From a virus, in IMG/VR virus record IMGVR_UViG_3300034358_000148, positions 1-47,658 of that record: DNA of 47,658 bases. One strand, 5' to 3'. A program made the position numbers and the translations under genes. This document shows, piece after piece, positions 1 to 47,658 of the stretch (position 1 is the first letter of the stretch; each line of letters opens with the position of its first letter). The notes under the pieces are model-generated. The model did no database searches and was not told the origin of the DNA. It was given only the letters and a program-made list of their open reading frames with translations.

Positions 1-117
1 TTAACCATATACACCCTTGCGCGACTCCCGCCGCGAACGCAGAGTCATGTCGTTGCGTTCGAGGCCATACTCAAGCGCAACCCGGTCGGTGTCCACGAAA
101 CCACTGGCTGTCAGCAT
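1..117 (-). CDS. small hypothetical protein, 38 aa
   Basis: The ATG at 117 is preceded by an AGGAGG Shine-Dalgarno with an 8-base spacer, and the TAA is the first triplet of the window. The product is charged, with an Arg-rich C-terminal part (LRSRRESRKGVYG), and has no membrane segment. I do not recognise the family. A longer in-frame reading up to 183 exists, but the Shine-Dalgarno favours 117. The start codon lies inside the 3' arm of a large inverted repeat (111-193), so translation could be controlled by RNA folding. Confidence 0.55.
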   Translation of the reverse strand: MLTASGFVDTDRVALEYGLERNDMTLRSRRESRKGVYG

Positions 118-193
118 CGGTTGCCCTCCTCTGGGCTCACCACGAAGCAGCAGTCCACCACTGCTTCGTTCCACCGGGGGCAACCGATGCTGA
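111..193. repeat. nested inverted repeat over a start codon
   Basis: The 16-base arms 111-126 (TCAGCATCGGTTGCCC) and 178-193 are perfect reverse complements. Inside them a second perfect 9-base pair, 142-150 (ACGAAGCAG) and 161-169, closes a 10-base loop. On the minus transcript the downstream arm contains the ATG of the 38-residue gene, so the fold would occlude the start codon while leaving most of the AGGAGG single-stranded. It has no U-tract and does not look like a simple terminator. Confidence 0.7.
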
Positions 194-291
194 TTTGATC
201 ACTATGCCAAATTGGCTGGGCGCCGCAACGCCGATCTTACGCGAGACGCGTAAACTTGCACTGTTGGAAATTCGCCCGCAGCTTCGCTGGC

Positions 292-552
292 ATGGCGAAT
301 CGCTCTCAAATTCAGGCCAGTCCCGACAGCGCCCGAATTCGCATCGACGAACTCGCAGCCGCGAACGGCAAGAGCCTGGCTGAGCTATCGCGCCTGATCG
401 GACGCAACGTCGCCTACCTGCAGCAGTTCGTCCGACGGGGGACGCCAAGACGATTGCCGGAGGATGAGCGCCTAGCGCTCGCACAACTGTTCCAGGTCGA
501 TGAGCGCGAGCTTGGCGCGCGCGATCCATGGTCCCCGGGGACGCTGGCATGA
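292..552 (+). CDS. lone HTH domain of an S24-repressor type regulator
   Basis: The product is 86 aa. The region KSLAELSRLIGRNVAYLQQF followed by VRRGTPRRLPEDERLALAQL matches, from memory, the N-terminal helix-turn-helix of sphingomonad LexA/S24-type repressors, which normally continue into a Ser/Lys peptidase domain. Here the protein stops just after the HTH (ELGARDPWSPGTLA), so it is a natural short regulator or a truncated repressor. The ATG at 292 is preferred over an in-frame TTG at 256. Its stop overlaps the next start as ATGA, indicating translational coupling. Likely a DNA-binding regulator; target unknown. Confidence 0.7.
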   Translation: MANRSQIQASPDSARIRIDELAAANGKSLAELSRLIGRNVAYLQQFVRRGTPRRLPEDERLALAQLFQVDERELGARDPWSPGTLA

Positions 553-1064
553 AGACGCCCTCGGAAATCTCGGCCCGAGCGCGATCGGTATTCTCCGCGG
601 CCGGCGACCGGATCAAGGCTGGCTGCCATGCGCTGCATGCGGCGCAGTCCGCAGCGGGCCAGCTCCAGAGCGGAGCGACGATCAAGAAGGCGGTGCGTAT
701 CTACGCGGAGGAATCCGCGCTGGCGCTGAAGCAGATAGCCGACGAAGTCGCGCTTCAGATCCGGCATCGCGGGCGGGCATGGGCCGCAGGCATGGACGCC
801 GTTGCGGGCGAACTCGAACTGCACATCGCGAATGCTCCGGCTTACCTCGAGCAAAGCTTCACGCTCGCCAATTCAGGCGCGTCGGCCACCGAAGCCGGGC
901 ACGCGCTGATTGCAGGCCGATCCGGTGATCTTCGCGCCCAGCTTCACGAATTCAGGGATGGCTGGACGGCGCCGGTTCCCGAGGCATGGGACCAGCGGCA
1001 TCGCGTGGTCTACGCGGTGATCCTGCTCGTGGCCGGGGCTATCTTGTCGGCGGTGCTGACTTGA
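549..1064 (+). CDS. hypothetical protein with C-terminal membrane anchor
   Basis: The product is 171 aa, starting at the ATG that overlaps the upstream stop (ATGA). The body is Ala-rich and helical (IYAEESALALKQIADEVALQ), consistent with coiled-coil or helical-bundle structure. The last about 20 residues (VVYAVILLVAGAILSAVLT) form one transmembrane segment, giving a tail-anchored layout. The family is not recognised. Coupling to the HTH gene upstream and the DUF6961 gene downstream indicates one operon. Confidence 0.7.
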   Translation: MKTPSEISARARSVFSAAGDRIKAGCHALHAAQSAAGQLQSGATIKKAVRIYAEESALALKQIADEVALQIRHRGRAWAAGMDAVAGELELHIANAPAYLEQSFTLANSGASATEAGHALIAGRSGDLRAQLHEFRDGWTAPVPEAWDQRHRVVYAVILLVAGAILSAVLT

Positions 1065-1246
1065 CCCCAGATGAAGAGCGCCTGGCCGAGGCCCTCGCGG
1101 TCGAGCGCATGCACGGTGCTGGCGGTCCCGCCTTCATCGCGGAGCGGATCGGTGCCCTCGCCCTGGCTGGAGATGCTGCCGGCGTCGAGCGGTGGCGGGC
1201 GATTGCCGCGCGATACGAGCAGCTGCTCACCGGGCCGCCCCAATGA
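1061..1246 (+). CDS. DUF6961 family small protein
   Basis: The product is 61 aa. The core (RLAEALAVERMHGAGGPAFI, then AERIGALALAGDAAGVERW) matches what I know of DUF6961, a small sphingomonad family found in prophages and mobile islands; its function is unknown. The start is taken as TTG 1061, which overlaps the previous stop as TTGA and gives the usual family length. A longer in-frame reading from 986 would run through the upstream gene's membrane segment and is rejected. The stop overlaps the next ATG. Confidence 0.75.
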   Translation: MTPDEERLAEALAVERMHGAGGPAFIAERIGALALAGDAAGVERWRAIAARYEQLLTGPPQ

Positions 1247-1488
1247 TCCCCACACCAGCAGAGCTCGGCGAAGTCCTGGTCGCGATCCTGACCGGCGCGG
1301 CGGGCGGCTCGGAGGAGCGCTGGCGGGATGTCGTCGGCGAAGTTCGGTATCTTCCGCTCGCGACGAACGTCCTTTCAAACTGGTCAATCGCGCCGAAAGG
1401 TACCGCGGCTGAGCTCGAGGCGGCGGCGAAGGCGGAAGAGTTGGTACGGGCTGAGCACCCCTATGTCGCGCTGCGCAATGCAGGATAG
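1243..1488 (+). CDS. hypothetical protein, 81 aa
   Basis: Starts at an ATG overlapping the DUF6961 stop (ATGA). The product is soluble and mostly helical, with a conserved-looking core (WRDVVGEVRYLPLATNVLSN) and an acidic, Ala-rich C-terminal half. It resembles small hypothetical proteins that travel with DUF6961 in sphingomonad prophages; this is from memory and no function is known. It belongs to the same coupled operon. Confidence 0.65.
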   Translation: MIPTPAELGEVLVAILTGAAGGSEERWRDVVGEVRYLPLATNVLSNWSIAPKGTAAELEAAAKAEELVRAEHPYVALRNAG

Positions 1489-1984
1489 GCTGATAACCAA
1501 TGCCTGTTGGCTCGAGGCCGCGACCGCCCGCGCTTCCGAACGCGAGCGCCTCGCTGAATTTGCGGCCGCGGTCCGGTACAAGCACAGCTGGGGCGACTAT
1601 GCCGAGATCGAACACCTGAGCTACGACCAATTGCGGGCGATGCAGAAGGCATCTTACGGGCTGCCACCCCGTTCCATACGTGGATTGCCAATCATGGCGC
1701 AACGTGGACTCGCCTCGATCGCGCTCGGTGCTTTGATGCTCGCAAGCTTTCTGTCGAGTTTCCCGCTCCCGCCGACAATAATTCTGGCGTTAACACTTAC
1801 TTCGCTACTAGCGCTGTTCGCTTGCTTATCCCTGTTGCTCGTGAGAGTTGGCACGAGATGGGTAGGAGGATTGGTTCGCCGGACGATGCTCTGGCCTATC
1901 TGGGCGCGGAGTTGGCGGGCCGATCGCTCGAGCAACTTGTCCTGCTCTGTCTCGACGATGCGCACAGGATCATCCGCCGGGTGA
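1478..1984 (+). CDS. putative two-TM membrane protein
   Basis: The ATG at 1478 lies 11 bases inside the preceding gene. The product is 168 aa: about 75 soluble residues (RASERERLAEFAAAVRYKH), then two hydrophobic segments, IALGALMLASFLSSF and TIILALTLTSLLALFACLSL. The last about 40 residues overlap the RadC-like gene in another frame and look less protein-like, so the true end may be frameshifted or the tail may be dispensable. No family recognised. Confidence 0.5.
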   Translation: MQDRLITNACWLEAATARASERERLAEFAAAVRYKHSWGDYAEIEHLSYDQLRAMQKASYGLPPRSIRGLPIMAQRGLASIALGALMLASFLSSFPLPPTIILALTLTSLLALFACLSLLLVRVGTRWVGGLVRRTMLWPIWARSWRADRSSNLSCSVSTMRTGSSAG

Positions 1985-2235
1985 ATATCGATGGATCGAG
2001 GGCATCGATCGAGGTTTCGGTCGCCGATCTCGTCCGCACCATCGCCTTGAGCAGAGCTGAAGGCGTCTTGATCGCGCACAATCATCCGAGCGGGGACTGC
2101 CGGCCGAGCCCCGGCGATCTTGCCTTCACGCGCTCCCTCGCGACCTGTTGCAACGCGATGGAGGTCCGGCTGCATGACCACCTGGTCGTCTCGGTCGACG
2201 GCTTCACGAGTTTTCATCGGGAAGGATTGCTGTGA
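1858..2235 (+). CDS. RadC-like JAB/MPN domain protein
   Basis: The product is 125 aa, essentially a stand-alone MPN(+) domain. The JAMM metal-binding signature is intact: HNHPSGDCRPSPGD (H-x-H-P-x-G-x7-S-x2-D). RadC-family proteins are frequent on phages, plasmids and integrative elements; despite the name, a direct repair role is not established. The ATG at 1858 gives a normal domain length; TTG 1822 is an alternative. There is no helix-hairpin-helix N-terminal part as in chromosomal RadC. It overlaps the upstream membrane-protein frame by 127 bases. Confidence 0.85.
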   Translation: MGRRIGSPDDALAYLGAELAGRSLEQLVLLCLDDAHRIIRRVNIDGSRASIEVSVADLVRTIALSRAEGVLIAHNHPSGDCRPSPGDLAFTRSLATCCNAMEVRLHDHLVVSVDGFTSFHREGLL

Positions 2236-2286
2236 CGCTGGCGGCGAGAACTCGACGTTAGAGACGTGCGCCGTTATGCCAATCGA

Positions 2287-2451
2287 ATGCACCGACTGAT
2301 CACAGGCGACCCTTCCGACCGCGACGAAGCGATTGCGCTGGCCAGCGACGCGGAGTTGGTCGCCGCCTGGCAGATGACGGACGGCGACGCAGGCGATCCC
2401 ATCACCGAGTCGCTCGCGGCCGAGATGAAGCGCCGGGAGCTCGCCTTCTAG
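2287..2451 (+). CDS. small hypothetical protein, 54 aa
   Basis: An acidic helical product with a typical small-phage-protein composition (DAELVAAWQMTDGDAGDPIT). The ATG at 2287 is preferred; an in-frame GTG at 2266 would add 7 residues. It ends 3-4 bases into the convergent SRAP gene, so the two stop regions overlap. No function known. Confidence 0.6.
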   Translation: MHRLITGDPSDRDEAIALASDAELVAAWQMTDGDAGDPITESLAAEMKRRELAF

Positions 2452-3131
2452 GCTGCGACGATGTCGAGCGCCCCGCCGTCCGAGAGCCGCGGCGTCGTCA
2501 CCTGGACGTCCATCGGTCCGTCGTAGGGCCGCACCAGCGCGGCCGCCTCAGCGGCCGTCCCGTCGAGCCATTGCTCCCATTCGTCGGGCTTGAGGATCGC
2601 CGGCATCGCCTTGGGATGGATCGGCGCGACGATCGCGTTGGGCTCGCACGTCGCGAAGGCATAGGCAGGGCCGCGGTCGGTCGGTCGCCAGAAGCCGGCG
2701 AACACGCCGACGGGTTGGTCAGGCAGGCAGAACCAGGCCTGCTTCGGCAGGCCGTCGTCACCCTTGCCGCCCTCCGGATGCGGCTCGGCAAAGTGGGTGA
2801 AGGGCACCAGGCAGCGATTCGCGGCATTGGCGAGCGAGCTGCGCCAGAACGGGCTGGCGAGGTTGCGCGCATTGGTGACGAACTTGACCAGCGGCTGTCC
2901 CTTGGCGCCCTTGACGATAGTCGGAAAGCCCCACTCCATGACCTGGGCGATGAACGGGCGATTGCCCTCGGCCTGCCGGCGCACGACGAGGCCGTAGCGC
3001 GGCGTCTTCTTGCCCGTGGGAAAGATCTGCCCGGGTCGCGGCCGATCGGTCCAATCGGCGTCGATCGCGACGCCATGGAGGTCAAGCCAAGCTTGGACGG
3101 CCTTTTCGCTCTGGTGCTTGCGGTTGCACAT
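2448..3131 (-). CDS. SRAP domain protein (HMCES/YedK family)
   Basis: The product is 227 aa, full length for the family. SRAP proteins covalently cap abasic sites in single-stranded DNA through Cys2, which is present (MCNRK). Other expected positions are visible: the NAR motif (VTNARNLASPFW), the Glu of the usual FYEW region (FTHFAEP), and the active-site His before a MP pair (IHPKAMPAIL). Family knowledge gives DNA-protein crosslink protection of abasic sites. On a mobile element it may protect replicating phage DNA (inference). It converges with the 54-aa gene and diverges from the 3301 cassette. Confidence 0.9.
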   Translation of the reverse strand: MCNRKHQSEKAVQAWLDLHGVAIDADWTDRPRPGQIFPTGKKTPRYGLVVRRQAEGNRPFIAQVMEWGFPTIVKGAKGQPLVKFVTNARNLASPFWRSSLANAANRCLVPFTHFAEPHPEGGKGDDGLPKQAWFCLPDQPVGVFAGFWRPTDRGPAYAFATCEPNAIVAPIHPKAMPAILKPDEWEQWLDGTAAEAAALVRPYDGPMDVQVTTPRLSDGGALDIVAA

Positions 3132-3300
3132 TTGCGGCGGATGCCATGCGGTTTAGGCGAAGTCGACTCAACACGCACCTGGGGGCGATGGCCCAACCGC
3201 GAAGGGCGAGTTAGATCAATCCTGCGCGCCTATCCCCTCCGCATACGGATTTGACGCAAGGGGCAGAGTCCGCTTAGCTTCCCTTCAAAGGGGATGATGG
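3132..3300. promoter_or_regulatory. divergent intergenic region
   Basis: These 169 bases separate the SRAP gene (leftward) from the two-gene cassette (rightward) and must carry both promoters. Immediately before GTG 3301 there is an AAGGGGAT Shine-Dalgarno. I could not assign -35/-10 boxes with confidence and saw no GTTC-N7-GTTC LexA-type site. Confidence 0.4.
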
Positions 3301-4407
3301 GTGCTAGAAGAGATCGCACTGGATGCGTACGCGCTGCCTTACGACCACCAAGTCTATAAGTGCTTTCCCGGTGAAGGTTACAAATTCTATGACGTCGTTC
3401 TCAACGAGAGCGTCATATTCCTAGATGTGCGCGGTCTGGATAATCTCTCTGAAAATCCGGCGACGTGGAGCGACGACGCGCTACTGCACGTCACGACTCT
3501 CGACCACGTGGTGCGTAATCCGACCGGGCCGCGGCGCAAAGGTCAGCGGAGGAGGCGTAAGAGCGGCGTACCTCAACGAAATGCCAATTTTGTAAAGGGG
3601 CTGCTTCTAACTGCGAAGAAGGGTGATCTCATCGTTGTCCCGCCGCCGGGGTGGCGCCGTGAAGTTTTGATCGGCGAGATCGCGGATGAGCCGGGCACGC
3701 CCATCCGCGTGGAGGCCAAGGATGGCGAAGAGACCTTCACCTATTTAGGCCGAAAAGTCCGTTGGCGCACGTCCGTTGAGAAACGATTTATGCGGCAGAC
3801 GCTGCTTGAAAAGCTTCATAATCCGCAGGCATTTTTTCCCGTCGGGATTGACCAGCATGAGGATGTCTACGCCCTCGCCTATGAGAATTATGTTTGGCGG
3901 GACAATTTTGTCGCGACGTTCCGAACGTCGAAAGAGCGCTTCACGTCTGCCGATAATCTGGTGGCCTCCGTTTGGTTCAACGGACTTACGGCCGCTAGAA
4001 ATGCCGCAGAGAATAATACCTTACTTACCACAAGCTCATTCGTCGATGCGGCATTGCTGCCGACTGCCCCGGATACTGAAAACGAGCTGGAATTAAACAT
4101 CAACTCCCCGGGCACCATATTGGTGCGCTCGGCGAGCGCGTTCGCTTTGGCGGCTATGGCCTTGCTCCCGTTGAACGCAACAGAGGCTCAAGCAGTCGCT
4201 GATGGCAATACGAGAATCACCCTGCACGCTGTGGGAGGCGTTGACCCTGGATGCCAACTTCAGGTCGAGGCGGCTGTCGCAGATTACGTACGCTCTCTGG
4301 GTCCCGACCTCCTTCTGGAGGCGTGCGAATTTGGCGACAAAGCCCGCAATGGGGCTACCCTCCGCAGTAGAGTTCAATTGAAAAGAACCCCGAAAGGGCA
4401 TAAATAG
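3301..4407 (+). CDS. unrecognised protein with PUA/Mrr-N-like segment; cassette gene 1
   Basis: The product is 368 aa; GTG start with a good Shine-Dalgarno. Residues about 1-60 look like a folded alpha/beta unit, followed by a basic linker (RRKGQRRRRKSG). The segment around residues 97-180 (KKGDLIVVPPPGWRREVLIG, then KVRWRTSVEKRFM) has the GDLIV...IGEI...V.W rhythm seen in PUA-like N-terminal domains of Mrr-type restriction proteins; this is a faint resemblance, not a family call. Near residue 280 there is a short hydrophobic stretch (ASAFALAAMALLPLN). I see no nuclease or NTPase motif. Base composition is visibly less GC-rich than its neighbours, suggesting separate acquisition. The next gene follows after 5 bases, so this is a two-gene operon. 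A defence or exclusion role is conjecture. Confidence 0.75.
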   Translation: MLEEIALDAYALPYDHQVYKCFPGEGYKFYDVVLNESVIFLDVRGLDNLSENPATWSDDALLHVTTLDHVVRNPTGPRRKGQRRRRKSGVPQRNANFVKGLLLTAKKGDLIVVPPPGWRREVLIGEIADEPGTPIRVEAKDGEETFTYLGRKVRWRTSVEKRFMRQTLLEKLHNPQAFFPVGIDQHEDVYALAYENYVWRDNFVATFRTSKERFTSADNLVASVWFNGLTAARNAAENNTLLTTSSFVDAALLPTAPDTENELELNINSPGTILVRSASAFALAAMALLPLNATEAQAVADGNTRITLHAVGGVDPGCQLQVEAAVADYVRSLGPDLLLEACEFGDKARNGATLRSRVQLKRTPKGHK

Positions 4408-4412
4408 AGGGG

Positions 4413-4901
4413 ATGGCTACGATGGCTCCCCCTGCGCCTGTGAAAGCCCACGCATTCAGTGCGGGGTCCTTCATGCTTGGCACGATTGTGGCGGCGATCA
4501 TTGGCGTGCCCACCGGATTATTTGTGGCAAACCGCGCCAACACCGCGATGGTCGTCCAGCAGCAGACGCTTGGCCAGATCCAAACGTTCGAGACAACTGG
4601 CGGGCAGGTCGATAACGCCGTGCGCTCAGTGAGTGACGCCCTAGCCACCTCCAAAAGACCCGATAAAGGGCTGGAAGCGTTAAGGGATGCGCTCGGCGCT
4701 CACGCGTCAGCAGCATTCGTGCTCCGGGATGAACTCGGCGATGACTACGTCGCGTATATGGCGAAAACACGCGACCTGCGAGGTTACGCTAACAATGCCA
4801 AGACTCCCCGCGATGGCGTTGTCATGTGGCAAGCCGCCATCGATCTAATCACGCTGCGGAAGCACGCGACAGAGCGTATGAATAAAGAGGCGACACGGTG
4901 A
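4413..4901 (+). CDS. single-TM membrane protein; cassette gene 2
   Basis: The product is 162 aa. After about 15 residues there is one transmembrane helix (FMLGTIVAAIIGVPTGLFVA), then a soluble helical C-terminal part with Lys/Arg patches. Spacing of 5 bases and an AGAGGGG Shine-Dalgarno tie it to gene 1; ATG 4422 is an alternative start. The layout resembles small membrane partners of two-gene defence or signalling cassettes, but no family is recognised. GC content is lower than that of the phage genes. Its TGA overlaps a GTG that opens a broken third frame (4898). Confidence 0.7.
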   Translation: MATMAPPAPVKAHAFSAGSFMLGTIVAAIIGVPTGLFVANRANTAMVVQQQTLGQIQTFETTGGQVDNAVRSVSDALATSKRPDKGLEALRDALGAHASAAFVLRDELGDDYVAYMAKTRDLRGYANNAKTPRDGVVMWQAAIDLITLRKHATERMNKEATR

Positions 4902-5035
4902 CCTCACTTCCCGAAGCTTGAGAGCGGGGCGACCTAGATCCGTTCGCCAAAGACCGGGACGGCGACGCCCCCGACGACAATGCCGCGTTCAACCGCGCTT
5001 TGCAATCAACGCCGCCCGGGTCCGTGCCCGGCAAA
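4898..5035 (+). pseudogene. possible broken third cassette gene
   Basis: A GTG overlaps the gene-2 stop (GTGA), the usual sign of coupling, and reads MTSLPEA before a TGA at 4919-4921. The same frame then continues with a protein-like, acidic sequence (ERGDLDPFAKDRDGDAPDD) until it runs antisense to the gene ending at 5036. A single TGG-to-TGA change would explain the stop. It may be a decayed remnant or chance; confidence is low. Confidence 0.25.
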
Positions 5036-5554
5036 TTACGGGTGATTCGCCTCGTCCACAGGCGCCCCAGCATCGATAAGGCGCTGAGCGATCCAGCGAT
5101 AGGGCAGGTGGCAGCTAGTCCAGGGATGCCGCGGTTCGATCGTTGCGGCCTTCCAGAATTCGGTGAGCAGCCGGTGATCCTTCACGAAGGGTCGCAGCAC
5201 GTGCAGCGCAAGACGAACCTCGAGCGTCCCCACCGGCTGCTCGGCCGACCTGTTGGCGGCCTCGCGCAGGATCTGGAGCGACAGGTTGATAAGCGCATGG
5301 CGATGCGCCCGTCGCCGCGCGCGCTGCTTTCCGAAGGGAATGATCACCAGGTGGATCATCGGCGCCGCGCATCGGTGCGGGCATTTGATGGACCTGGGCG
5401 CCGATCGCCAATCACTGTTGCCGCCATTGTTGTGCACTTCGGCGATCAGCGCATCCAGCTCCCAGACTTCGGCGGCGCGGCAGCTCCGGCATACGACCTG
5501 GACCTGAGCTTCGACCCGGTAGAGATCGTGCAGTGTCTTGGGCGCGCCGACCAT
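5036..5554 (-). CDS. conserved hypothetical with Cys-pair zinc-finger-like N-terminus
   Basis: The product is 172 aa, ATG 5554. A CRSC pair near residue 23 and a second Cys pair (KCPHRCAAPM) about 35 residues later would form a Cys4 zinc site. The rest is basic and helical, with distinctive blocks (FGKQRARRRAHRHALINL and RHPWTSCHLPYRWI). It resembles a sphingomonad conserved hypothetical family seen beside mobile-element genes; function unknown. It is transcribed opposite to both neighbours, so it probably has its own promoter in the 210-base gap upstream. Confidence 0.75.
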   Translation of the reverse strand: MVGAPKTLHDLYRVEAQVQVVCRSCRAAEVWELDALIAEVHNNGGNSDWRSAPRSIKCPHRCAAPMIHLVIIPFGKQRARRRAHRHALINLSLQILREAANRSAEQPVGTLEVRLALHVLRPFVKDHRLLTEFWKAATIEPRHPWTSCHLPYRWIAQRLIDAGAPVDEANHP

Positions 5555-5650
5555 TCGAGCAACGAGAACAGATTAAGAACGATTCGGGAAGGGGGTTTGA
5601 TAAAATCCGGGGTCGCTTGCGGCAATTAGAGCGAAAAAATCGGCTATTTT

Positions 5651-5699
5651 GTCACCCCACGTTACTTTTCCGCTTGCGCGAAGTGTAACGTGGGGTTAC
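5651..5699. repeat. 15-base inverted repeat, possible operator
   Basis: 5651-5665 (GTCACCCCACGTTAC) and 5685-5699 (GTAACGTGGGGTTAC) are reverse complements with one mismatch, separated by 19 bases. A further GTCACCCC copy sits about 20 bases downstream. The pair lies in the 210-base gap between the leftward gene ending at 5036 and the rightward 20-residue ORF. It could be a binding site for the nearby XRE regulator or a hairpin; there is no U-tract. Confidence 0.55.
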
Positions 5700-5764
5700 A
5701 ACGACTTTGTCAGACGGCGAAGTCACCCCGACCAGCCCGCTGACAAACCCGAAAGGAAAGAGAG

Positions 5765-5827
5765 ATGTCCCTCTCGATCCGGCTCCGGGTTTGGAAAGTG
5801 ACCTTCACGATCACAATCCAAGCCTAA
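5765..5827 (+). CDS. 20-residue ORF (leader or small peptide)
   Basis: ATG 5765 follows a long purine Shine-Dalgarno (GAAAGGAAAGAGAG). The product MSLSIRLRVWKVTFTITIQA alternates hydrophobic and polar residues as in two beta strands and is basic in its first half. It is followed at once by a strong GC hairpin (5833-5862) and then the XRE gene. It may be a real microprotein or a leader peptide. Too short for family assignment. Confidence 0.45.
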   Translation: MSLSIRLRVWKVTFTITIQA

Positions 5828-5832
5828 GAGCC

Positions 5833-5862
5833 CCCGCCCCCCGGCAGCAACCGGGGGGCGGG
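5833..5862 (+). terminator. 12-bp GC hairpin before XRE gene
   Basis: CCCGCCCCCCGG pairs perfectly with CCGGGGGGCGGG around a CAGCAA loop. There is no U-run on either side, so intrinsic termination would be weak; an attenuator or mRNA-stability role between the 20-residue ORF and the XRE gene is equally possible. Confidence 0.55.
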
Positions 5863-5876
5863 ATAGGGTCCAAAAT

Positions 5877-6407
5877 ATGGGTGATGTTATGCCAATGCAA
5901 TACGAAGAATTGAAAGCGGCGCGAAGCGCGTTGGGACTGACTCAGGAGGAGCTCGCGCAGGGTCTCGGCATGAGCCGAAAGGCGATCAACGAGATGGAGG
6001 CAGGCAAAGCTGCTATTGAAAAGCGGACCGAACTCGCGGTGCGCCAGCTCTTCAATCAGCGGTCCCGGTTGTACGGGGCGCACAGGGTTGAGCCTCTTTC
6101 TGATGACGTGGCGCTGAAAGACGCCAGCATCTTGTGGGATCGCTACGGCGAGGTCAGCCCCCCAGTGCTAGTCCTCGGGAGAGAAGATGACGATCAACGC
6201 TACCCGTCGAGTTATGGAGCATGCAACTCGGACTGGAACGCAACTGACGACGTTGGTCGGTTGCTGCGGCTCCTGACGCGGTTTGTCGAACTTACCGTCG
6301 CCGACCGTATTCCGGCGCGGAAGGTACACAAGGCTTTTTCGGTAATTCCCGAATATCGATACGCCCTCAGCGAGGGTATGTTCGATCAGGGCATCGCGGA
6401 TCGATGA
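5877..6407 (+). CDS. XRE-family transcriptional regulator
   Basis: The product is 176 aa. Residues about 10-60 form a clear Cro/CI-type helix-turn-helix (LGLTQEELAQGLGMSRKAIN). The C-terminal about 110 residues are unrecognised and contain no S24 peptidase signature. ATG 5877 is used; ATGs at 5889 and 5895 are alternatives. The stop overlaps a 21-codon ORF (6404-6469) that is probably chance. It converges on the last phage late gene. Likely regulates itself or the accessory region through the inverted repeat at 5651-5699 (inference). Confidence 0.85.
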   Translation: MGDVMPMQYEELKAARSALGLTQEELAQGLGMSRKAINEMEAGKAAIEKRTELAVRQLFNQRSRLYGAHRVEPLSDDVALKDASILWDRYGEVSPPVLVLGREDDDQRYPSSYGACNSDWNATDDVGRLLRLLTRFVELTVADRIPARKVHKAFSVIPEYRYALSEGMFDQGIADR

Positions 6408-6472
6408 GCGCCGAATGGAAAGAGATAGCGGCGCGGCGTCAGGAACTCCGCGTCGGACCAGCGCAATAGCGC

Positions 6473-7414
6473 CTACAGGTAGAGCACGCTCACCAGCACG
6501 TCGCCGGCGGAGACTGCCGTGTTGTCGTTGTCGGCGATGCCCCCGGTGATCCCCATGCCCAGGCCGAGCGGAAATACCTGGCCGTAGATCGACACGAAGG
6601 TCGAGAGGCTCACGCACGCTCCCGCGTTCACCGGTACGACCGCGCTCGGCGTGTCCGTGCCGACAGTTGGCGCGGTGGCCTTGTTGTAGAACTTCGGGAA
6701 GCGGATGCTCGCGGCGGTGTTGCACACCATGCCGCCGACGATGCGGTGGGAGCCGCTCGCGATGAGGGTCGAGTTAGTCGAGGCGGCGGCGGTGTAGGTG
6801 TAGGAGGAGAACGCGATCGCCGATAAAGTGTCCTGGCGGGTGCTTAGCCACACGACCGGCGACGCCGGGAACGTTACCGGGGTCGATGCGCCCGTGGGAT
6901 CGACGCTGCTGTAGCGGAGGTACGCGGTGCCGCTGACCGTGCCCGACGCGTAGGCGGTGAGCACCGCCCTCACGTAGCGGTGCTGGGCAGGGAAATAGAA
7001 CGCGCTCAGCGCACCCGAGTTGACCGCAGTGCTGACGAACACCCCCGAAGAGTTCATCGCCTGACCCGTCACCCAGTTGGTGCCGTCGTCGCTCCACTGG
7101 AAGGTCGCCGTGCCCGAGAGGGTGCCGGTGAGCTGGAAGCCAACGCCCCCGTAGGTGAGTGTGTCGGCGGTGAAGAGAACGGCGTTGAGCGAGGATGCGG
7201 GCGTAACGGTGACCGGTGTCCCGTCCTGCCGCGCAGTGGGCATCGGGTTCGCCGCATCGACCGGCACACAGGTCCCATTGCTTTGCTTTACGCACGGAGA
7301 TTCGCCGGGCGCATAGCCCATCGGGAAAACGACACTGCTGCCGGACTGGGCGAGTGCAGGAGAGGCGGCGGCGAGTGCAAGCAGCGCGATAGCTGCCCGG
7401 GCGAGCATGTTCAT
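6473..7414 (-). CDS. secreted beta-rich phage protein with Sec signal peptide
   Basis: The product is 313 aa. The N-terminus (MNMLARAAIALLALAAASPA then LAQSG) is a textbook signal peptide with an AxA-type cleavage site near residue 23. The mature part is rich in Thr, Ser, Val and Ala, with repeated beta-strand patterns (FQLTGTLSGTATFQWSDDGT), like tail-fibre or adhesin-type proteins. It is the last gene of the leftward late transcript, after the lysis cassette and behind a terminator-like hairpin. A signal peptide on a virion protein would be unusual, so a lysogenic-conversion surface protein is an alternative. Confidence 0.75.
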   Translation of the reverse strand: MNMLARAAIALLALAAASPALAQSGSSVVFPMGYAPGESPCVKQSNGTCVPVDAANPMPTARQDGTPVTVTPASSLNAVLFTADTLTYGGVGFQLTGTLSGTATFQWSDDGTNWVTGQAMNSSGVFVSTAVNSGALSAFYFPAQHRYVRAVLTAYASGTVSGTAYLRYSSVDPTGASTPVTFPASPVVWLSTRQDTLSAIAFSSYTYTAAASTNSTLIASGSHRIVGGMVCNTAASIRFPKFYNKATAPTVGTDTPSAVVPVNAGACVSLSTFVSIYGQVFPLGLGMGITGGIADNDNTAVSAGDVLVSVLYL

Positions 7415-7448
7415 CAAAGCAATCCTTTTCTGGGGGAATAGAAGGGGC

Positions 7449-7468
7449 CCGAGCCGGCCTTGGCTCGG
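7449..7468 (-). terminator. hairpin between spanin and last gene
   Basis: CCGAGCC (7449-7455) pairs with GGCTCGG (7462-7468) around a 6-base loop. On the minus transcript it is followed by a pyrimidine-rich stretch (CCCCTTCTATTCCCCC), consistent with a weak terminator or attenuator that would lower expression of the 6473-7414 gene relative to the lysis genes. Confidence 0.5.
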
Positions 7469-7470
7469 CG

Positions 7471-7983
7471 CTACTGGTGGGGCGCGTCGTTGAAATCGAG
7501 AGCAGCCTGCTCGCGCGCCCACGCCTGAAATGCGAGCAGCTGGTCCGTATTGTCCTGCGCCGCTTTCAGGAGGGGAGGAATCTGGTCACAGCTGGTGCCC
7601 GCATAAGCTCGGCAGGTGGCTTCGCGGGCTGCGGATGCGTCGGGCGCTGGGGGACTGCGGGAATAGGCTGCGGCCTGGGTGCGCAGGCGCTCATAGCGAG
7701 CGGCAGCAACAGCCATGTCGGATTGATGCGCATCGGTGATCCTTTCGGTAATAGCCGCCTGTGCGTTCTTCACGCGCAGCACGTTGGTTTTGTCGGCGAG
7801 TTCGGCCTGCACCGCTGCGGCGCGATAATTGGTGACGGTCTGCGCGTGCGCGGCTTTCTCGGCACCGGCGACCTTGCGCCAGTGGCGGGCATCCGCCTTA
7901 GCTAGGACCAGCAGCAAGCCGAGCGTGACGAGCGCAAGCCCAGTGACGATCGGGCGCCAGTTTTTGAGGGCGGCGGCGATCAT
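7471..7983 (-). CDS. i-spanin (Rz-like)
   Basis: The product is 170 aa. It has an N-terminal signal-anchor (IVTGLALVTLGLLLVLA, residues about 12-28) followed by a long periplasmic coiled-coil-like region rich in Ala, Lys and Glu. This layout, the position directly after holin-like and endolysin genes, and the o-spanin nested in the next frame (7566-7733) identify it as the inner-membrane spanin, which with its partner fuses inner and outer membranes in the last lysis step. The start overlaps the preceding stop as ATGA. Confidence 0.85.
   Translation of the reverse strand: MIAAALKNWRPIVTGLALVTLGLLLVLAKADARHWRKVAGAEKAAHAQTVTNYRAAAVQAELADKTNVLRVKNAQAAITERITDAHQSDMAVAAARYERLRTQAAAYSRSPPAPDASAAREATCRAYAGTSCDQIPPLLKAAQDNTDQLLAFQAWAREQAALDFNDAPHQ
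7566..7733 (-). CDS. o-spanin lipoprotein (Rz1-like), nested inside Rz
   Basis: The product is 55 aa in another reading frame, wholly inside the Rz-like gene. ATG 7733 follows AAAGGA with a 7-base spacer. The start MRINPTWLLLPLAMSAC is a lipoprotein signal with the acylated Cys at residue 17; the mature 39 residues carry about a dozen prolines (CAPRPQPIPAVPQRPTHPQP), the hallmark of Rz1 outer-membrane spanins. The embedded Rz/Rz1 arrangement is known from lambda. The lipobox has Met at -3, slightly off consensus. Confidence 0.85.
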   Translation of the reverse strand: MRINPTWLLLPLAMSACAPRPQPIPAVPQRPTHPQPAKPPAELMRAPAVTRFLPS

Positions 7984-8321
7984 GGCTTCTCTCCCGGAAT
8001 GACGCTCACAGGGTCGTCAGGCGCTCCGGTGGGCTTGTCCGCCGCGGGCGGGCCCGATGCCGCGAGCTGGTTGGTCAAACGCTCGGTCTGGCGGACCGTT
8101 TGGCGGCTCGTGGACATAGTCACCAGCGCGGAAAGCACGTCGGCCAGTTTCACCAAGGATCCACCTACGATCGCACTGAACACGCTTTCTGCCCAATCGG
8201 GCAGCGTCGCGGCAGCCATGGTGATGATGACCGCAAGGACGATCGCCACGATACCGCCACCGATCAGCACAAGGACGAGGCGGTCGCCCTCCTGATCGGT
8301 GCCGGGCTTGGCGACGCTCAT
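7980..8321 (-). CDS. holin-like membrane protein
   Basis: The product is 113 aa. The N-terminal hydrophobic helix (LVLVLIGGGIVAIVLAVIIT) is followed by a second moderately hydrophobic segment (SVFSAIVGGSLVKLADVLSA) and a polar Pro-rich tail. Size, topology and its place between endolysin and spanins fit a holin, the protein that permeabilises the inner membrane to release endolysin. Both ends overlap neighbours as ATGA, so the lysis genes are translationally coupled. Confidence 0.7.
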   Translation of the reverse strand: MSVAKPGTDQEGDRLVLVLIGGGIVAIVLAVIITMAAATLPDWAESVFSAIVGGSLVKLADVLSALVTMSTSRQTVRQTERLTNQLAASGPPAADKPTGAPDDPVSVIPGEKP

Positions 8322-8782
8322 GACGCCCCCCGATACATGGCGGCTTCGGCGGCGCGGCGGCGCGTCAGCCCGTTCAGCACGACGCCCTTCTGCTTGTTCC
8401 ACTTGGCGAACTCAGCCGCGGCTCCGGCATAATCGCCGGCGAGGTGCCTCCGCAGCAGCGTGCTGTCGCCCAGCCCCTCCGCCAGCGTGTCCGCATCCTG
8501 GTCAAGGCCGACATTGTAGGCGAAGCTGACCAGCGCATCGAATTGGCCCTGCGTTGTCGGCTTGCCTCGCAATTCATGCGTGACGCCAATGGCGAACGCC
8601 GCCAGATCGCGCGCGAACCGCGCGTCTGCCTGCGCTTGGGTCCAAGTCATGCCGAGGCGAATATCCGGGCCGGTGGAGCCCCAGCCGATCGTCGGCCGAT
8701 CCCTCGGCGTCGGCAAATAGGCCGTGAGGCGGCATTGCTCGAACCCCTTGATCAGGTCCGAGCAGGCTTTGGATGGCGTCAT
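8318..8782 (-). CDS. endolysin, GH24 lysozyme family
   Basis: The product is 154 aa, a normal single-domain phage lysozyme. Glu15 (IKGFEQCRLTAYL) is the expected acid catalyst of the GH24 signature, and DRPTIGWGST supplies the downstream Asp/Thr positions. GH24 enzymes cleave the MurNAc-GlcNAc bond of peptidoglycan. There is no signal peptide or signal-anchor, so release depends on the holin. ATG 8782 overlaps the stop of a 26-codon ORF upstream. Confidence 0.9.
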   Translation of the reverse strand: MTPSKACSDLIKGFEQCRLTAYLPTPRDRPTIGWGSTGPDIRLGMTWTQAQADARFARDLAAFAIGVTHELRGKPTTQGQFDALVSFAYNVGLDQDADTLAEGLGDSTLLRRHLAGDYAGAAAEFAKWNKQKGVVLNGLTRRRAAEAAMYRGAS

Positions 8783-8859
8783 GCGGATATCTCCTTGCGG
8801 CAAGGGTCGTAGCCAAGCGCCACCAGGCGCCGCCGCAGCGTCGATGGGTCCATTGTCAT
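8779..8859 (-). CDS. 26-residue ORF coupled to endolysin
   Basis: ATG 8859 is preceded by CGGAG. The product begins MTMDPSTLRRRLVALGYDPC and ends in a stop that overlaps the endolysin ATG (ATGA). It fills the gap between the endolysin and the upstream membrane protein exactly. Possibly a real small gene or a leader that couples endolysin translation; no family can be assigned. Confidence 0.45.
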   Translation of the reverse strand: MTMDPSTLRRRLVALGYDPCRKEISA

Positions 8860-8877
8860 GCTCCGATGGGAGAGGGG

Positions 8878-9303
8878 TTATTCGTGCTCGGCGGCTGAAA
8901 CGGCGCGATCGAGAGCGCGGCCGGCCTGCTCGGCTAGCATGCTCAGGTCGAGCGGGAACGCCTGCGAAAGGATCTTCTCGGCCTGGATCAGCGCCGGGTT
9001 GGTAGGATCGACATGGATCAATGCCCCGGCGACGTGGTGGAAGGCGATCCGCAGGGCATTGTTCTGGCGCCCGATCGTCTCGACCTGTTTGCTCAGCCCC
9101 GCAATCTGCTCCTTGAGCTCCTCGCGGATGGCCTTCCACGCCAGGTCCTGCTTCAGGTCCTGTTCGTCCAGCAAGGCCTGCCGCCGGTCGTGCCGCCCCG
9201 TCAGCCAGACGATCACCCAGCGCGCGAAAAGCAGAACGCCGGCAAAGCTTCCGCCGCCGGCGGCCGCGGACAGGGCTGTCTCGAGCACGCGATCCTCAGC
9301 CAT
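8878..9303 (-). CDS. membrane-anchored coiled-coil protein, lysis region
   Basis: The product is 141 aa: an N-terminal hydrophobic segment (SFAGVLLFARWVIVWL), a long charged helical region (EQDLKQDLAWKAIREELKEQ) suggestive of a coiled coil, and an acidic tail. The family is not recognised. Its place just before the endolysin suggests a lysis accessory role such as a second holin or antiholin (inference only). Confidence 0.65.
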   Translation of the reverse strand: MAEDRVLETALSAAAGGGSFAGVLLFARWVIVWLTGRHDRRQALLDEQDLKQDLAWKAIREELKEQIAGLSKQVETIGRQNNALRIAFHHVAGALIHVDPTNPALIQAEKILSQAFPLDLSMLAEQAGRALDRAVSAAEHE

Positions 9304-9362
9304 GGAATGCAATCTGGCGTGTCTCACGCATCGCAGGCAGCAACATCTTGACTATCCCCCTC

Positions 9363-9662
9363 TCACCGTTGGGAAACCCGAGCATCCAATTTTTCGTCGA
9401 TCATCTGCGCGATCAGATCCACGAGCTCGGCGCGCGACAGCTCCGCCAGCCGGCTTTGGCGTTCTCGCTTGGCACGCTTGACCGGGCACGACTTGAGCGT
9501 GCGGCCGTCGAACAGATCGTCTTCGTGCGGCTCTCGATCGAGCTTCCTCGCGGTAAATAGCTCCGCAGGATAACCGTGGCTGGCGGGACGCTTGCCCGGC
9601 GCGACCTTGATATATTGCACCTCGCCGGAATCGCGGTGCGTCACTGCCCAGTCGTCGGCCAT
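9363..9662 (-). CDS. hypothetical protein, 99 aa
   Basis: A soluble charged product with a basic middle (CPVKRAKRERQSRLAELSRA) and an acidic helical end. It sits between the tail-tip protein and the lysis block. No family recognised; small proteins at this position in sphingomonad prophages are generally of unknown function. Confidence 0.65.
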   Translation of the reverse strand: MADDWAVTHRDSGEVQYIKVAPGKRPASHGYPAELFTARKLDREPHEDDLFDGRTLKSCPVKRAKRERQSRLAELSRAELVDLIAQMIDEKLDARVSQR

Positions 9663-9665
9663 CTC

Positions 9666-11816
9666 TTAGCTCCCGACCGCGCTAGCGGCGCTCGCCGCGG
9701 TAACCGTCAGATACCCGCTAGCGCCGCTCGCCATGCGCAGCAGCAGTTGGAATTCGTAGGTCGTGCCGTTGGTCAGTCCGGTCTTGGACATCGAAACCGC
9801 GATGTTGCCGTTCATCCGTATGATCGGCGGTTCGTTGATGCTCTCTGCTTCCTGATCGCCAAGGATCTCGGTGGCGACGTCGGCGAACGACCCGCCCACG
9901 GCGCGCCATTGCCACTTCCCGTACATGTTGCGTGTGCCCAGAACCCCCATCAGCTTGAAGGCCAGCGGCGCCGCCAGCGTCACCGTGCCGGCAGAGCCGG
10001 CGACAACGCTGAGCACGTCGGTCGCGGCCGATCCGTAGCTCGTCGATGACGGGCCGGAAATTGTGCTGTCGCTCGCGCTGGTCCCACCGGTGCCGCCACT
10101 GCCGCCCGTCGGTGCGATGTCCAGGTTGAAGTTGATCACCAGCGTAAATTTGCGGGTGACGCCGCCATACACCGCCTGCACTTCATAGGCCGCGGTCGAA
10201 GCAAGCGCGGTCACGTTGAGAACGCCGGTGGCCGACCCGATCGTCGCGGTTGCCGACCCGCTCTTGAGCGTGGCGGTCCAAGCGGCCGACGTCGTGACAT
10301 CGGTGCCCGAGCCGCGAATGAGCTTGAACGCGACGTTTCGGTCGGTCAGTTCGCCGGTTTTCACCGTCCCGTCGTAATTTCCGGCCACGTCGATCGCGGG
10401 AACGCCCGTGATCAGCATGGTGACGTCTGCCGCAGCCTCGATGCCATCCAACTTGGAAGATTCGGTTGGCGCGATCGCGGCGAATGAGGTCGGGGGCTTC
10501 TGCTGAAACCACCAGGTGTTGCTGGTCCCGCTGCCCGGCGGCGCATTCCCGCTCGCCGGCGTCGCGTTGATGTATAACCAGCTCGATCCGTTAGCGAGAT
10601 CGACGATATTGCCCTCGCGGTAGATCGTCCCGCTCGAATAGAGCCCGAGCGGGAGCAGCGGCGCGGTGAAGGCGATATCGCCGAGCGAATGAACCGCCCA
10701 TGCCCGCTCCGCGCCGATCGACAGCTTCTGCCAGGGCGGCGCGATGTCGATCTGCTGAACTGAAGCCACCGGAGGCAGGCTGCTACCGTCTGCTGCGAGC
10801 GTCACGGTCGCCGTGCCCAGCCCGACCGGAGCGACGAACAACTGCCCCGTCCAGGACACCCCGGCAACAGCGTTTACGCTTGCCGCGATCTGCTGGATCA
10901 GCTCGCGCGCCGTCGTCTGCCCATCGATATAGAGCGACAGATTATACGGCCGCGCCGTGTCCAGCGCGTTGAGCGATGCATCGTCGATCTTGCCCGCGCC
11001 GCCCGAGATCAGTGCCAGGCGCCGGATCAGCTGGCCCGGCTTGCGTGCCCAGCCATCCGGCCCCGCATTGTCGCCCCCGGCGAGGAAACTCACCTGCCCA
11101 GTGGTCGGCGCACCGAACCGCGCCATTCCCACCGCCTTGGCGGTCGCCCATTGGCCGGCGGGGATCGTCGCCGCGACCAGCAGCGCATAACTCGCATAGT
11201 CCGCGATCGGCGCGCCGAACCGCACCAGCCGCTCCAGCGCGGTGTCAATGCTCTGCATCGCGCCATAGGCCGAAAGCTGGAACACGCTGTTGACGCTGTC
11301 GATCAGTTTGCCGGGCACGTAGCGCGGCGCTCCCAAAGCCAGCGGCTTCGCCTGCCCCTTCATCGCCAGCGGACCTTCGGCGCCGGTCGTGCCCGCATAG
11401 GTGCTCAGCAGCGCCTTATCGAGCCAGCGGTCGTCGGCCGCGAACGCGATCGTCGCACTGCCGTTCTCGATCTGCGGCTGCGCTGTCAGCCGCCCGTCGA
11501 AGCGCAGCGTCCAGACGTTGCCCGGATCGCTCGTGTCGCCGGTCCACAGCCGCAACCTGGCATCCGCGAACGAATAGCGGGCGAAGTTCGGCCAGGGTTC
11601 GGTCTGCAGCGTCAGCGACGAAGACGGCGCCGTGATCGCGCCGCCGAACGATCCGTCGAACAGATCGTATCGCAACACCGGCAGCGTCTTGATCGCCGGC
11701 CACCAGGTGCCGCCGCTGGCGTGGCAGACGTCGGGCTCGTCATGGCTCGCCGCGTACAGGCTCACCGCCGCCGCGGCGACGGGATCCCACGCATCGATCT
11801 GGACCAGCACCTGCAT
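9666..11816 (-). CDS. phage tail tip / receptor-interaction protein
   Basis: The product is 716 aa. The N-terminal about 400 residues resemble a baseplate-hub-like fold region (LRYDLFDGSFGGAITAPSSS; RLALISGGAGKIDDASLNAL). The rest is Ser/Thr/Gly-rich with beta-repeat texture, a Gly/Ser linker (GGSGGTGGTSASDSTISGPS) and a likely carbohydrate- or receptor-binding end. It is the last large tail gene before the lysis block, the usual place of the host-specificity protein. Exact family not named. The start overlaps the preceding stop by one base. Confidence 0.8.
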   Translation of the reverse strand: MQVLVQIDAWDPVAAAAVSLYAASHDEPDVCHASGGTWWPAIKTLPVLRYDLFDGSFGGAITAPSSSLTLQTEPWPNFARYSFADARLRLWTGDTSDPGNVWTLRFDGRLTAQPQIENGSATIAFAADDRWLDKALLSTYAGTTGAEGPLAMKGQAKPLALGAPRYVPGKLIDSVNSVFQLSAYGAMQSIDTALERLVRFGAPIADYASYALLVAATIPAGQWATAKAVGMARFGAPTTGQVSFLAGGDNAGPDGWARKPGQLIRRLALISGGAGKIDDASLNALDTARPYNLSLYIDGQTTARELIQQIAASVNAVAGVSWTGQLFVAPVGLGTATVTLAADGSSLPPVASVQQIDIAPPWQKLSIGAERAWAVHSLGDIAFTAPLLPLGLYSSGTIYREGNIVDLANGSSWLYINATPASGNAPPGSGTSNTWWFQQKPPTSFAAIAPTESSKLDGIEAAADVTMLITGVPAIDVAGNYDGTVKTGELTDRNVAFKLIRGSGTDVTTSAAWTATLKSGSATATIGSATGVLNVTALASTAAYEVQAVYGGVTRKFTLVINFNLDIAPTGGSGGTGGTSASDSTISGPSSTSYGSAATDVLSVVAGSAGTVTLAAPLAFKLMGVLGTRNMYGKWQWRAVGGSFADVATEILGDQEAESINEPPIIRMNGNIAVSMSKTGLTNGTTYEFQLLLRMASGASGYLTVTAASAASAVGS

Positions 11817-12625
11817 CAGAAGATGCTCACCAGATTGACCTTGGTTTCCCAGCCCGCGGCGTTGCGTTGGATGTGGCCGAGATCCCCGACCAGCGGCCCG
11901 AAATAGGCGCGGTTCTGGCGCTGCGCGTCGGCGGCGGGGTCGGTCAGCAGCGCGATCATCTCGGTATTGCCGATCTGCTCGAGCAGTGGCTTGGTCGTCG
12001 CCTCCACTTCATCCTTGCGCACGTTCGAGAAGATGAGCCCCACCGTGCGCAGCTTCTTGGCGCGGCGGCGGAGCAGCACGCCGCGCGCCGAGAAGTCGAG
12101 CGATCCCAGGTCCCTGACCCCGAAGGCGCCGCCATATCCGAAATTGCGATCGAGCTGGATGCGCTTGCCGATCACGATGCGCGCGAGCCGGACGGATTTT
12201 GCCGCGGCGCCGGCGTAGAGAATGATCTGGAAATATCTGGCCGTGACCGGCGCGCTCGCCGACCATAAAGCCACACCCTTGCCAGAAACCGGCATCACCG
12301 CCCCGGCATAGGGCGTGCCGCTCGCATCGCTGATCGCGCCGCCGCCGGTGAAATAGCCCTGCGCCGCGGTGGCATATTGGACGGTCATCGTGGCGCCGGT
12401 CGGCAGCAACTCCACGCCGAATATGAGCATCGTGTCGATAAGGGTATCAGCGCCAAGGTCGAATCGGACGACCGCTGCATCGACACCGCCAAAGTCGCAC
12501 GCGCCTTGCCAGACGACGCCAGCATAGTCGTTGAACAGATTGGGCCCGTCGCCCGCCTGTAGGGTGCCGAAGGTCGTCACCGCTCCGACGTTCGGCAGCG
12601 GCTTGAGCATCCACGCATTTGCCAT
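11816..12625 (-). CDS. minor tail / baseplate-like protein
   Basis: The product is 269 aa, soluble, with alternating beta-type segments and a basic patch (GVLLRRRAKKLRTVGLIFSN). It lies between the short tail gene 12629-12991 and the tail-tip protein, in an order typical of siphovirus distal-tail components. No specific family is recognised; a distal tail or hub-adaptor role is inferred from position. Confidence 0.7.
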   Translation of the reverse strand: MANAWMLKPLPNVGAVTTFGTLQAGDGPNLFNDYAGVVWQGACDFGGVDAAVVRFDLGADTLIDTMLIFGVELLPTGATMTVQYATAAQGYFTGGGAISDASGTPYAGAVMPVSGKGVALWSASAPVTARYFQIILYAGAAAKSVRLARIVIGKRIQLDRNFGYGGAFGVRDLGSLDFSARGVLLRRRAKKLRTVGLIFSNVRKDEVEATTKPLLEQIGNTEMIALLTDPAADAQRQNRAYFGPLVGDLGHIQRNAAGWETKVNLVSIF

Positions 12626-12628
12626 CGG

Positions 12629-12991
12629 TCACCCAAACAGTTCGTAGCTGGTGGTCTCGGCCTCGAGGTCAATCTCGATCCGGGCGGCGAGAAAGGTCGC
12701 GCTGACGGCTTGCTCGCCATCGATCAGCTGCACTTGAGGCAGGCCCGTCGATATCGCCGGCCACAGCAGATCGTCCACGCCGACGGTGAAGCGGCGCCGC
12801 TCGATCCCGATCAACGCGCCGCGTGCGTCGATCACCGTCTGCGCATCGCCGCTGGCGTCGAAGAAGCCCGTCGCCGGCGTCACCGAACCATCGCGCGCCG
12901 AAGGATAGCGGCTCCCAATCCCGGCATCCGACCAGGTCGCGATTGCGGCGTCTCGCGACGCCGCCGCGATATCGGCTGCGGTCGCGGGCAT
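12629..12991 (-). CDS. tail protein, 120 aa
   Basis: Starts at an ATG that overlaps the tape-measure stop by one base. The product is a small mixed alpha/beta protein (VDDLLWPAISTGLPQVQLID). Position immediately after the tape measure suggests a distal-tail or tail-completion component; family not recognised. Confidence 0.7.
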   Translation of the reverse strand: MPATAADIAAASRDAAIATWSDAGIGSRYPSARDGSVTPATGFFDASGDAQTVIDARGALIGIERRRFTVGVDDLLWPAISTGLPQVQLIDGEQAVSATFLAARIEIDLEAETTSYELFG

Positions 12992-15900
12992 CAGGCCGCG
13001 GCCGTGAAGTTGCGGCCGTCACCGATGAAGCCGCCGCCGCCGCCGCCGCCGCCACTTTGGATATTGGCGAGGATCTGCGCGATGGTCCCGAGCTGCTCCG
13101 AAACCTGCGAGAGCAATTCGTTGCCGGTCGCGGTGTTCGCCGCCGTCGCTTCGGCGAACGGGTCCGAAACCGTGCGGATCGGCTTGGCATTGTCGATGGC
13201 GCTGATCGCCTTGCCGGTCGCGGCCTGAATCATATCCATCGACGCGAAATATTGCTCGGTCGATCCGTAAAGCTGGCGCTCAATTTCGAGGAAGCTTTGC
13301 GCCGCCTCGGTATACTTACCCTGGTCGATCGTCTCGCCCGCCGCGATCTTGGCGAAGTACGGGTCCAGCGCCGTCCGTGCCATCGCTTCTTGGTCGCGCA
13401 GCGAATAGGGCGATCCCGATCCGAAGGCGAGCGCGGCGAGGAAATCCTTGAGGTCGGCCGACGCTTCCCGCGCGCTCGTCTTGGTCTGCTCCAGCTCGAT
13501 CTTATAGAGCTTCTGCGCATCCGCCATCTGCTCGGCCGATGCACCGCCTTCCTTCAGCGCGTCGATCGCCTTTTTCCACTTGGCGTTGAGCTGATCGACC
13601 GCATAGCCCACCGGGTCGATATACGCCGCCAGCCGCTTCGGAATGTCCTCGATCATCAGCGCCTTGGCGAGGGCCTGGCTCATGTCCTGCCCGGATTTCA
13701 GGATATTCTGGCTGGCCTGGCTGATGCCCAGCAGCGCGCCGTCGCGGACCGCGTCGGCAATCGCGAACTCGATTGCCTTCTGCTGATCGGTCCCGAAATC
13801 GGTGAACCCCTTGTTCGCGCCATTGGTGGCGCCGCCCGAGGGATTGACCCGGATCGTGTCCTTATAGACCCCGATCGAGACGTTGAACGCGCCCAGCTCG
13901 GCGTGGAGTTGATCCGCGAGCGACTTGAGCCCCTCCTGCACGTTCCCGGCGAGACCCGACGCCTGCTTGTTCAAATCCGAATTGTTGCCGCGCAGGTCGA
14001 TCGCGCCGGCGCCGGTGCCGGTGATCGCGGCGCTGCCCGTCTTGGGCTTCGGGCCGATGCCGAATAGCTTGGCCAGCAGCGTGGCGCCGGGCGCGAGCAT
14101 GAACGCCGTCTTGTTCACGCCGAACATCTTGGCCAGCGGCTCGGATGCCGCCATCCACGCCGCCGCCGCCGCGGCATAGGGCGTGGCGGCGGACGCCGAG
14201 CCCAATAGCCCACCCAGTCCCCCCGCACCGGCCCCTGCGCCGCCGAGCTTGCTGCCAAGCCCGAGCAGCTTCGGAGCGGCGGCGGTCGTGCTGCCGCTGT
14301 TGCCGAGCAGCCCGAGCGCGCTGAGCACGCCCCCGCCGCCACGCCCGCCGGTGCCCGGGCCCGTGCCGAACCCCGCGAGCAGATCGCCGAGCGACGTCTG
14401 CTGGCCGGAAAGCAGCGCCAGCGTCCAGCGCGCCGCCACCATCGCGATCGCGTCGAGCATCTCGTCCTTGAAATCCTCGACGATGCTTTTTCCGCCGGAG
14501 CGGAACGCATCGCGGTAGAAGCCAGCCAGGTCGCGGATATTGTCCTGCTCGCGGTCGCGGCGATCGTTCTCCAATTCCTCCATCGCGCGGTGCGCTTCGC
14601 CGAGCTGCTGCTTGGCGTCGCCTTCGAACTTCGCCCGCTCGCGCTCGATCTCGAGGCCCTGGTCCTTCGCGGCGTTCAGCTGGTGCTCGATCCGGATCAG
14701 GTCCGTCCCGATCAGCAGGCGATCGGCTTCCGTTTTCGCCAGGCCGATCACCGTGTCGCGCTGGGCCAGCAACGCTGCGTTCGCCTGCTCAAGGGCAGCA
14801 TTCTGCGCGTCGGTGCGCGATGCCTGATCGCCCGCGGCCACCAGCAGCTCGGCATAGGCCGCACTCTGCTGGCGAAACAGCTTGAGCTGCTCGCTGAGGC
14901 CTTCGGTCACCTTCGCCTGCGCGTCGCGTTCGCCTTCGGTGAGCTCCGCCATCCGGTCGGCGCTCTCGCGGCGCAGCTTGGAGATCTCTTCCTCGGTGCC
15001 GGCCTGCTCGTCGAGACCGCGCAGCCGCAGCCCCAAATAGCGCATGCCTTCGACCTCCACCGAAAGCTGATCCTGCGACGCCTTCAGGATCCGATCGCGC
15101 GCGTCGGCCTCTTCCTTGGCGGATTTCGCGCCCTTTTCCGACGTGGCCAGCGCATCGGTGGGAAACTGGCCCTTCCCCGGATCGACGGGCTTCCCCGATC
15201 GCCGGACCTCATAGTGCAGGTGTGGCCCCTGGCTGTTGCCCGCGCCCTCCGCACCCTTGGCGCCGCCGGAAAGCCCGATGCGCTCGCCTTGGCCGACCGC
15301 GTCGCCTTTCTTCACCAGCAACTGGCTTAGATGCGCATACCGCGTAACCGTCCCGCGCCCGTGATCGATGTACACGACATTGCCGTAGCCGGGCACCATA
15401 CCCGATTCTATCACCACGCCGCCCGCCGCTGCGCTGACCGGCGTGCCAACCGGCACGGCGATATCGATCCCGCCATGGCGGTGACCGCGCCGCTGCTCAC
15501 CGTACTGCCCAGTGCGGGCGCCAGCGACGGGGGAAACGAAGCTGGTCAGGTCGCCATCGGGGCCAGTGCGGCTCTCGCGGCGATCTTTCTGCTGCCGATC
15601 GCGGATCGCCTTCACTTCGGCTTCGTTGCGCCGAAGCTCTACCAGGCGGCGTCGCTCATACTCTTGAGCGGTGATACCATTCGGCGCGTCACGCTGCGCC
15701 CGCAGAGCCTCCAGCGAATTGGTCAAGCGCCACGCGGCAGCGGCCTCCTCGTCCATTGCCATCGTCACCTTGCGGTTCGATACCGGCATGGAGGCCCCAC
15801 GGACCGCAGCTTCGGCCTTTGCCAATGCCTCGTTGGCGCGCGCAAGACGCGTGTCTAGGTCGCTTATCACCCGGTCCGTTGCTGCAACAGTCTGACCGGG

Positions 15901-17301
15901 GATCGAGAACTCGCCACCAACGGTAGGTTGCATGGCTGCCTGCCGAGCAGCCTGCGCCTTTTCCAGCAAGGCGACGGTCTCCTTACGAATCTCGACAATT
16001 CGCTTACGGCGATTTTCCGCATCGTCGAGCGCTTGCCGCTCCATCTCCTGTTGCGACTTCGCCGCACCTTCCAGTGCCTCGCGCTGATCGTTAATTGCCG
16101 CGGTGACACCCTCCAACGACTGCCCGAAGCGGCGCTGCGCTTCATTGGTGAGATCAGCCTGATGAGCTTGCTTCTCAAGTTCTCCGGAGGCCTTTTCAAC
16201 TTCATCGCCGACCGCTTCATACTTGCTCGCCAGCAAACCAAGGATGGTAACCGCGCCGATCGCCGCAGCGCCCCAGGGCCCGAGCAGAAATGCGACGAAG
16301 CGCTGCTTTGCGAGTGCCAGCCCCGTGGTGGCCACCGTCGCGCCCTCGGTGGCGACAGCATTCGCACCGGTCGCGACGGTGTTGGTTTCCAGCCCCACGG
16401 TGGCCTGAACGGTGGCGCCTGTCTGGACCTCGCGTGAGGCCGAGTTGGCGCCCGTCGCCGCGGAATTGCCCTCGGTCGCCGCGCTGCCGGCTCCCAGCGC
16501 ACCTGCGAGTGCTTCGGTGGAGGCCTTGGCTTGTTCCACCGTGCCGGAAACTGTTTCCAGCGCCCCGCCCATATCTTCGACCGCGCTCGCGGCACCGCTC
16601 GCACCGCCCCCGCCGCCACCGCCGCCCTGTCCGCCACCGGACATCAATGCGAACGCCTGAACGACCTGGCTCGCCTGCTGGCCAAAGATGACCATCGGGC
16701 TCACCCCCGACGCAAAGCTCTGCGCGACGTCGCTGATCTGGAACGACAATTGCTGGTATCCGGCCCGCAACTGCCCCGACGAGACGACACCATTGTCGTG
16801 CACCTGGTTCAGAACCCGATTGCCTTGGATAACCAGCTGCGTCGAACTCGCGGTCTGATTGAGTTCCGCCTGCAGATGCTCCAGCGCCGCGGCTTCTTGT
16901 CCCGCGCCGCGAGCAACATGCTCTGCCTCAAGCGCCGCGGCCTTTGCCGCCTGCACATAGAGCCGCGTGTTCTCCGAGACATCGCCCGTTTTCAGCGCGG
17001 CGCGTTCCGCTGCGGCCGATATCTCGCGAAGCGCTTGAGCCTGCGCCTGCGCCGCGGCGGCGGCTTCGCGCGCACCGGTTACATTCAGGTCGATCGACCC
17101 GCCTGCGTTACGCGGCATCGCAAGCCCCTTCTGTGCCAGCTCCTGAATATTGTTGAAGCTGGTTTCGAACGCGGCTTTGGTCCGGCCTGCAGTGTCACGT
17201 GCCGTAGCCTCCATCGATCCGAAAAGGCGCGCATTTTCGGATGAAAACTGACTGCCATTTAGCATGAGGCGGGCGACAATATCGGTCGTCGAACTCCCCA
17301 T
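12991..17301 (-). CDS. tail tape measure protein with M23 peptidase domain
   Basis: The product is 1436 aa, by far the longest gene, as expected for a ruler of tail length. The N-terminal part (GYQQLSFQISDVAQSFASGV) matches lambda-type tail-tape-measure proteins. A hydrophobic segment lies near residues 330-360 (FLLGPWGAAAIGAVTILGLL). At about residues 585-705 there is an M23 metallopeptidase domain with HxxxD (HGGIDIAV) and HLHYEV zinc ligands, which would cut peptidoglycan cross-links during DNA entry. Long coiled-coil stretches follow, and Gly runs occur near the N-terminal third and the extreme C-terminus. ATG 17301 has a GGAG Shine-Dalgarno. Confidence 0.93.
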   Translation of the reverse strand: MGSSTTDIVARLMLNGSQFSSENARLFGSMEATARDTAGRTKAAFETSFNNIQELAQKGLAMPRNAGGSIDLNVTGAREAAAAAQAQAQALREISAAAERAALKTGDVSENTRLYVQAAKAAALEAEHVARGAGQEAAALEHLQAELNQTASSTQLVIQGNRVLNQVHDNGVVSSGQLRAGYQQLSFQISDVAQSFASGVSPMVIFGQQASQVVQAFALMSGGGQGGGGGGGGASGAASAVEDMGGALETVSGTVEQAKASTEALAGALGAGSAATEGNSAATGANSASREVQTGATVQATVGLETNTVATGANAVATEGATVATTGLALAKQRFVAFLLGPWGAAAIGAVTILGLLASKYEAVGDEVEKASGELEKQAHQADLTNEAQRRFGQSLEGVTAAINDQREALEGAAKSQQEMERQALDDAENRRKRIVEIRKETVALLEKAQAARQAAMQPTVGGEFSIPGQTVAATDRVISDLDTRLARANEALAKAEAAVRGASMPVSNRKVTMAMDEEAAAAWRLTNSLEALRAQRDAPNGITAQEYERRRLVELRRNEAEVKAIRDRQQKDRRESRTGPDGDLTSFVSPVAGARTGQYGEQRRGHRHGGIDIAVPVGTPVSAAAGGVVIESGMVPGYGNVVYIDHGRGTVTRYAHLSQLLVKKGDAVGQGERIGLSGGAKGAEGAGNSQGPHLHYEVRRSGKPVDPGKGQFPTDALATSEKGAKSAKEEADARDRILKASQDQLSVEVEGMRYLGLRLRGLDEQAGTEEEISKLRRESADRMAELTEGERDAQAKVTEGLSEQLKLFRQQSAAYAELLVAAGDQASRTDAQNAALEQANAALLAQRDTVIGLAKTEADRLLIGTDLIRIEHQLNAAKDQGLEIERERAKFEGDAKQQLGEAHRAMEELENDRRDREQDNIRDLAGFYRDAFRSGGKSIVEDFKDEMLDAIAMVAARWTLALLSGQQTSLGDLLAGFGTGPGTGGRGGGGVLSALGLLGNSGSTTAAAPKLLGLGSKLGGAGAGAGGLGGLLGSASAATPYAAAAAAWMAASEPLAKMFGVNKTAFMLAPGATLLAKLFGIGPKPKTGSAAITGTGAGAIDLRGNNSDLNKQASGLAGNVQEGLKSLADQLHAELGAFNVSIGVYKDTIRVNPSGGATNGANKGFTDFGTDQQKAIEFAIADAVRDGALLGISQASQNILKSGQDMSQALAKALMIEDIPKRLAAYIDPVGYAVDQLNAKWKKAIDALKEGGASAEQMADAQKLYKIELEQTKTSAREASADLKDFLAALAFGSGSPYSLRDQEAMARTALDPYFAKIAAGETIDQGKYTEAAQSFLEIERQLYGSTEQYFASMDMIQAATGKAISAIDNAKPIRTVSDPFAEATAANTATGNELLSQVSEQLGTIAQILANIQSGGGGGGGGFIGDGRNFTAAA

Positions 17302-17443
17302 GACAAATCTCCAAAAAAAAGGGCCACCGGTTTCCCGGCAGCCTGTGCAAACTCAGTCGTGTTGTCGTTCACCGCATCAGTTCGACCGGACGCCCTCGAG
17401 ACCCGGAGACGTCCGCCGAATGATGGCGAAGGCGCTCGTAACG

Positions 17444-17773
17444 CTAGCTCTCAGTAGAACTGCGTCTAACAATAATTGCTTCTAGCCGACCCATGCCACA
17501 CAGCGCCGCGCCGCCAACGAGAGCAGCCAATCCCGCGTTCCAAATCATCATTTGGTTCTGAAGAAGCGATAGATTTACGACCTTCTTTCCCTCCAACAAA
17601 ACGGGGTCATAGGAGGTCGAGACTGGCAAGCTGGTACTATAGAACCACGCTACCACCACCGCGATCACTCCAACGATAAGCAGCGGCACGCCGGTAAAAA
17701 TCAGCGCCTGTCCAGGAACATACTCCGGCTCAATGAAACCGGTCTTAGGGGGTGGCGGCGAACTCTCATCCAT
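17444..17773 (-). CDS. two-TM membrane protein inserted in tail operon (moron-like)
   Basis: The product is 109 aa: a Pro-rich cytoplasmic start (MDESSPPPPKTGFIEPEYVP), a first TM helix (LIFTGVPLLIVGVIAVVVAW), an extracytoplasmic loop, and a second TM (MMIWNAGLAALVGGAALCGM). It sits between DUF6441 and the tape measure, where structural genes are expected, and is less GC-rich than its neighbours. A 142-base gap without an evident gene separates it from the tape measure. A moron with a membrane function such as superinfection exclusion is inferred, not shown. Confidence 0.7.
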   Translation of the reverse strand: MDESSPPPPKTGFIEPEYVPGQALIFTGVPLLIVGVIAVVVAWFYSTSLPVSTSYDPVLLEGKKVVNLSLLQNQMMIWNAGLAALVGGAALCGMGRLEAIIVRRSSTES

Positions 17774-17785
17774 CGCCGCTAGGTA

Positions 17786-18466
17786 TCAAATCCTGCCGAC
17801 CCTTGCCACAAAATCCTTCACCATCCGACCCTCTGCCTGGCGAACCGCCGGGCCGATCGCAACCCGGTTCCCGAATGCCACGAACGGCACCAGCACGAAG
17901 ATCACGATCGACGCATTGCCGCGAACGAACCCGCGCCGAGCATCGGCAGCGGTGCGCTTTCGCGTGATGGCCCGATACCCCCCGCTGCGCGCGTTGACGG
18001 TCCCCTCGGCCACCAGCAGCGCCGATCGACGCCCGCCCCGATAGACGAACCGCAGGCGCTGTCCGGTCGCCGCTTCCCACTGGCCCGGCGTCAGGTCGCG
18101 CATCCGACCGCGCGATCCCGCCGCATCCGTGGGAATCGCGAGCCATTGGCCATAGCTGCCGGAGATTCTCCCCGGCTGCGTCCAGAACTTCATCGCGCCT
18201 TCGGAACGCTTGCGGCCGTTCACGAACACCGTTCCCGCCGGATTGCGTGCGATGCCGCCGCCTCGCGGGAACGTTTCAGATGCCCATGCCCGCCACAGCT
18301 TGCCGGGAACGGCATCGCGCGTCAGCGCCTCCAGCTCGCGCTCAAGCCATTTGGTGGCATCGACTACGGAGGCCTTCCCTGCTGTCAGATATTTGCGGGC
18401 CAGTGCGTCGGACACGGCCGATAGTGCCCCGGTGTTGAGCACAAGGTCCGCATAGACACCCGTCAT
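17786..18466 (-). CDS. DUF6441 family tail protein
   Basis: The product is 226 aa from ATG 18466 (TTG 18481 is an in-frame alternative). The block GSYGQWLAIPTDAAGSRGR followed by LRFVYRGGRRSALLVAEG is characteristic of DUF6441, a family found between tail-assembly chaperone and tape-measure genes in alphaproteobacterial prophages. Biochemical role unknown; a structural tail role is assumed. Its ATG overlaps the stop of the frameshifted T reading frame (ATGA), strong support that the T frame is translated. Confidence 0.8.
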   Translation of the reverse strand: MTGVYADLVLNTGALSAVSDALARKYLTAGKASVVDATKWLERELEALTRDAVPGKLWRAWASETFPRGGGIARNPAGTVFVNGRKRSEGAMKFWTQPGRISGSYGQWLAIPTDAAGSRGRMRDLTPGQWEAATGQRLRFVYRGGRRSALLVAEGTVNARSGGYRAITRKRTAADARRGFVRGNASIVIFVLVPFVAFGNRVAIGPAVRQAEGRMVKDFVARVGRI

Positions 18467-19325
18467 GGCTTCTCGATCCAACTATCCAGCATCGCGAACG
18501 CGTCCATAAGCGCCGCCGGCTGCTCACCGACGCTGCCCGGGCAAGGCAACGCGGGCGCAACCGAATGCACTGCCATCCCCGCGCCCATCGCATCCATTCT
18601 CCCGCCGAACCGCCGACACGTCAGATACAGGTCTATGACCTCGAACGCCCAGCGGGGGCACGCGGTGAGCGGGTTTTCGGTCCAGATTTCGCCGTCCTCG
18701 CCGCCGACGATCCAGCCGCCTTCGACGTTCCCGATGGTGAAGGCGAGTGGCTCTTGTCGGGTGGCGAGAGCCGCTCGGAGTTTCCCGCCGAGTCCGTCGC
18801 GTACAGCGCCTCATAGGCCCTGAGCCCCGCCATCCGCAGCAAAACCGAGGAAATGTTCCCCATCGCCTCCAGTGTCACCCGCCCGTCCATGCCCTTAGCG
18901 AAAGCGGGCAGCTCCGCGCCTTCCCATCCCGTGCAGAACCGCTGGAACGCCACCATCGGGATCAGTTCGTTGCGCCGCGCGGCCTGGCCGATCAGCGCCG
19001 CGAACGGCGGCCAATGTTCCTTCACCGCGTCGCGCGCGCCCGCCAGCATCGCCTGATCTTCGCTCGAAAGTTCCTGCCCCTCCGCCGCAGCCGTGGCGGC
19101 ATCGCGGATCCGCTCGACGTCGTCGGGACTGTCTTTCAAAAGCGCTTCCACGCCCGCGATGAACGCCGCCTCGATCTGGAAGTCGAACACCCGGCCCGCG
19201 CGCATCTCGGCGAGTTCGGCCTCGAGCTCGCCGCGCTCGATAACATCGCCGGCGCGAAGCATGATCACCGGCGCCCCGTCCCACGGCGCGGTCCACGCGA
19301 AGGGGGCCTTGCTGATGCGGATCAT
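18463..19325 (-). CDS. tail assembly chaperone G-T fusion by -1 frameshift
   Basis: Predicted long product of 287 aa: 182 codons of the G frame up to AAC of the GGGAAAC heptamer, then 105 codons in the -1 frame to the TGA at 18463-18465. The T part looks like a genuine protein (PLAFTIGNVEGGWIVGGEDG; NPLTACPRWAFEVIDLYLTC), is open from 18810 to its stop, and ends in an ATGA overlap with DUF6441. In lambda the equivalent G and GT proteins chaperone the tape measure, and GT is made by -1 slippage on GGGAAAG. Same position and same mechanism here. Confidence 0.8.
18633..19325 (-). CDS. tail assembly chaperone, short form (G)
   Basis: The zero-frame product is 230 aa from ATG 19325 with a GC-rich but plausible Shine-Dalgarno. 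The first about 180 residues are an ordered helical protein (RVFDFQIEAAFIAGVEALLK; LIGQAARRNELIPMVAFQRF). The last about 48 residues after the slippery site are Ser/Pro/Arg-rich and disordered-looking, as expected when most selective constraint lies in the other frame. It lies between the tail tube gene and DUF6441. Confidence 0.8.
   Translation of the reverse strand: MIRISKAPFAWTAPWDGAPVIMLRAGDVIERGELEAELAEMRAGRVFDFQIEAAFIAGVEALLKDSPDDVERIRDAATAAAEGQELSSEDQAMLAGARDAVKEHWPPFAALIGQAARRNELIPMVAFQRFCTGWEGAELPAFAKGMDGRVTLEAMGNISSVLLRMAGLRAYEALYATDSAGNSERLSPPDKSHSPSPSGTSKAAGSSAARTAKSGPKTRSPRAPAGRSRS
18780..18786 (-). promoter_or_regulatory. -1 frameshift slippery heptamer GGGAAAC
   Basis: The minus strand reads G GGA AAC with GGA and AAC as zero-frame codons, a canonical X-XXY-YYZ site one base from the lambda G/T heptamer. 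It lies inside the region where the zero and -1 frames are both open (18633-18810). Confidence 0.8.
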
Positions 19326-19335
19326 TGCCCCAGCC

Positions 19336-20568
19336 TCACCAGAACGCCAGGAAGCGGTCGCTGTCGCGGTTCTGCGCATCGCGGCCCGCCGAAAGGCCCT
19401 GCCAGCCCATCGAATCCGAGCGCAGCTTGCCGCGCATCTCCGGATCGGCCTTCACCGGCTGCGCCTGCGGCAGCAGCAGCGACCAGCGATTGCCCGATAC
19501 CTGGCCAAAGCGCAACGCGATCGGATAGTTCGATCCCGCGGCGATTTCCGCGATGGCGTCGCGCGTGCTCACCAGCGTGCGCAGCGGATCGCATTCGAAC
19601 ATCGCCTTGCGATCGGAGATTTGGCCTGGACCGAAACCGTACGTGGTGTTGGGATCAACGACCGACTCCAACTGACCGCCGTTCCGCAGGCCCCAGCGGC
19701 TGATCGCCAGTTCGATGCGGTTGACCAGCGCCGCCGAAGGAAGCCCTGCGCCCTTGGTCAGCACGGGCGCCGATTGGCTGGCGAGCACGGCAGTCGTCGG
19801 CATCGTGACTGTCGAAGAGCCGATGTAGGTCCCCGTCATGCTGAACGCGGCGAACCCCGGCTTCGCGGTCTCGCCCTCAAGATCGACCACGCCGCGCACG
19901 TCCTGCCACTGGTAGAGATTGCCGTCCTCGTACCAGCCAACGGTCGCGCAGGGATGATCGGTCAGCCGCGAGGCGGCGTCGATCGGCGAGGTCCCTGCAT
20001 AGGTCCAGTTCGCCGGTATCGCAGCCAGGGTCGAAGTCGTCAGCGTCGGTAGAAGATCGGAGAGCGTCGCCACCTTGCCGGCGGTATAGTTCGTGATTAG
20101 CGGGATCTGCCCGGCGCCGGGGCCTACCGAAAGGATCAGCGGCATTCCGGTGTAAAGCTGCGCGGTGCCAGTGAAGCCGGTGCCCAGCGTCCCCGTGGTC
20201 GTGGTCCCCGCAGCAAGCGCCGCCGCGGCAATCGCGGCCTGGAACTGCCCACGCCACCCGCAAGCCGCCAGCGGCGCATGCAGCGGCGGCTTGACCCCCG
20301 ACGTGTAGGCAGTGCCCGCGCCCGCGCCTTTCACCCGGCTGCGAAAGCTGAGCGGCACTTCCTGCCCCACGATCAGCGGCGCCGAGGCGACGTAGCTGCC
20401 GTTTGCTTCGTTCGCATCTTCGGTGGTGAAGGGCGACGCATAGGTGAAGCTGCCCGCTTCGACGGGCACCGCATGCAGCGTCGGATCGAGCGTGGTAGGC
20501 GTGCCCTCGGCGGATTGCAGGGCGATCAGCAGCAGCCCGTTCGCGGGGCGGATTACAGGCATGGGCAT
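19336..20568 (-). CDS. major tail tube protein
   Basis: The product is 410 aa with an AGGAG Shine-Dalgarno. It is beta-rich, with Gly/Thr/Ser loops (GTTTTGTLGTGFTGTAQLYT), no membrane segment, and lies directly before the G/T chaperone pair, the fixed place of the tail tube gene in siphoviruses. It is longer than lambda gpV and resembles the long tube proteins of other alphaproteobacterial prophages with extra Ig-like or central domains (inference). Confidence 0.75.
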   Translation of the reverse strand: MPMPVIRPANGLLLIALQSAEGTPTTLDPTLHAVPVEAGSFTYASPFTTEDANEANGSYVASAPLIVGQEVPLSFRSRVKGAGAGTAYTSGVKPPLHAPLAACGWRGQFQAAIAAAALAAGTTTTGTLGTGFTGTAQLYTGMPLILSVGPGAGQIPLITNYTAGKVATLSDLLPTLTTSTLAAIPANWTYAGTSPIDAASRLTDHPCATVGWYEDGNLYQWQDVRGVVDLEGETAKPGFAAFSMTGTYIGSSTVTMPTTAVLASQSAPVLTKGAGLPSAALVNRIELAISRWGLRNGGQLESVVDPNTTYGFGPGQISDRKAMFECDPLRTLVSTRDAIAEIAAGSNYPIALRFGQVSGNRWSLLLPQAQPVKADPEMRGKLRSDSMGWQGLSAGRDAQNRDSDRFLAFW

Positions 20569-20583
20569 GGTCTTCTCCTAAGG

Positions 20584-21027
20584 TCAGGCCGGCAGCGCCG
20601 GGTTGCTACGCGAGGTGGTGAACTGGATTGCGAAGTCTTGGCTGAAGGCGAGCCGGCGACTGCTTGCGAGCTCCGCCGTGGCAAAGCGGAAACCGCCGGG
20701 CTCAACATTCTCGACCAGCCCGCCGAGCGTATCGTCGGCCATGATCGCTGCGACCGCGTCGGCGTGGAGCCCGGCGCGTTCGGCCGAGGCCTCGGCGCCG
20801 TCGCCATTCTCGACATAGCCTTCGATCGTGAGGCCCATCTGCCAGCGGATCGTGCCACACTCGCCCTCGATCGGCTCGGCGCCGGTCACCATCACGCCAA
20901 GCGCGGGGAAGGTGTCAGGATCGCCCGAAGGCTCAAGCTCGACCGCCGCCGGGTCGCTAAGCTGGGGCAACGCGGCGAGCAGCGCGACGATCGCATCGGT
21001 GATGCCGTCGATCACCGTCGCCGTCAT
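20584..21027 (-). CDS. tail terminator / tail completion protein-like
   Basis: The product is 147 aa, ATG 21027 overlapping the previous stop. The pattern ALLAALPQLSDPAAVELEPS with a later beta region (IRWQMGLTIEGYVENG) fits small tail-terminator-type proteins that cap the tail tube. It is placed between the head-tail joining gene and the tube gene. Function inferred from order and size. Confidence 0.65.
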   Translation of the reverse strand: MTATVIDGITDAIVALLAALPQLSDPAAVELEPSGDPDTFPALGVMVTGAEPIEGECGTIRWQMGLTIEGYVENGDGAEASAERAGLHADAVAAIMADDTLGGLVENVEPGGFRFATAELASSRRLAFSQDFAIQFTTSRSNPALPA

Positions 21028-21344
21028 GGCGCGGCGCCCACATCGACCACGACCAGCTCCCACTTGCCAATATCGTCGCGGCGCGTGCGATCCTCGACCT
21101 TCCATGTTCGCCCGTGGTGGGTGAAGGTGTTGGACTTGCGCGGTTCCTGCGGAAGATCGCCCTGTTGCACCTCATAGGTGATCTTGCGCAGTGTCTGCCC
21201 GGGCCCGGTGAAATCCATCGCCGGCACGTCCGATCGGATCGCGAAGATCGGCTCGGCGACCAAGCCCGCACCGGTATAGATCAGCGGCTCCTCATCGGCG
21301 AATTCCGCGTCGATCACCGCGCCGGCGTCCTCCCAGATCGACAC
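21024..21344 (-). CDS. head-tail joining protein-like
   Basis: The product is 106 aa, mostly beta (YEVQQGDLPQEPRKSNTFTH). Its size and its place between capsid accessory genes and the tail terminator fit lambda gpFII-type connectors that close the head-tail interface. No motif decides the family. Confidence 0.6.
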   Translation of the reverse strand: MSIWEDAGAVIDAEFADEEPLIYTGAGLVAEPIFAIRSDVPAMDFTGPGQTLRKITYEVQQGDLPQEPRKSNTFTHHGRTWKVEDRTRRDDIGKWELVVVDVGAAP

Positions 21345-21347
21345 GGC

Positions 21348-21665
21348 CTATTCGGCCTTGATGGTCGCCGTGGTGGGGCCGATCGGAGCGCTCGCCGGCG
21401 GCACAGGCGCCGCGGGCGCCGCCTTGGCGGGCGCGGCCTTCCCCGGCGCCGCCTTCTTCTTGCCCTCGCCATTCTGGGGCCTGGGCGCCGCCTCGCGGGC
21501 ATAATGCCCGCTCGCGCCGTGGCCGCTCACCAGTTCGCGCGCGCGATCGCCGTCGATGAAATCGGCCTTGGCCGCATCGCCGACGGTCAGTTCGGTCCCC
21601 GCATCCTTGAAAGCGCCGACATTGTCGGTCGCCGGGCGGTGGAGCGTGATGCTCTTCAGGGTCAT
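21348..21665 (-). CDS. hypothetical capsid-region protein with low-complexity tail
   Basis: The product is 105 aa. The first half is an ordered domain (FKDAGTELTVGDAAKADFID); the second half is Lys/Ala/Pro-rich (KKKAAPGKAAPAKAAPAAP) and disordered. A GGAG Shine-Dalgarno precedes the ATG. A GC hairpin with a UUCG loop lies just upstream. Possibly a structural adaptor; family unknown. Confidence 0.6.
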   Translation of the reverse strand: MTLKSITLHRPATDNVGAFKDAGTELTVGDAAKADFIDGDRARELVSGHGASGHYAREAAPRPQNGEGKKKAAPGKAAPAKAAPAAPVPPASAPIGPTTATIKAE

Positions 21666-21685
21666 GGTCTGCTCCGAAAAGGGAA

Positions 21686-21715
21686 CGGGCGGCGGAGCCG
21701 AAGCTCAGCCGCCCG
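21686..21715 (-). terminator. UUCG-loop hairpin in capsid operon
   Basis: On the minus transcript CGGGCGGC pairs with GCCGCCCG and, after one mismatch, GAGC pairs with GCTC closing a UUCG tetraloop. It is followed by TTCCCTTTTC. This is a very stable intrinsic-terminator-like structure between the DUF2190 gene and the next gene, and could reduce downstream expression relative to capsid genes. Confidence 0.65.
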
Positions 21716-21730
21716 CTCAGGGGGGATGCG

Positions 21731-22060
21731 TTAAGCGACGATGCCGAGCTTGATCCGGCCCACCGTGTCGCCCGAGGCCTGCGCCTGCGCCGCGACGCCG
21801 ACGAGCGTGTTACCGCCCGCGGTAGTGGTCAGGTTCTTGGCGGTGTTGTCCCAATAGAGCTTCACGCCCTGGGTCCACGCCTGACCGGTGGCCTTCGCCA
21901 TATCGATCACGCCAACCGTGCGGCCCTGACCGCTGCCGCCCGAAAGTACGGCGGCGATGGCCACGACGAACATCGAGCCGACCAGCGCGCCGCCACCGGC
22001 GGGCACGTCATAGGGTGCGGTGAACGGGATGGTGTGCCCATCCATGACAAACGTCCTCAT
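21731..22060 (-). CDS. DUF2190 capsid cement/decoration-like protein
   Basis: The product is 109 aa. The opening (DGHTIPFTAPYDVPAGGGAL) and the core (GVIDMAKATGQAWTQGVKLY, then WDNTAKNLTTTA) are typical of DUF2190 proteins, found next to the major capsid gene and thought to trimerise on the capsid surface. The start overlaps the previous stop as ATGA. Probably made in high amounts. Confidence 0.85.
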   Translation of the reverse strand: MRTFVMDGHTIPFTAPYDVPAGGGALVGSMFVVAIAAVLSGGSGQGRTVGVIDMAKATGQAWTQGVKLYWDNTAKNLTTTAGGNTLVGVAAQAQASGDTVGRIKLGIVA

Positions 22061-22371
22061 TTCGCGGCTTCCTTCTTCGCGGGCTTGGCTTCGGGAGAAG
22101 CGTCGGCAGTTTCGGGGGTCGGGGTGTTGCTCTGATATTCGATGGGCACGAGCGCCTGCGCGGCCGCGACGTCGGCCCCTGACGCGCGCAGTCCTTCGAT
22201 CGGAACGTCTTTGCGATCGTCCGACGAGAAGTCGGGCGTCACGTCGGTCCCGCTATTGTTGTCGAGCAGGCGATTCGCTTCGTCGTCCTCCAGGTGGAGG
22301 ACGCCTTCATTCGGGTGACGCATCCGGCCATTCACGTACGCAGAGGTCGTGAGCTGAATGAATTTCGACAT
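22057..22371 (-). CDS. hypothetical capsid-region protein, 104 aa
   Basis: ATG 22371 has a GAGGAG Shine-Dalgarno. The first about 40 residues look ordered (KFIQLTTSAYVNGRMRHPNE); the C-terminal part is acidic then Pro/Lys-rich (EAKPAKKEAAK). It sits between the capsid fusion and DUF2190. Role unknown; a small capsid accessory protein by position. Confidence 0.65.
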   Translation of the reverse strand: MSKFIQLTTSAYVNGRMRHPNEGVLHLEDDEANRLLDNNSGTDVTPDFSSDDRKDVPIEGLRASGADVAAAQALVPIEYQSNTPTPETADASPEAKPAKKEAAK

Positions 22372-22386
22372 TGCAATTCTCCTCGT

Positions 22387-22417
22387 GCGGCGGGCAACCG
22401 CAAGGCTGCCCCGCCGC
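22387..22417 (-). terminator. hairpin after major capsid gene
   Basis: GCGGCGGG (22387-22394) pairs with CCCGCCGC (22410-22417) in the 67-base gap between the capsid stop and the next ATG. There is no clear U-tract, so it is more likely an mRNA 3'-stabilising or processing structure than a strong terminator. Confidence 0.45.
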
Positions 22418-22438
22418 AAAGCTGCTCCGATGATCGGA

Positions 22439-23860
22439 TTACTGGCCGGCGTCCTTGACGGCCGACTGCGGGTTGACGCCGGCGACGCCGTAATCGAGCC
22501 GGACCTTCGTCTCGAGCCCGTCGATCCGCCAACCTTCCTCGCTGTCGAGGAACGGCTCTTCGACGCCATCGAGGAAGCCGACGACGATCGCCGGGGCGAC
22601 GTCCTTGTCGGCAAAGGCGTACCACGGCGTGCCGGTGAGGCGCGGCGTATCGACGATGTCGGTGAACACGCCGAGCGCGATATTGAGCCGCTGCAGCTTG
22701 TTCGCCGTCTCGGGATCGAACTGGCTGCCGTTGCTTACACGTGCTTGCCCGCCAAGCGTCAGCGGGCCGAGGAACACGCTGGGCGAGATCTCGAGGAAGT
22801 CGTTGCCGCTGAGGTCCTTCTGCGATGCCATCAGCTGACGCACAGCATCGATCTCGCTCGGAGTGGGCGGGGCGCCGGGAGTTTTGAGATTGCCGTGCTG
22901 CGCCGAGAAGAAGGCGAAGCCGTCGCCGGTGTTCGGGTTCGAGTTGATATAGGCGAACACATCGACTTCGATGGTCAGCTTGGCTGCGCGGCCGAGGTCG
23001 GTGGCGATGTCCGAGAATGCTCCGAGATCGTCGTTGATCATAGCCTGGCGCGAGATCGCGACGATGTTGCCCTTGGTCGTGGCAGTCAGCTTCTCGCGCG
23101 CGCCGTCCGGAATCGGCTTCTGCTTGAACTCGCCATTTTCATCGACCGTATCGAGCACGCCGAAGGTGCCGCGGCGGTACATATTATGCGCGCGGAAGTC
23201 GCTCACCGTCGTCTTGCCGCAGAAGCGCGACCATTTGTCGGGCGTGGTGAGGTAGGCGGCCTGCACGATCTTGTGGAGCGTGTTCTCCAGCAGGATCGGG
23301 AAGTCGCCGGTGCCCTGGGTGATCGCGTTGCGGACGGTGAACGCCTGCCCCATGATTTCGCGCGGCGCACGCGAGTTGAGGCGGGTTCCGCCGAGCGTCA
23401 GCGCTTCTCGGGCGAGATCGACCATGCTGACGCCGCGGAACTCGCCGGGGTCGATCTTGAGCGTCTCGCCGCGCAGCTTGGCCGCGTTCATCACCATGTT
23501 GGCGACGCCGGAGCGCACCATGATCCAATTCGAAGCGCCCTCGGCGAACTTGTCGCGCTCGTCCTTGGTGACGCGGGCGGAGGGGCCGCTATGCCCGATC
23601 CCCTGATCGTCGTCGCGCTTGGCGAGTTCATCGAGAATCTTCTCGCGCGCCACCGCGAGCGTGGTTTCAGTGTCCACCAGCGTGTTTACGAACTCGTCGG
23701 CCAAGCCGTGGGTTCTTCCCAGCGCGCGGATGCTGGAAACGCGCGTGCGCTCCGCAGCAACGGCGTTCTGCACGTCGGCGGTGGTCAGGGCGACAACCGA
23801 GGTTTCGGTCAGGGGAGCGGCGGGCGTGATCGGCACCACCGCAGGGGTAATCGGGTCCAT
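22439..23860 (-). CDS. major capsid protein from internal start (predicted)
   Basis: An in-frame ATG at 23860 in the linker is preceded by AGGAGAGAACC, an ideal Shine-Dalgarno with 6-7 bases of spacing. It would yield a free 473-residue capsid protein beginning MDPITPAVVPIT, without the protease. This would solve the stoichiometry problem of a 1:1 protease-capsid fusion, as internal starts do for scaffolds in lambda. Prediction from sequence only. Confidence 0.6.
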   Translation of the reverse strand: MDPITPAVVPITPAAPLTETSVVALTTADVQNAVAAERTRVSSIRALGRTHGLADEFVNTLVDTETTLAVAREKILDELAKRDDDQGIGHSGPSARVTKDERDKFAEGASNWIMVRSGVANMVMNAAKLRGETLKIDPGEFRGVSMVDLAREALTLGGTRLNSRAPREIMGQAFTVRNAITQGTGDFPILLENTLHKIVQAAYLTTPDKWSRFCGKTTVSDFRAHNMYRRGTFGVLDTVDENGEFKQKPIPDGAREKLTATTKGNIVAISRQAMINDDLGAFSDIATDLGRAAKLTIEVDVFAYINSNPNTGDGFAFFSAQHGNLKTPGAPPTPSEIDAVRQLMASQKDLSGNDFLEISPSVFLGPLTLGGQARVSNGSQFDPETANKLQRLNIALGVFTDIVDTPRLTGTPWYAFADKDVAPAIVVGFLDGVEEPFLDSEEGWRIDGLETKVRLDYGVAGVNPQSAVKDAGQ

Positions 23861-24493
23861 GGTTCTCTCCTGTGGACGGGAAGGAGCGGCGGATGCCGTC
23901 CGGGTGGTGCGCGCCATCGCCATTGCGGAGATGAGCGGGCTATCGGGCACATGTTTGAACCCGAATGGCTGGACGTAGGACGCGGAGACCGTCAGGGCCT
24001 CGGCAACCGTCGTCACGAATTTCTGGTCGAGCGCTTCCTGCGCGGTGAACCACGTCTCTTCGTCGAGCATGGCGATCAGCGCGGCGGCATCGAGGCCGGT
24101 GCGCTTCGAATAGATGCCGATGATCTGGTCGCGGATGCGGTCGAGCTGGTCGGCCGCGCGGCGCAGCTCTTTCGCGTCGCCGCAGGCGCAATCCCACGGG
24201 TTGTGGATCATCATCAGGGCGTTGTCCGCCATGATGATCTCCTCGCCCGCCATGGCGATTACCGAACCCATCGAAGCGGCAAGGCCGTCGATATGCGTCG
24301 TGACCTTGCGGCCCTTGGCGCGCTCACGGCTGATCGCGTTGAGGATCGCCAGCCCCTCCATGACGTAACCGCCGGGACTGTTGATGCGAATGTCGAGATC
24401 GTCGTCGCCGTCCGAAATCATCGGGACAAGCGTGTTGGCATCGAGACCGTCCCAGCTGTCGCCGACGATCCCATAGATCAGGATTTCCGTCAT
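22439..24493 (-). CDS. prohead protease / major capsid protein fusion
   Basis: The product is 684 aa. Residues about 1-190 form a ClpP-like serine protease: INSPGG oxyanion region, nucleophile Ser in LAASMGSVIAMAG, catalytic His in LMMIHNP. After a Thr/Pro/Ala-rich linker (residues about 195-235) the rest is the major capsid domain (EGASNWIMVRSGVANMVMNA; NNDLG-like region MINDDLGAFSDIATDLG). Such fusions are known in prophages; the protease would release itself and process the shell during maturation. Walker or other enzymatic motifs are absent from the second half. Confidence 0.93.
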   Translation of the reverse strand: MTEILIYGIVGDSWDGLDANTLVPMISDGDDDLDIRINSPGGYVMEGLAILNAISRERAKGRKVTTHIDGLAASMGSVIAMAGEEIIMADNALMMIHNPWDCACGDAKELRRAADQLDRIRDQIIGIYSKRTGLDAAALIAMLDEETWFTAQEALDQKFVTTVAEALTVSASYVQPFGFKHVPDSPLISAMAMARTTRTASAAPSRPQERTMDPITPAVVPITPAAPLTETSVVALTTADVQNAVAAERTRVSSIRALGRTHGLADEFVNTLVDTETTLAVAREKILDELAKRDDDQGIGHSGPSARVTKDERDKFAEGASNWIMVRSGVANMVMNAAKLRGETLKIDPGEFRGVSMVDLAREALTLGGTRLNSRAPREIMGQAFTVRNAITQGTGDFPILLENTLHKIVQAAYLTTPDKWSRFCGKTTVSDFRAHNMYRRGTFGVLDTVDENGEFKQKPIPDGAREKLTATTKGNIVAISRQAMINDDLGAFSDIATDLGRAAKLTIEVDVFAYINSNPNTGDGFAFFSAQHGNLKTPGAPPTPSEIDAVRQLMASQKDLSGNDFLEISPSVFLGPLTLGGQARVSNGSQFDPETANKLQRLNIALGVFTDIVDTPRLTGTPWYAFADKDVAPAIVVGFLDGVEEPFLDSEEGWRIDGLETKVRLDYGVAGVNPQSAVKDAGQ

Positions 24494-24494
24494 T

Positions 24495-26042
24495 CTACTT
24501 CCCTTTCGGAGCCTCAGGCTTGGGGGCTGCGGGATTGCCGACCGCAGTGACGCGGCGCGGGTCGCTGTCGAAGATCAGGCCGCGGGCATCGAGCGCCTTG
24601 GCGTCTGCTGCCCATTCGTCGAGGAACGTGTCGGGATCGACGCCGCGCTCGCGCGCTGCTTCCGAAATCGACGACAAGCCGGCTCGGATGGCATCGCGCT
24701 TGGCCGGAACCTCGTTCGAAGGGTCGAGCATTTCGGTAGGCGCCGGCGTCCAGCGCAGCTCCACACCCTTCGTGTCCTCGCCGATCATGTCGAGCGCTTC
24801 GATGAACCACTGCTCGATCGCGCCGCAGAATTGCGGGATGAACATCAGCCACTGCCAGATCGAAACGTCGAGCTTGAACGTCAGCCGCCCGAGCCGGCCC
24901 GAAATGAAGCTGACGCCCGATAGATCGCCGGACAGTTCCTCATATGGGATGCCGAGGCCTACCGACACCGCCCGAATCGAGACCTTCGAATATTCGCCGT
25001 ATCCGTTCACCTGCGGGGGCGACGAGAAGCTCACCGCCTCGCCGTCCCGCGCATATTGGAACGTGCCCGGCTCGATATAGTCAAGTCGCTCGCGCTCGTC
25101 GGCCGATCCGGAGACCGGTATGGGCTGGCCCTCGTCGTCGGTAACGATGCCCGGGATATTCGCTTCGATATCCTCGCCTGTCACCACGCCGACGAACGCC
25201 GAGGCGAGCTTCTGCCGGGTCAGCTCCGCATCCTCGAAATCCGCGAAGTCATGCATTCTCAAAATGACCGGTGCGAACCAGGTGGCGCCATGCTCCTGCT
25301 CGGGGCGGTCGGCGCGGAAGATGTGCGCTACATCGCGCGCCTGAACAAAGGTGGAGCCGAGCCGGCCTACGGCGAGACCACCGGGATGCGAATTGTAGAG
25401 CCAATATCCTTCGCGGGTGCCGATCGGGCTGAACTGGATGCCGTTGATCGAATATCCACTCAGCGCTCCGGGCTTTGATGCCAAGGGTCCGGTCTTCGAC
25501 GGATCGATATAGTCGGGCTCGAGCACCTGGATCTGAAACGGCAGCGGCAGGCCATCGGATGCCCGCCGCCATCGCCGCCGAACGACCGCGCCACCGCTCA
25601 CTACTACCGAGCGAGCGGCCTGCAGCTGAAGCCCGTACAGGTCGTGGCGCCCCGCCGCGTCACAATTCTTCTTGTCGAAGTGGCGTCGCGCGATCGCATT
25701 CAAGCGCGGGTCGATCTGGCCGTCACGATAGACCTGGAACGTGATGCCCGCGCCGACGATATTTCCGGCGATCGAGGCCACGCCGCGCGCCGCAAACGGA
25801 TTATTGCGGACCAGATCGCGCGCGATGCCGCGGAGCAGTTGCTGCGCGCGCGGCGTCAGCTCGCCGTTCGCATCGCGCACCGAACGCCGCCAACCCGCCG
25901 CGCGCTTTCCCTCGGTCGCGCCGTCATACTGTGCCTTTGCGCCACGGCCACGAGCGATGCGCTTTGCGCTGTCATTCACCGCTGGCCGCGATGCTTTCGG
26001 TTCAGGACGAAGGCGGGCGATCAGGTCCCCCCAGCCCATCAC
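24495..26042 (-). CDS. portal protein (lambda gpB family)
   Basis: The product is 515 aa. The blocks VRNNPFAARGVASIAGNIVG, DYIDPSKTG and GIPYEELSGDLSGVSFISG are characteristic of lambda-type portal proteins, which form the dodecameric DNA channel at the capsid vertex. GTG 26042 overlaps the gpW stop as GTGA; ATG 26039 is one codon downstream. Full length for the family. Confidence 0.93.
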   Translation of the reverse strand: MMGWGDLIARLRPEPKASRPAVNDSAKRIARGRGAKAQYDGATEGKRAAGWRRSVRDANGELTPRAQQLLRGIARDLVRNNPFAARGVASIAGNIVGAGITFQVYRDGQIDPRLNAIARRHFDKKNCDAAGRHDLYGLQLQAARSVVVSGGAVVRRRWRRASDGLPLPFQIQVLEPDYIDPSKTGPLASKPGALSGYSINGIQFSPIGTREGYWLYNSHPGGLAVGRLGSTFVQARDVAHIFRADRPEQEHGATWFAPVILRMHDFADFEDAELTRQKLASAFVGVVTGEDIEANIPGIVTDDEGQPIPVSGSADERERLDYIEPGTFQYARDGEAVSFSSPPQVNGYGEYSKVSIRAVSVGLGIPYEELSGDLSGVSFISGRLGRLTFKLDVSIWQWLMFIPQFCGAIEQWFIEALDMIGEDTKGVELRWTPAPTEMLDPSNEVPAKRDAIRAGLSSISEAARERGVDPDTFLDEWAADAKALDARGLIFDSDPRRVTAVGNPAAPKPEAPKGK

Positions 26043-26257
26043 AACCCGCTCTTGTAGTATGGTACGCGGCGGCGGACTATGGTGCCGGCTGATCGTGCCG
26101 CCATCTGCACCTCTGCTTCGATCACACGCTTGGCCGCGAGCATTTGATCCAGATTCTGATACTCGGTCTTTCGGCCGTCGGCGAAGGTGACGCTGCGAAC
26201 GCCCGACGCGATAGCCGACTTGATCCGCTGGAGATCAGCATCGGTATAGACCGCCAT
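26039..26257 (-). CDS. gpW-family head-tail joining protein
   Basis: The product is 72 aa, normal for gpW. DADLQRIKSAIASGVRSVTF and EYQNLDQMLAAKRVIEAEV match the family's helix-strand-helix core. gpW binds below the portal and stabilises packaged DNA before tail joining. A strong GAGGAGGT Shine-Dalgarno precedes ATG 26257, and its place between large terminase and portal is canonical. Confidence 0.9.
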   Translation of the reverse strand: MAVYTDADLQRIKSAIASGVRSVTFADGRKTEYQNLDQMLAAKRVIEAEVQMAARSAGTIVRRRVPYYKSGL

Positions 26258-26258
26258 A

Positions 26259-28352
26259 CTACCTCCTCTTGCTCGTGAACGGGTTGGGCTTGGCGCGCCG
26301 CGAAAGCGGGCGCGTGGGCCTTGAAATTAGGGTCACTGGTGTCGATGGCGCGGCCATCAACTCAAGTGCATCGACCGCCATCGCCTGATCCGGCACGCGA
26401 AACGCCGCCGGCACCCACCGCATGTGCGTCCGCGACTGCGCGAACGGCGGTCTCAGCAGCGACGCATAGGCATAGACCAGCAAATCCCAGGTCTCGTTCC
26501 GAGGTCTGATCTTGACCCACTTGCCCTTCTGCATTTCCTCGGCGGTGATTTCCTCGACATGCTGGTCGAGCAGCCGCCGCGTCGCGCCTTCGTCCTGCCC
26601 AGGTCGAAGAGCGCCGCCTCCCGTCTTGCCGCCAGGCAGATGGATATAGCCCGGCCCGACGTCCGCGCGACGCAGGCGAGCATCGATCACGCCCTTGATT
26701 CGGTGCACGTTCGGCAACCACAGTTCGGCGGAGCTGCGCTTCGGCCCGCCGCGCCGTTTCTGCTCCGCGAACTTCGCACGCGGCATCAGATCGCCCGTCG
26801 GGCTACTGGCACCACGCGTCAGCGTGATCCGCGATTTATGGACGCCGATCGCTCGCGCCGCTTCCCAGAACGACTTGGCGAATTCCGCCGCGCCCTCGCC
26901 CTTGATGCCGCCGCCGCCGATATCCAGCTGCACCGTCAGCGGCGGCGGGGACTTCCCCGATCCATCCGCGAGCGGATAGCGCCGTTCGAACAAAGGCAAC
27001 AGGATCCGGCTATGCTCCGGATGACTGAACGGCGCCGGCGCCGTCAGCCCGTCCTCCAGCACATCGATCGACCAGCGGTCGATCAGCCACCCCTCCAACC
27101 CGTCGCCATAGCCGAAGGCCTGGCACTCGAGCCGATTGGCCTGCACGTCGATCTGGATCATCCAAACCTTCACGCCCGCCGGGATCGTCCCGATCAGAAA
27201 ACCCTTCTCGCGCCGGTCGCCCAGCGTCTCACTGTCCAGCGGCTTCGCGCCCGAAAGCTGCGAACGGTAATTCTTGCCGGCCTGCGTATTGATCACGGTT
27301 CGCAGCGCCGCTTCGTCCTGGCGCAACTCCCACGCGATCTGGGCGGCGCGCCAGGCTCTGGCCAGCGTTGGCCAGGTCGGCAGCGCCATCAGCCCGTCAA
27401 CTCGGAAGGCGCGGCGCCGCTTCGAGACCGCGGCATTCGACGGCACGAACCCATGCTCCGGCAATCGCAGGCAACTCTCGTGCAGCCGGCGCCGATCGCT
27501 CGGCTCCAGCACGCAGCCATTGACCGGGCACACGACGTGCGCGGTCTGCTCGGCCAGGTCCGCCGATCCCGAGGCATCGAACTTGAGATCACGCTGGAAA
27601 TCGATTTCAAACCGCTCTTGGCACTGCGGGCATTCCGGCCAAAGCCGCTCATCCGTCCCATCGGCGACGAACGCCTCTATTCCGCTCTTCTCGTCCTTCG
27701 CCGGCGACGAAGAGACGTATTTCTTCTCGCGACCTTCGTACGAAATAAAGCGGCCGTCGAGCAGCGCGACGCCCGAGCCTTGCCCGCCCTCGCCGCCTGT
27801 CTCGCCGATATTGTCGTCGTACTGGTCGAAGTCGTCGAGCCAACCGAACCGGATATCGACCTGGGTGAACTGCGACGCCACCGGCCACACCGTCGTCAGC
27901 ATCATGCCGCGGAACAGCTTGATCCATTGGTTATTGGCATTCGCGAACGGCTGCAGCTTGGACTTCACCGCCCGCGTGCTCTCGATCATCGGGTCGAGCC
28001 GGCCTTTAACGAACTTGTCGGCCATGCTCCGGTCGGGCTGGCAGATCAGCATGTTCGAAGGATCGGTATCGATGATCCACCCTGCCCAATTCGCGCCGAT
28101 CGTCGTTGCCCCGCACTGGGCGGGCTTCATGATGAACACTTCCGAGGTTGCCGGGTCCGAAAGCGCCGCCATCACCTCGAGCTGCCACGGCAGCGTCTCC
28201 GGATCATAGCCGCGATGCCGGACCGACCAGTCCGCAAGGCTCAATTTTTCTCGTGGGCGGTAATGATGCGCCACCCGGCGCAGCAGATCAGGCCCCGTCT
28301 GGAACGGCGGTATCTTCCACCTGGGCGGCGGGATCGTCGCTGCCGTCGCCAC
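26259..28352 (-). CDS. terminase large subunit (GpA family)
   Basis: The product is 697 aa. The N-terminal ATPase has a deviant P-loop (MKPAQCGATT) typical of GpA-type terminases and a Walker-B-like acidic run (RFGWLDDFDQYDD). A Cys pair (CPQC) with a downstream VCPVNGC forms a zinc site in the middle. The C-terminal third is the nuclease domain, including VWMIQIDVQ. The enzyme cuts concatemers and pumps DNA through the portal. The start is GTG 28352, 65 bases inside the small subunit gene. Confidence 0.93.
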   Translation of the reverse strand: MATAATIPPPRWKIPPFQTGPDLLRRVAHHYRPREKLSLADWSVRHRGYDPETLPWQLEVMAALSDPATSEVFIMKPAQCGATTIGANWAGWIIDTDPSNMLICQPDRSMADKFVKGRLDPMIESTRAVKSKLQPFANANNQWIKLFRGMMLTTVWPVASQFTQVDIRFGWLDDFDQYDDNIGETGGEGGQGSGVALLDGRFISYEGREKKYVSSSPAKDEKSGIEAFVADGTDERLWPECPQCQERFEIDFQRDLKFDASGSADLAEQTAHVVCPVNGCVLEPSDRRRLHESCLRLPEHGFVPSNAAVSKRRRAFRVDGLMALPTWPTLARAWRAAQIAWELRQDEAALRTVINTQAGKNYRSQLSGAKPLDSETLGDRREKGFLIGTIPAGVKVWMIQIDVQANRLECQAFGYGDGLEGWLIDRWSIDVLEDGLTAPAPFSHPEHSRILLPLFERRYPLADGSGKSPPPLTVQLDIGGGGIKGEGAAEFAKSFWEAARAIGVHKSRITLTRGASSPTGDLMPRAKFAEQKRRGGPKRSSAELWLPNVHRIKGVIDARLRRADVGPGYIHLPGGKTGGGALRPGQDEGATRRLLDQHVEEITAEEMQKGKWVKIRPRNETWDLLVYAYASLLRPPFAQSRTHMRWVPAAFRVPDQAMAVDALELMAAPSTPVTLISRPTRPLSRRAKPNPFTSKRR

Positions 28353-28887
28353 CTTCCGCTCTCCAATTCTCCAGCATGTCGGCCAGTTCGGCCTGGTCCG
28401 CTTCCATCATTCGGTCGATTGCGGTCAGTTGCGCGCGGGTCAGGTCGATCCGCTTCGCGAGGCGGGCTGAGAATGTCGCGCCGCGCTGCTGGAACCGCGT
28501 CAGCACGTCCGCCAAAGTCGCTTCGACTTCGATTCGCCGCACCAGCTCGCCGCGCTTTTCCGAGAGCTTGATCGCGACCAGCTCTTCCTCGAGCAGCGCC
28601 TTGCGCTCCGCGATCGAGAAGCCTTCCGACCCAGCGGCAACCTCGCCGAGACCCAGATCCAGGCCAAGTTGCTTAAGGTCCAACGCCCGTTTCCGAGCCT
28701 CATCGGTTTTGCGATCCTCTTCCGCACGCCACGCGGCGATCGCGAGCGGTATGTCAATTTCGTACGCGTCGCCGTTCGAACCGCGCTTGATGATCCACCG
28801 CTGATCCGGCTGCGCCGAGATCCACTTCCGAAGCGTCGGCTCAGAGGCCAGCCCAGTCGCGGCCAGATCGGCGAGATTACCGCGCAT
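28288..28887 (-). CDS. terminase small subunit (DUF1441/Nu1-like)
   Basis: The product is 199 aa. The N-terminal winged-helix-like DNA-binding part (NLADLAATGLASEPTLRKWI) is followed by a long helical region (LLEEELVAIKLSEKRGELVR) and an acidic tail. This is the DUF1441/Nu1-type layout that recognises the packaging site and recruits the large subunit. ATG 28887 is chosen because earlier in-frame codons read into non-protein-like sequence. Confidence 0.85.
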   Translation of the reverse strand: MRGNLADLAATGLASEPTLRKWISAQPDQRWIIKRGSNGDAYEIDIPLAIAAWRAEEDRKTDEARKRALDLKQLGLDLGLGEVAAGSEGFSIAERKALLEEELVAIKLSEKRGELVRRIEVEATLADVLTRFQQRGATFSARLAKRIDLTRAQLTAIDRMMEADQAELADMLENWRAEGGDGSDDPAAQVEDTAVPDGA

Positions 28888-29099
28888 CGCGACCAAAACC
28901 GAAAGAACAAGAGGAAGCCGCCGAAAATTTCGCCAAATTCGCAACGTCTGCGCCTTTGGTCCCCGTATACGCTGGGGCGCCAGGAAGGACCCAAAGCCCC
29001 CCCTGCAGGGCCGCGACGCGCGGATGCCCCAAGGCTATCGGCTGGATAGCCCAAAACCGGCGTTTGGCGAACATCTCATGGGATAGGGACATGCACATT
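28888..29099. promoter_or_regulatory. gap before terminase; possible packaging site or late promoter
   Basis: No convincing gene is seen in these 212 bases, a long gap for this compact operon. It contains a perfect 7-bp hairpin (GGCTATC at 29033-29039 with GATAGCC at 29045-29051) and runs such as AGCCCCCCCTG. By position it may hold the cos/pac site or a late promoter. No -10/-35 could be assigned. Confidence 0.4.
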
Positions 29100-29636
29100 C
29101 TACCCCTTGACACCCTCTACCCCACGGATTTCCGCGCCGTTTAGCCGCTCGCAGATGCGCGTAATCGATCGATTGTAGCGCATCCGGCAGGCATCCGGCT
29201 CGGGCCGACCCTCAATCCGTGCGGCGATCCACTCCCATTCAGGCCGATCGGCGCGCTGCAGCTGGGCGAGCACGACGCCGATCAAGGTCCGATGCTGCGG
29301 CGGCACCCAATCGACCCACCCCAGCGCCTCTTCCATCCGATCCACTTCAACGGAGCGCAGACCCGGCTGCTTAGGCCGAGCGTCGGGTTCCATGTCGCCA
29401 TAGTCGCCGAAGCTATTGTGCCGCCGCACGTCGGGCCATGCCGCGGCGAGCCGCTGCCATCCGCGCTCCCGATCGGGCAAGCGCATCATCAATCCCCACG
29501 CTTCGACGAGCCGCTCCTCTACCATCTCGAAGGTGGCAAGCTCACGCTCCAGTTGCTCAACCACATCACTCGGCAAGCTTCCGTCGCCGGAACCTTCGTC
29601 ACCAACCCTTCCTGAAGCTGTACGATCATAAGACAT
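29100..29636 (-). CDS. DUF6362 family protein
   Basis: The product is 178 aa. The phrases WGLMMRLPDRERGWQRLAAA, VDRMEEALGWVDWVPPQHR and CRMRYNRSITRICERLNG match DUF6362, a phage family placed between replication and packaging genes. The closing helix resembles a DNA-binding recognition helix, so a sigma-like or late-regulator role is possible but unproven. ATG 29636 preferred over TTG 29642. Confidence 0.8.
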   Translation of the reverse strand: MSYDRTASGRVGDEGSGDGSLPSDVVEQLERELATFEMVEERLVEAWGLMMRLPDRERGWQRLAAAWPDVRRHNSFGDYGDMEPDARPKQPGLRSVEVDRMEEALGWVDWVPPQHRTLIGVVLAQLQRADRPEWEWIAARIEGRPEPDACRMRYNRSITRICERLNGAEIRGVEGVKG

Positions 29637-29839
29637 TGGCAAACCTATCTATTCTAAACTTTATGGAAGGGTTGGAAGGATCGGAACGATTGTCATGCTA
29701 TTTGCCTCGCGCACATGCGCCTGCGCACACACCCATGCAGAAACATCGCGACAAACCTTCCAACCCTTCCGACCCCGCGCAAATCCGCGCCTTTCCCCTT
29801 CCGGCATCGTTCCATCACCCTTCCGAGCCGGAAGCATTG
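29637..29839. repeat. CCAACCCTTCC repeat cluster upstream of DUF6362
   Basis: Copies of CCAACCCTTCC lie at 29602-29612 and within 29756-29770; an inverted copy GGAAGGGTTGGAAGG lies at 29665-29679, a perfect 15-base inverted repeat of 29756-29770. A shorter ACCCTTCC follows near 29817. The cluster lies between the primase stop and the DUF6362 gene. A 58-codon frame (29661-29837, minus) spans it but is built largely from the repeats. A replication-origin or regulator-binding role is possible. Confidence 0.5.
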
Positions 29840-32800
29840 TCAGGGCGGAAGGTCGTCGAACCCCGGCACCGGACCATAATCCTCGGGCGGCGCCCGCGCG
29901 TCGTCGAGCATGCCGGGGTCCGCCCCGCCGGAACGCACCTTGCCGTCCTCGCCCACGAAATCGCCGACATCCTTGACGAGGCGCAGCCCGCGCCACTTCA
30001 TCCCGTCGCTTCGGTGCTTCTCGAAGCCCTTCTCCTCCAGCGCCTTAGAGAAGCCCTTGTTCGACCACTCCTTCTCGCCCGCCGCCTTGCACCACGCGAC
30101 GAACACATCGTGGAGCCGCGACGAGGGGACGCTGCTCTCGGCATCCTCGACCACGCACAGCTTCAGGAAGCGGGCGAGCGGATCGCTCCCCTCGCGATAG
30201 GCGGTGGTCGCCTCGGTCACTTCGCTGGGCTCGATCAGCCCGTTGGTCATATAGTCGAGCAGGCCCTCGATCAGGCGATTGAGCACACCCGGCCCCTCCC
30301 GCGCCTTGATCTTGGAGACCAGGTGAAGGTCCTTCTTCGGCCACCAGCCCTCGGAATTCGGCGGGGGATGGTCGATATTGCGCAGCCACGAGACCAGCTT
30401 GAGCCGGCCCCATATCCCGTCGTCGGTGTCGGGAATGTCGAACTTCGTGTTGCCGCTGATGATCAGCTTGAACTTGGGCACCAGATTGAAGAAGCCGCGG
30501 TGCAGGTTGCGCACTGGCACCGGCTCGCCTCCCGTGACGAACTTGATAAGCCCGGTGTTGAGCCGCTCGTTGCGCCCCGGCTCGGATGCGCGCAGCAGCC
30601 GCACGCCCCCCAGCTTGGCGAGATCGGGCGAGGCCGAGTCTCCGCGCTTCTTGATCGCCTGTTCGGTGAAGCTCTCGATCGGGATCGAATCGCCATAGTC
30701 GCCGGTCACGTGCGACCAGCTCTCGATCGTCACCCCCTTGCCGTTGCGCCCCCGCCCATACCAGAACCACAGCTTCTGCTCGCCGGGATCGCCCGTCATC
30801 GCATAGCCGCCGACCTGGTGCAGATAGCGCCGCATCGCCGGCAACGGCTGCGCCCATTCGAACATCCCGTCATACAGCGGGCAGGTGGCGTCGGGATCGT
30901 ATTCGACCGGGGAGAGCTTGGTGTTCAGCTGCTCGCGGCTATGCGGCTCGATCTCGACGCGCGCGATCACCGTGTCATCGGGCAAGGTCTCGCGAGAGAA
31001 ACGGAGCGTGCCATTCATCACGTTGAGCGCATAGGGATCGTTGTCGAAGGCCGCGAAGGGCAAGGTCAGCCATCGCCGGGCGAGCAGCGCGATCGACGCC
31101 GGCTGGCCCGAAGTCTCCGATTGCCGCCCGAACACCGCGATCTTGGACGATAGCAGCTCGAAATCCTTGCCCTTCGGAATCCACTTATCGAGTCCGTGCG
31201 GATTGCCCTCCTGCAGGTCGAGCCGCTTCTGCTTCCCCTCGGTCACCAGCCCCCAGCGCACACCAGTGTCGGCCACGAGCCGGGCCTCCTCCTGCACCGC
31301 CCGCACCGTGTCCCAAACCGCGCCGATCACTTCGGCCGGCGGCGTTTTCTCGTCCTGGTCGAGCACCTTCCAGCGCCGCTCGTCCCATCCCAGCCAGCCC
31401 GTCGCGGTGGTGAAGCGGAAGTTCATGCCGAAGCGGTCGCGGAATCGCTCCGCCATCCCGAAAGCGGTCAGCGGATAGCCGCTGCACTTCATCGCCAGCA
31501 GCAGCGGCTCGGGATCGAAGCCGCGCGCGATCCCGTCGCCGATCGCGCGGTCGATATCGGCATGCTGCACGTCGGCGACATGCTCGCCGTAGAGGTCCCA
31601 CAGCGCCTCTTTCACTGCGGTTTCGTCGAGCAGCCCCCCGGCGATCCGCCGTCCCGCGCTGAACGCCAGCCGCTCGATCGCGGCCTTGGCCAGCTCGACA
31701 TGCTCGCATCGCCGCTCGAACCATGCCGCCGAGGCGCGCTTGAACCGCTCGACCTCCGCCACCCCCAGGATTGGCAAGCCATCCGCCCTTCCGCCCCGGA
31801 AGGGTTCGGTTTCTTTTGCATCGCCGGGCGCGGCGGGCGCGGGGCGCGGGGCCGCGCGGGCGCGCGGAGGTCCGGCGCGGTTTCCGCGTTCCCTGCGGGA
31901 ACGCGCAGCGGCCGCGATCTCTGAGAGATCGCGAGGGCTCGCTAGCCCGGCGGTCCATCCGCTGTCGATCGTCGCGATCAGCTGCCGATCGTCGTCGTCG
32001 CCCGGATTGGCGCGCGCCGCACTCTCTACCATCGCCCGCGCGAGCGATGCCTCCAGCGCGCCCGCGGCGACCAGCGAGGCGACCTTGAGCGCGCTGGTGT
32101 TCAGCTGGGCATTGCGCCGCCCCGATGGCGCCTCGCGGATCTCGCGGCATTCGCCGTCGAGCGCGACCAGCGCATATTTGCGCACGTCGTCATCGGCCTG
32201 GGCGAGCGCGGCGGAAGGATCGCCCGCGGCCGGACGCGGCGCCGCCGGCGCCGCCACGCGCTGCTTCCGCGCCCGCAGCACCGCGATCAGCTCGGCCGGC
32301 GCCGCCGCGATCGCCGCATCGTCGCGCCAGTCGCCGCTGCGCCCCAGCCAGCGATACCGCCCCTTCTCGGCGCCGTCATCGTCATAGATCAGGCTCGGCG
32401 GCCCCACCACATAACCGCCCTCGCCGCGCACATCGACATGATCGGGCAGATTGCCCCGATTCCGGATCGGGGCCTCGCCATCGTCGGGCTGGCGATACCA
32501 GACATGCACCCCGCCCGATTGCGTGATCGCCGTCAGCGACGGCGGCAGCGCCACCCCCAGCATCGCCTCCAGCTCGGCCTTCAATTGCTCGAGCGTGAAC
32601 TCGCGCGTGCCGGTTACCTCGCCGGTCTCGGGATCCACGTCTTCCTCGACGCGCGGATCGAAATCGAGCGCGAAGCACCCGTTCACCCCCATAGGCACGC
32701 CGATCATCGCATCCGGATGCTGCTTCCACCAAGCGACGATACGGGCCTCGTCGCACGTCGCGTCCTTCAGCCCCTTGCCGCCATAAGGCGCCTTCGCCTT

Positions 32801-32938
32801 GAAAACGCCGGCCTTCTTCGCGGCATTCACCCAATGCTCGTCGCGCTCCCGGCAAGGGAACACCGGCCACCCGCGCCGCACATATTGCAGCGCCGCCTGC
32901 CCCATCGGCGATAACAAACTGGCACACGATGGCGGCAC
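29840..32938 (-). CDS. bifunctional primase-polymerase / SF3 helicase
   Basis: The product is 1032 aa. The N-terminal about 220 residues are a Prim-Pol domain with the metal-binding DFD (CFALDFDPR, near residue 90) and a His block (SGGVHVWYRQP). The C-terminal part is a D5/P4-type superfamily 3 helicase with Walker A GRGRNGKGVT near residue 731 and the ISGNTKFDIPDTDDGIWGR region. It would prime and unwind phage DNA at the origin. GTG 32938 has a GGGGGA Shine-Dalgarno; ATG 32905 is an alternative start. The middle carries an Ala/Arg/Pro-rich linker. Confidence 0.93.
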   Translation of the reverse strand: MPPSCASLLSPMGQAALQYVRRGWPVFPCRERDEHWVNAAKKAGVFKAKAPYGGKGLKDATCDEARIVAWWKQHPDAMIGVPMGVNGCFALDFDPRVEEDVDPETGEVTGTREFTLEQLKAELEAMLGVALPPSLTAITQSGGVHVWYRQPDDGEAPIRNRGNLPDHVDVRGEGGYVVGPPSLIYDDDGAEKGRYRWLGRSGDWRDDAAIAAAPAELIAVLRARKQRVAAPAAPRPAAGDPSAALAQADDDVRKYALVALDGECREIREAPSGRRNAQLNTSALKVASLVAAGALEASLARAMVESAARANPGDDDDRQLIATIDSGWTAGLASPRDLSEIAAAARSRRERGNRAGPPRARAAPRPAPAAPGDAKETEPFRGGRADGLPILGVAEVERFKRASAAWFERRCEHVELAKAAIERLAFSAGRRIAGGLLDETAVKEALWDLYGEHVADVQHADIDRAIGDGIARGFDPEPLLLAMKCSGYPLTAFGMAERFRDRFGMNFRFTTATGWLGWDERRWKVLDQDEKTPPAEVIGAVWDTVRAVQEEARLVADTGVRWGLVTEGKQKRLDLQEGNPHGLDKWIPKGKDFELLSSKIAVFGRQSETSGQPASIALLARRWLTLPFAAFDNDPYALNVMNGTLRFSRETLPDDTVIARVEIEPHSREQLNTKLSPVEYDPDATCPLYDGMFEWAQPLPAMRRYLHQVGGYAMTGDPGEQKLWFWYGRGRNGKGVTIESWSHVTGDYGDSIPIESFTEQAIKKRGDSASPDLAKLGGVRLLRASEPGRNERLNTGLIKFVTGGEPVPVRNLHRGFFNLVPKFKLIISGNTKFDIPDTDDGIWGRLKLVSWLRNIDHPPPNSEGWWPKKDLHLVSKIKAREGPGVLNRLIEGLLDYMTNGLIEPSEVTEATTAYREGSDPLARFLKLCVVEDAESSVPSSRLHDVFVAWCKAAGEKEWSNKGFSKALEEKGFEKHRSDGMKWRGLRLVKDVGDFVGEDGKVRSGGADPGMLDDARAPPEDYGPVPGFDDLPP

Positions 32939-32983
32939 GAAATCCCCCGGAAAACACGGGTCAAAGAACAGGCAATTGGTTCA

Positions 32984-33007
32984 CGCGAAGGCGCGGAGGC
33001 GCGAAGG
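32984..33007. repeat. three 8-base tandem units
   Basis: CGCGAAGG, CGCGGAGG and CGCGAAGG follow each other without spacing in the gap between the 57-residue gene and the primase. Similar TTCACGCG...GCGGAG strings occur as dispersed intergenic repeats in sphingomonad genomes (from memory, not verified). Confidence 0.5.
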
Positions 33008-33009
33008 GA

Positions 33010-33183
33010 TCAGGGTGGGATCGGTTTGCCGCCGCCGGCAAAGCGATCCCGCGCAGCCAGAGCAGCCCGCATCGCGTCCATCGCCAGCAGCATCGCCCCC
33101 GCCGGGTCCGCCTTGATCTGGGCATCCGTCAGCGTGCCCAGCGCCGCCATCCCGACGCGACGAAGTGCGGCCGAGGCGCTCAC
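33010..33183 (-). CDS. small hypothetical protein, 57 aa
   Basis: GTG 33183 overlaps the stop of the upstream gene (GTGA). The product is a short helical protein with an Ala/Met-rich middle (DPAGAMLLAMDAMRAALAAR) and a Gly/Pro end. No family recognised; part of the coupled early-left operon just ahead of the primase. Confidence 0.6.
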   Translation of the reverse strand: MSASAALRRVGMAALGTLTDAQIKADPAGAMLLAMDAMRAALAARDRFAGGGKPIPP

Positions 33184-33458
33184 GCCGCTGCTCCCTCGGC
33201 CACGGCCTCCGGCGCAATGTTTTCGATCCAGCACCCGTTGCGCGTCTCGGCGAAGGGCGCCGCGTCGATCGTGTCGCCGAGCTTCGCTTCGTCTTTCAAA
33301 TGCATGCGCGCTTCGACGATCCAGAAGCTCTCCCCGATCGGCCATTCCCGCACGCCCTGCGCGATCGCCGTCTCGCGCGAGTCGCATTGGCACATCTCGT
33401 CGTCATGCTCGTCGCTGCCGAGATACCAGCGCCACTTGCCCTTCCAGCCACCGCTCAC
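33180..33458 (-). CDS. hypothetical protein, 92 aa
   Basis: GTG 33458 overlaps the methyltransferase stop (GTGA). The product is mixed alpha/beta with Trp- and acid-rich segments (WKGKWRWYLGSDEHDDEMCQ; SFWIVEARMHLKDEAKLGDT), with the appearance of small phage proteins of unknown function. The in-frame extension upstream is Gly-rich and antisense to the methyltransferase, hence not used. Confidence 0.65.
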   Translation of the reverse strand: MSGGWKGKWRWYLGSDEHDDEMCQCDSRETAIAQGVREWPIGESFWIVEARMHLKDEAKLGDTIDAAPFAETRNGCWIENIAPEAVAEGAAA

Positions 33459-34234
33459 GCCACAACCCCCTCGAACGGCCCCGAAGCCAGCGCCCCGAAC
33501 AACGGCGCCGCCGCCACCTCGCCCGCCTGCGCATAATCCGGATAATCCCCCGCCCGCTCGAGCCGCTCCATGCACGGTTCGATCCACCGCAACCGCGTCT
33601 CGCGCGGCGCATTCCCCGCCGGCAACCACAGCAGCCAGACATAGGCCGTCGCCGTGCTCGCCTTCGCGCCGGGCACGTCATGGAACGGATCGATCGCGCC
33701 GCGCCGGATCAGCCGGTCCTTCAGCATCACCACCCGCTCCTGAAACTGCAGCACCCAATCGGGCGGCGTCTCGCGAAACAGCGTCCCGCGCCCCTCCGAT
33801 TCCAGGAACGCGCTGCGCACCAGCATCGCCACCCCGCGCCGCGCCACCGCCAGGCCGCTCGCGATGAACGCCTCGGCCAGCTTGAACGGCGGATTGGTGA
33901 TCACCCAATCGACCTGCGGCTCGAATCGGCCGAGCAGCGCGAAGTCGAGCAGCTCATGCCCCGCGGCATCCCCGCCGCCCATCGGAGCAAAGGCGCCATA
34001 AGCCTGAACATCGCTCGCCCGCACATCCGCGAACGCCTCGCGCAACGGCCGCACCATGTGCATCTCCCCGCACGCCGGCTCCCATGCGGAGAGTTCGCCC
34101 AGCGGCTCGCCGATCGAAGCCAGGAACTCGAGCAGCGCCCGCGTCGCAAACGGCGGCGTCGGGAAGTAATCGAGGCTGTCCGGCGCCGAGTTCCGCCGCT
34201 GCATCACTGCCGTCGATCGGTTCTGGCCGGTCAT
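33455..34234 (-). CDS. phage N6-adenine-type DNA methyltransferase
   Basis: The product is 259 aa. DYFPTPPFATRALLEFL, the SAM-binding block AWEPACGEMHMVRPLREAF and the catalytic-type NPPF motif (VDWVITNPPFKLAEAF) are those of phage SAM-dependent amino-methyltransferases acting on adenine or cytosine N4. It may mark phage DNA against host restriction. ATG 34234 has a GGGTGCGGGAT leader. There is a divergent small gene 47 bases upstream. Confidence 0.85.
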   Translation of the reverse strand: MTGQNRSTAVMQRRNSAPDSLDYFPTPPFATRALLEFLASIGEPLGELSAWEPACGEMHMVRPLREAFADVRASDVQAYGAFAPMGGGDAAGHELLDFALLGRFEPQVDWVITNPPFKLAEAFIASGLAVARRGVAMLVRSAFLESEGRGTLFRETPPDWVLQFQERVVMLKDRLIRRGAIDPFHDVPGAKASTATAYVWLLWLPAGNAPRETRLRWIEPCMERLERAGDYPDYAQAGEVAAAPLFGALASGPFEGVVA

Positions 34235-34281
34235 ATCCCGCACCCTTGAAGTACGGGCGCGAAACGACCACTTCGGCCCGC

Positions 34282-34524
34282 ATGGCACACCTGATCAAAA
34301 CCGAGGACCAGATCGAAGAGGAAATCCGGCGCCGCGCGCAGGCAGCGGCCGATGCCGCGAGCGAAGGGACCACGATCCCCGAAATTCACATCACCGCGAC
34401 GCCCGAGCCCACCCAGTTCGGGTCGCACTGGCTCGTCGGGAGCGCTCCCAAGGCCGTTGCCGGCTATATCGAGGCGGCGGCGATCGAAGTCGCCGCGATC
34501 TGGGATATCCGCGTCCCCGCTTAG
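34282..34524 (+). CDS. lone plus-strand small gene in leftward operon
   Basis: The product is 80 aa with sensible composition: an acidic-basic helix (KTEDQIEEEIRRRAQAAADA), a beta-like middle (TIPEIHITATPEPTQFGSHW) and a helical end. It exactly fills the 295-base gap that would otherwise interrupt the leftward operon, while the opposite strand shows only shadow frames. No family recognised. An antisense transcript from its promoter would run into the DUF5131 gene. Confidence 0.55.
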   Translation: MAHLIKTEDQIEEEIRRRAQAAADAASEGTTIPEIHITATPEPTQFGSHWLVGSAPKAVAGYIEAAAIEVAAIWDIRVPA

Positions 34525-34529
34525 CGCCG

Positions 34530-34679
34530 TCACCTGTCGCGCTCCCGCCGCCGCTGCCCGCAAGCGCCGCAGCGCGTCGGATCGACCGTCTCGGGATAGA
34601 GCGCATCGAACACCGGCCGCATCCGCACCCGCCAGTTCCGCGCCCAGGTCAGCGACTCCTCGCGCGCCGCTCCCCGCAT
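34530..34679 (-). CDS. small Cys-pair protein, 49 aa
   Basis: ATG 34679 follows a GGGGCGG leader. The product ends in a zinc-knuckle-like CGACG pair with a basic tail (DPTRCGACGQRRRERDR) and starts with a Trp/Arg-rich helix (SLTWARNWRVRMRPVFDALY). Short enough to be missed by length cut-offs. Function unknown; possibly nucleic-acid binding. Confidence 0.6.
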   Translation of the reverse strand: MRGAAREESLTWARNWRVRMRPVFDALYPETVDPTRCGACGQRRRERDR

Positions 34680-34707
34680 ATGCCGCCCCGGATTCCCGGT
34701 CGCCGTG

Positions 34708-34717
34708 CCCCCCCCCC
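34708..34717. repeat. homopolymer run C10 (G10 on coding strand)
   Basis: Ten consecutive C on the plus strand lie between the DUF5131 stop and the 49-aa gene start. It is the longest mononucleotide run noticed in the window; it could vary by slippage or be a sequencing-prone site. Confidence 0.9.
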
Positions 34718-34721
34718 AGCG

Positions 34722-35741
34722 TCACGATTGCACCGGCGGCATGCCATTGTGCTCGACGCCATCGAGCAGACGGCCAGCAGCGTTTTTACCCACGCGAATC
34801 ACTATGTTCTCCGGGCCGGGCTGCTCGCCTTGGTTCAGAACATGCCGCGCGCCGTTGGTGCCCGACTCTCCAGTCGGATCATTCTTCGTGAAGTCGTCGA
34901 GCTCGGATCGATAGGGACGGAACTCCCCCCATTGCTTGAAGAAGAACGGCACCCCCGCCGCCGCGCACTGGTCGCGCAGCGTTCGTGCCCAGCCCGGATG
35001 CATCGGCCGCGCCCCGCGCCCGCTCTCGCCGCCGCAGATCACCCAGTCGATTTTGGGCTGATCAACTTCATCAGCGCCGTCGCGCCCCAACCAAGCCGCA
35101 CCGAGAGGCAAGACCTCGTGCCAGCCATCGACGTCGATGCTTGCCAGGTCCACCGCCCCTAGCAACGGCTCGCACGAAAGAAACCGCACCGCCGCCGGCG
35201 TCGCCAACAGGTCGGGTATCCGCGCATCCGCCGCCCGCTGATCCTCCACCGACACGCCGAGCGAGACATTGGGCAACGGAAAGTCAACGAAGTCGAGACC
35301 GCTATCGCACCCTAGATCATGCTGCCGTCGTGGCAGATCGGCGAAGTATGTCCGCAGCCGCTCGCTGCGCTTGGTCAGCACCTGGAACAAATGCTGCGAA
35401 CAGCGCGCCATCACCGCGAACATCGCGTCCAGCATCGCGTCCGTTACGAAATCGGCGAACAGGTCGGTCACCGAGCAGACGAACACCCGCCGCCCCTTCC
35501 GCCACCGGAGCGGCGCTACCAGCATCTTCTCGTCGAGAAACATCTCGATATCGCGGCGATGCCCCGGCTTGAAATCCAGCCCGGTGCCGAGCCTTTTGTT
35601 CATCCCCTCGGCATAGCAATGCCGGCATCCCTCGCTGACATGCTCGCAATGCCACCCCACCCGCGCCGGCTCGCTCAGCAGCCGCGCCCGGATCGGCGTC
35701 CATGTCGCATCGGTCCATTCGATCGCGGAGCGCTCAGCCAT
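34722..35741 (-). CDS. DUF5131 / phage Gp37-Gp68 family protein
   Basis: The product is 339 aa. IEWTDATWTPIRA at the N-terminus, the CEHVSEGCRHCYAEGMNKRL cysteine cluster and WVICGGESGRGARPMHP are diagnostic of this phage family. The CxxxCxxC-like pattern recalls radical-SAM proteins, but the activity is unproven. It overlaps the ASCH-like gene by 8 bases and lies in the early-left operon. Confidence 0.9.
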   Translation of the reverse strand: MAERSAIEWTDATWTPIRARLLSEPARVGWHCEHVSEGCRHCYAEGMNKRLGTGLDFKPGHRRDIEMFLDEKMLVAPLRWRKGRRVFVCSVTDLFADFVTDAMLDAMFAVMARCSQHLFQVLTKRSERLRTYFADLPRRQHDLGCDSGLDFVDFPLPNVSLGVSVEDQRAADARIPDLLATPAAVRFLSCEPLLGAVDLASIDVDGWHEVLPLGAAWLGRDGADEVDQPKIDWVICGGESGRGARPMHPGWARTLRDQCAAAGVPFFFKQWGEFRPYRSELDDFTKNDPTGESGTNGARHVLNQGEQPGPENIVIRVGKNAAGRLLDGVEHNGMPPVQS

Positions 35742-36252
35742 GCGGCACCCGATCGATATTGCCGTGCTCGACGCGGAAGATAAGCGCGACGACTGCCGGG
35801 TTATCCCGCCAGCGCTCGCCGCTTTTATCGTGAAGCGAATCCCAGAGCGTCGCATAGCTCTCAATCGCCGAAAGGCATTCGGCGCCGGTCCCATAGTTCC
35901 GCCAGTCGCCCCCGTCGCGCTCCACTCCCTCGGCCCGTGCATCGAGCGCCGAAAGCTCGCGCAGCTGCTCGAGACGAACAGTCTCTACGATCAAGGTCAG
36001 GCGCGAGGCCCAGCGCGGCATGTGGATTGAGGGACGCCAAACTGTTTGGTCTCTACCGGCGTCGAACCTGTACCGCGCGCCACGCGACGGGTCGCCAGAA
36101 TGAACCGGCTTCCAGGCTTCGCGCACGTAAAGGCGGTCACCGGCTGCGCACCGCCGCAGCGGCGACGCGGATAGTCGGCGCGTCTGCGTCTTTCGGCCGG
36201 CCAGAAGAGCGCCAACCATCCCCGCGGAAAAGATGATCGGCCGATCCGCCAT
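35734..36252 (-). CDS. ASCH-domain-like phage protein
   Basis: The product is 172 aa. IFSAGMVGALLAGRKTQTRR, the YVREAW block and SIHMPRWASRLTLIVETVRL form the pattern of phage ASCH/PUA-like proteins, which probably bind RNA or modified nucleic acid. Often found beside DUF5131, as here. The start overlaps the previous stop by one base. Confidence 0.8.
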   Translation of the reverse strand: MADRPIIFSAGMVGALLAGRKTQTRRLSASPLRRCAAGDRLYVREAWKPVHSGDPSRGARYRFDAGRDQTVWRPSIHMPRWASRLTLIVETVRLEQLRELSALDARAEGVERDGGDWRNYGTGAECLSAIESYATLWDSLHDKSGERWRDNPAVVALIFRVEHGNIDRVPHG

Positions 36253-36893
36253 CACGCAGCCTCCCGCGCCAGGTCCGTCGATTCGGCCCTGGCGCTCCAG
36301 CCATCCCCGCCCTCGATCAGCTCGAGCACCGGCGCATCGTAATCCACGCGCCCCGCCCGCCCGATCACCACATCTTCGTAAATCTCGAACTCGGCCTTGA
36401 GCCGCGCCATCTTCACCCGGATCTCCGCGCAGGGCTTGCGCCGCACGATCGCCATCAGCGCGCCCAGCCGCTCGCTCTCTTCCACGCTCAGCCCGCGCTC
36501 GGCGCGCCGCCGCGTCAGCCGAATGATCTCGTCCATCCGCTTTGCCGCCCCGCCGCGCGCCCGCACCGGCAAGCCCGCGGTCTGTCGCAGGCCGTCGAGC
36601 TGCCGCGCGATCTCGTCGAGCTCTTCGGTCGCCCGCCATTGCCGGATCCGCGCCCTGTTGCGCCGCAAGAGCAGCGCCGCTCTGGCTTCCTCGGGCGATG
36701 CCGCAGGCTTGATCGCCCGTTGCCATTCGCGCACATATTGCCGCCGCTGGAGCAGCTTCAGCCGATCCGATTCCTCGGGGGTCAATTCCAGCCGCGCCTT
36801 CGCCTCCAGCGCCGCTATCTCGGCCAGCTGCGCCGCGATCGGCTCGCGCACGCCCCGGCTCCGGCTCCCCCGATGGCCGATGCGCGCGCTCAC
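36252..36893 (-). CDS. coiled-coil hypothetical protein
   Basis: The product is 213 aa from GTG 36893, which overlaps the upstream stop (GTGA). It is Arg- and Glu-rich with long helices (ESDRLKLLQRRQYVREWQRA; RRNRARIRQWRATEELDEIA), probably coiled coil, and a more ordered acidic end. No family recognised. Part of the early-left operon. Confidence 0.65.
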   Translation of the reverse strand: MSARIGHRGSRSRGVREPIAAQLAEIAALEAKARLELTPEESDRLKLLQRRQYVREWQRAIKPAASPEEARAALLLRRNRARIRQWRATEELDEIARQLDGLRQTAGLPVRARGGAAKRMDEIIRLTRRRAERGLSVEESERLGALMAIVRRKPCAEIRVKMARLKAEFEIYEDVVIGRAGRVDYDAPVLELIEGGDGWSARAESTDLAREAA

Positions 36894-37378
36894 AGCGGTC
36901 CGCTCGCCGTCGAAAGCCCGCTCTCGACCATCGTCGCCACGCGCCGCATCTTCGGCCCGCCGTCGGAAAGCACGATCTTTCCCGCCGCGATCAGCTTGCG
37001 CAGCCGGTACGAGGCCGAGTCCGCGCCCGCGAGCAGCGCCGCCTCGGCGAACTCCGCGTTGGTTGGGCACGGCTGCCGCAGCCGGATCGCCTCAGCGATC
37101 ATCCGCAGGATCACCGTCTCGGCGGTCGCCGGCCCGTAATTGCGCCCGCGCCGCTGCCCGCGCGCGACCGCATAGGGCTTCTCCTGCCGCTGCATGAGAT
37201 GTTGAAATACGCGGGTGTCCGGCTCGCGCCGGTGCGTGAGGGCCACCAGCCCCTGCTCCTGCATCCGTCGCGCTACCGCCGCCACTGCGCGCGGCAACAG
37301 TTCGCCACGCGCATAGACCGCGCAGTCCCCCGCTTTCGCGCCGCGCACCCAACTGATGATGCCTTCCGCATCAAGCAT
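36890..37378 (-). CDS. winged-helix-like hypothetical protein
   Basis: The product is 162 aa from ATG 37378 with a GGGGAG Shine-Dalgarno. The C-terminal half (NAEFAEAALLAGADSASYRL, then RKLIAAGKIVLSD) resembles the wing-helix layout of small DNA-binding domains. The N-terminal half has LLPRAVAAVARRMQEQGLVA and a His/Arg patch. Probably a replication-associated or regulatory DNA-binding protein; not certain. Confidence 0.65.
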   Translation of the reverse strand: MLDAEGIISWVRGAKAGDCAVYARGELLPRAVAAVARRMQEQGLVALTHRREPDTRVFQHLMQRQEKPYAVARGQRRGRNYGPATAETVILRMIAEAIRLRQPCPTNAEFAEAALLAGADSASYRLRKLIAAGKIVLSDGGPKMRRVATMVESGLSTASGPL

Positions 37379-37400
37379 GATTGATCTCCCCGGCCACTGC

Positions 37401-37745
37401 TCAGTGCGCCCGTTGTTCGGGCAGCGGCATCTCGCTCGCGCGCATCGCCCCCCTGGATCGCGGCACCGCGAACCCGCGCGGCGCCTCGCCCCAGCGCAGT
37501 CCCGTCGGACGGTAAAACATGCGGGGAACGATCTTGCCGCGGCTCGCCAGCGCAAGATGCACGCCCATCGTGCTGCCGGGAGTCAGCTCGCCCGCGAGCA
37601 GCCGATCGACCATGTTGATGCCGATCCGCTCTTCCAGCGCCACGATCGTCGCCGCGGGATCGGGCGCGGTGCCGATCATCCAGGCGAGCCGGTGCGCGCC
37701 TTCAGTGGGTACCCGTGCAGGAAGATACATCCGAACCATCGTCAT
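37401..37745 (-). CDS. hypothetical DNA-binding-like protein, 114 aa
   Basis: ATG 37745 overlaps the preceding stop as ATGA. The middle (IVALEERIGINMVDRLLAGE) resembles an HTH with a recognition-helix-like end, as in small phage regulators; the rest is basic and Pro-rich. No family can be named. Confidence 0.6.
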   Translation of the reverse strand: MTMVRMYLPARVPTEGAHRLAWMIGTAPDPAATIVALEERIGINMVDRLLAGELTPGSTMGVHLALASRGKIVPRMFYRPTGLRWGEAPRGFAVPRSRGAMRASEMPLPEQRAH

Positions 37746-38200
37746 TCTCCCGCCAGCACGTGGCGGCAGTGCACGATCATCCCCGAGATCAGCGCGTCCT
37801 GCGCCTCAAGCAGCGGCAGCAGCCTGCGGGCTTCGGCGCGGTCGATCCCGCCGGGCGCCGCCTCGATCAGCGCCGCGGTGCATCGTGCGGATGCCCCGGC
37901 CGCGCCCAGGGCATCGGCCGCGCTGTCGTGCACATCCGGCACCAGCTGGTGCCCGATGTCGGCGAAGATCGCATTGGCGACGCTACTCCCCAGCGCCTGC
38001 GTCAGCCGCACCAGTTCGTGAACCGTCATCTGATGCGAAGGGTCGTCGCTTTCCAGGCGGTTGCGCACCGTCCCCTCGCCACACCCCATCGCGTCGCCCA
38101 TGTCGGCGTTCGAAAAGCTGCGGCTCGCCTTCAGCGCGGCCAGCGCCGCGGCGGTGCGCCGCTTCGTATGGGAATGCGTGATCAGCCCGCACTTCGTCAT
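37742..38200 (-). CDS. CII-like / early regulator with HTH
   Basis: The product is 152 aa. NADMGDAMGCGEGTVRNRLE followed by VHELVRLTQALGSSVANAIF fits a helix-turn-helix regulator of the CII/YdaT position, directly after the Cro-like gene and coupled to it by an ATGA overlap. The C-terminal about 60 residues are helical and may oligomerise. Assignment rests on position and HTH pattern. Confidence 0.7.
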   Translation of the reverse strand: MTKCGLITHSHTKRRTAAALAALKASRSFSNADMGDAMGCGEGTVRNRLESDDPSHQMTVHELVRLTQALGSSVANAIFADIGHQLVPDVHDSAADALGAAGASARCTAALIEAAPGGIDRAEARRLLPLLEAQDALISGMIVHCRHVLAGE

Positions 38201-38457
38201 GACAGTGCGGCCTCAGCGGTCGTATCGGTTGCGGCATGATCAGCGGTATCGCCATCGCCGCCGCTCAGCGAGCGGCCCGTATCCCAATCCAGGCGGATTG
38301 CCTCACGCTCGGCAATCAAGCGAAGGTGGGCGAGACGCGACCGCGGAATGCCGTTTTTCCGCCAGCTATGAACGGTGGAAATCGGCGCGTCGGACATGCG
38401 CGAGACGGCCGTTGTGCCCCCAAGGGCGTCGATGATGCGTTCCGATACGGTTTCCAT
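38197..38457 (-). CDS. Cro/YdaS-like antirepressor
   Basis: The product is 86 aa. ALGGTTAVSRMSDAPISTVH then SWRKNGIPRSRLAHLRLIAE is the typical YdaS/Cro-type helix-turn-helix found divergent to a phage repressor. ATG 38457 is preferred over longer frames that run through the operator sites. It should bind the shared operators 38467-38531 and favour lytic growth (family-level inference). Confidence 0.85.
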   Translation of the reverse strand: METVSERIIDALGGTTAVSRMSDAPISTVHSWRKNGIPRSRLAHLRLIAEREAIRLDWDTGRSLSGGDGDTADHAATDTTAEAALS

Positions 38458-38466
38458 GGGCAGCGA

Positions 38467-38531
38467 TATGCGAAAATCGCAAACCATGCGCAAGCGGAAA
38501 TTTGCGATAATCGAAATTGCGATAATCGCAC
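38467..38531. promoter_or_regulatory. operator cluster between Cro-like gene and repressor
   Basis: Three copies of a 13-base palindrome: TGCGAAAATCGCA (38469-38481), TGCGATAATCGAA (38503-38515, one half-site degenerate) and TGCGATAATCGCA (38518-38530). Centres are 34 and 15 bases apart. They lie between the divergent starts of the Cro-like protein and the S24 repressor, the expected place of phage immunity operators. Confidence 0.8.
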
Positions 38532-38550
38532 GGTTGCTCAACCTAGCGGG

Positions 38551-39138
38551 ATGAAACCTGCCGAAATCCTAGCTGAGCTTGAACGTCGGAACATGAGCCA
38601 GCGCGATCTGGCCCAAGCAATCGACATGAATGAGAACTATTTATCGAAGGCACTGAACGGCAAAAGGCAGTTCAGGCCCGCTGAGTTGGATGCGATCCGC
38701 GCCGAACTCGCGCCGCCGGATCAGGATGCGGACCGGCTGCCTGTGAAGAGCATACCTTGGCTGGGCGACGTGCCGGCCGGATCGTTCCAACCACAGGAAC
38801 AGCAGGGCGGTCGCCGAATGCTGGTGAGCGATCCGGATTTGCCGCCCTCCGCTTATGGCCTGACCGTGAAGGGCGATTCGATGGACCTGATCGTCAAGAA
38901 CGGCTCCACCATCGTCATCGACGCCGCCGACAAAAGCTTGTTTCCGGGATTTCGCTACGTAGTTAGAACCGCTGATGGTGAAACGACATTCAAAGAATAT
39001 CAGGAGGGGCCGGCACGCCTGGTGCCCTGCTCGAGCAACCCTGCCCACCGCGAGATCCTACTAGGGGCCGAGCCGATCGTGATAGAAGGTCGCGTGATCC
39101 TCTACGTGACCAAGGATCCGCCTAGGCGCTCAGCCTGA
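38551..39138 (+). CDS. prophage repressor, HTH plus S24 peptidase (CI/LexA-like)
   Basis: The product is 195 aa. The N-terminal HTH (NMSQRDLAQAIDMNENYLSK) precedes a LexA-type autoprotease domain: predicted cleavage bond Ala76-Gly77 (VPAGSF), nucleophile Ser110 (KGDSMDL) and general-base Lys148 (TTFKEYQ). All key residues are present, so SOS-induced self-cleavage should be possible. ATG 38551 is preferred; the longer upstream frame crosses the operators. It would repress both the leftward and rightward operons through the TGCGATNATCGCA sites. Confidence 0.93.
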   Translation: MKPAEILAELERRNMSQRDLAQAIDMNENYLSKALNGKRQFRPAELDAIRAELAPPDQDADRLPVKSIPWLGDVPAGSFQPQEQQGGRRMLVSDPDLPPSAYGLTVKGDSMDLIVKNGSTIVIDAADKSLFPGFRYVVRTADGETTFKEYQEGPARLVPCSSNPAHREILLGAEPIVIEGRVILYVTKDPPRRSA

Positions 39139-39304
39139 AATCGTCTTCACGCTGCCATTCCATATTCGCCAAAGCATCAAGGTACAGGCGTCCACTCTCG
39201 TCGCGCTCTCCCCAGCCGGCTGCGACAGCATCATCCTCCGCCTGCCTTTTTCTGCCCCGCCACGGTCCGCACGACCTTCCACAAACTACGACCCGATAAA
39301 GCAA
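39122..39304 (-). CDS. small hypothetical protein, 60 aa, antisense to repressor end
   Basis: TTG 39304 start, stop overlapping the repressor 3' end by 17 bases. The product (CGRSCGPWRGRKRQAEDDAV, then AAGWGERDESGRLYLDALA) has the W-R-G...A-x-G...ERDE...LYL pattern I associate with small phage proteins in alphaproteobacteria. Convergent with the repressor. Moderate support only. Confidence 0.45.
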   Translation of the reverse strand: MLYRVVVCGRSCGPWRGRKRQAEDDAVAAGWGERDESGRLYLDALANMEWQREDDFRLSA

Positions 39305-39370
39305 CGCAATCTCCCACCGCGACTCGGCGAACGGAACAGATAAAGAACACGCGGCTCAGGGATTAGTCAA

Positions 39371-39424
39371 GTATGCGATAAGCGCAAAATCCTTTGTTGA
39401 CCATAGTTTGCGATTATCGCATAT
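39371..39424 (+). promoter_or_regulatory. operators and promoter of early-right operon
   Basis: Two operator copies, TGCGATAAGCGCA (39374-39386) and TGCGATTATCGCA (39409-39421), have centres 35 bases apart. A TTGACC -35 box at 39397-39402 would place the -10 near 39420, overlapping the second operator. This fits repression of the rightward transcript starting upstream of 39450. Confidence 0.75.
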
Positions 39425-39449
39425 CGCCTCCAAACCATCGGAGGCGACC

Positions 39450-39581
39450 ATGCCAACTCCCATCATCCGCACCCGCGCCGAGCGCCGAGCCGCCAGCGCC
39501 GTAGACCGCAACGACCTGCTCGCCATGGCCAGCTGCGCTTTGATCCTGCTCGGCATGGCCTTCGGCGGTTGGTTCGGATGA
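39450..39581 (+). CDS. tiny membrane protein, 43 aa
   Basis: GGAGG Shine-Dalgarno, ATG 39450. A basic N-terminus (RTRAERRAASAVDRNDLLAM) is followed by one TM helix (ASCALILLGMAFGGWF). First gene of the early-right operon; the stop overlaps the next start as ATGA. Too short for family assignment. Confidence 0.65.
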   Translation: MPTPIIRTRAERRAASAVDRNDLLAMASCALILLGMAFGGWFG

Positions 39582-39700
39582 TCGCCCCGCGCCCGCCGCG
39601 GCACCGCCTCCGCACCGTCAGCCAGATTGCCGTCGCCCTCGCGATCGAGGCGATCGTGATTTGGCTGATCCTCTCCGATGCCCTGCTGGTGTTCGATTGA
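39578..39700 (+). CDS. tiny membrane protein, 40 aa
   Basis: ATG 39578 overlaps the preceding stop. A basic Pro-rich start (MIAPRPPRHRLRTVSQ) is followed by one TM helix (IAVALAIEAIVIWLILSDAL). Its stop TGA shares a base with the next ATG. Second of two consecutive single-TM microproteins; function unknown. Confidence 0.65.
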   Translation: MIAPRPPRHRLRTVSQIAVALAIEAIVIWLILSDALLVFD

Positions 39701-39978
39701 TGCGCCGCCACAGCAGCCACACCATCGAATGCCGCCGCCGCGGCTGCGCCCGCCGCATGCACCCGAGGGACACCTTCTGCGCGCGCTGCTGGGCCGCGGT
39801 CCCCGGCTGGCTGAAGGCCCGCCTCGCCCAGGCCCGCAAAGCCGCCGACTCGGCGCTGATCACCGGCCTGATGATCAAGGCCTCCACCTTCGCCGCCGAC
39901 GCCGCCGCCCCCGCGCCGCGCGTCACCGCCACTGAAGTCTACGCCCGCAATGCCGCCTTGCTCGGAGAAACCGACTGA
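39700..39978 (+). CDS. Cys-rich hypothetical protein, 92 aa
   Basis: ATG 39700. Four cysteines in the first 32 residues (IECRRRGCARRM; FCARCW) form a likely zinc site, followed by an Ala-rich helical tail. Coupled to genes on both sides. Possibly a small nucleic-acid-binding protein; not a named family. Confidence 0.65.
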   Translation: MRRHSSHTIECRRRGCARRMHPRDTFCARCWAAVPGWLKARLAQARKAADSALITGLMIKASTFAADAAAPAPRVTATEVYARNAALLGETD

Positions 39979-42224
39979 TGTTCCTCGATCCCGCCCAGCC
40001 CCGCGCCGAGACCCGCAGCCCCTTCGTCGTGGATAGCTTCGCCGGCGGCGGCGGTGCGTCCACCGGCATCGAGGCCGCAATCGGCCGCGCGATCGACGTC
40101 GCGATCAACCATGATCCCGAAGCCATCGCCATGCATCTGGCCAATCATCCGGCCACCCGGCACTTCTGCCAGTCGATCATGGCAATCGATCCGCTCGAGG
40201 CGACCGGCGGCGCGCCCGTCGCGCTCGCCTGGTTTTCGCCCGATTGCAAGCATCACAGCAAGGCCAAGGGCGGCAAGCCGCGCGACAAGAATATCCGCGA
40301 TCTCGCCGGCATCGTGCCGCACTGGGGCGAGCGCCTGCGCAAGGCCACGCCGAACGGCATCGGCGCGCCCCAGGTGATCATGCTCGAGAATGTGGAGGAA
40401 TTCCGCCAATGGGGACCGCTTGACGCCGAAGGCATGCCGATCAAGGAACGCCGCGGCGAGGAATTCGACCTGTGGCTGCGCAGGCTCGAGCGCCTCGGCT
40501 ACAAGGTCGAGCACCGCGAGCTGCGCGCCTGCGATTACGGCGCTCCCACCAGCCGCAAGCGGCTCTACCTGATCGCCCGGCGTGACGGGCGCCGCATCGT
40601 CTGGCCGACCCAGACGCACGGCAAGCCGGGCTCCGCCGAAGTCCTCTCCGGCCAGCGCCTGCCATGGCGCACCGCCGCCGAATGCATCGACTGGAGCATC
40701 CCGTGCCCGTCGATCTTCGATCGCAAGCGCGAGCTGAAGGAAGCCACCCACCGCCGCATCGCCCACGGCGTGATGCGCTACGTCGTCAACGCGGCCTCGC
40801 CCTTCATCGTCGGAACGGCCTTCACCAACACCCGCGCCGCGCGCGTCTTCGATCCACAGGATCCGCTGCGCACGTCCACCGCCCAGCGCGAATACGGCCT
40901 GGTCGATGCCGGCATCGTTCCGCTGACCCATCACGGCGCCCCAAGCCGGGTCTATCCGGGCGGCGAGCCCTTCGTCACCATCACCGGCGCGCACCGCGGC
41001 GAACTGGCCAGCATCGGCGCCAGCGTGGTGCCGATCACCCACACCAGCAACGGCCCCACCGCCCACAGCATCGGCGATCCGCTCCGCACGATCACCACGG
41101 CGAAGGGCGGCGAGCTGGCGGCGGTCAGCGTCACGCTCGCGCCCTTCGGCACCAAGTTCCGCAACGGCGCGATCGGCTTCGATCTGCGCGAGGCCATGCC
41201 CACGGTCACCGCCAACGGCAATCCCGCGCGCCCCGCCGGCGCCCAGCCGCTCGCCTTCGCCCAGGCGGTGCTGGTGCCAGTCGTCGTCGGCTGCGGCGGA
41301 CGGCGCGGACAGAGCGGCCCGGTCGATGTGCGCGGGCCTTACCCCACCATAACTGCGAAGGCCGATGCCTGCCTAGTCGCCGCGACGATGGTCCAGATGG
41401 GCTATGGCGAGCGCGAAGGGCAATCCCCCCGGTCGCTGAATATCACCGCGCCCCTCGGCACGATCGTCGCCGGAGGCCTCAAGCACGGCCTCGTCACCGC
41501 GCACCTGGAGAAGTTCAGCGAGAACAGCAGGGGCAGGCCAGCCACCGATCCGCTCGACGCGGTAATGGCAGGCGCGCCACGCCACGCCGCAGTCGCCACC
41601 TTTCTCAGCCATTTCTACACGAGCAACACCAACGGCGGGCAGGGCGATCCGCATGCGCCCGCCAAGACCGTCACCGCGGAAGGCCAGCACCACGCCGTCG
41701 TTGCCGCGCACATGGAGCAGGCGAACACCGGCCTGATCGGCCACGACATGCGCGAGAGCGTATCGACGATCGTTGGCAAGGGCTGCACCCAACGGCTCGT
41801 CGAAACCACGATGATCGATGCCGGAGTGCTGCCGCCCGATCTGATGGCAAGCGCGGTCAGGGTCGCCGCCTTCCTGATCAAATATTACGGCGCGGCCCAG
41901 CACGGCCAGGCGCTCGATCAGCCGCTGCACGCGATCACCAGCCTCGCGCGCTTTGCCGTCGTCACCGTCACGATCGACGCGGTGACCTACGTCATCGTCG
42001 ATATCGGCATGCGCATGCTCAGCCCGCGCGAGCTGGCCAACGCCCAGGGTTTCCCGGCGCGCTACATCCTCGATCCGATCGGCCCCAACGGCAAGCCGCT
42101 CAGCAAGAGCGCGCAGATCCGCATGATCGGCAATAGCGTCTGCCCCGCCATGTCCGAAGCCCTCGTCCGCGCCAACCTGCCCGAACTCTGCACCGGCGAA
42201 ATGGCGGAGGCCCAAGCGGCGTGA
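39978..42224 (+). CDS. C5-cytosine DNA methyltransferase with long repeat-bearing TRD
   Basis: The product is 748 aa. Motif I is FAGGGGASTG (residues 21-30). The catalytic Cys90 lies in SPDCKHHS, a variant of the usual PPCQ. Motif VI is ENVEEF near residue 135, and motif VIII-like TSRKRLYLIA follows. Motifs IX-X are at the C-terminus (LANAQGFPARYI, IGNSVCPAMSEAL). Between them lies an unusually long target-recognition region with repeated DPLxTIT-like units. GGAG precedes ATG 39978. It probably methylates phage or host DNA to evade restriction. Confidence 0.93.
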   Translation: MFLDPAQPRAETRSPFVVDSFAGGGGASTGIEAAIGRAIDVAINHDPEAIAMHLANHPATRHFCQSIMAIDPLEATGGAPVALAWFSPDCKHHSKAKGGKPRDKNIRDLAGIVPHWGERLRKATPNGIGAPQVIMLENVEEFRQWGPLDAEGMPIKERRGEEFDLWLRRLERLGYKVEHRELRACDYGAPTSRKRLYLIARRDGRRIVWPTQTHGKPGSAEVLSGQRLPWRTAAECIDWSIPCPSIFDRKRELKEATHRRIAHGVMRYVVNAASPFIVGTAFTNTRAARVFDPQDPLRTSTAQREYGLVDAGIVPLTHHGAPSRVYPGGEPFVTITGAHRGELASIGASVVPITHTSNGPTAHSIGDPLRTITTAKGGELAAVSVTLAPFGTKFRNGAIGFDLREAMPTVTANGNPARPAGAQPLAFAQAVLVPVVVGCGGRRGQSGPVDVRGPYPTITAKADACLVAATMVQMGYGEREGQSPRSLNITAPLGTIVAGGLKHGLVTAHLEKFSENSRGRPATDPLDAVMAGAPRHAAVATFLSHFYTSNTNGGQGDPHAPAKTVTAEGQHHAVVAAHMEQANTGLIGHDMRESVSTIVGKGCTQRLVETTMIDAGVLPPDLMASAVRVAAFLIKYYGAAQHGQALDQPLHAITSLARFAVVTVTIDAVTYVIVDIGMRMLSPRELANAQGFPARYILDPIGPNGKPLSKSAQIRMIGNSVCPAMSEALVRANLPELCTGEMAEAQAA

Positions 42225-42493
42225 CCCTGCTCCGAGACGAACTTGCCGAAGCCAATGAGCGCGTTGCTCAGATTGAACGCGCGATCGCTGCCGCCCCGTG
42301 CCGGATCGCAGGATGCGACATGCAGCACATTGGCGGACGGAACGCTGGCTGCGATATCGGTCGCGACTGCGGTTGCTCGGTACCCGTCCACGCATGCCGT
42401 CGCTGCGGAGACTCCGATTATGGCGACAATGCCGAAGCGGCAGATATTCGCGCGGCATGCGCGCGCGGGGAAGCGCAGGGGGGCAACTGGTGA
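42221..42493 (+). CDS. Cys-rich small phage protein, 90 aa
   Basis: GTG 42221 overlaps the methyltransferase stop (GTGA). An N-terminal helix (RDELAEANERVAQIERAIAA) is followed by a run of about eight cysteines (CDMQHIGGRNAGCDIGRDCG; HACRRCGDSDYGDN), suggesting one or two zinc sites. Common in alphaproteobacterial prophages near methyltransferases; function unknown. Confidence 0.7.
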   Translation: MTLLRDELAEANERVAQIERAIAAAPCRIAGCDMQHIGGRNAGCDIGRDCGCSVPVHACRRCGDSDYGDNAEAADIRAACARGEAQGGNW

Positions 42494-43056
42494 TAGAAAC
42501 CGCCCATCCCCCCTTCCACGATTGGCCCGATCTGGCCGAAGCCGCGGCGCGCCTCCACGCCGATCGCCGCGCCGGCGATCCGCAGGCGGTGGAGGCTGCC
42601 CGCATCACCCCCGCCCAGGCCGACAACCGCGATCGCGTCGCCCGCGCGCTGGTCGCGATCCTGCGCTTCATCATCGCCCGCGAGGATGTGCCCCACGAAC
42701 TCCCCGCCACCATCGCCGAGATCCGCGCCGATCTCGCGCTCGCCCCGGTCTCCGCGGCCCGCCTCGCCGCAGCCCGGCCGAGCGACCGCGCCCTCGCCCA
42801 GCACGCCGCACGCCTCGCCACCCTCGCGCGCCACTTCGCTCCGATTCCGATCGGCGACACCCCCTCGATCCTGTTCTGCCACGCCGTAAACCAACAGGCC
42901 CGCGCCGAACGCGCGGCCCGATCGTCCCCGAATGTGGCCAACGAAGGAGGCGCCCATGTAGCCCAAACCCCCACCGCAACCGCGGGGCAGGGCAGCGCCC
43001 AACCACAGGCTCGATTTGAACCTGCCCGCCCCGCCAAGCAGGCGGCGCTGCTGTGA
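42490..43056 (+). CDS. hypothetical protein, 188 aa
   Basis: GTG 42490 overlaps the previous stop (GTGA). The product is largely helical and Ala/Arg-rich (RARALVAILRFIIAR-like core: VARALVAILRFIIAREDVPH) with a disordered Ala/Gln/Pro tail. No family recognised. The next gene starts in its stop. Confidence 0.6.
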   Translation: MIETAHPPFHDWPDLAEAAARLHADRRAGDPQAVEAARITPAQADNRDRVARALVAILRFIIAREDVPHELPATIAEIRADLALAPVSAARLAAARPSDRALAQHAARLATLARHFAPIPIGDTPSILFCHAVNQQARAERAARSSPNVANEGGAHVAQTPTATAGQGSAQPQARFEPARPAKQAALL

Positions 43057-43478
43057 AGGCTGCCGACGAACCCGGCAAAGCCCCCTTGTTACAAGGCGGC
43101 TCTCAGATCGCGCAGAAGGGCCATAACCGGCTGCCCGGCCACAACGCCGGCGGTTGGGCGCCGCGCCCCTGTCCTGAATGCCTGAAGCTCTTTGAGCCGA
43201 ACGTCGCCAACCAGCTCTTCTGCGAACCCCAGCACAACACAGACTGGAACAACCGCGCCACCAAGCGCGGCCGCGTCCTGACGAACCTCTCGATCACCGC
43301 GCGCATCACCCGCAACGGTACGCGGGGAACCACCGAAGCGCGCGAGGCGGGCCGCGAGGCGAGCCGCATGCACAACGCGCTGATCCAGCGCTATCGCGAC
43401 GAAGACCGCGAAGCCGGCCGCATGGAACACACGGAATTCATGACGCGCCGCCTGAAGCTCGGCTTCGATCCGTCGTGA
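43053..43478 (+). CDS. zinc-ribbon-like hypothetical protein, 141 aa
   Basis: GTG 43053 overlaps the previous stop. CPECLKLFEPNVANQLFC followed by EPQHNTDWNNR gives a Cys3His-type zinc site near residues 40-60, as in small zinc-ribbon phage proteins. The C-terminal half is basic and helical (EAREAGREASRMHNALIQRY). Possibly DNA- or RNA-binding. Confidence 0.7.
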   Translation: MKAADEPGKAPLLQGGSQIAQKGHNRLPGHNAGGWAPRPCPECLKLFEPNVANQLFCEPQHNTDWNNRATKRGRVLTNLSITARITRNGTRGTTEAREAGREASRMHNALIQRYRDEDREAGRMEHTEFMTRRLKLGFDPS

Positions 43479-43654
43479 CGGCCCCAGCGCGCATCACCCA
43501 GGCGGATATCGATCGCGCCACGAAATCGGTCGTCGCCGCCGGCATTCCCGCGCGCATCGTCCTGGACTTGGAGAAGCGCCGGATTGAGATCATCATCGGC
43601 GAATCGGCGCCGCCGGAGCCGCCGCCCGATCAATGGACCGATGAAGATGTCTGA
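43475..43654 (+). CDS. small protein before integrase, 59 aa
   Basis: GTG 43475 overlaps the preceding stop and the gene ends 14 bases inside the integrase. ITQADIDRATKSVVAAGIPA then RIVLDLEKRRIEIIIGES is a short alpha-beta-beta pattern seen in genes placed just upstream of phage integrases. It could be an excisionase-like directionality factor, but no HTH is evident. Missed by a 60-residue cut-off. Confidence 0.65.
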   Translation: MTAPARITQADIDRATKSVVAAGIPARIVLDLEKRRIEIIIGESAPPEPPPDQWTDEDV

Positions 43655-44738
43655 CATGCCCCCCAATGTCCGCCCCGTGCGCGATCGCCACGGCAAGATC
43701 CGCTACCGCTTTCGCCGCAAGGGCTGGGCAAGCGCTTATCTGCCCGGCCAGTCCGGCACCGCCGAGTTCCACCGCGCCTATGCCGAAATCCTCGCACGCG
43801 GCCCGCTGAAGCCGCTGCCGGTGCAGTCGCCGCGCAAGGTCACGCCGCGCAGCCTCGACGACCTGGTGAAGCGCTACAAGACCACGATTCGCTGGAGCCG
43901 GAAGAAAGCGCGCACCCAGCACGTCCAGGCGCGCATCCTCGAGCGCTTCACCGATCGGCTCGACAAGAAGGGGCGGCGCTACGGCGAACGCCCCGTCGCC
44001 GATGTCTCGGTGGGCTGGCTGGAAAACGTGCTGGCGCAGATGCACGCGACGCCCGCCGCGGCGAATGTGCTGCGCAAGGTGCTGAAGGGCCTGATGAACC
44101 ACGCGATCCGGCTCGAATGGCGCAGCGACAACCCCGTCGGCCTGACCGATATCTATAAGGAGGGCGACGGCTTTCACGATTGGACCGACGCGGAGATCGA
44201 TCAGTATCGCGCGACGCATGCCAACGGCACGATGGCGCGGCTCACGCTGGAGCTGGCGCTTAACACCGCCGCGCGCCGCTGCAACATCAACAAGATCGAG
44301 CGCGACCATATGAAGGGCGGGCGGATCATCGTCGGCCATGCCAAGGGCAACAACGAAGCCTCGGTCCCCATCCTCGCCACCACCCAGGCGGCGATCGACG
44401 CGCTCCCCGCCGCGCCGATCCGCTTCATCGTCACCACGACCTTCGGCAAGCCCTTCACCGATGCCGGCCTGGGCAACCGAATGCGCAAATGGTGCGATGA
44501 TGCCGGCCTGCCTCACTGTTCGCTTCACGGCCTGCGCAAGGCAGTATCTCGCCAGATCGCGGAGAGCGGAGCATCCGACGCGGAGGGCAAGGCGGTCACC
44601 GGCCACAAGAAGGATGCCACCTTCGCCCACTACCGCGCCAAGGCGGACCGAGTCCGACTCGCGGACCGCGCAATGTCCAACCTTGGACCCCTGGCCGTTG
44701 TCCAACCGGAAGAAACAGAAGATATCACAGGCGCTTAG
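43641..44738 (+). CDS. int: tyrosine-type site-specific integrase
   Basis: The product is 365 aa from ATG 43641 (ATGs at 43647 and 43656 are alternatives). An N-terminal arm-binding-like part (RYRFRRKGWASAYLPGQ) and core-binding helices precede the catalytic domain: Arg in NTAARRCNINKIE, a Lys-containing beta region, HxxR in LHGLRKAVSR, His in VTGHKKDATF and nucleophile Tyr in FAHYRAKA. It integrates and excises the prophage. The stop is 9 bases from the tRNA-Leu 3' end, so this tRNA is almost certainly the attachment site. Confidence 0.93.
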   Translation: MKMSDMPPNVRPVRDRHGKIRYRFRRKGWASAYLPGQSGTAEFHRAYAEILARGPLKPLPVQSPRKVTPRSLDDLVKRYKTTIRWSRKKARTQHVQARILERFTDRLDKKGRRYGERPVADVSVGWLENVLAQMHATPAAANVLRKVLKGLMNHAIRLEWRSDNPVGLTDIYKEGDGFHDWTDAEIDQYRATHANGTMARLTLELALNTAARRCNINKIERDHMKGGRIIVGHAKGNNEASVPILATTQAAIDALPAAPIRFIVTTTFGKPFTDAGLGNRMRKWCDDAGLPHCSLHGLRKAVSRQIAESGASDAEGKAVTGHKKDATFAHYRAKADRVRLADRAMSNLGPLAVVQPEETEDITGA

Positions 44739-44747
44739 CTTGTAGAG

Positions 44748-44832
44748 TGGTGCCCCTGGCCGGAATCGAACCAGCACTCCTTTCGGAATCCGATTTTGAG
44801 TCGGACGCGTCTACCAATTTCACCACAGGGGC
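44748..44832 (-). tRNA. tRNA-Leu (anticodon CAA), prophage attachment gene
   Basis: The 85-base minus-strand sequence folds as a class II tRNA: acceptor stem GCCCCTG/CAGGGGC, encoded CCA end, anticodon stem-loop TCCGA-CTCAAAA-TCGGA with anticodon CAA, a short variable arm and a GTTCGATTC T-loop. Its 3' end faces the integrase, the classical arrangement when a phage integrates at a tRNA 3' end and restores the gene. The complete gene lies on the chromosomal side. Confidence 0.95.
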
Positions 44833-44881
44833 AGCGGGCGCGTCGCTAGACGATCCCCTGCTCCGCCGCAAGCCGCGCTAG

Positions 44882-46399
44882 CTAGACCGCCGCCGGCGGC
44901 GGGGCCGCGCAATAGTGGTGGATATAGGCGCCGTGCCCGGGCATCGCCTCGGCCGCCGCCGCCATCGCATGCCGCAGCTCGCCGAGATGCTTCGCCGCCG
45001 CCGCGGTGTCGCGCTCGTCGGCCAGCGGATCGTAGCGCTCGGGCCAGTTGAGCTGCCCGATATGCACCGCCAGCCAGCTCGGATTCTGGAACAGCTCGAA
45101 GCCGGTGGCGATCAGCCGGCCACCGCTGCGGAACTGATCGATCTTGTACTGGAGCGGATCGGGCACCTGCATCGCCCGGCAATCGCGCCACAGCGGCGAA
45201 TCGTCGCGCTCGGTGAGATGATAGTGCAGGATCAGGAAGTCGCGGATCCAGGCATATTCGTCGGTGGTGATCCGGTTGAACTCGCGGGCGCCCAGCGGGT
45301 CGAAATCGCGGTCGGGCCACAGCGCCAGCAGCCGCGTGATCGCGGTCTGGACCAGATGCAGGCTGGTCGATTCGAGCGGCTCCATGAACCCGGCGGCCAG
45401 CCCGATCGCGACGCAGTTCTTGTTCCAGAACGCCTTGCGCCGCCCGGTGGTGAAGCGCAGCGGGCGCGGATCGGCGAGCGGCGCGCCGTCGAGATTGGCA
45501 AGCAAAGTCGCCGCAGCCTCGTCGTCCGAGATATGCGCGCTGGAATAGACATAGCCGTTGCCGATCCGGTGCTGCAGCGGGATGCGCCACTGCCAGCCCG
45601 CCGCGCGCGCGGTCGAGCGCGTGTAGGGCGTGAACAGGCCGCCGGGCTCGCATGGCACCGCCAGCGCCCGGTCGCACGGCAGCCAGTTGGTCCATTCCTC
45701 ATAGCCGGTATGAAGCGCCTGCTCGATCAACAGCCCGCCAAAGCCCGAGCAATCGATGAACAGGTCCGCCGCGATCGTCCGGCCATCGTCGAGGGTCAGC
45801 TGCTCGATGAAGCCGTCCGCGCCGCGGAGCGCGACATCGACTACCTTGCCTTCGTGCCGGACGACACCGCGCGCCTCGGCATAGCCGCGCAGATACTGGC
45901 CATAGAGCGCGGCGTCGAAATGATAGGCATAGTCGAACGCCGACTGCACTTGGCGGCGATCCGCCGATGGGCGGTCGAAGCGGCCGCGGCTCGCCATCGC
46001 CCATGCCATCGAGAGGTCGTCGAGCGGGGTATCGTTGCCCCGCGCACGCTCGCGCAGCCAGAATTGATGCGCGGGCACCGCATCGAAATCGGGCGCGAAC
46101 GGGCCGAAGGGATGGAAATAGCTGTGCCCCAGCCGCGCCCAATCGACGAACTGAATGCCGAGCTTGAAGCTGCCGTTGGTGGCGCGGACGAACTCGTTTT
46201 CGTCGATGCCGAGCATCTGGTTGAACAATTTGATCGGCGGGATCGTCGCCTCGCCGACGCCGACGATTCCGATCGTCTCGGATTCGATCAGCACGACCTT
46301 GCAGCTGCCGCGCAGCGTATGCGCCAGCGCGGCCGCAGTCATCCAGCCCGCCGATCCCCCGCCGACGATGCAGACCTGCCGGATATTGCGTTCGCTCAA
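44882..46399 (-). CDS. flavin-dependent tryptophan halogenase family protein
   Basis: The product is 505 aa. The FAD-binding GGGSAGW starts at residue 13. Lys79 ([10 protein letters not shown]) matches the catalytic lysine of PrnA-type enzymes, and the WxWxIP signature is present (WQWRIP, near residue 270). The family uses FADH2 and O2 to make HOCl or HOBr equivalents for ring halogenation; the substrate is not predictable here, and many sphingomonad members sit with TonB receptors. The start is TTG 46399 with a GGGGGCGG leader, 14 bases after the FecR-domain gene, so the two are probably cotranscribed. Confidence 0.9.
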
Positions 46400-46413
46400 G
46401 CCGCCCCCGTCCG

Positions 46414-47658
46414 TCAGCGCGGCGGCGGCGGCGGATCGACGGGCTTGCCCTTGCCGCCCTTGCCCGGATCGTTGGGATTCGGGGCCGGCTCGACGGGGGC
46501 TTGCTTGCCCGGATCGTTCTGCTGCGGCGGCGCCACCAGCGCGGGGCCCTGTTTCGGATCGGGCGGCGCAAGCGAATCCCGCGGCGGCGCATCGTCCGGT
46601 GCGGCGGGCTTCCCGGCGGGGGCGGGATCGCGCGGTGCGGCAACCGGATCCTGTCCCTTGGCGGGATCGTCCTGCGGCGCGATTGCGGGGTCTTGCACCC
46701 GGGAGGGACCGCCTTGCTGGCGCGGCCCCTGGCCCTGCGGGCGTGGACCGAGCGGCGGGAGGCTCGGCACCGTGCCAAAGGGGCTTTGCGGCGTATATCC
46801 CGGCGGCGGGTCCGAATCGAAGGTGCCCGGCGGCGGCCGGTCGCGGAAGGGCGGGCGCGGATCATTGTCGCCGGGCCGCGTCCAGTCGGTCGGCGCGGCG
46901 AAGGTCTGGTCCGGGTCCACCGGAGGCTGGAGCCCCAGCCGCTGCGCCAGCGCCGGAAACAGCACCGCCTGCAATTGCATCAGCCCGGCGTTGGAGAGGA
47001 CGAACGGCCCGATCGGCGCCGCACCGGGATAGGGCACATAGACCGCGAGCATCGGACGATCGGCCGTCACCGTCCGCCCGCCCGCGGTGACATCGATCAC
47101 GCCCGGGGTGACATTGCCCTGCGCCGCCCGGCCGGGCCCGCGCAGCACGATCAGCGAAGCGGTTTCGGGGTCGCCGCGGACATTGCGCCCGACCCGGGGC
47201 TCGTTCGCTGCGATCAGAACGGCATTCTCGCCGACCACCGCGTCGAGCATCGTCCCGCGCACCCCGATCGCCGCCACCGGCGTGTTGATCGTCGTGCTGC
47301 CGCCGTTGGTCCGCCGCCCGGACATGAAGCGGAAGGCGCCGCGGGTCACCGTCGCCCCCATCGAACGCGTGCCGCGCGCGGGATCGTAGACGTAGCGGTC
47401 GATCGTCAGCCGCGCGTTCGGGCCGATCGTGAACGTCGACTTGTCGAGCAGCAGCACCTGCAGCTGGCTCTTCGCCCCGGTCTGGACCTGGTCGGCGATC
47501 GCGATCCGCTGGCGCAGCGCCACCGGCCGCGGCAAGGGCGCGCCGGGCTTGCGCAGCCGCACGTCGTTCTGAACCGCGGCGGTGATGCCGACCACCTGCT
47601 GCGCCTGCGCGGGGATGGCGAGCGTCAGTGCAGCGGCGGCGAAGATCAGATGCTTCAT
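46414..47658 (-). CDS. FecR-domain periplasmic protein with Pro-rich tail
   Basis: The product is 414 aa; the ATG occupies the last three bases of the window. A Sec signal ([20 protein letters not shown]) precedes a FecR-like domain (residues about 25-160: [38 protein letters not shown]). The last about 170 residues are very Pro/Asp/Gly-rich and probably disordered in the periplasm. Stand-alone FecR-domain proteins are thought to bind surface or cell-wall ligands rather than act as anti-sigma factors. Upstream partner of the halogenase; chromosomal, outside the prophage. Confidence 0.85.

Follow-up and report, generated by a model that had tools for sequence, protein, structure and literature searches.

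The window, that is, the whole 47,658-nucleotide stretch that was analysed, is a viral record (IMGVR_UViG_3300034358_000148). Judged by gene content, we assign its source to a temperate Sphingomonadaceae phage or prophage of the Sphingomonas type, because its portal protein shares 60–74% identity with portals of Sphingomonas and Sphingobium genomes and because it encodes an S24-type repressor. Two adjacent genes, referred to as gene 1 and gene 2, occupy positions 3301–4901, with the following features in and around them.

2448–3131, minus strand: SRAP gene (Pfam E = 8e-18), left neighbour, not counted in the module; the L021 pair has an SRAP gene beside it too
3287–3293, plus strand: Shine-Dalgarno-like AAAGGGG, its GGGG 7 bases ahead of the GTG start of gene 1
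3301–4407, plus strand: gene 1, 368 aa, open reading frame with a PUA-superfamily domain, an SPG motif, a hydrophobic segment and an exported-looking tail; 18 further full-length homologues
3352–3840, plus strand: PUA-superfamily (EVE/YTH/Mrr-N-like) domain, about residues 18–180 of gene 1, from the AF2 model, fold matches and an Mrr N-terminal profile match
4096–4113, plus strand: NINSPG motif, residues 266–271 of gene 1, with S269 and G271 invariant in 19 sequences
4117–4179, plus strand: hydrophobic segment, residues 273–293 of gene 1, with a lipobox-like or AxA-like end in relatives
4180–4404, plus strand: C-terminal tail of gene 1, predicted from sequence comparison to be exported, with Cys318 and Cys342 (C-X23-C)
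4413–4901, plus strand: gene 2, 162 aa, open reading frame with an N-terminal transmembrane segment (residues 22–38) and a modelled helical bundle (about residues 40–161); a homologue lies downstream of 19 of 19 full-length gene 1 copies
5036–5554, minus strand: 172-aa open reading frame, possible zinc ribbon (CxxC...CxxxC), right of the pair, no library matches
5877–6407, right side of the pair: HTH protein (library match)

As the first-pass annotation had described, two open reading frames separated by 5 bases on the same strand form a cassette of lower GC content than its neighbours, with 56.9% GC in 3301–4901 versus 65.9% in the whole window, a value as low as in only 0.3% of equal-length (1601-base) windows. 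The SRAP flank it named was recovered by the Pfam match, while its zinc-finger flank is presumably the 172-aa frame, which carries the cysteine pattern and which no library recognises. Beyond the HTH protein, lysis and tail genes follow to the right. No promoter or terminator stood out on inspection at the pair, and a search for a direct-repeat attachment site of the window prophage at its tRNA-Leu found none. A gene 1 match was absent from eight records or genomes containing relatives of the window phage, which makes the pair optional cargo. In one related phage, a 1375-aa frame that appeared RHS-like by eye lies just past the tail genes (L010:15723–19850), suggesting that cargo varies on this side of the window phage. 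A tRNA-Ala predicted at 12448–12520 on the minus strand falls inside a tail-region frame (11816–12625) and is either spurious or gene-overlapping.

Searches of Pfam, PHROGs, NCBIfam and PADLOC gave no match above cut-off for either gene, and PADLOC-DB 2.0.0, which holds systems described up to 2023, gave no family at E ≤ 5 for both proteins, in keeping with the earlier statement that neither the families nor a known system were recognised. Matches from PDB sequence searches were dismissed as noise, and those of gene 2 proteins to PRD1_DD, thylo_ssl2009 and RSS_P20 as sub-threshold. The family was seeded by tblastn in plasmids, where two distant gene 1 relatives, each with a small protein directly behind it whose N-terminus is hydrophobic, provided a profile that was then widened. 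This profile matched 7 of 398 Sphingomonadales genomes, 2 of 385 Alphaproteobacteria genomes, 1 of 398 Pseudomonadota genomes (already among the matches of the earlier samples) and 13 of 398 Sphingomonadaceae genomes, full-length in 8 of the last (9 loci) and weakly, over the PUA-like segment only, in 5. The distribution is patchy, with the pair in ~2% of the sampled Sphingomonadaceae. The weak matches (L037–L041) were left out of the family count because the four with fetched context proved to be two Mrr endonucleases, an McrB-like AAA protein and an unassigned 164-aa protein. Four viral contigs were added to the gene 1 set; the gene on L056 is the same as that of the chromosomal locus L050. 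With the window copy, the set comprises 19 distinct full-length sequences of gene 1; the other 18, from Alphaproteobacteria, plasmids and viral contigs, are 17–38% identical to that copy. Scans of viral and genome contigs with single proteins and A1/A3 returned nothing, the family being too divergent to be caught by patterns of short peptides, and subfamily alignments succeeded as queries where these had failed. The L022–L024 subfamily had no match in the viral contigs, and tblastn against annotated phages gave no matches.

Structure prediction of both proteins, which had been proposed as a check, returned a PUA-like fold for gene 1 and a helical bundle for gene 2. The gene 1 AF2 model, computed from a five-sequence input of window and viral-contig copies only rather than from the 19-sequence alignment, had a mean pLDDT of 79 and a pTM of 0.75, with a mixed-strand N-terminal domain at pLDDT mostly 85–94. 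Its top PDB fold match was the EVE-type protein 1zce, at a modest E = 0.007 (probability 0.97), followed by many YTH domains. The gene 1 family profile also matched two Mrr_cat endonucleases, in their N-terminal domain, as well as part of an McrB-like AAA protein; hhalign paired the family with the Mrr N-terminal domain at a probability of 96%, within a comparison set picked by the same profile. The domain thus combines the PUA-like pseudo-barrel fold with sequence homology to the PUA superfamily, Pfam staying below cut-off, and the model and profiles identify the gene 1 N-terminus as a PUA-superfamily domain and predicted nucleic-acid reader, bearing out its initial description as a PUA/Mrr-N-like segment. 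Residues G24, G108, P114, R151, S269 and G271 are invariant across the 19 sequences. The initial view that gene 1 lacks a nuclease is also supported: Pfam, NCBIfam and PADLOC contained no nuclease family matching either protein, no conserved catalytic or nuclease signature was seen in the 19 gene 1 sequences, and a PD-(D/E)XK or HNH domain, as expected of Mrr and other type IV restriction endonucleases, was recognised in neither protein. Foldseek matched gene 1 over nearly its full length to A0A8S5NVT7, an uncharacterised protein of Myoviridae sp. ctEBR14 (E = 2e-15, probability 1.00). At L044:9257–9838, only the PUA-like domain of gene 1 is left (193 aa); gene 2 is absent, and a gene for an 823-aa repeat-rich protein follows directly.

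Downstream of the reader, a hydrophobic segment follows a NINSPG-type motif at the same place in 19 of 19 sequences and exceeds all other hydrophobic windows of its own protein; in the window copy the stretch 273–289 has a KD value of 1.96. Given this conserved placement, gene 1 is unlikely to be the soluble protein first supposed. The segment ends in a lipobox-like L[ST][SAG]C in L048–L051 and L057, and in an AxA-like sequence followed by Q in L003, L045–L047 and L058, the latter pattern resembling the sites at which signal peptidase I cuts many secreted proteins of Alphaproteobacteria. The window copy has neither a lipobox nor a positive charge just before the segment. The remaining tail is 63–86 residues long across homologues, with a cysteine pair 24 residues apart in 11 of the 19; in another four the spacing is 20 or 26. 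The simplest reading of this anatomy is an internal signal or anchor with an exported tail, and tail cleavage, lipidation and a disulfide may each occur in the family.

Gene 2 has, as first annotated, a single transmembrane segment, located at its N-terminus. The model of the protein is a helical bundle with pLDDT above 90 over most of residues 50–150, and its fold matches are generic, for which reason p130Cas, FAT and GPCR fusions were dismissed as relatives. Among 17 proteins, the 20 residues before the transmembrane segment carry a higher net charge than those after it in 12 cases, the same charge in 3 and a lower one in 2, a tendency that mildly favours an external bundle. If the gene 1 tail lies on that side as well, it could interact with the gene 2 bundle there.

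A gene 2 homologue lies directly downstream of full-length gene 1 at all 19 loci, across junctions that range from a 50-base gap to a 35-base overlap. The idea of a two-gene system was originally to be abandoned if homologues were always apart or belonged to a known metabolic family; they adjoin at every full-length gene 1 copy and belong to no such family. An independent gene 2 profile search of the Sphingomonadaceae sample recovered the same 9 loci and one solitary copy, L085, while weaker gene 2 matches (E above ~1e-6), mostly inside long unrelated frames, were dismissed. Protein distances of gene 1 and gene 2 were correlated at a Mantel r of 0.93 over 17 pairs, with 0 of 5000 permutations as high, and both genes have one common history. 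For computable pairs dN/dS was 0.03–0.07, with synonymous sites saturated in two gene 2 comparisons, showing purifying selection on the pair. The presence of both genes in order at 19 loci is conservation far beyond chance.

In a few places one gene is broken or missing and its partner intact: gene 1 in L025 and L085, and gene 2 in L020 and L022, two of the 19 loci, where it is frameshifted next to an intact gene 1, possibly through assembly error. At L025:9480–10400, in a pair closely related to that of the window, gene 1 has lost a large part of its middle and gene 2 is intact; an IS1595-like transposase gene follows. The solitary gene 2 homologue at L085:7141–7668 (E = 9e-14) has neither gene 1 nor a recognisable remnant upstream. 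A conserved ORF of ~50 aa (...FIAExExExGDxxAFEATLxSMAGKSKEA...) directly follows gene 2 in L050, L051 and L056; it could be a third component of the module or cargo of no relation to it.

Two small, tightly linked genes carried by plasmids and prophages would also suit a toxin-antitoxin or addiction module, in which a membrane-active toxin is restrained by its partner gene and the pair is kept for stabilising these replicons. Solitary gene 2 copies (L085, L025) agree with this, as does the fact that full-length gene 1 was never seen without a downstream gene 2 homologue. However, the frameshifted gene 2 copies beside intact gene 1, if not assembly errors, speak against it, a diverse yet conserved reader domain would be unusual for a toxin, and no toxin-antitoxin family in Pfam, PHROGs, NCBIfam or PADLOC matched. 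We regard addiction as improbable.

The pair is mobile and occurs in several unrelated prophage backbones, in a tRNA-integrated element and on plasmids. In the window it adjoins the SRAP gene near the lysis genes, and in L021 the order is endolysin, holin, pair, SRAP and then an OLD/AriA-like ATPase. In L058 P2-type gpO, gpP and gpQ (the portal gene) come first and the pair directly after gpQ; the pair lies in L057 beside gpD and tail (late) genes of another P2-like prophage, in L059 in a prophage with its own RNA polymerase and integrase, and in L056/L050 near an integrase and a D12 methylase. L024 carries it at the tRNA end of a 7.3-kb tRNA-Ser-integrated element (8888–16212) bounded by 17-bp direct repeats of the tRNA end, which, with genes for an integrase, an AlpA-type regulator and an AAA ATPase, resembles a phage satellite, and in L022 and L051 it lies ~120–190 bases downstream of a tRNA. 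Plasmid copies reside on replicons of 6.3 kb (L002) and 45 kb (L003). In L023 and L048 the pair is an apparent lone insert among housekeeping genes; the L023 copy (9567–11259) sits on the same strand between genes resembling, by eye, tsf and pyrH, an unusually clean insertion. In the gene tree, viral and chromosomal copies are intermixed, and the pair behaves as a set of genes that mobile elements carry optionally in their accessory sites. The phage accessory region first assigned to it describes prophage cargo that is also found on plasmids and directly after hsdRMS. The latter arrangement occurs in L045 and L046, where hsdR, hsdM and hsdS of a type I restriction-modification system are followed directly by the pair in the same direction and which are counted as one association because they are close relatives; in L043, RmrA lies ~3.3 kb upstream, and the OLD-like gene of L021 is likewise only a few kb from the pair. 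Such proximities are noted as individual loci.

These neighbourhoods raise the alternative of a phage helper that guards the phage genome against restriction by the host, or that adjusts lysis or the host envelope during infection. Lysis genes adjoin the pair in the window and L021, late genes do so in L057, and the preceding hsdRMS genes in L045 and L046 would fit a restriction modulator as well. Nevertheless, the pair also occurs on plasmids, in chromosomal loci with no phage genes nearby and in the small tRNA-integrated element, and is missing from the eight records or genomes with relatives of the window phage, which renders a helper role unlikely. A phage-unrelated role, in which a cytoplasmic PUA protein and a periplasmic bundle relay stress or regulate membrane-near translation, would draw on the exported-looking tail and helical bundle, the weak similarity of the bundle to periplasmic sensor domains (4k0d, 9m08) among other matches and the RNA binding of many PUA-superfamily domains (PMC12707154), but appears doubtful given that patchy presence and mobile carriage are unusual for a housekeeping regulator and that the bundle matches are generic.

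Taking these observations together, we favour, at a probability of roughly 0.5, a mobile module of two genes for defence or superinfection exclusion, which a temperate Sphingomonadaceae phage carries as cargo. The evidence consists of the linkage, co-inheritance and purifying selection of the genes, the PUA-like domain, the hydrophobic segments and the cysteine pair, the mobility, the patchy distribution and the position after restriction-modification genes. Carriage in prophages and on plasmids, and a place beside a known anti-virus system, make the pair a good candidate for a new phage-defence module. Against this stand the confinement of the restriction-modification link to one lineage, the lone copies in L023 and L048, the modest PDB match (E = 0.007) and, in the window copy, the missing lipobox and missing positive charge ahead of the hydrophobic segment. 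The soluble sensor with a membrane partner that the first-pass annotation had likened to defence layouts survives in its membrane partner and in its accessory and defence contexts; its sensor carries a membrane or export segment and an exported-looking tail.

For a defence or exclusion module, the anatomy of gene 1 suggests how a reader might be coupled to the membrane. The PUA-superfamily reader would stay in the cytoplasm, the internal signal or anchor after the SPG motif would thread gene 1 through the inner membrane, and the tail, often disulfide-capable, would be exposed in the periplasm, where the N-terminally anchored gene 2 probably shows its bundle on the same outer side and could bind the tail. 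At the membrane or close to it, the reader may recognise phage nucleic acid that is foreign or differs in its modification, upon which the assembly of both proteins would block phage genome entry or disrupt the membrane. Topology, ligand, contact between the two proteins and any action against phages are our inferences, and the ligand, trigger and outcome of this scheme are conjecture. A more specific version, which we put forward tentatively, is a trans-envelope alarm: the cytoplasmic reader might relay phage recognition to the periplasmic tail and the gene 2 bundle and thereby close the membrane to further phage DNA, the C-terminus being exported via an internal segment cleavable by signal peptidase and lipobox-bearing in one clade. 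The window phage encodes a C5 cytosine methylase (39978–42224, plus strand, Pfam E = 2e-20), and methylase genes also lie close to other copies of the pair; together these hint that self could be marked by the state of modification.

Compared with known systems, the pair occupies the same kind of temperate-phage accessory slot as the exclusion cargo old and tin of P2, reminiscent of E. coli P2 phages, in which the gpA–gpQ interval contains old, tin and many defence systems (PMC9122126), and the L058 copy adjoins a P2-type gpQ; its proteins are unrelated to old or tin, and the likeness is one of position. SNIPE (PMC13190303), a nuclease bound to the membrane that cleaves phage DNA as it is injected, shares the idea of a membrane-tethered defence meeting incoming phage DNA; this likeness is at the level of concept, as SNIPE is a nuclease and no nuclease domain is recognised in either protein of the pair. 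A0A8S5NVT7 resembles gene 1 structurally over nearly its full length, yet has 16% identity and no known function. In bacterial immunity, PUA readers have been described as fused to nucleases or McrB-type motors, as in EVE-HNH, YTH-McrB and Mrr (PMC7897488, PMC11090510, PMC12707154). Gene 1 has a PUA-like reader homologous, by profile and fold, to those of Mrr (type IV) and EVE/YTH-fused McrB systems; by contrast, the pair has no PD-(D/E)XK, HNH or GTPase domain, and has instead a membrane or export segment, a tail and an obligate membrane partner. A PUA reader in which an export segment and a constant membrane partner replace the nuclease was not found in the libraries or open papers searched, with catalogues to 2023. 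As read from sequence, the pair appears to be an undescribed two-gene family in which the cell envelope is linked to a type of domain that recognises nucleic acid, often in modified form, and gene 1 would be a specific example of a cytoplasmic sensor whose export signal is apparently internal and possibly cleavable. At 1.6 kb, the pair is a small candidate system open to direct tests, from a host group for which the open literature searched holds few defence systems, and, if the reading is true, a modification-type reader wired to the envelope rather than to a nuclease would represent a new design of bacterial immunity.
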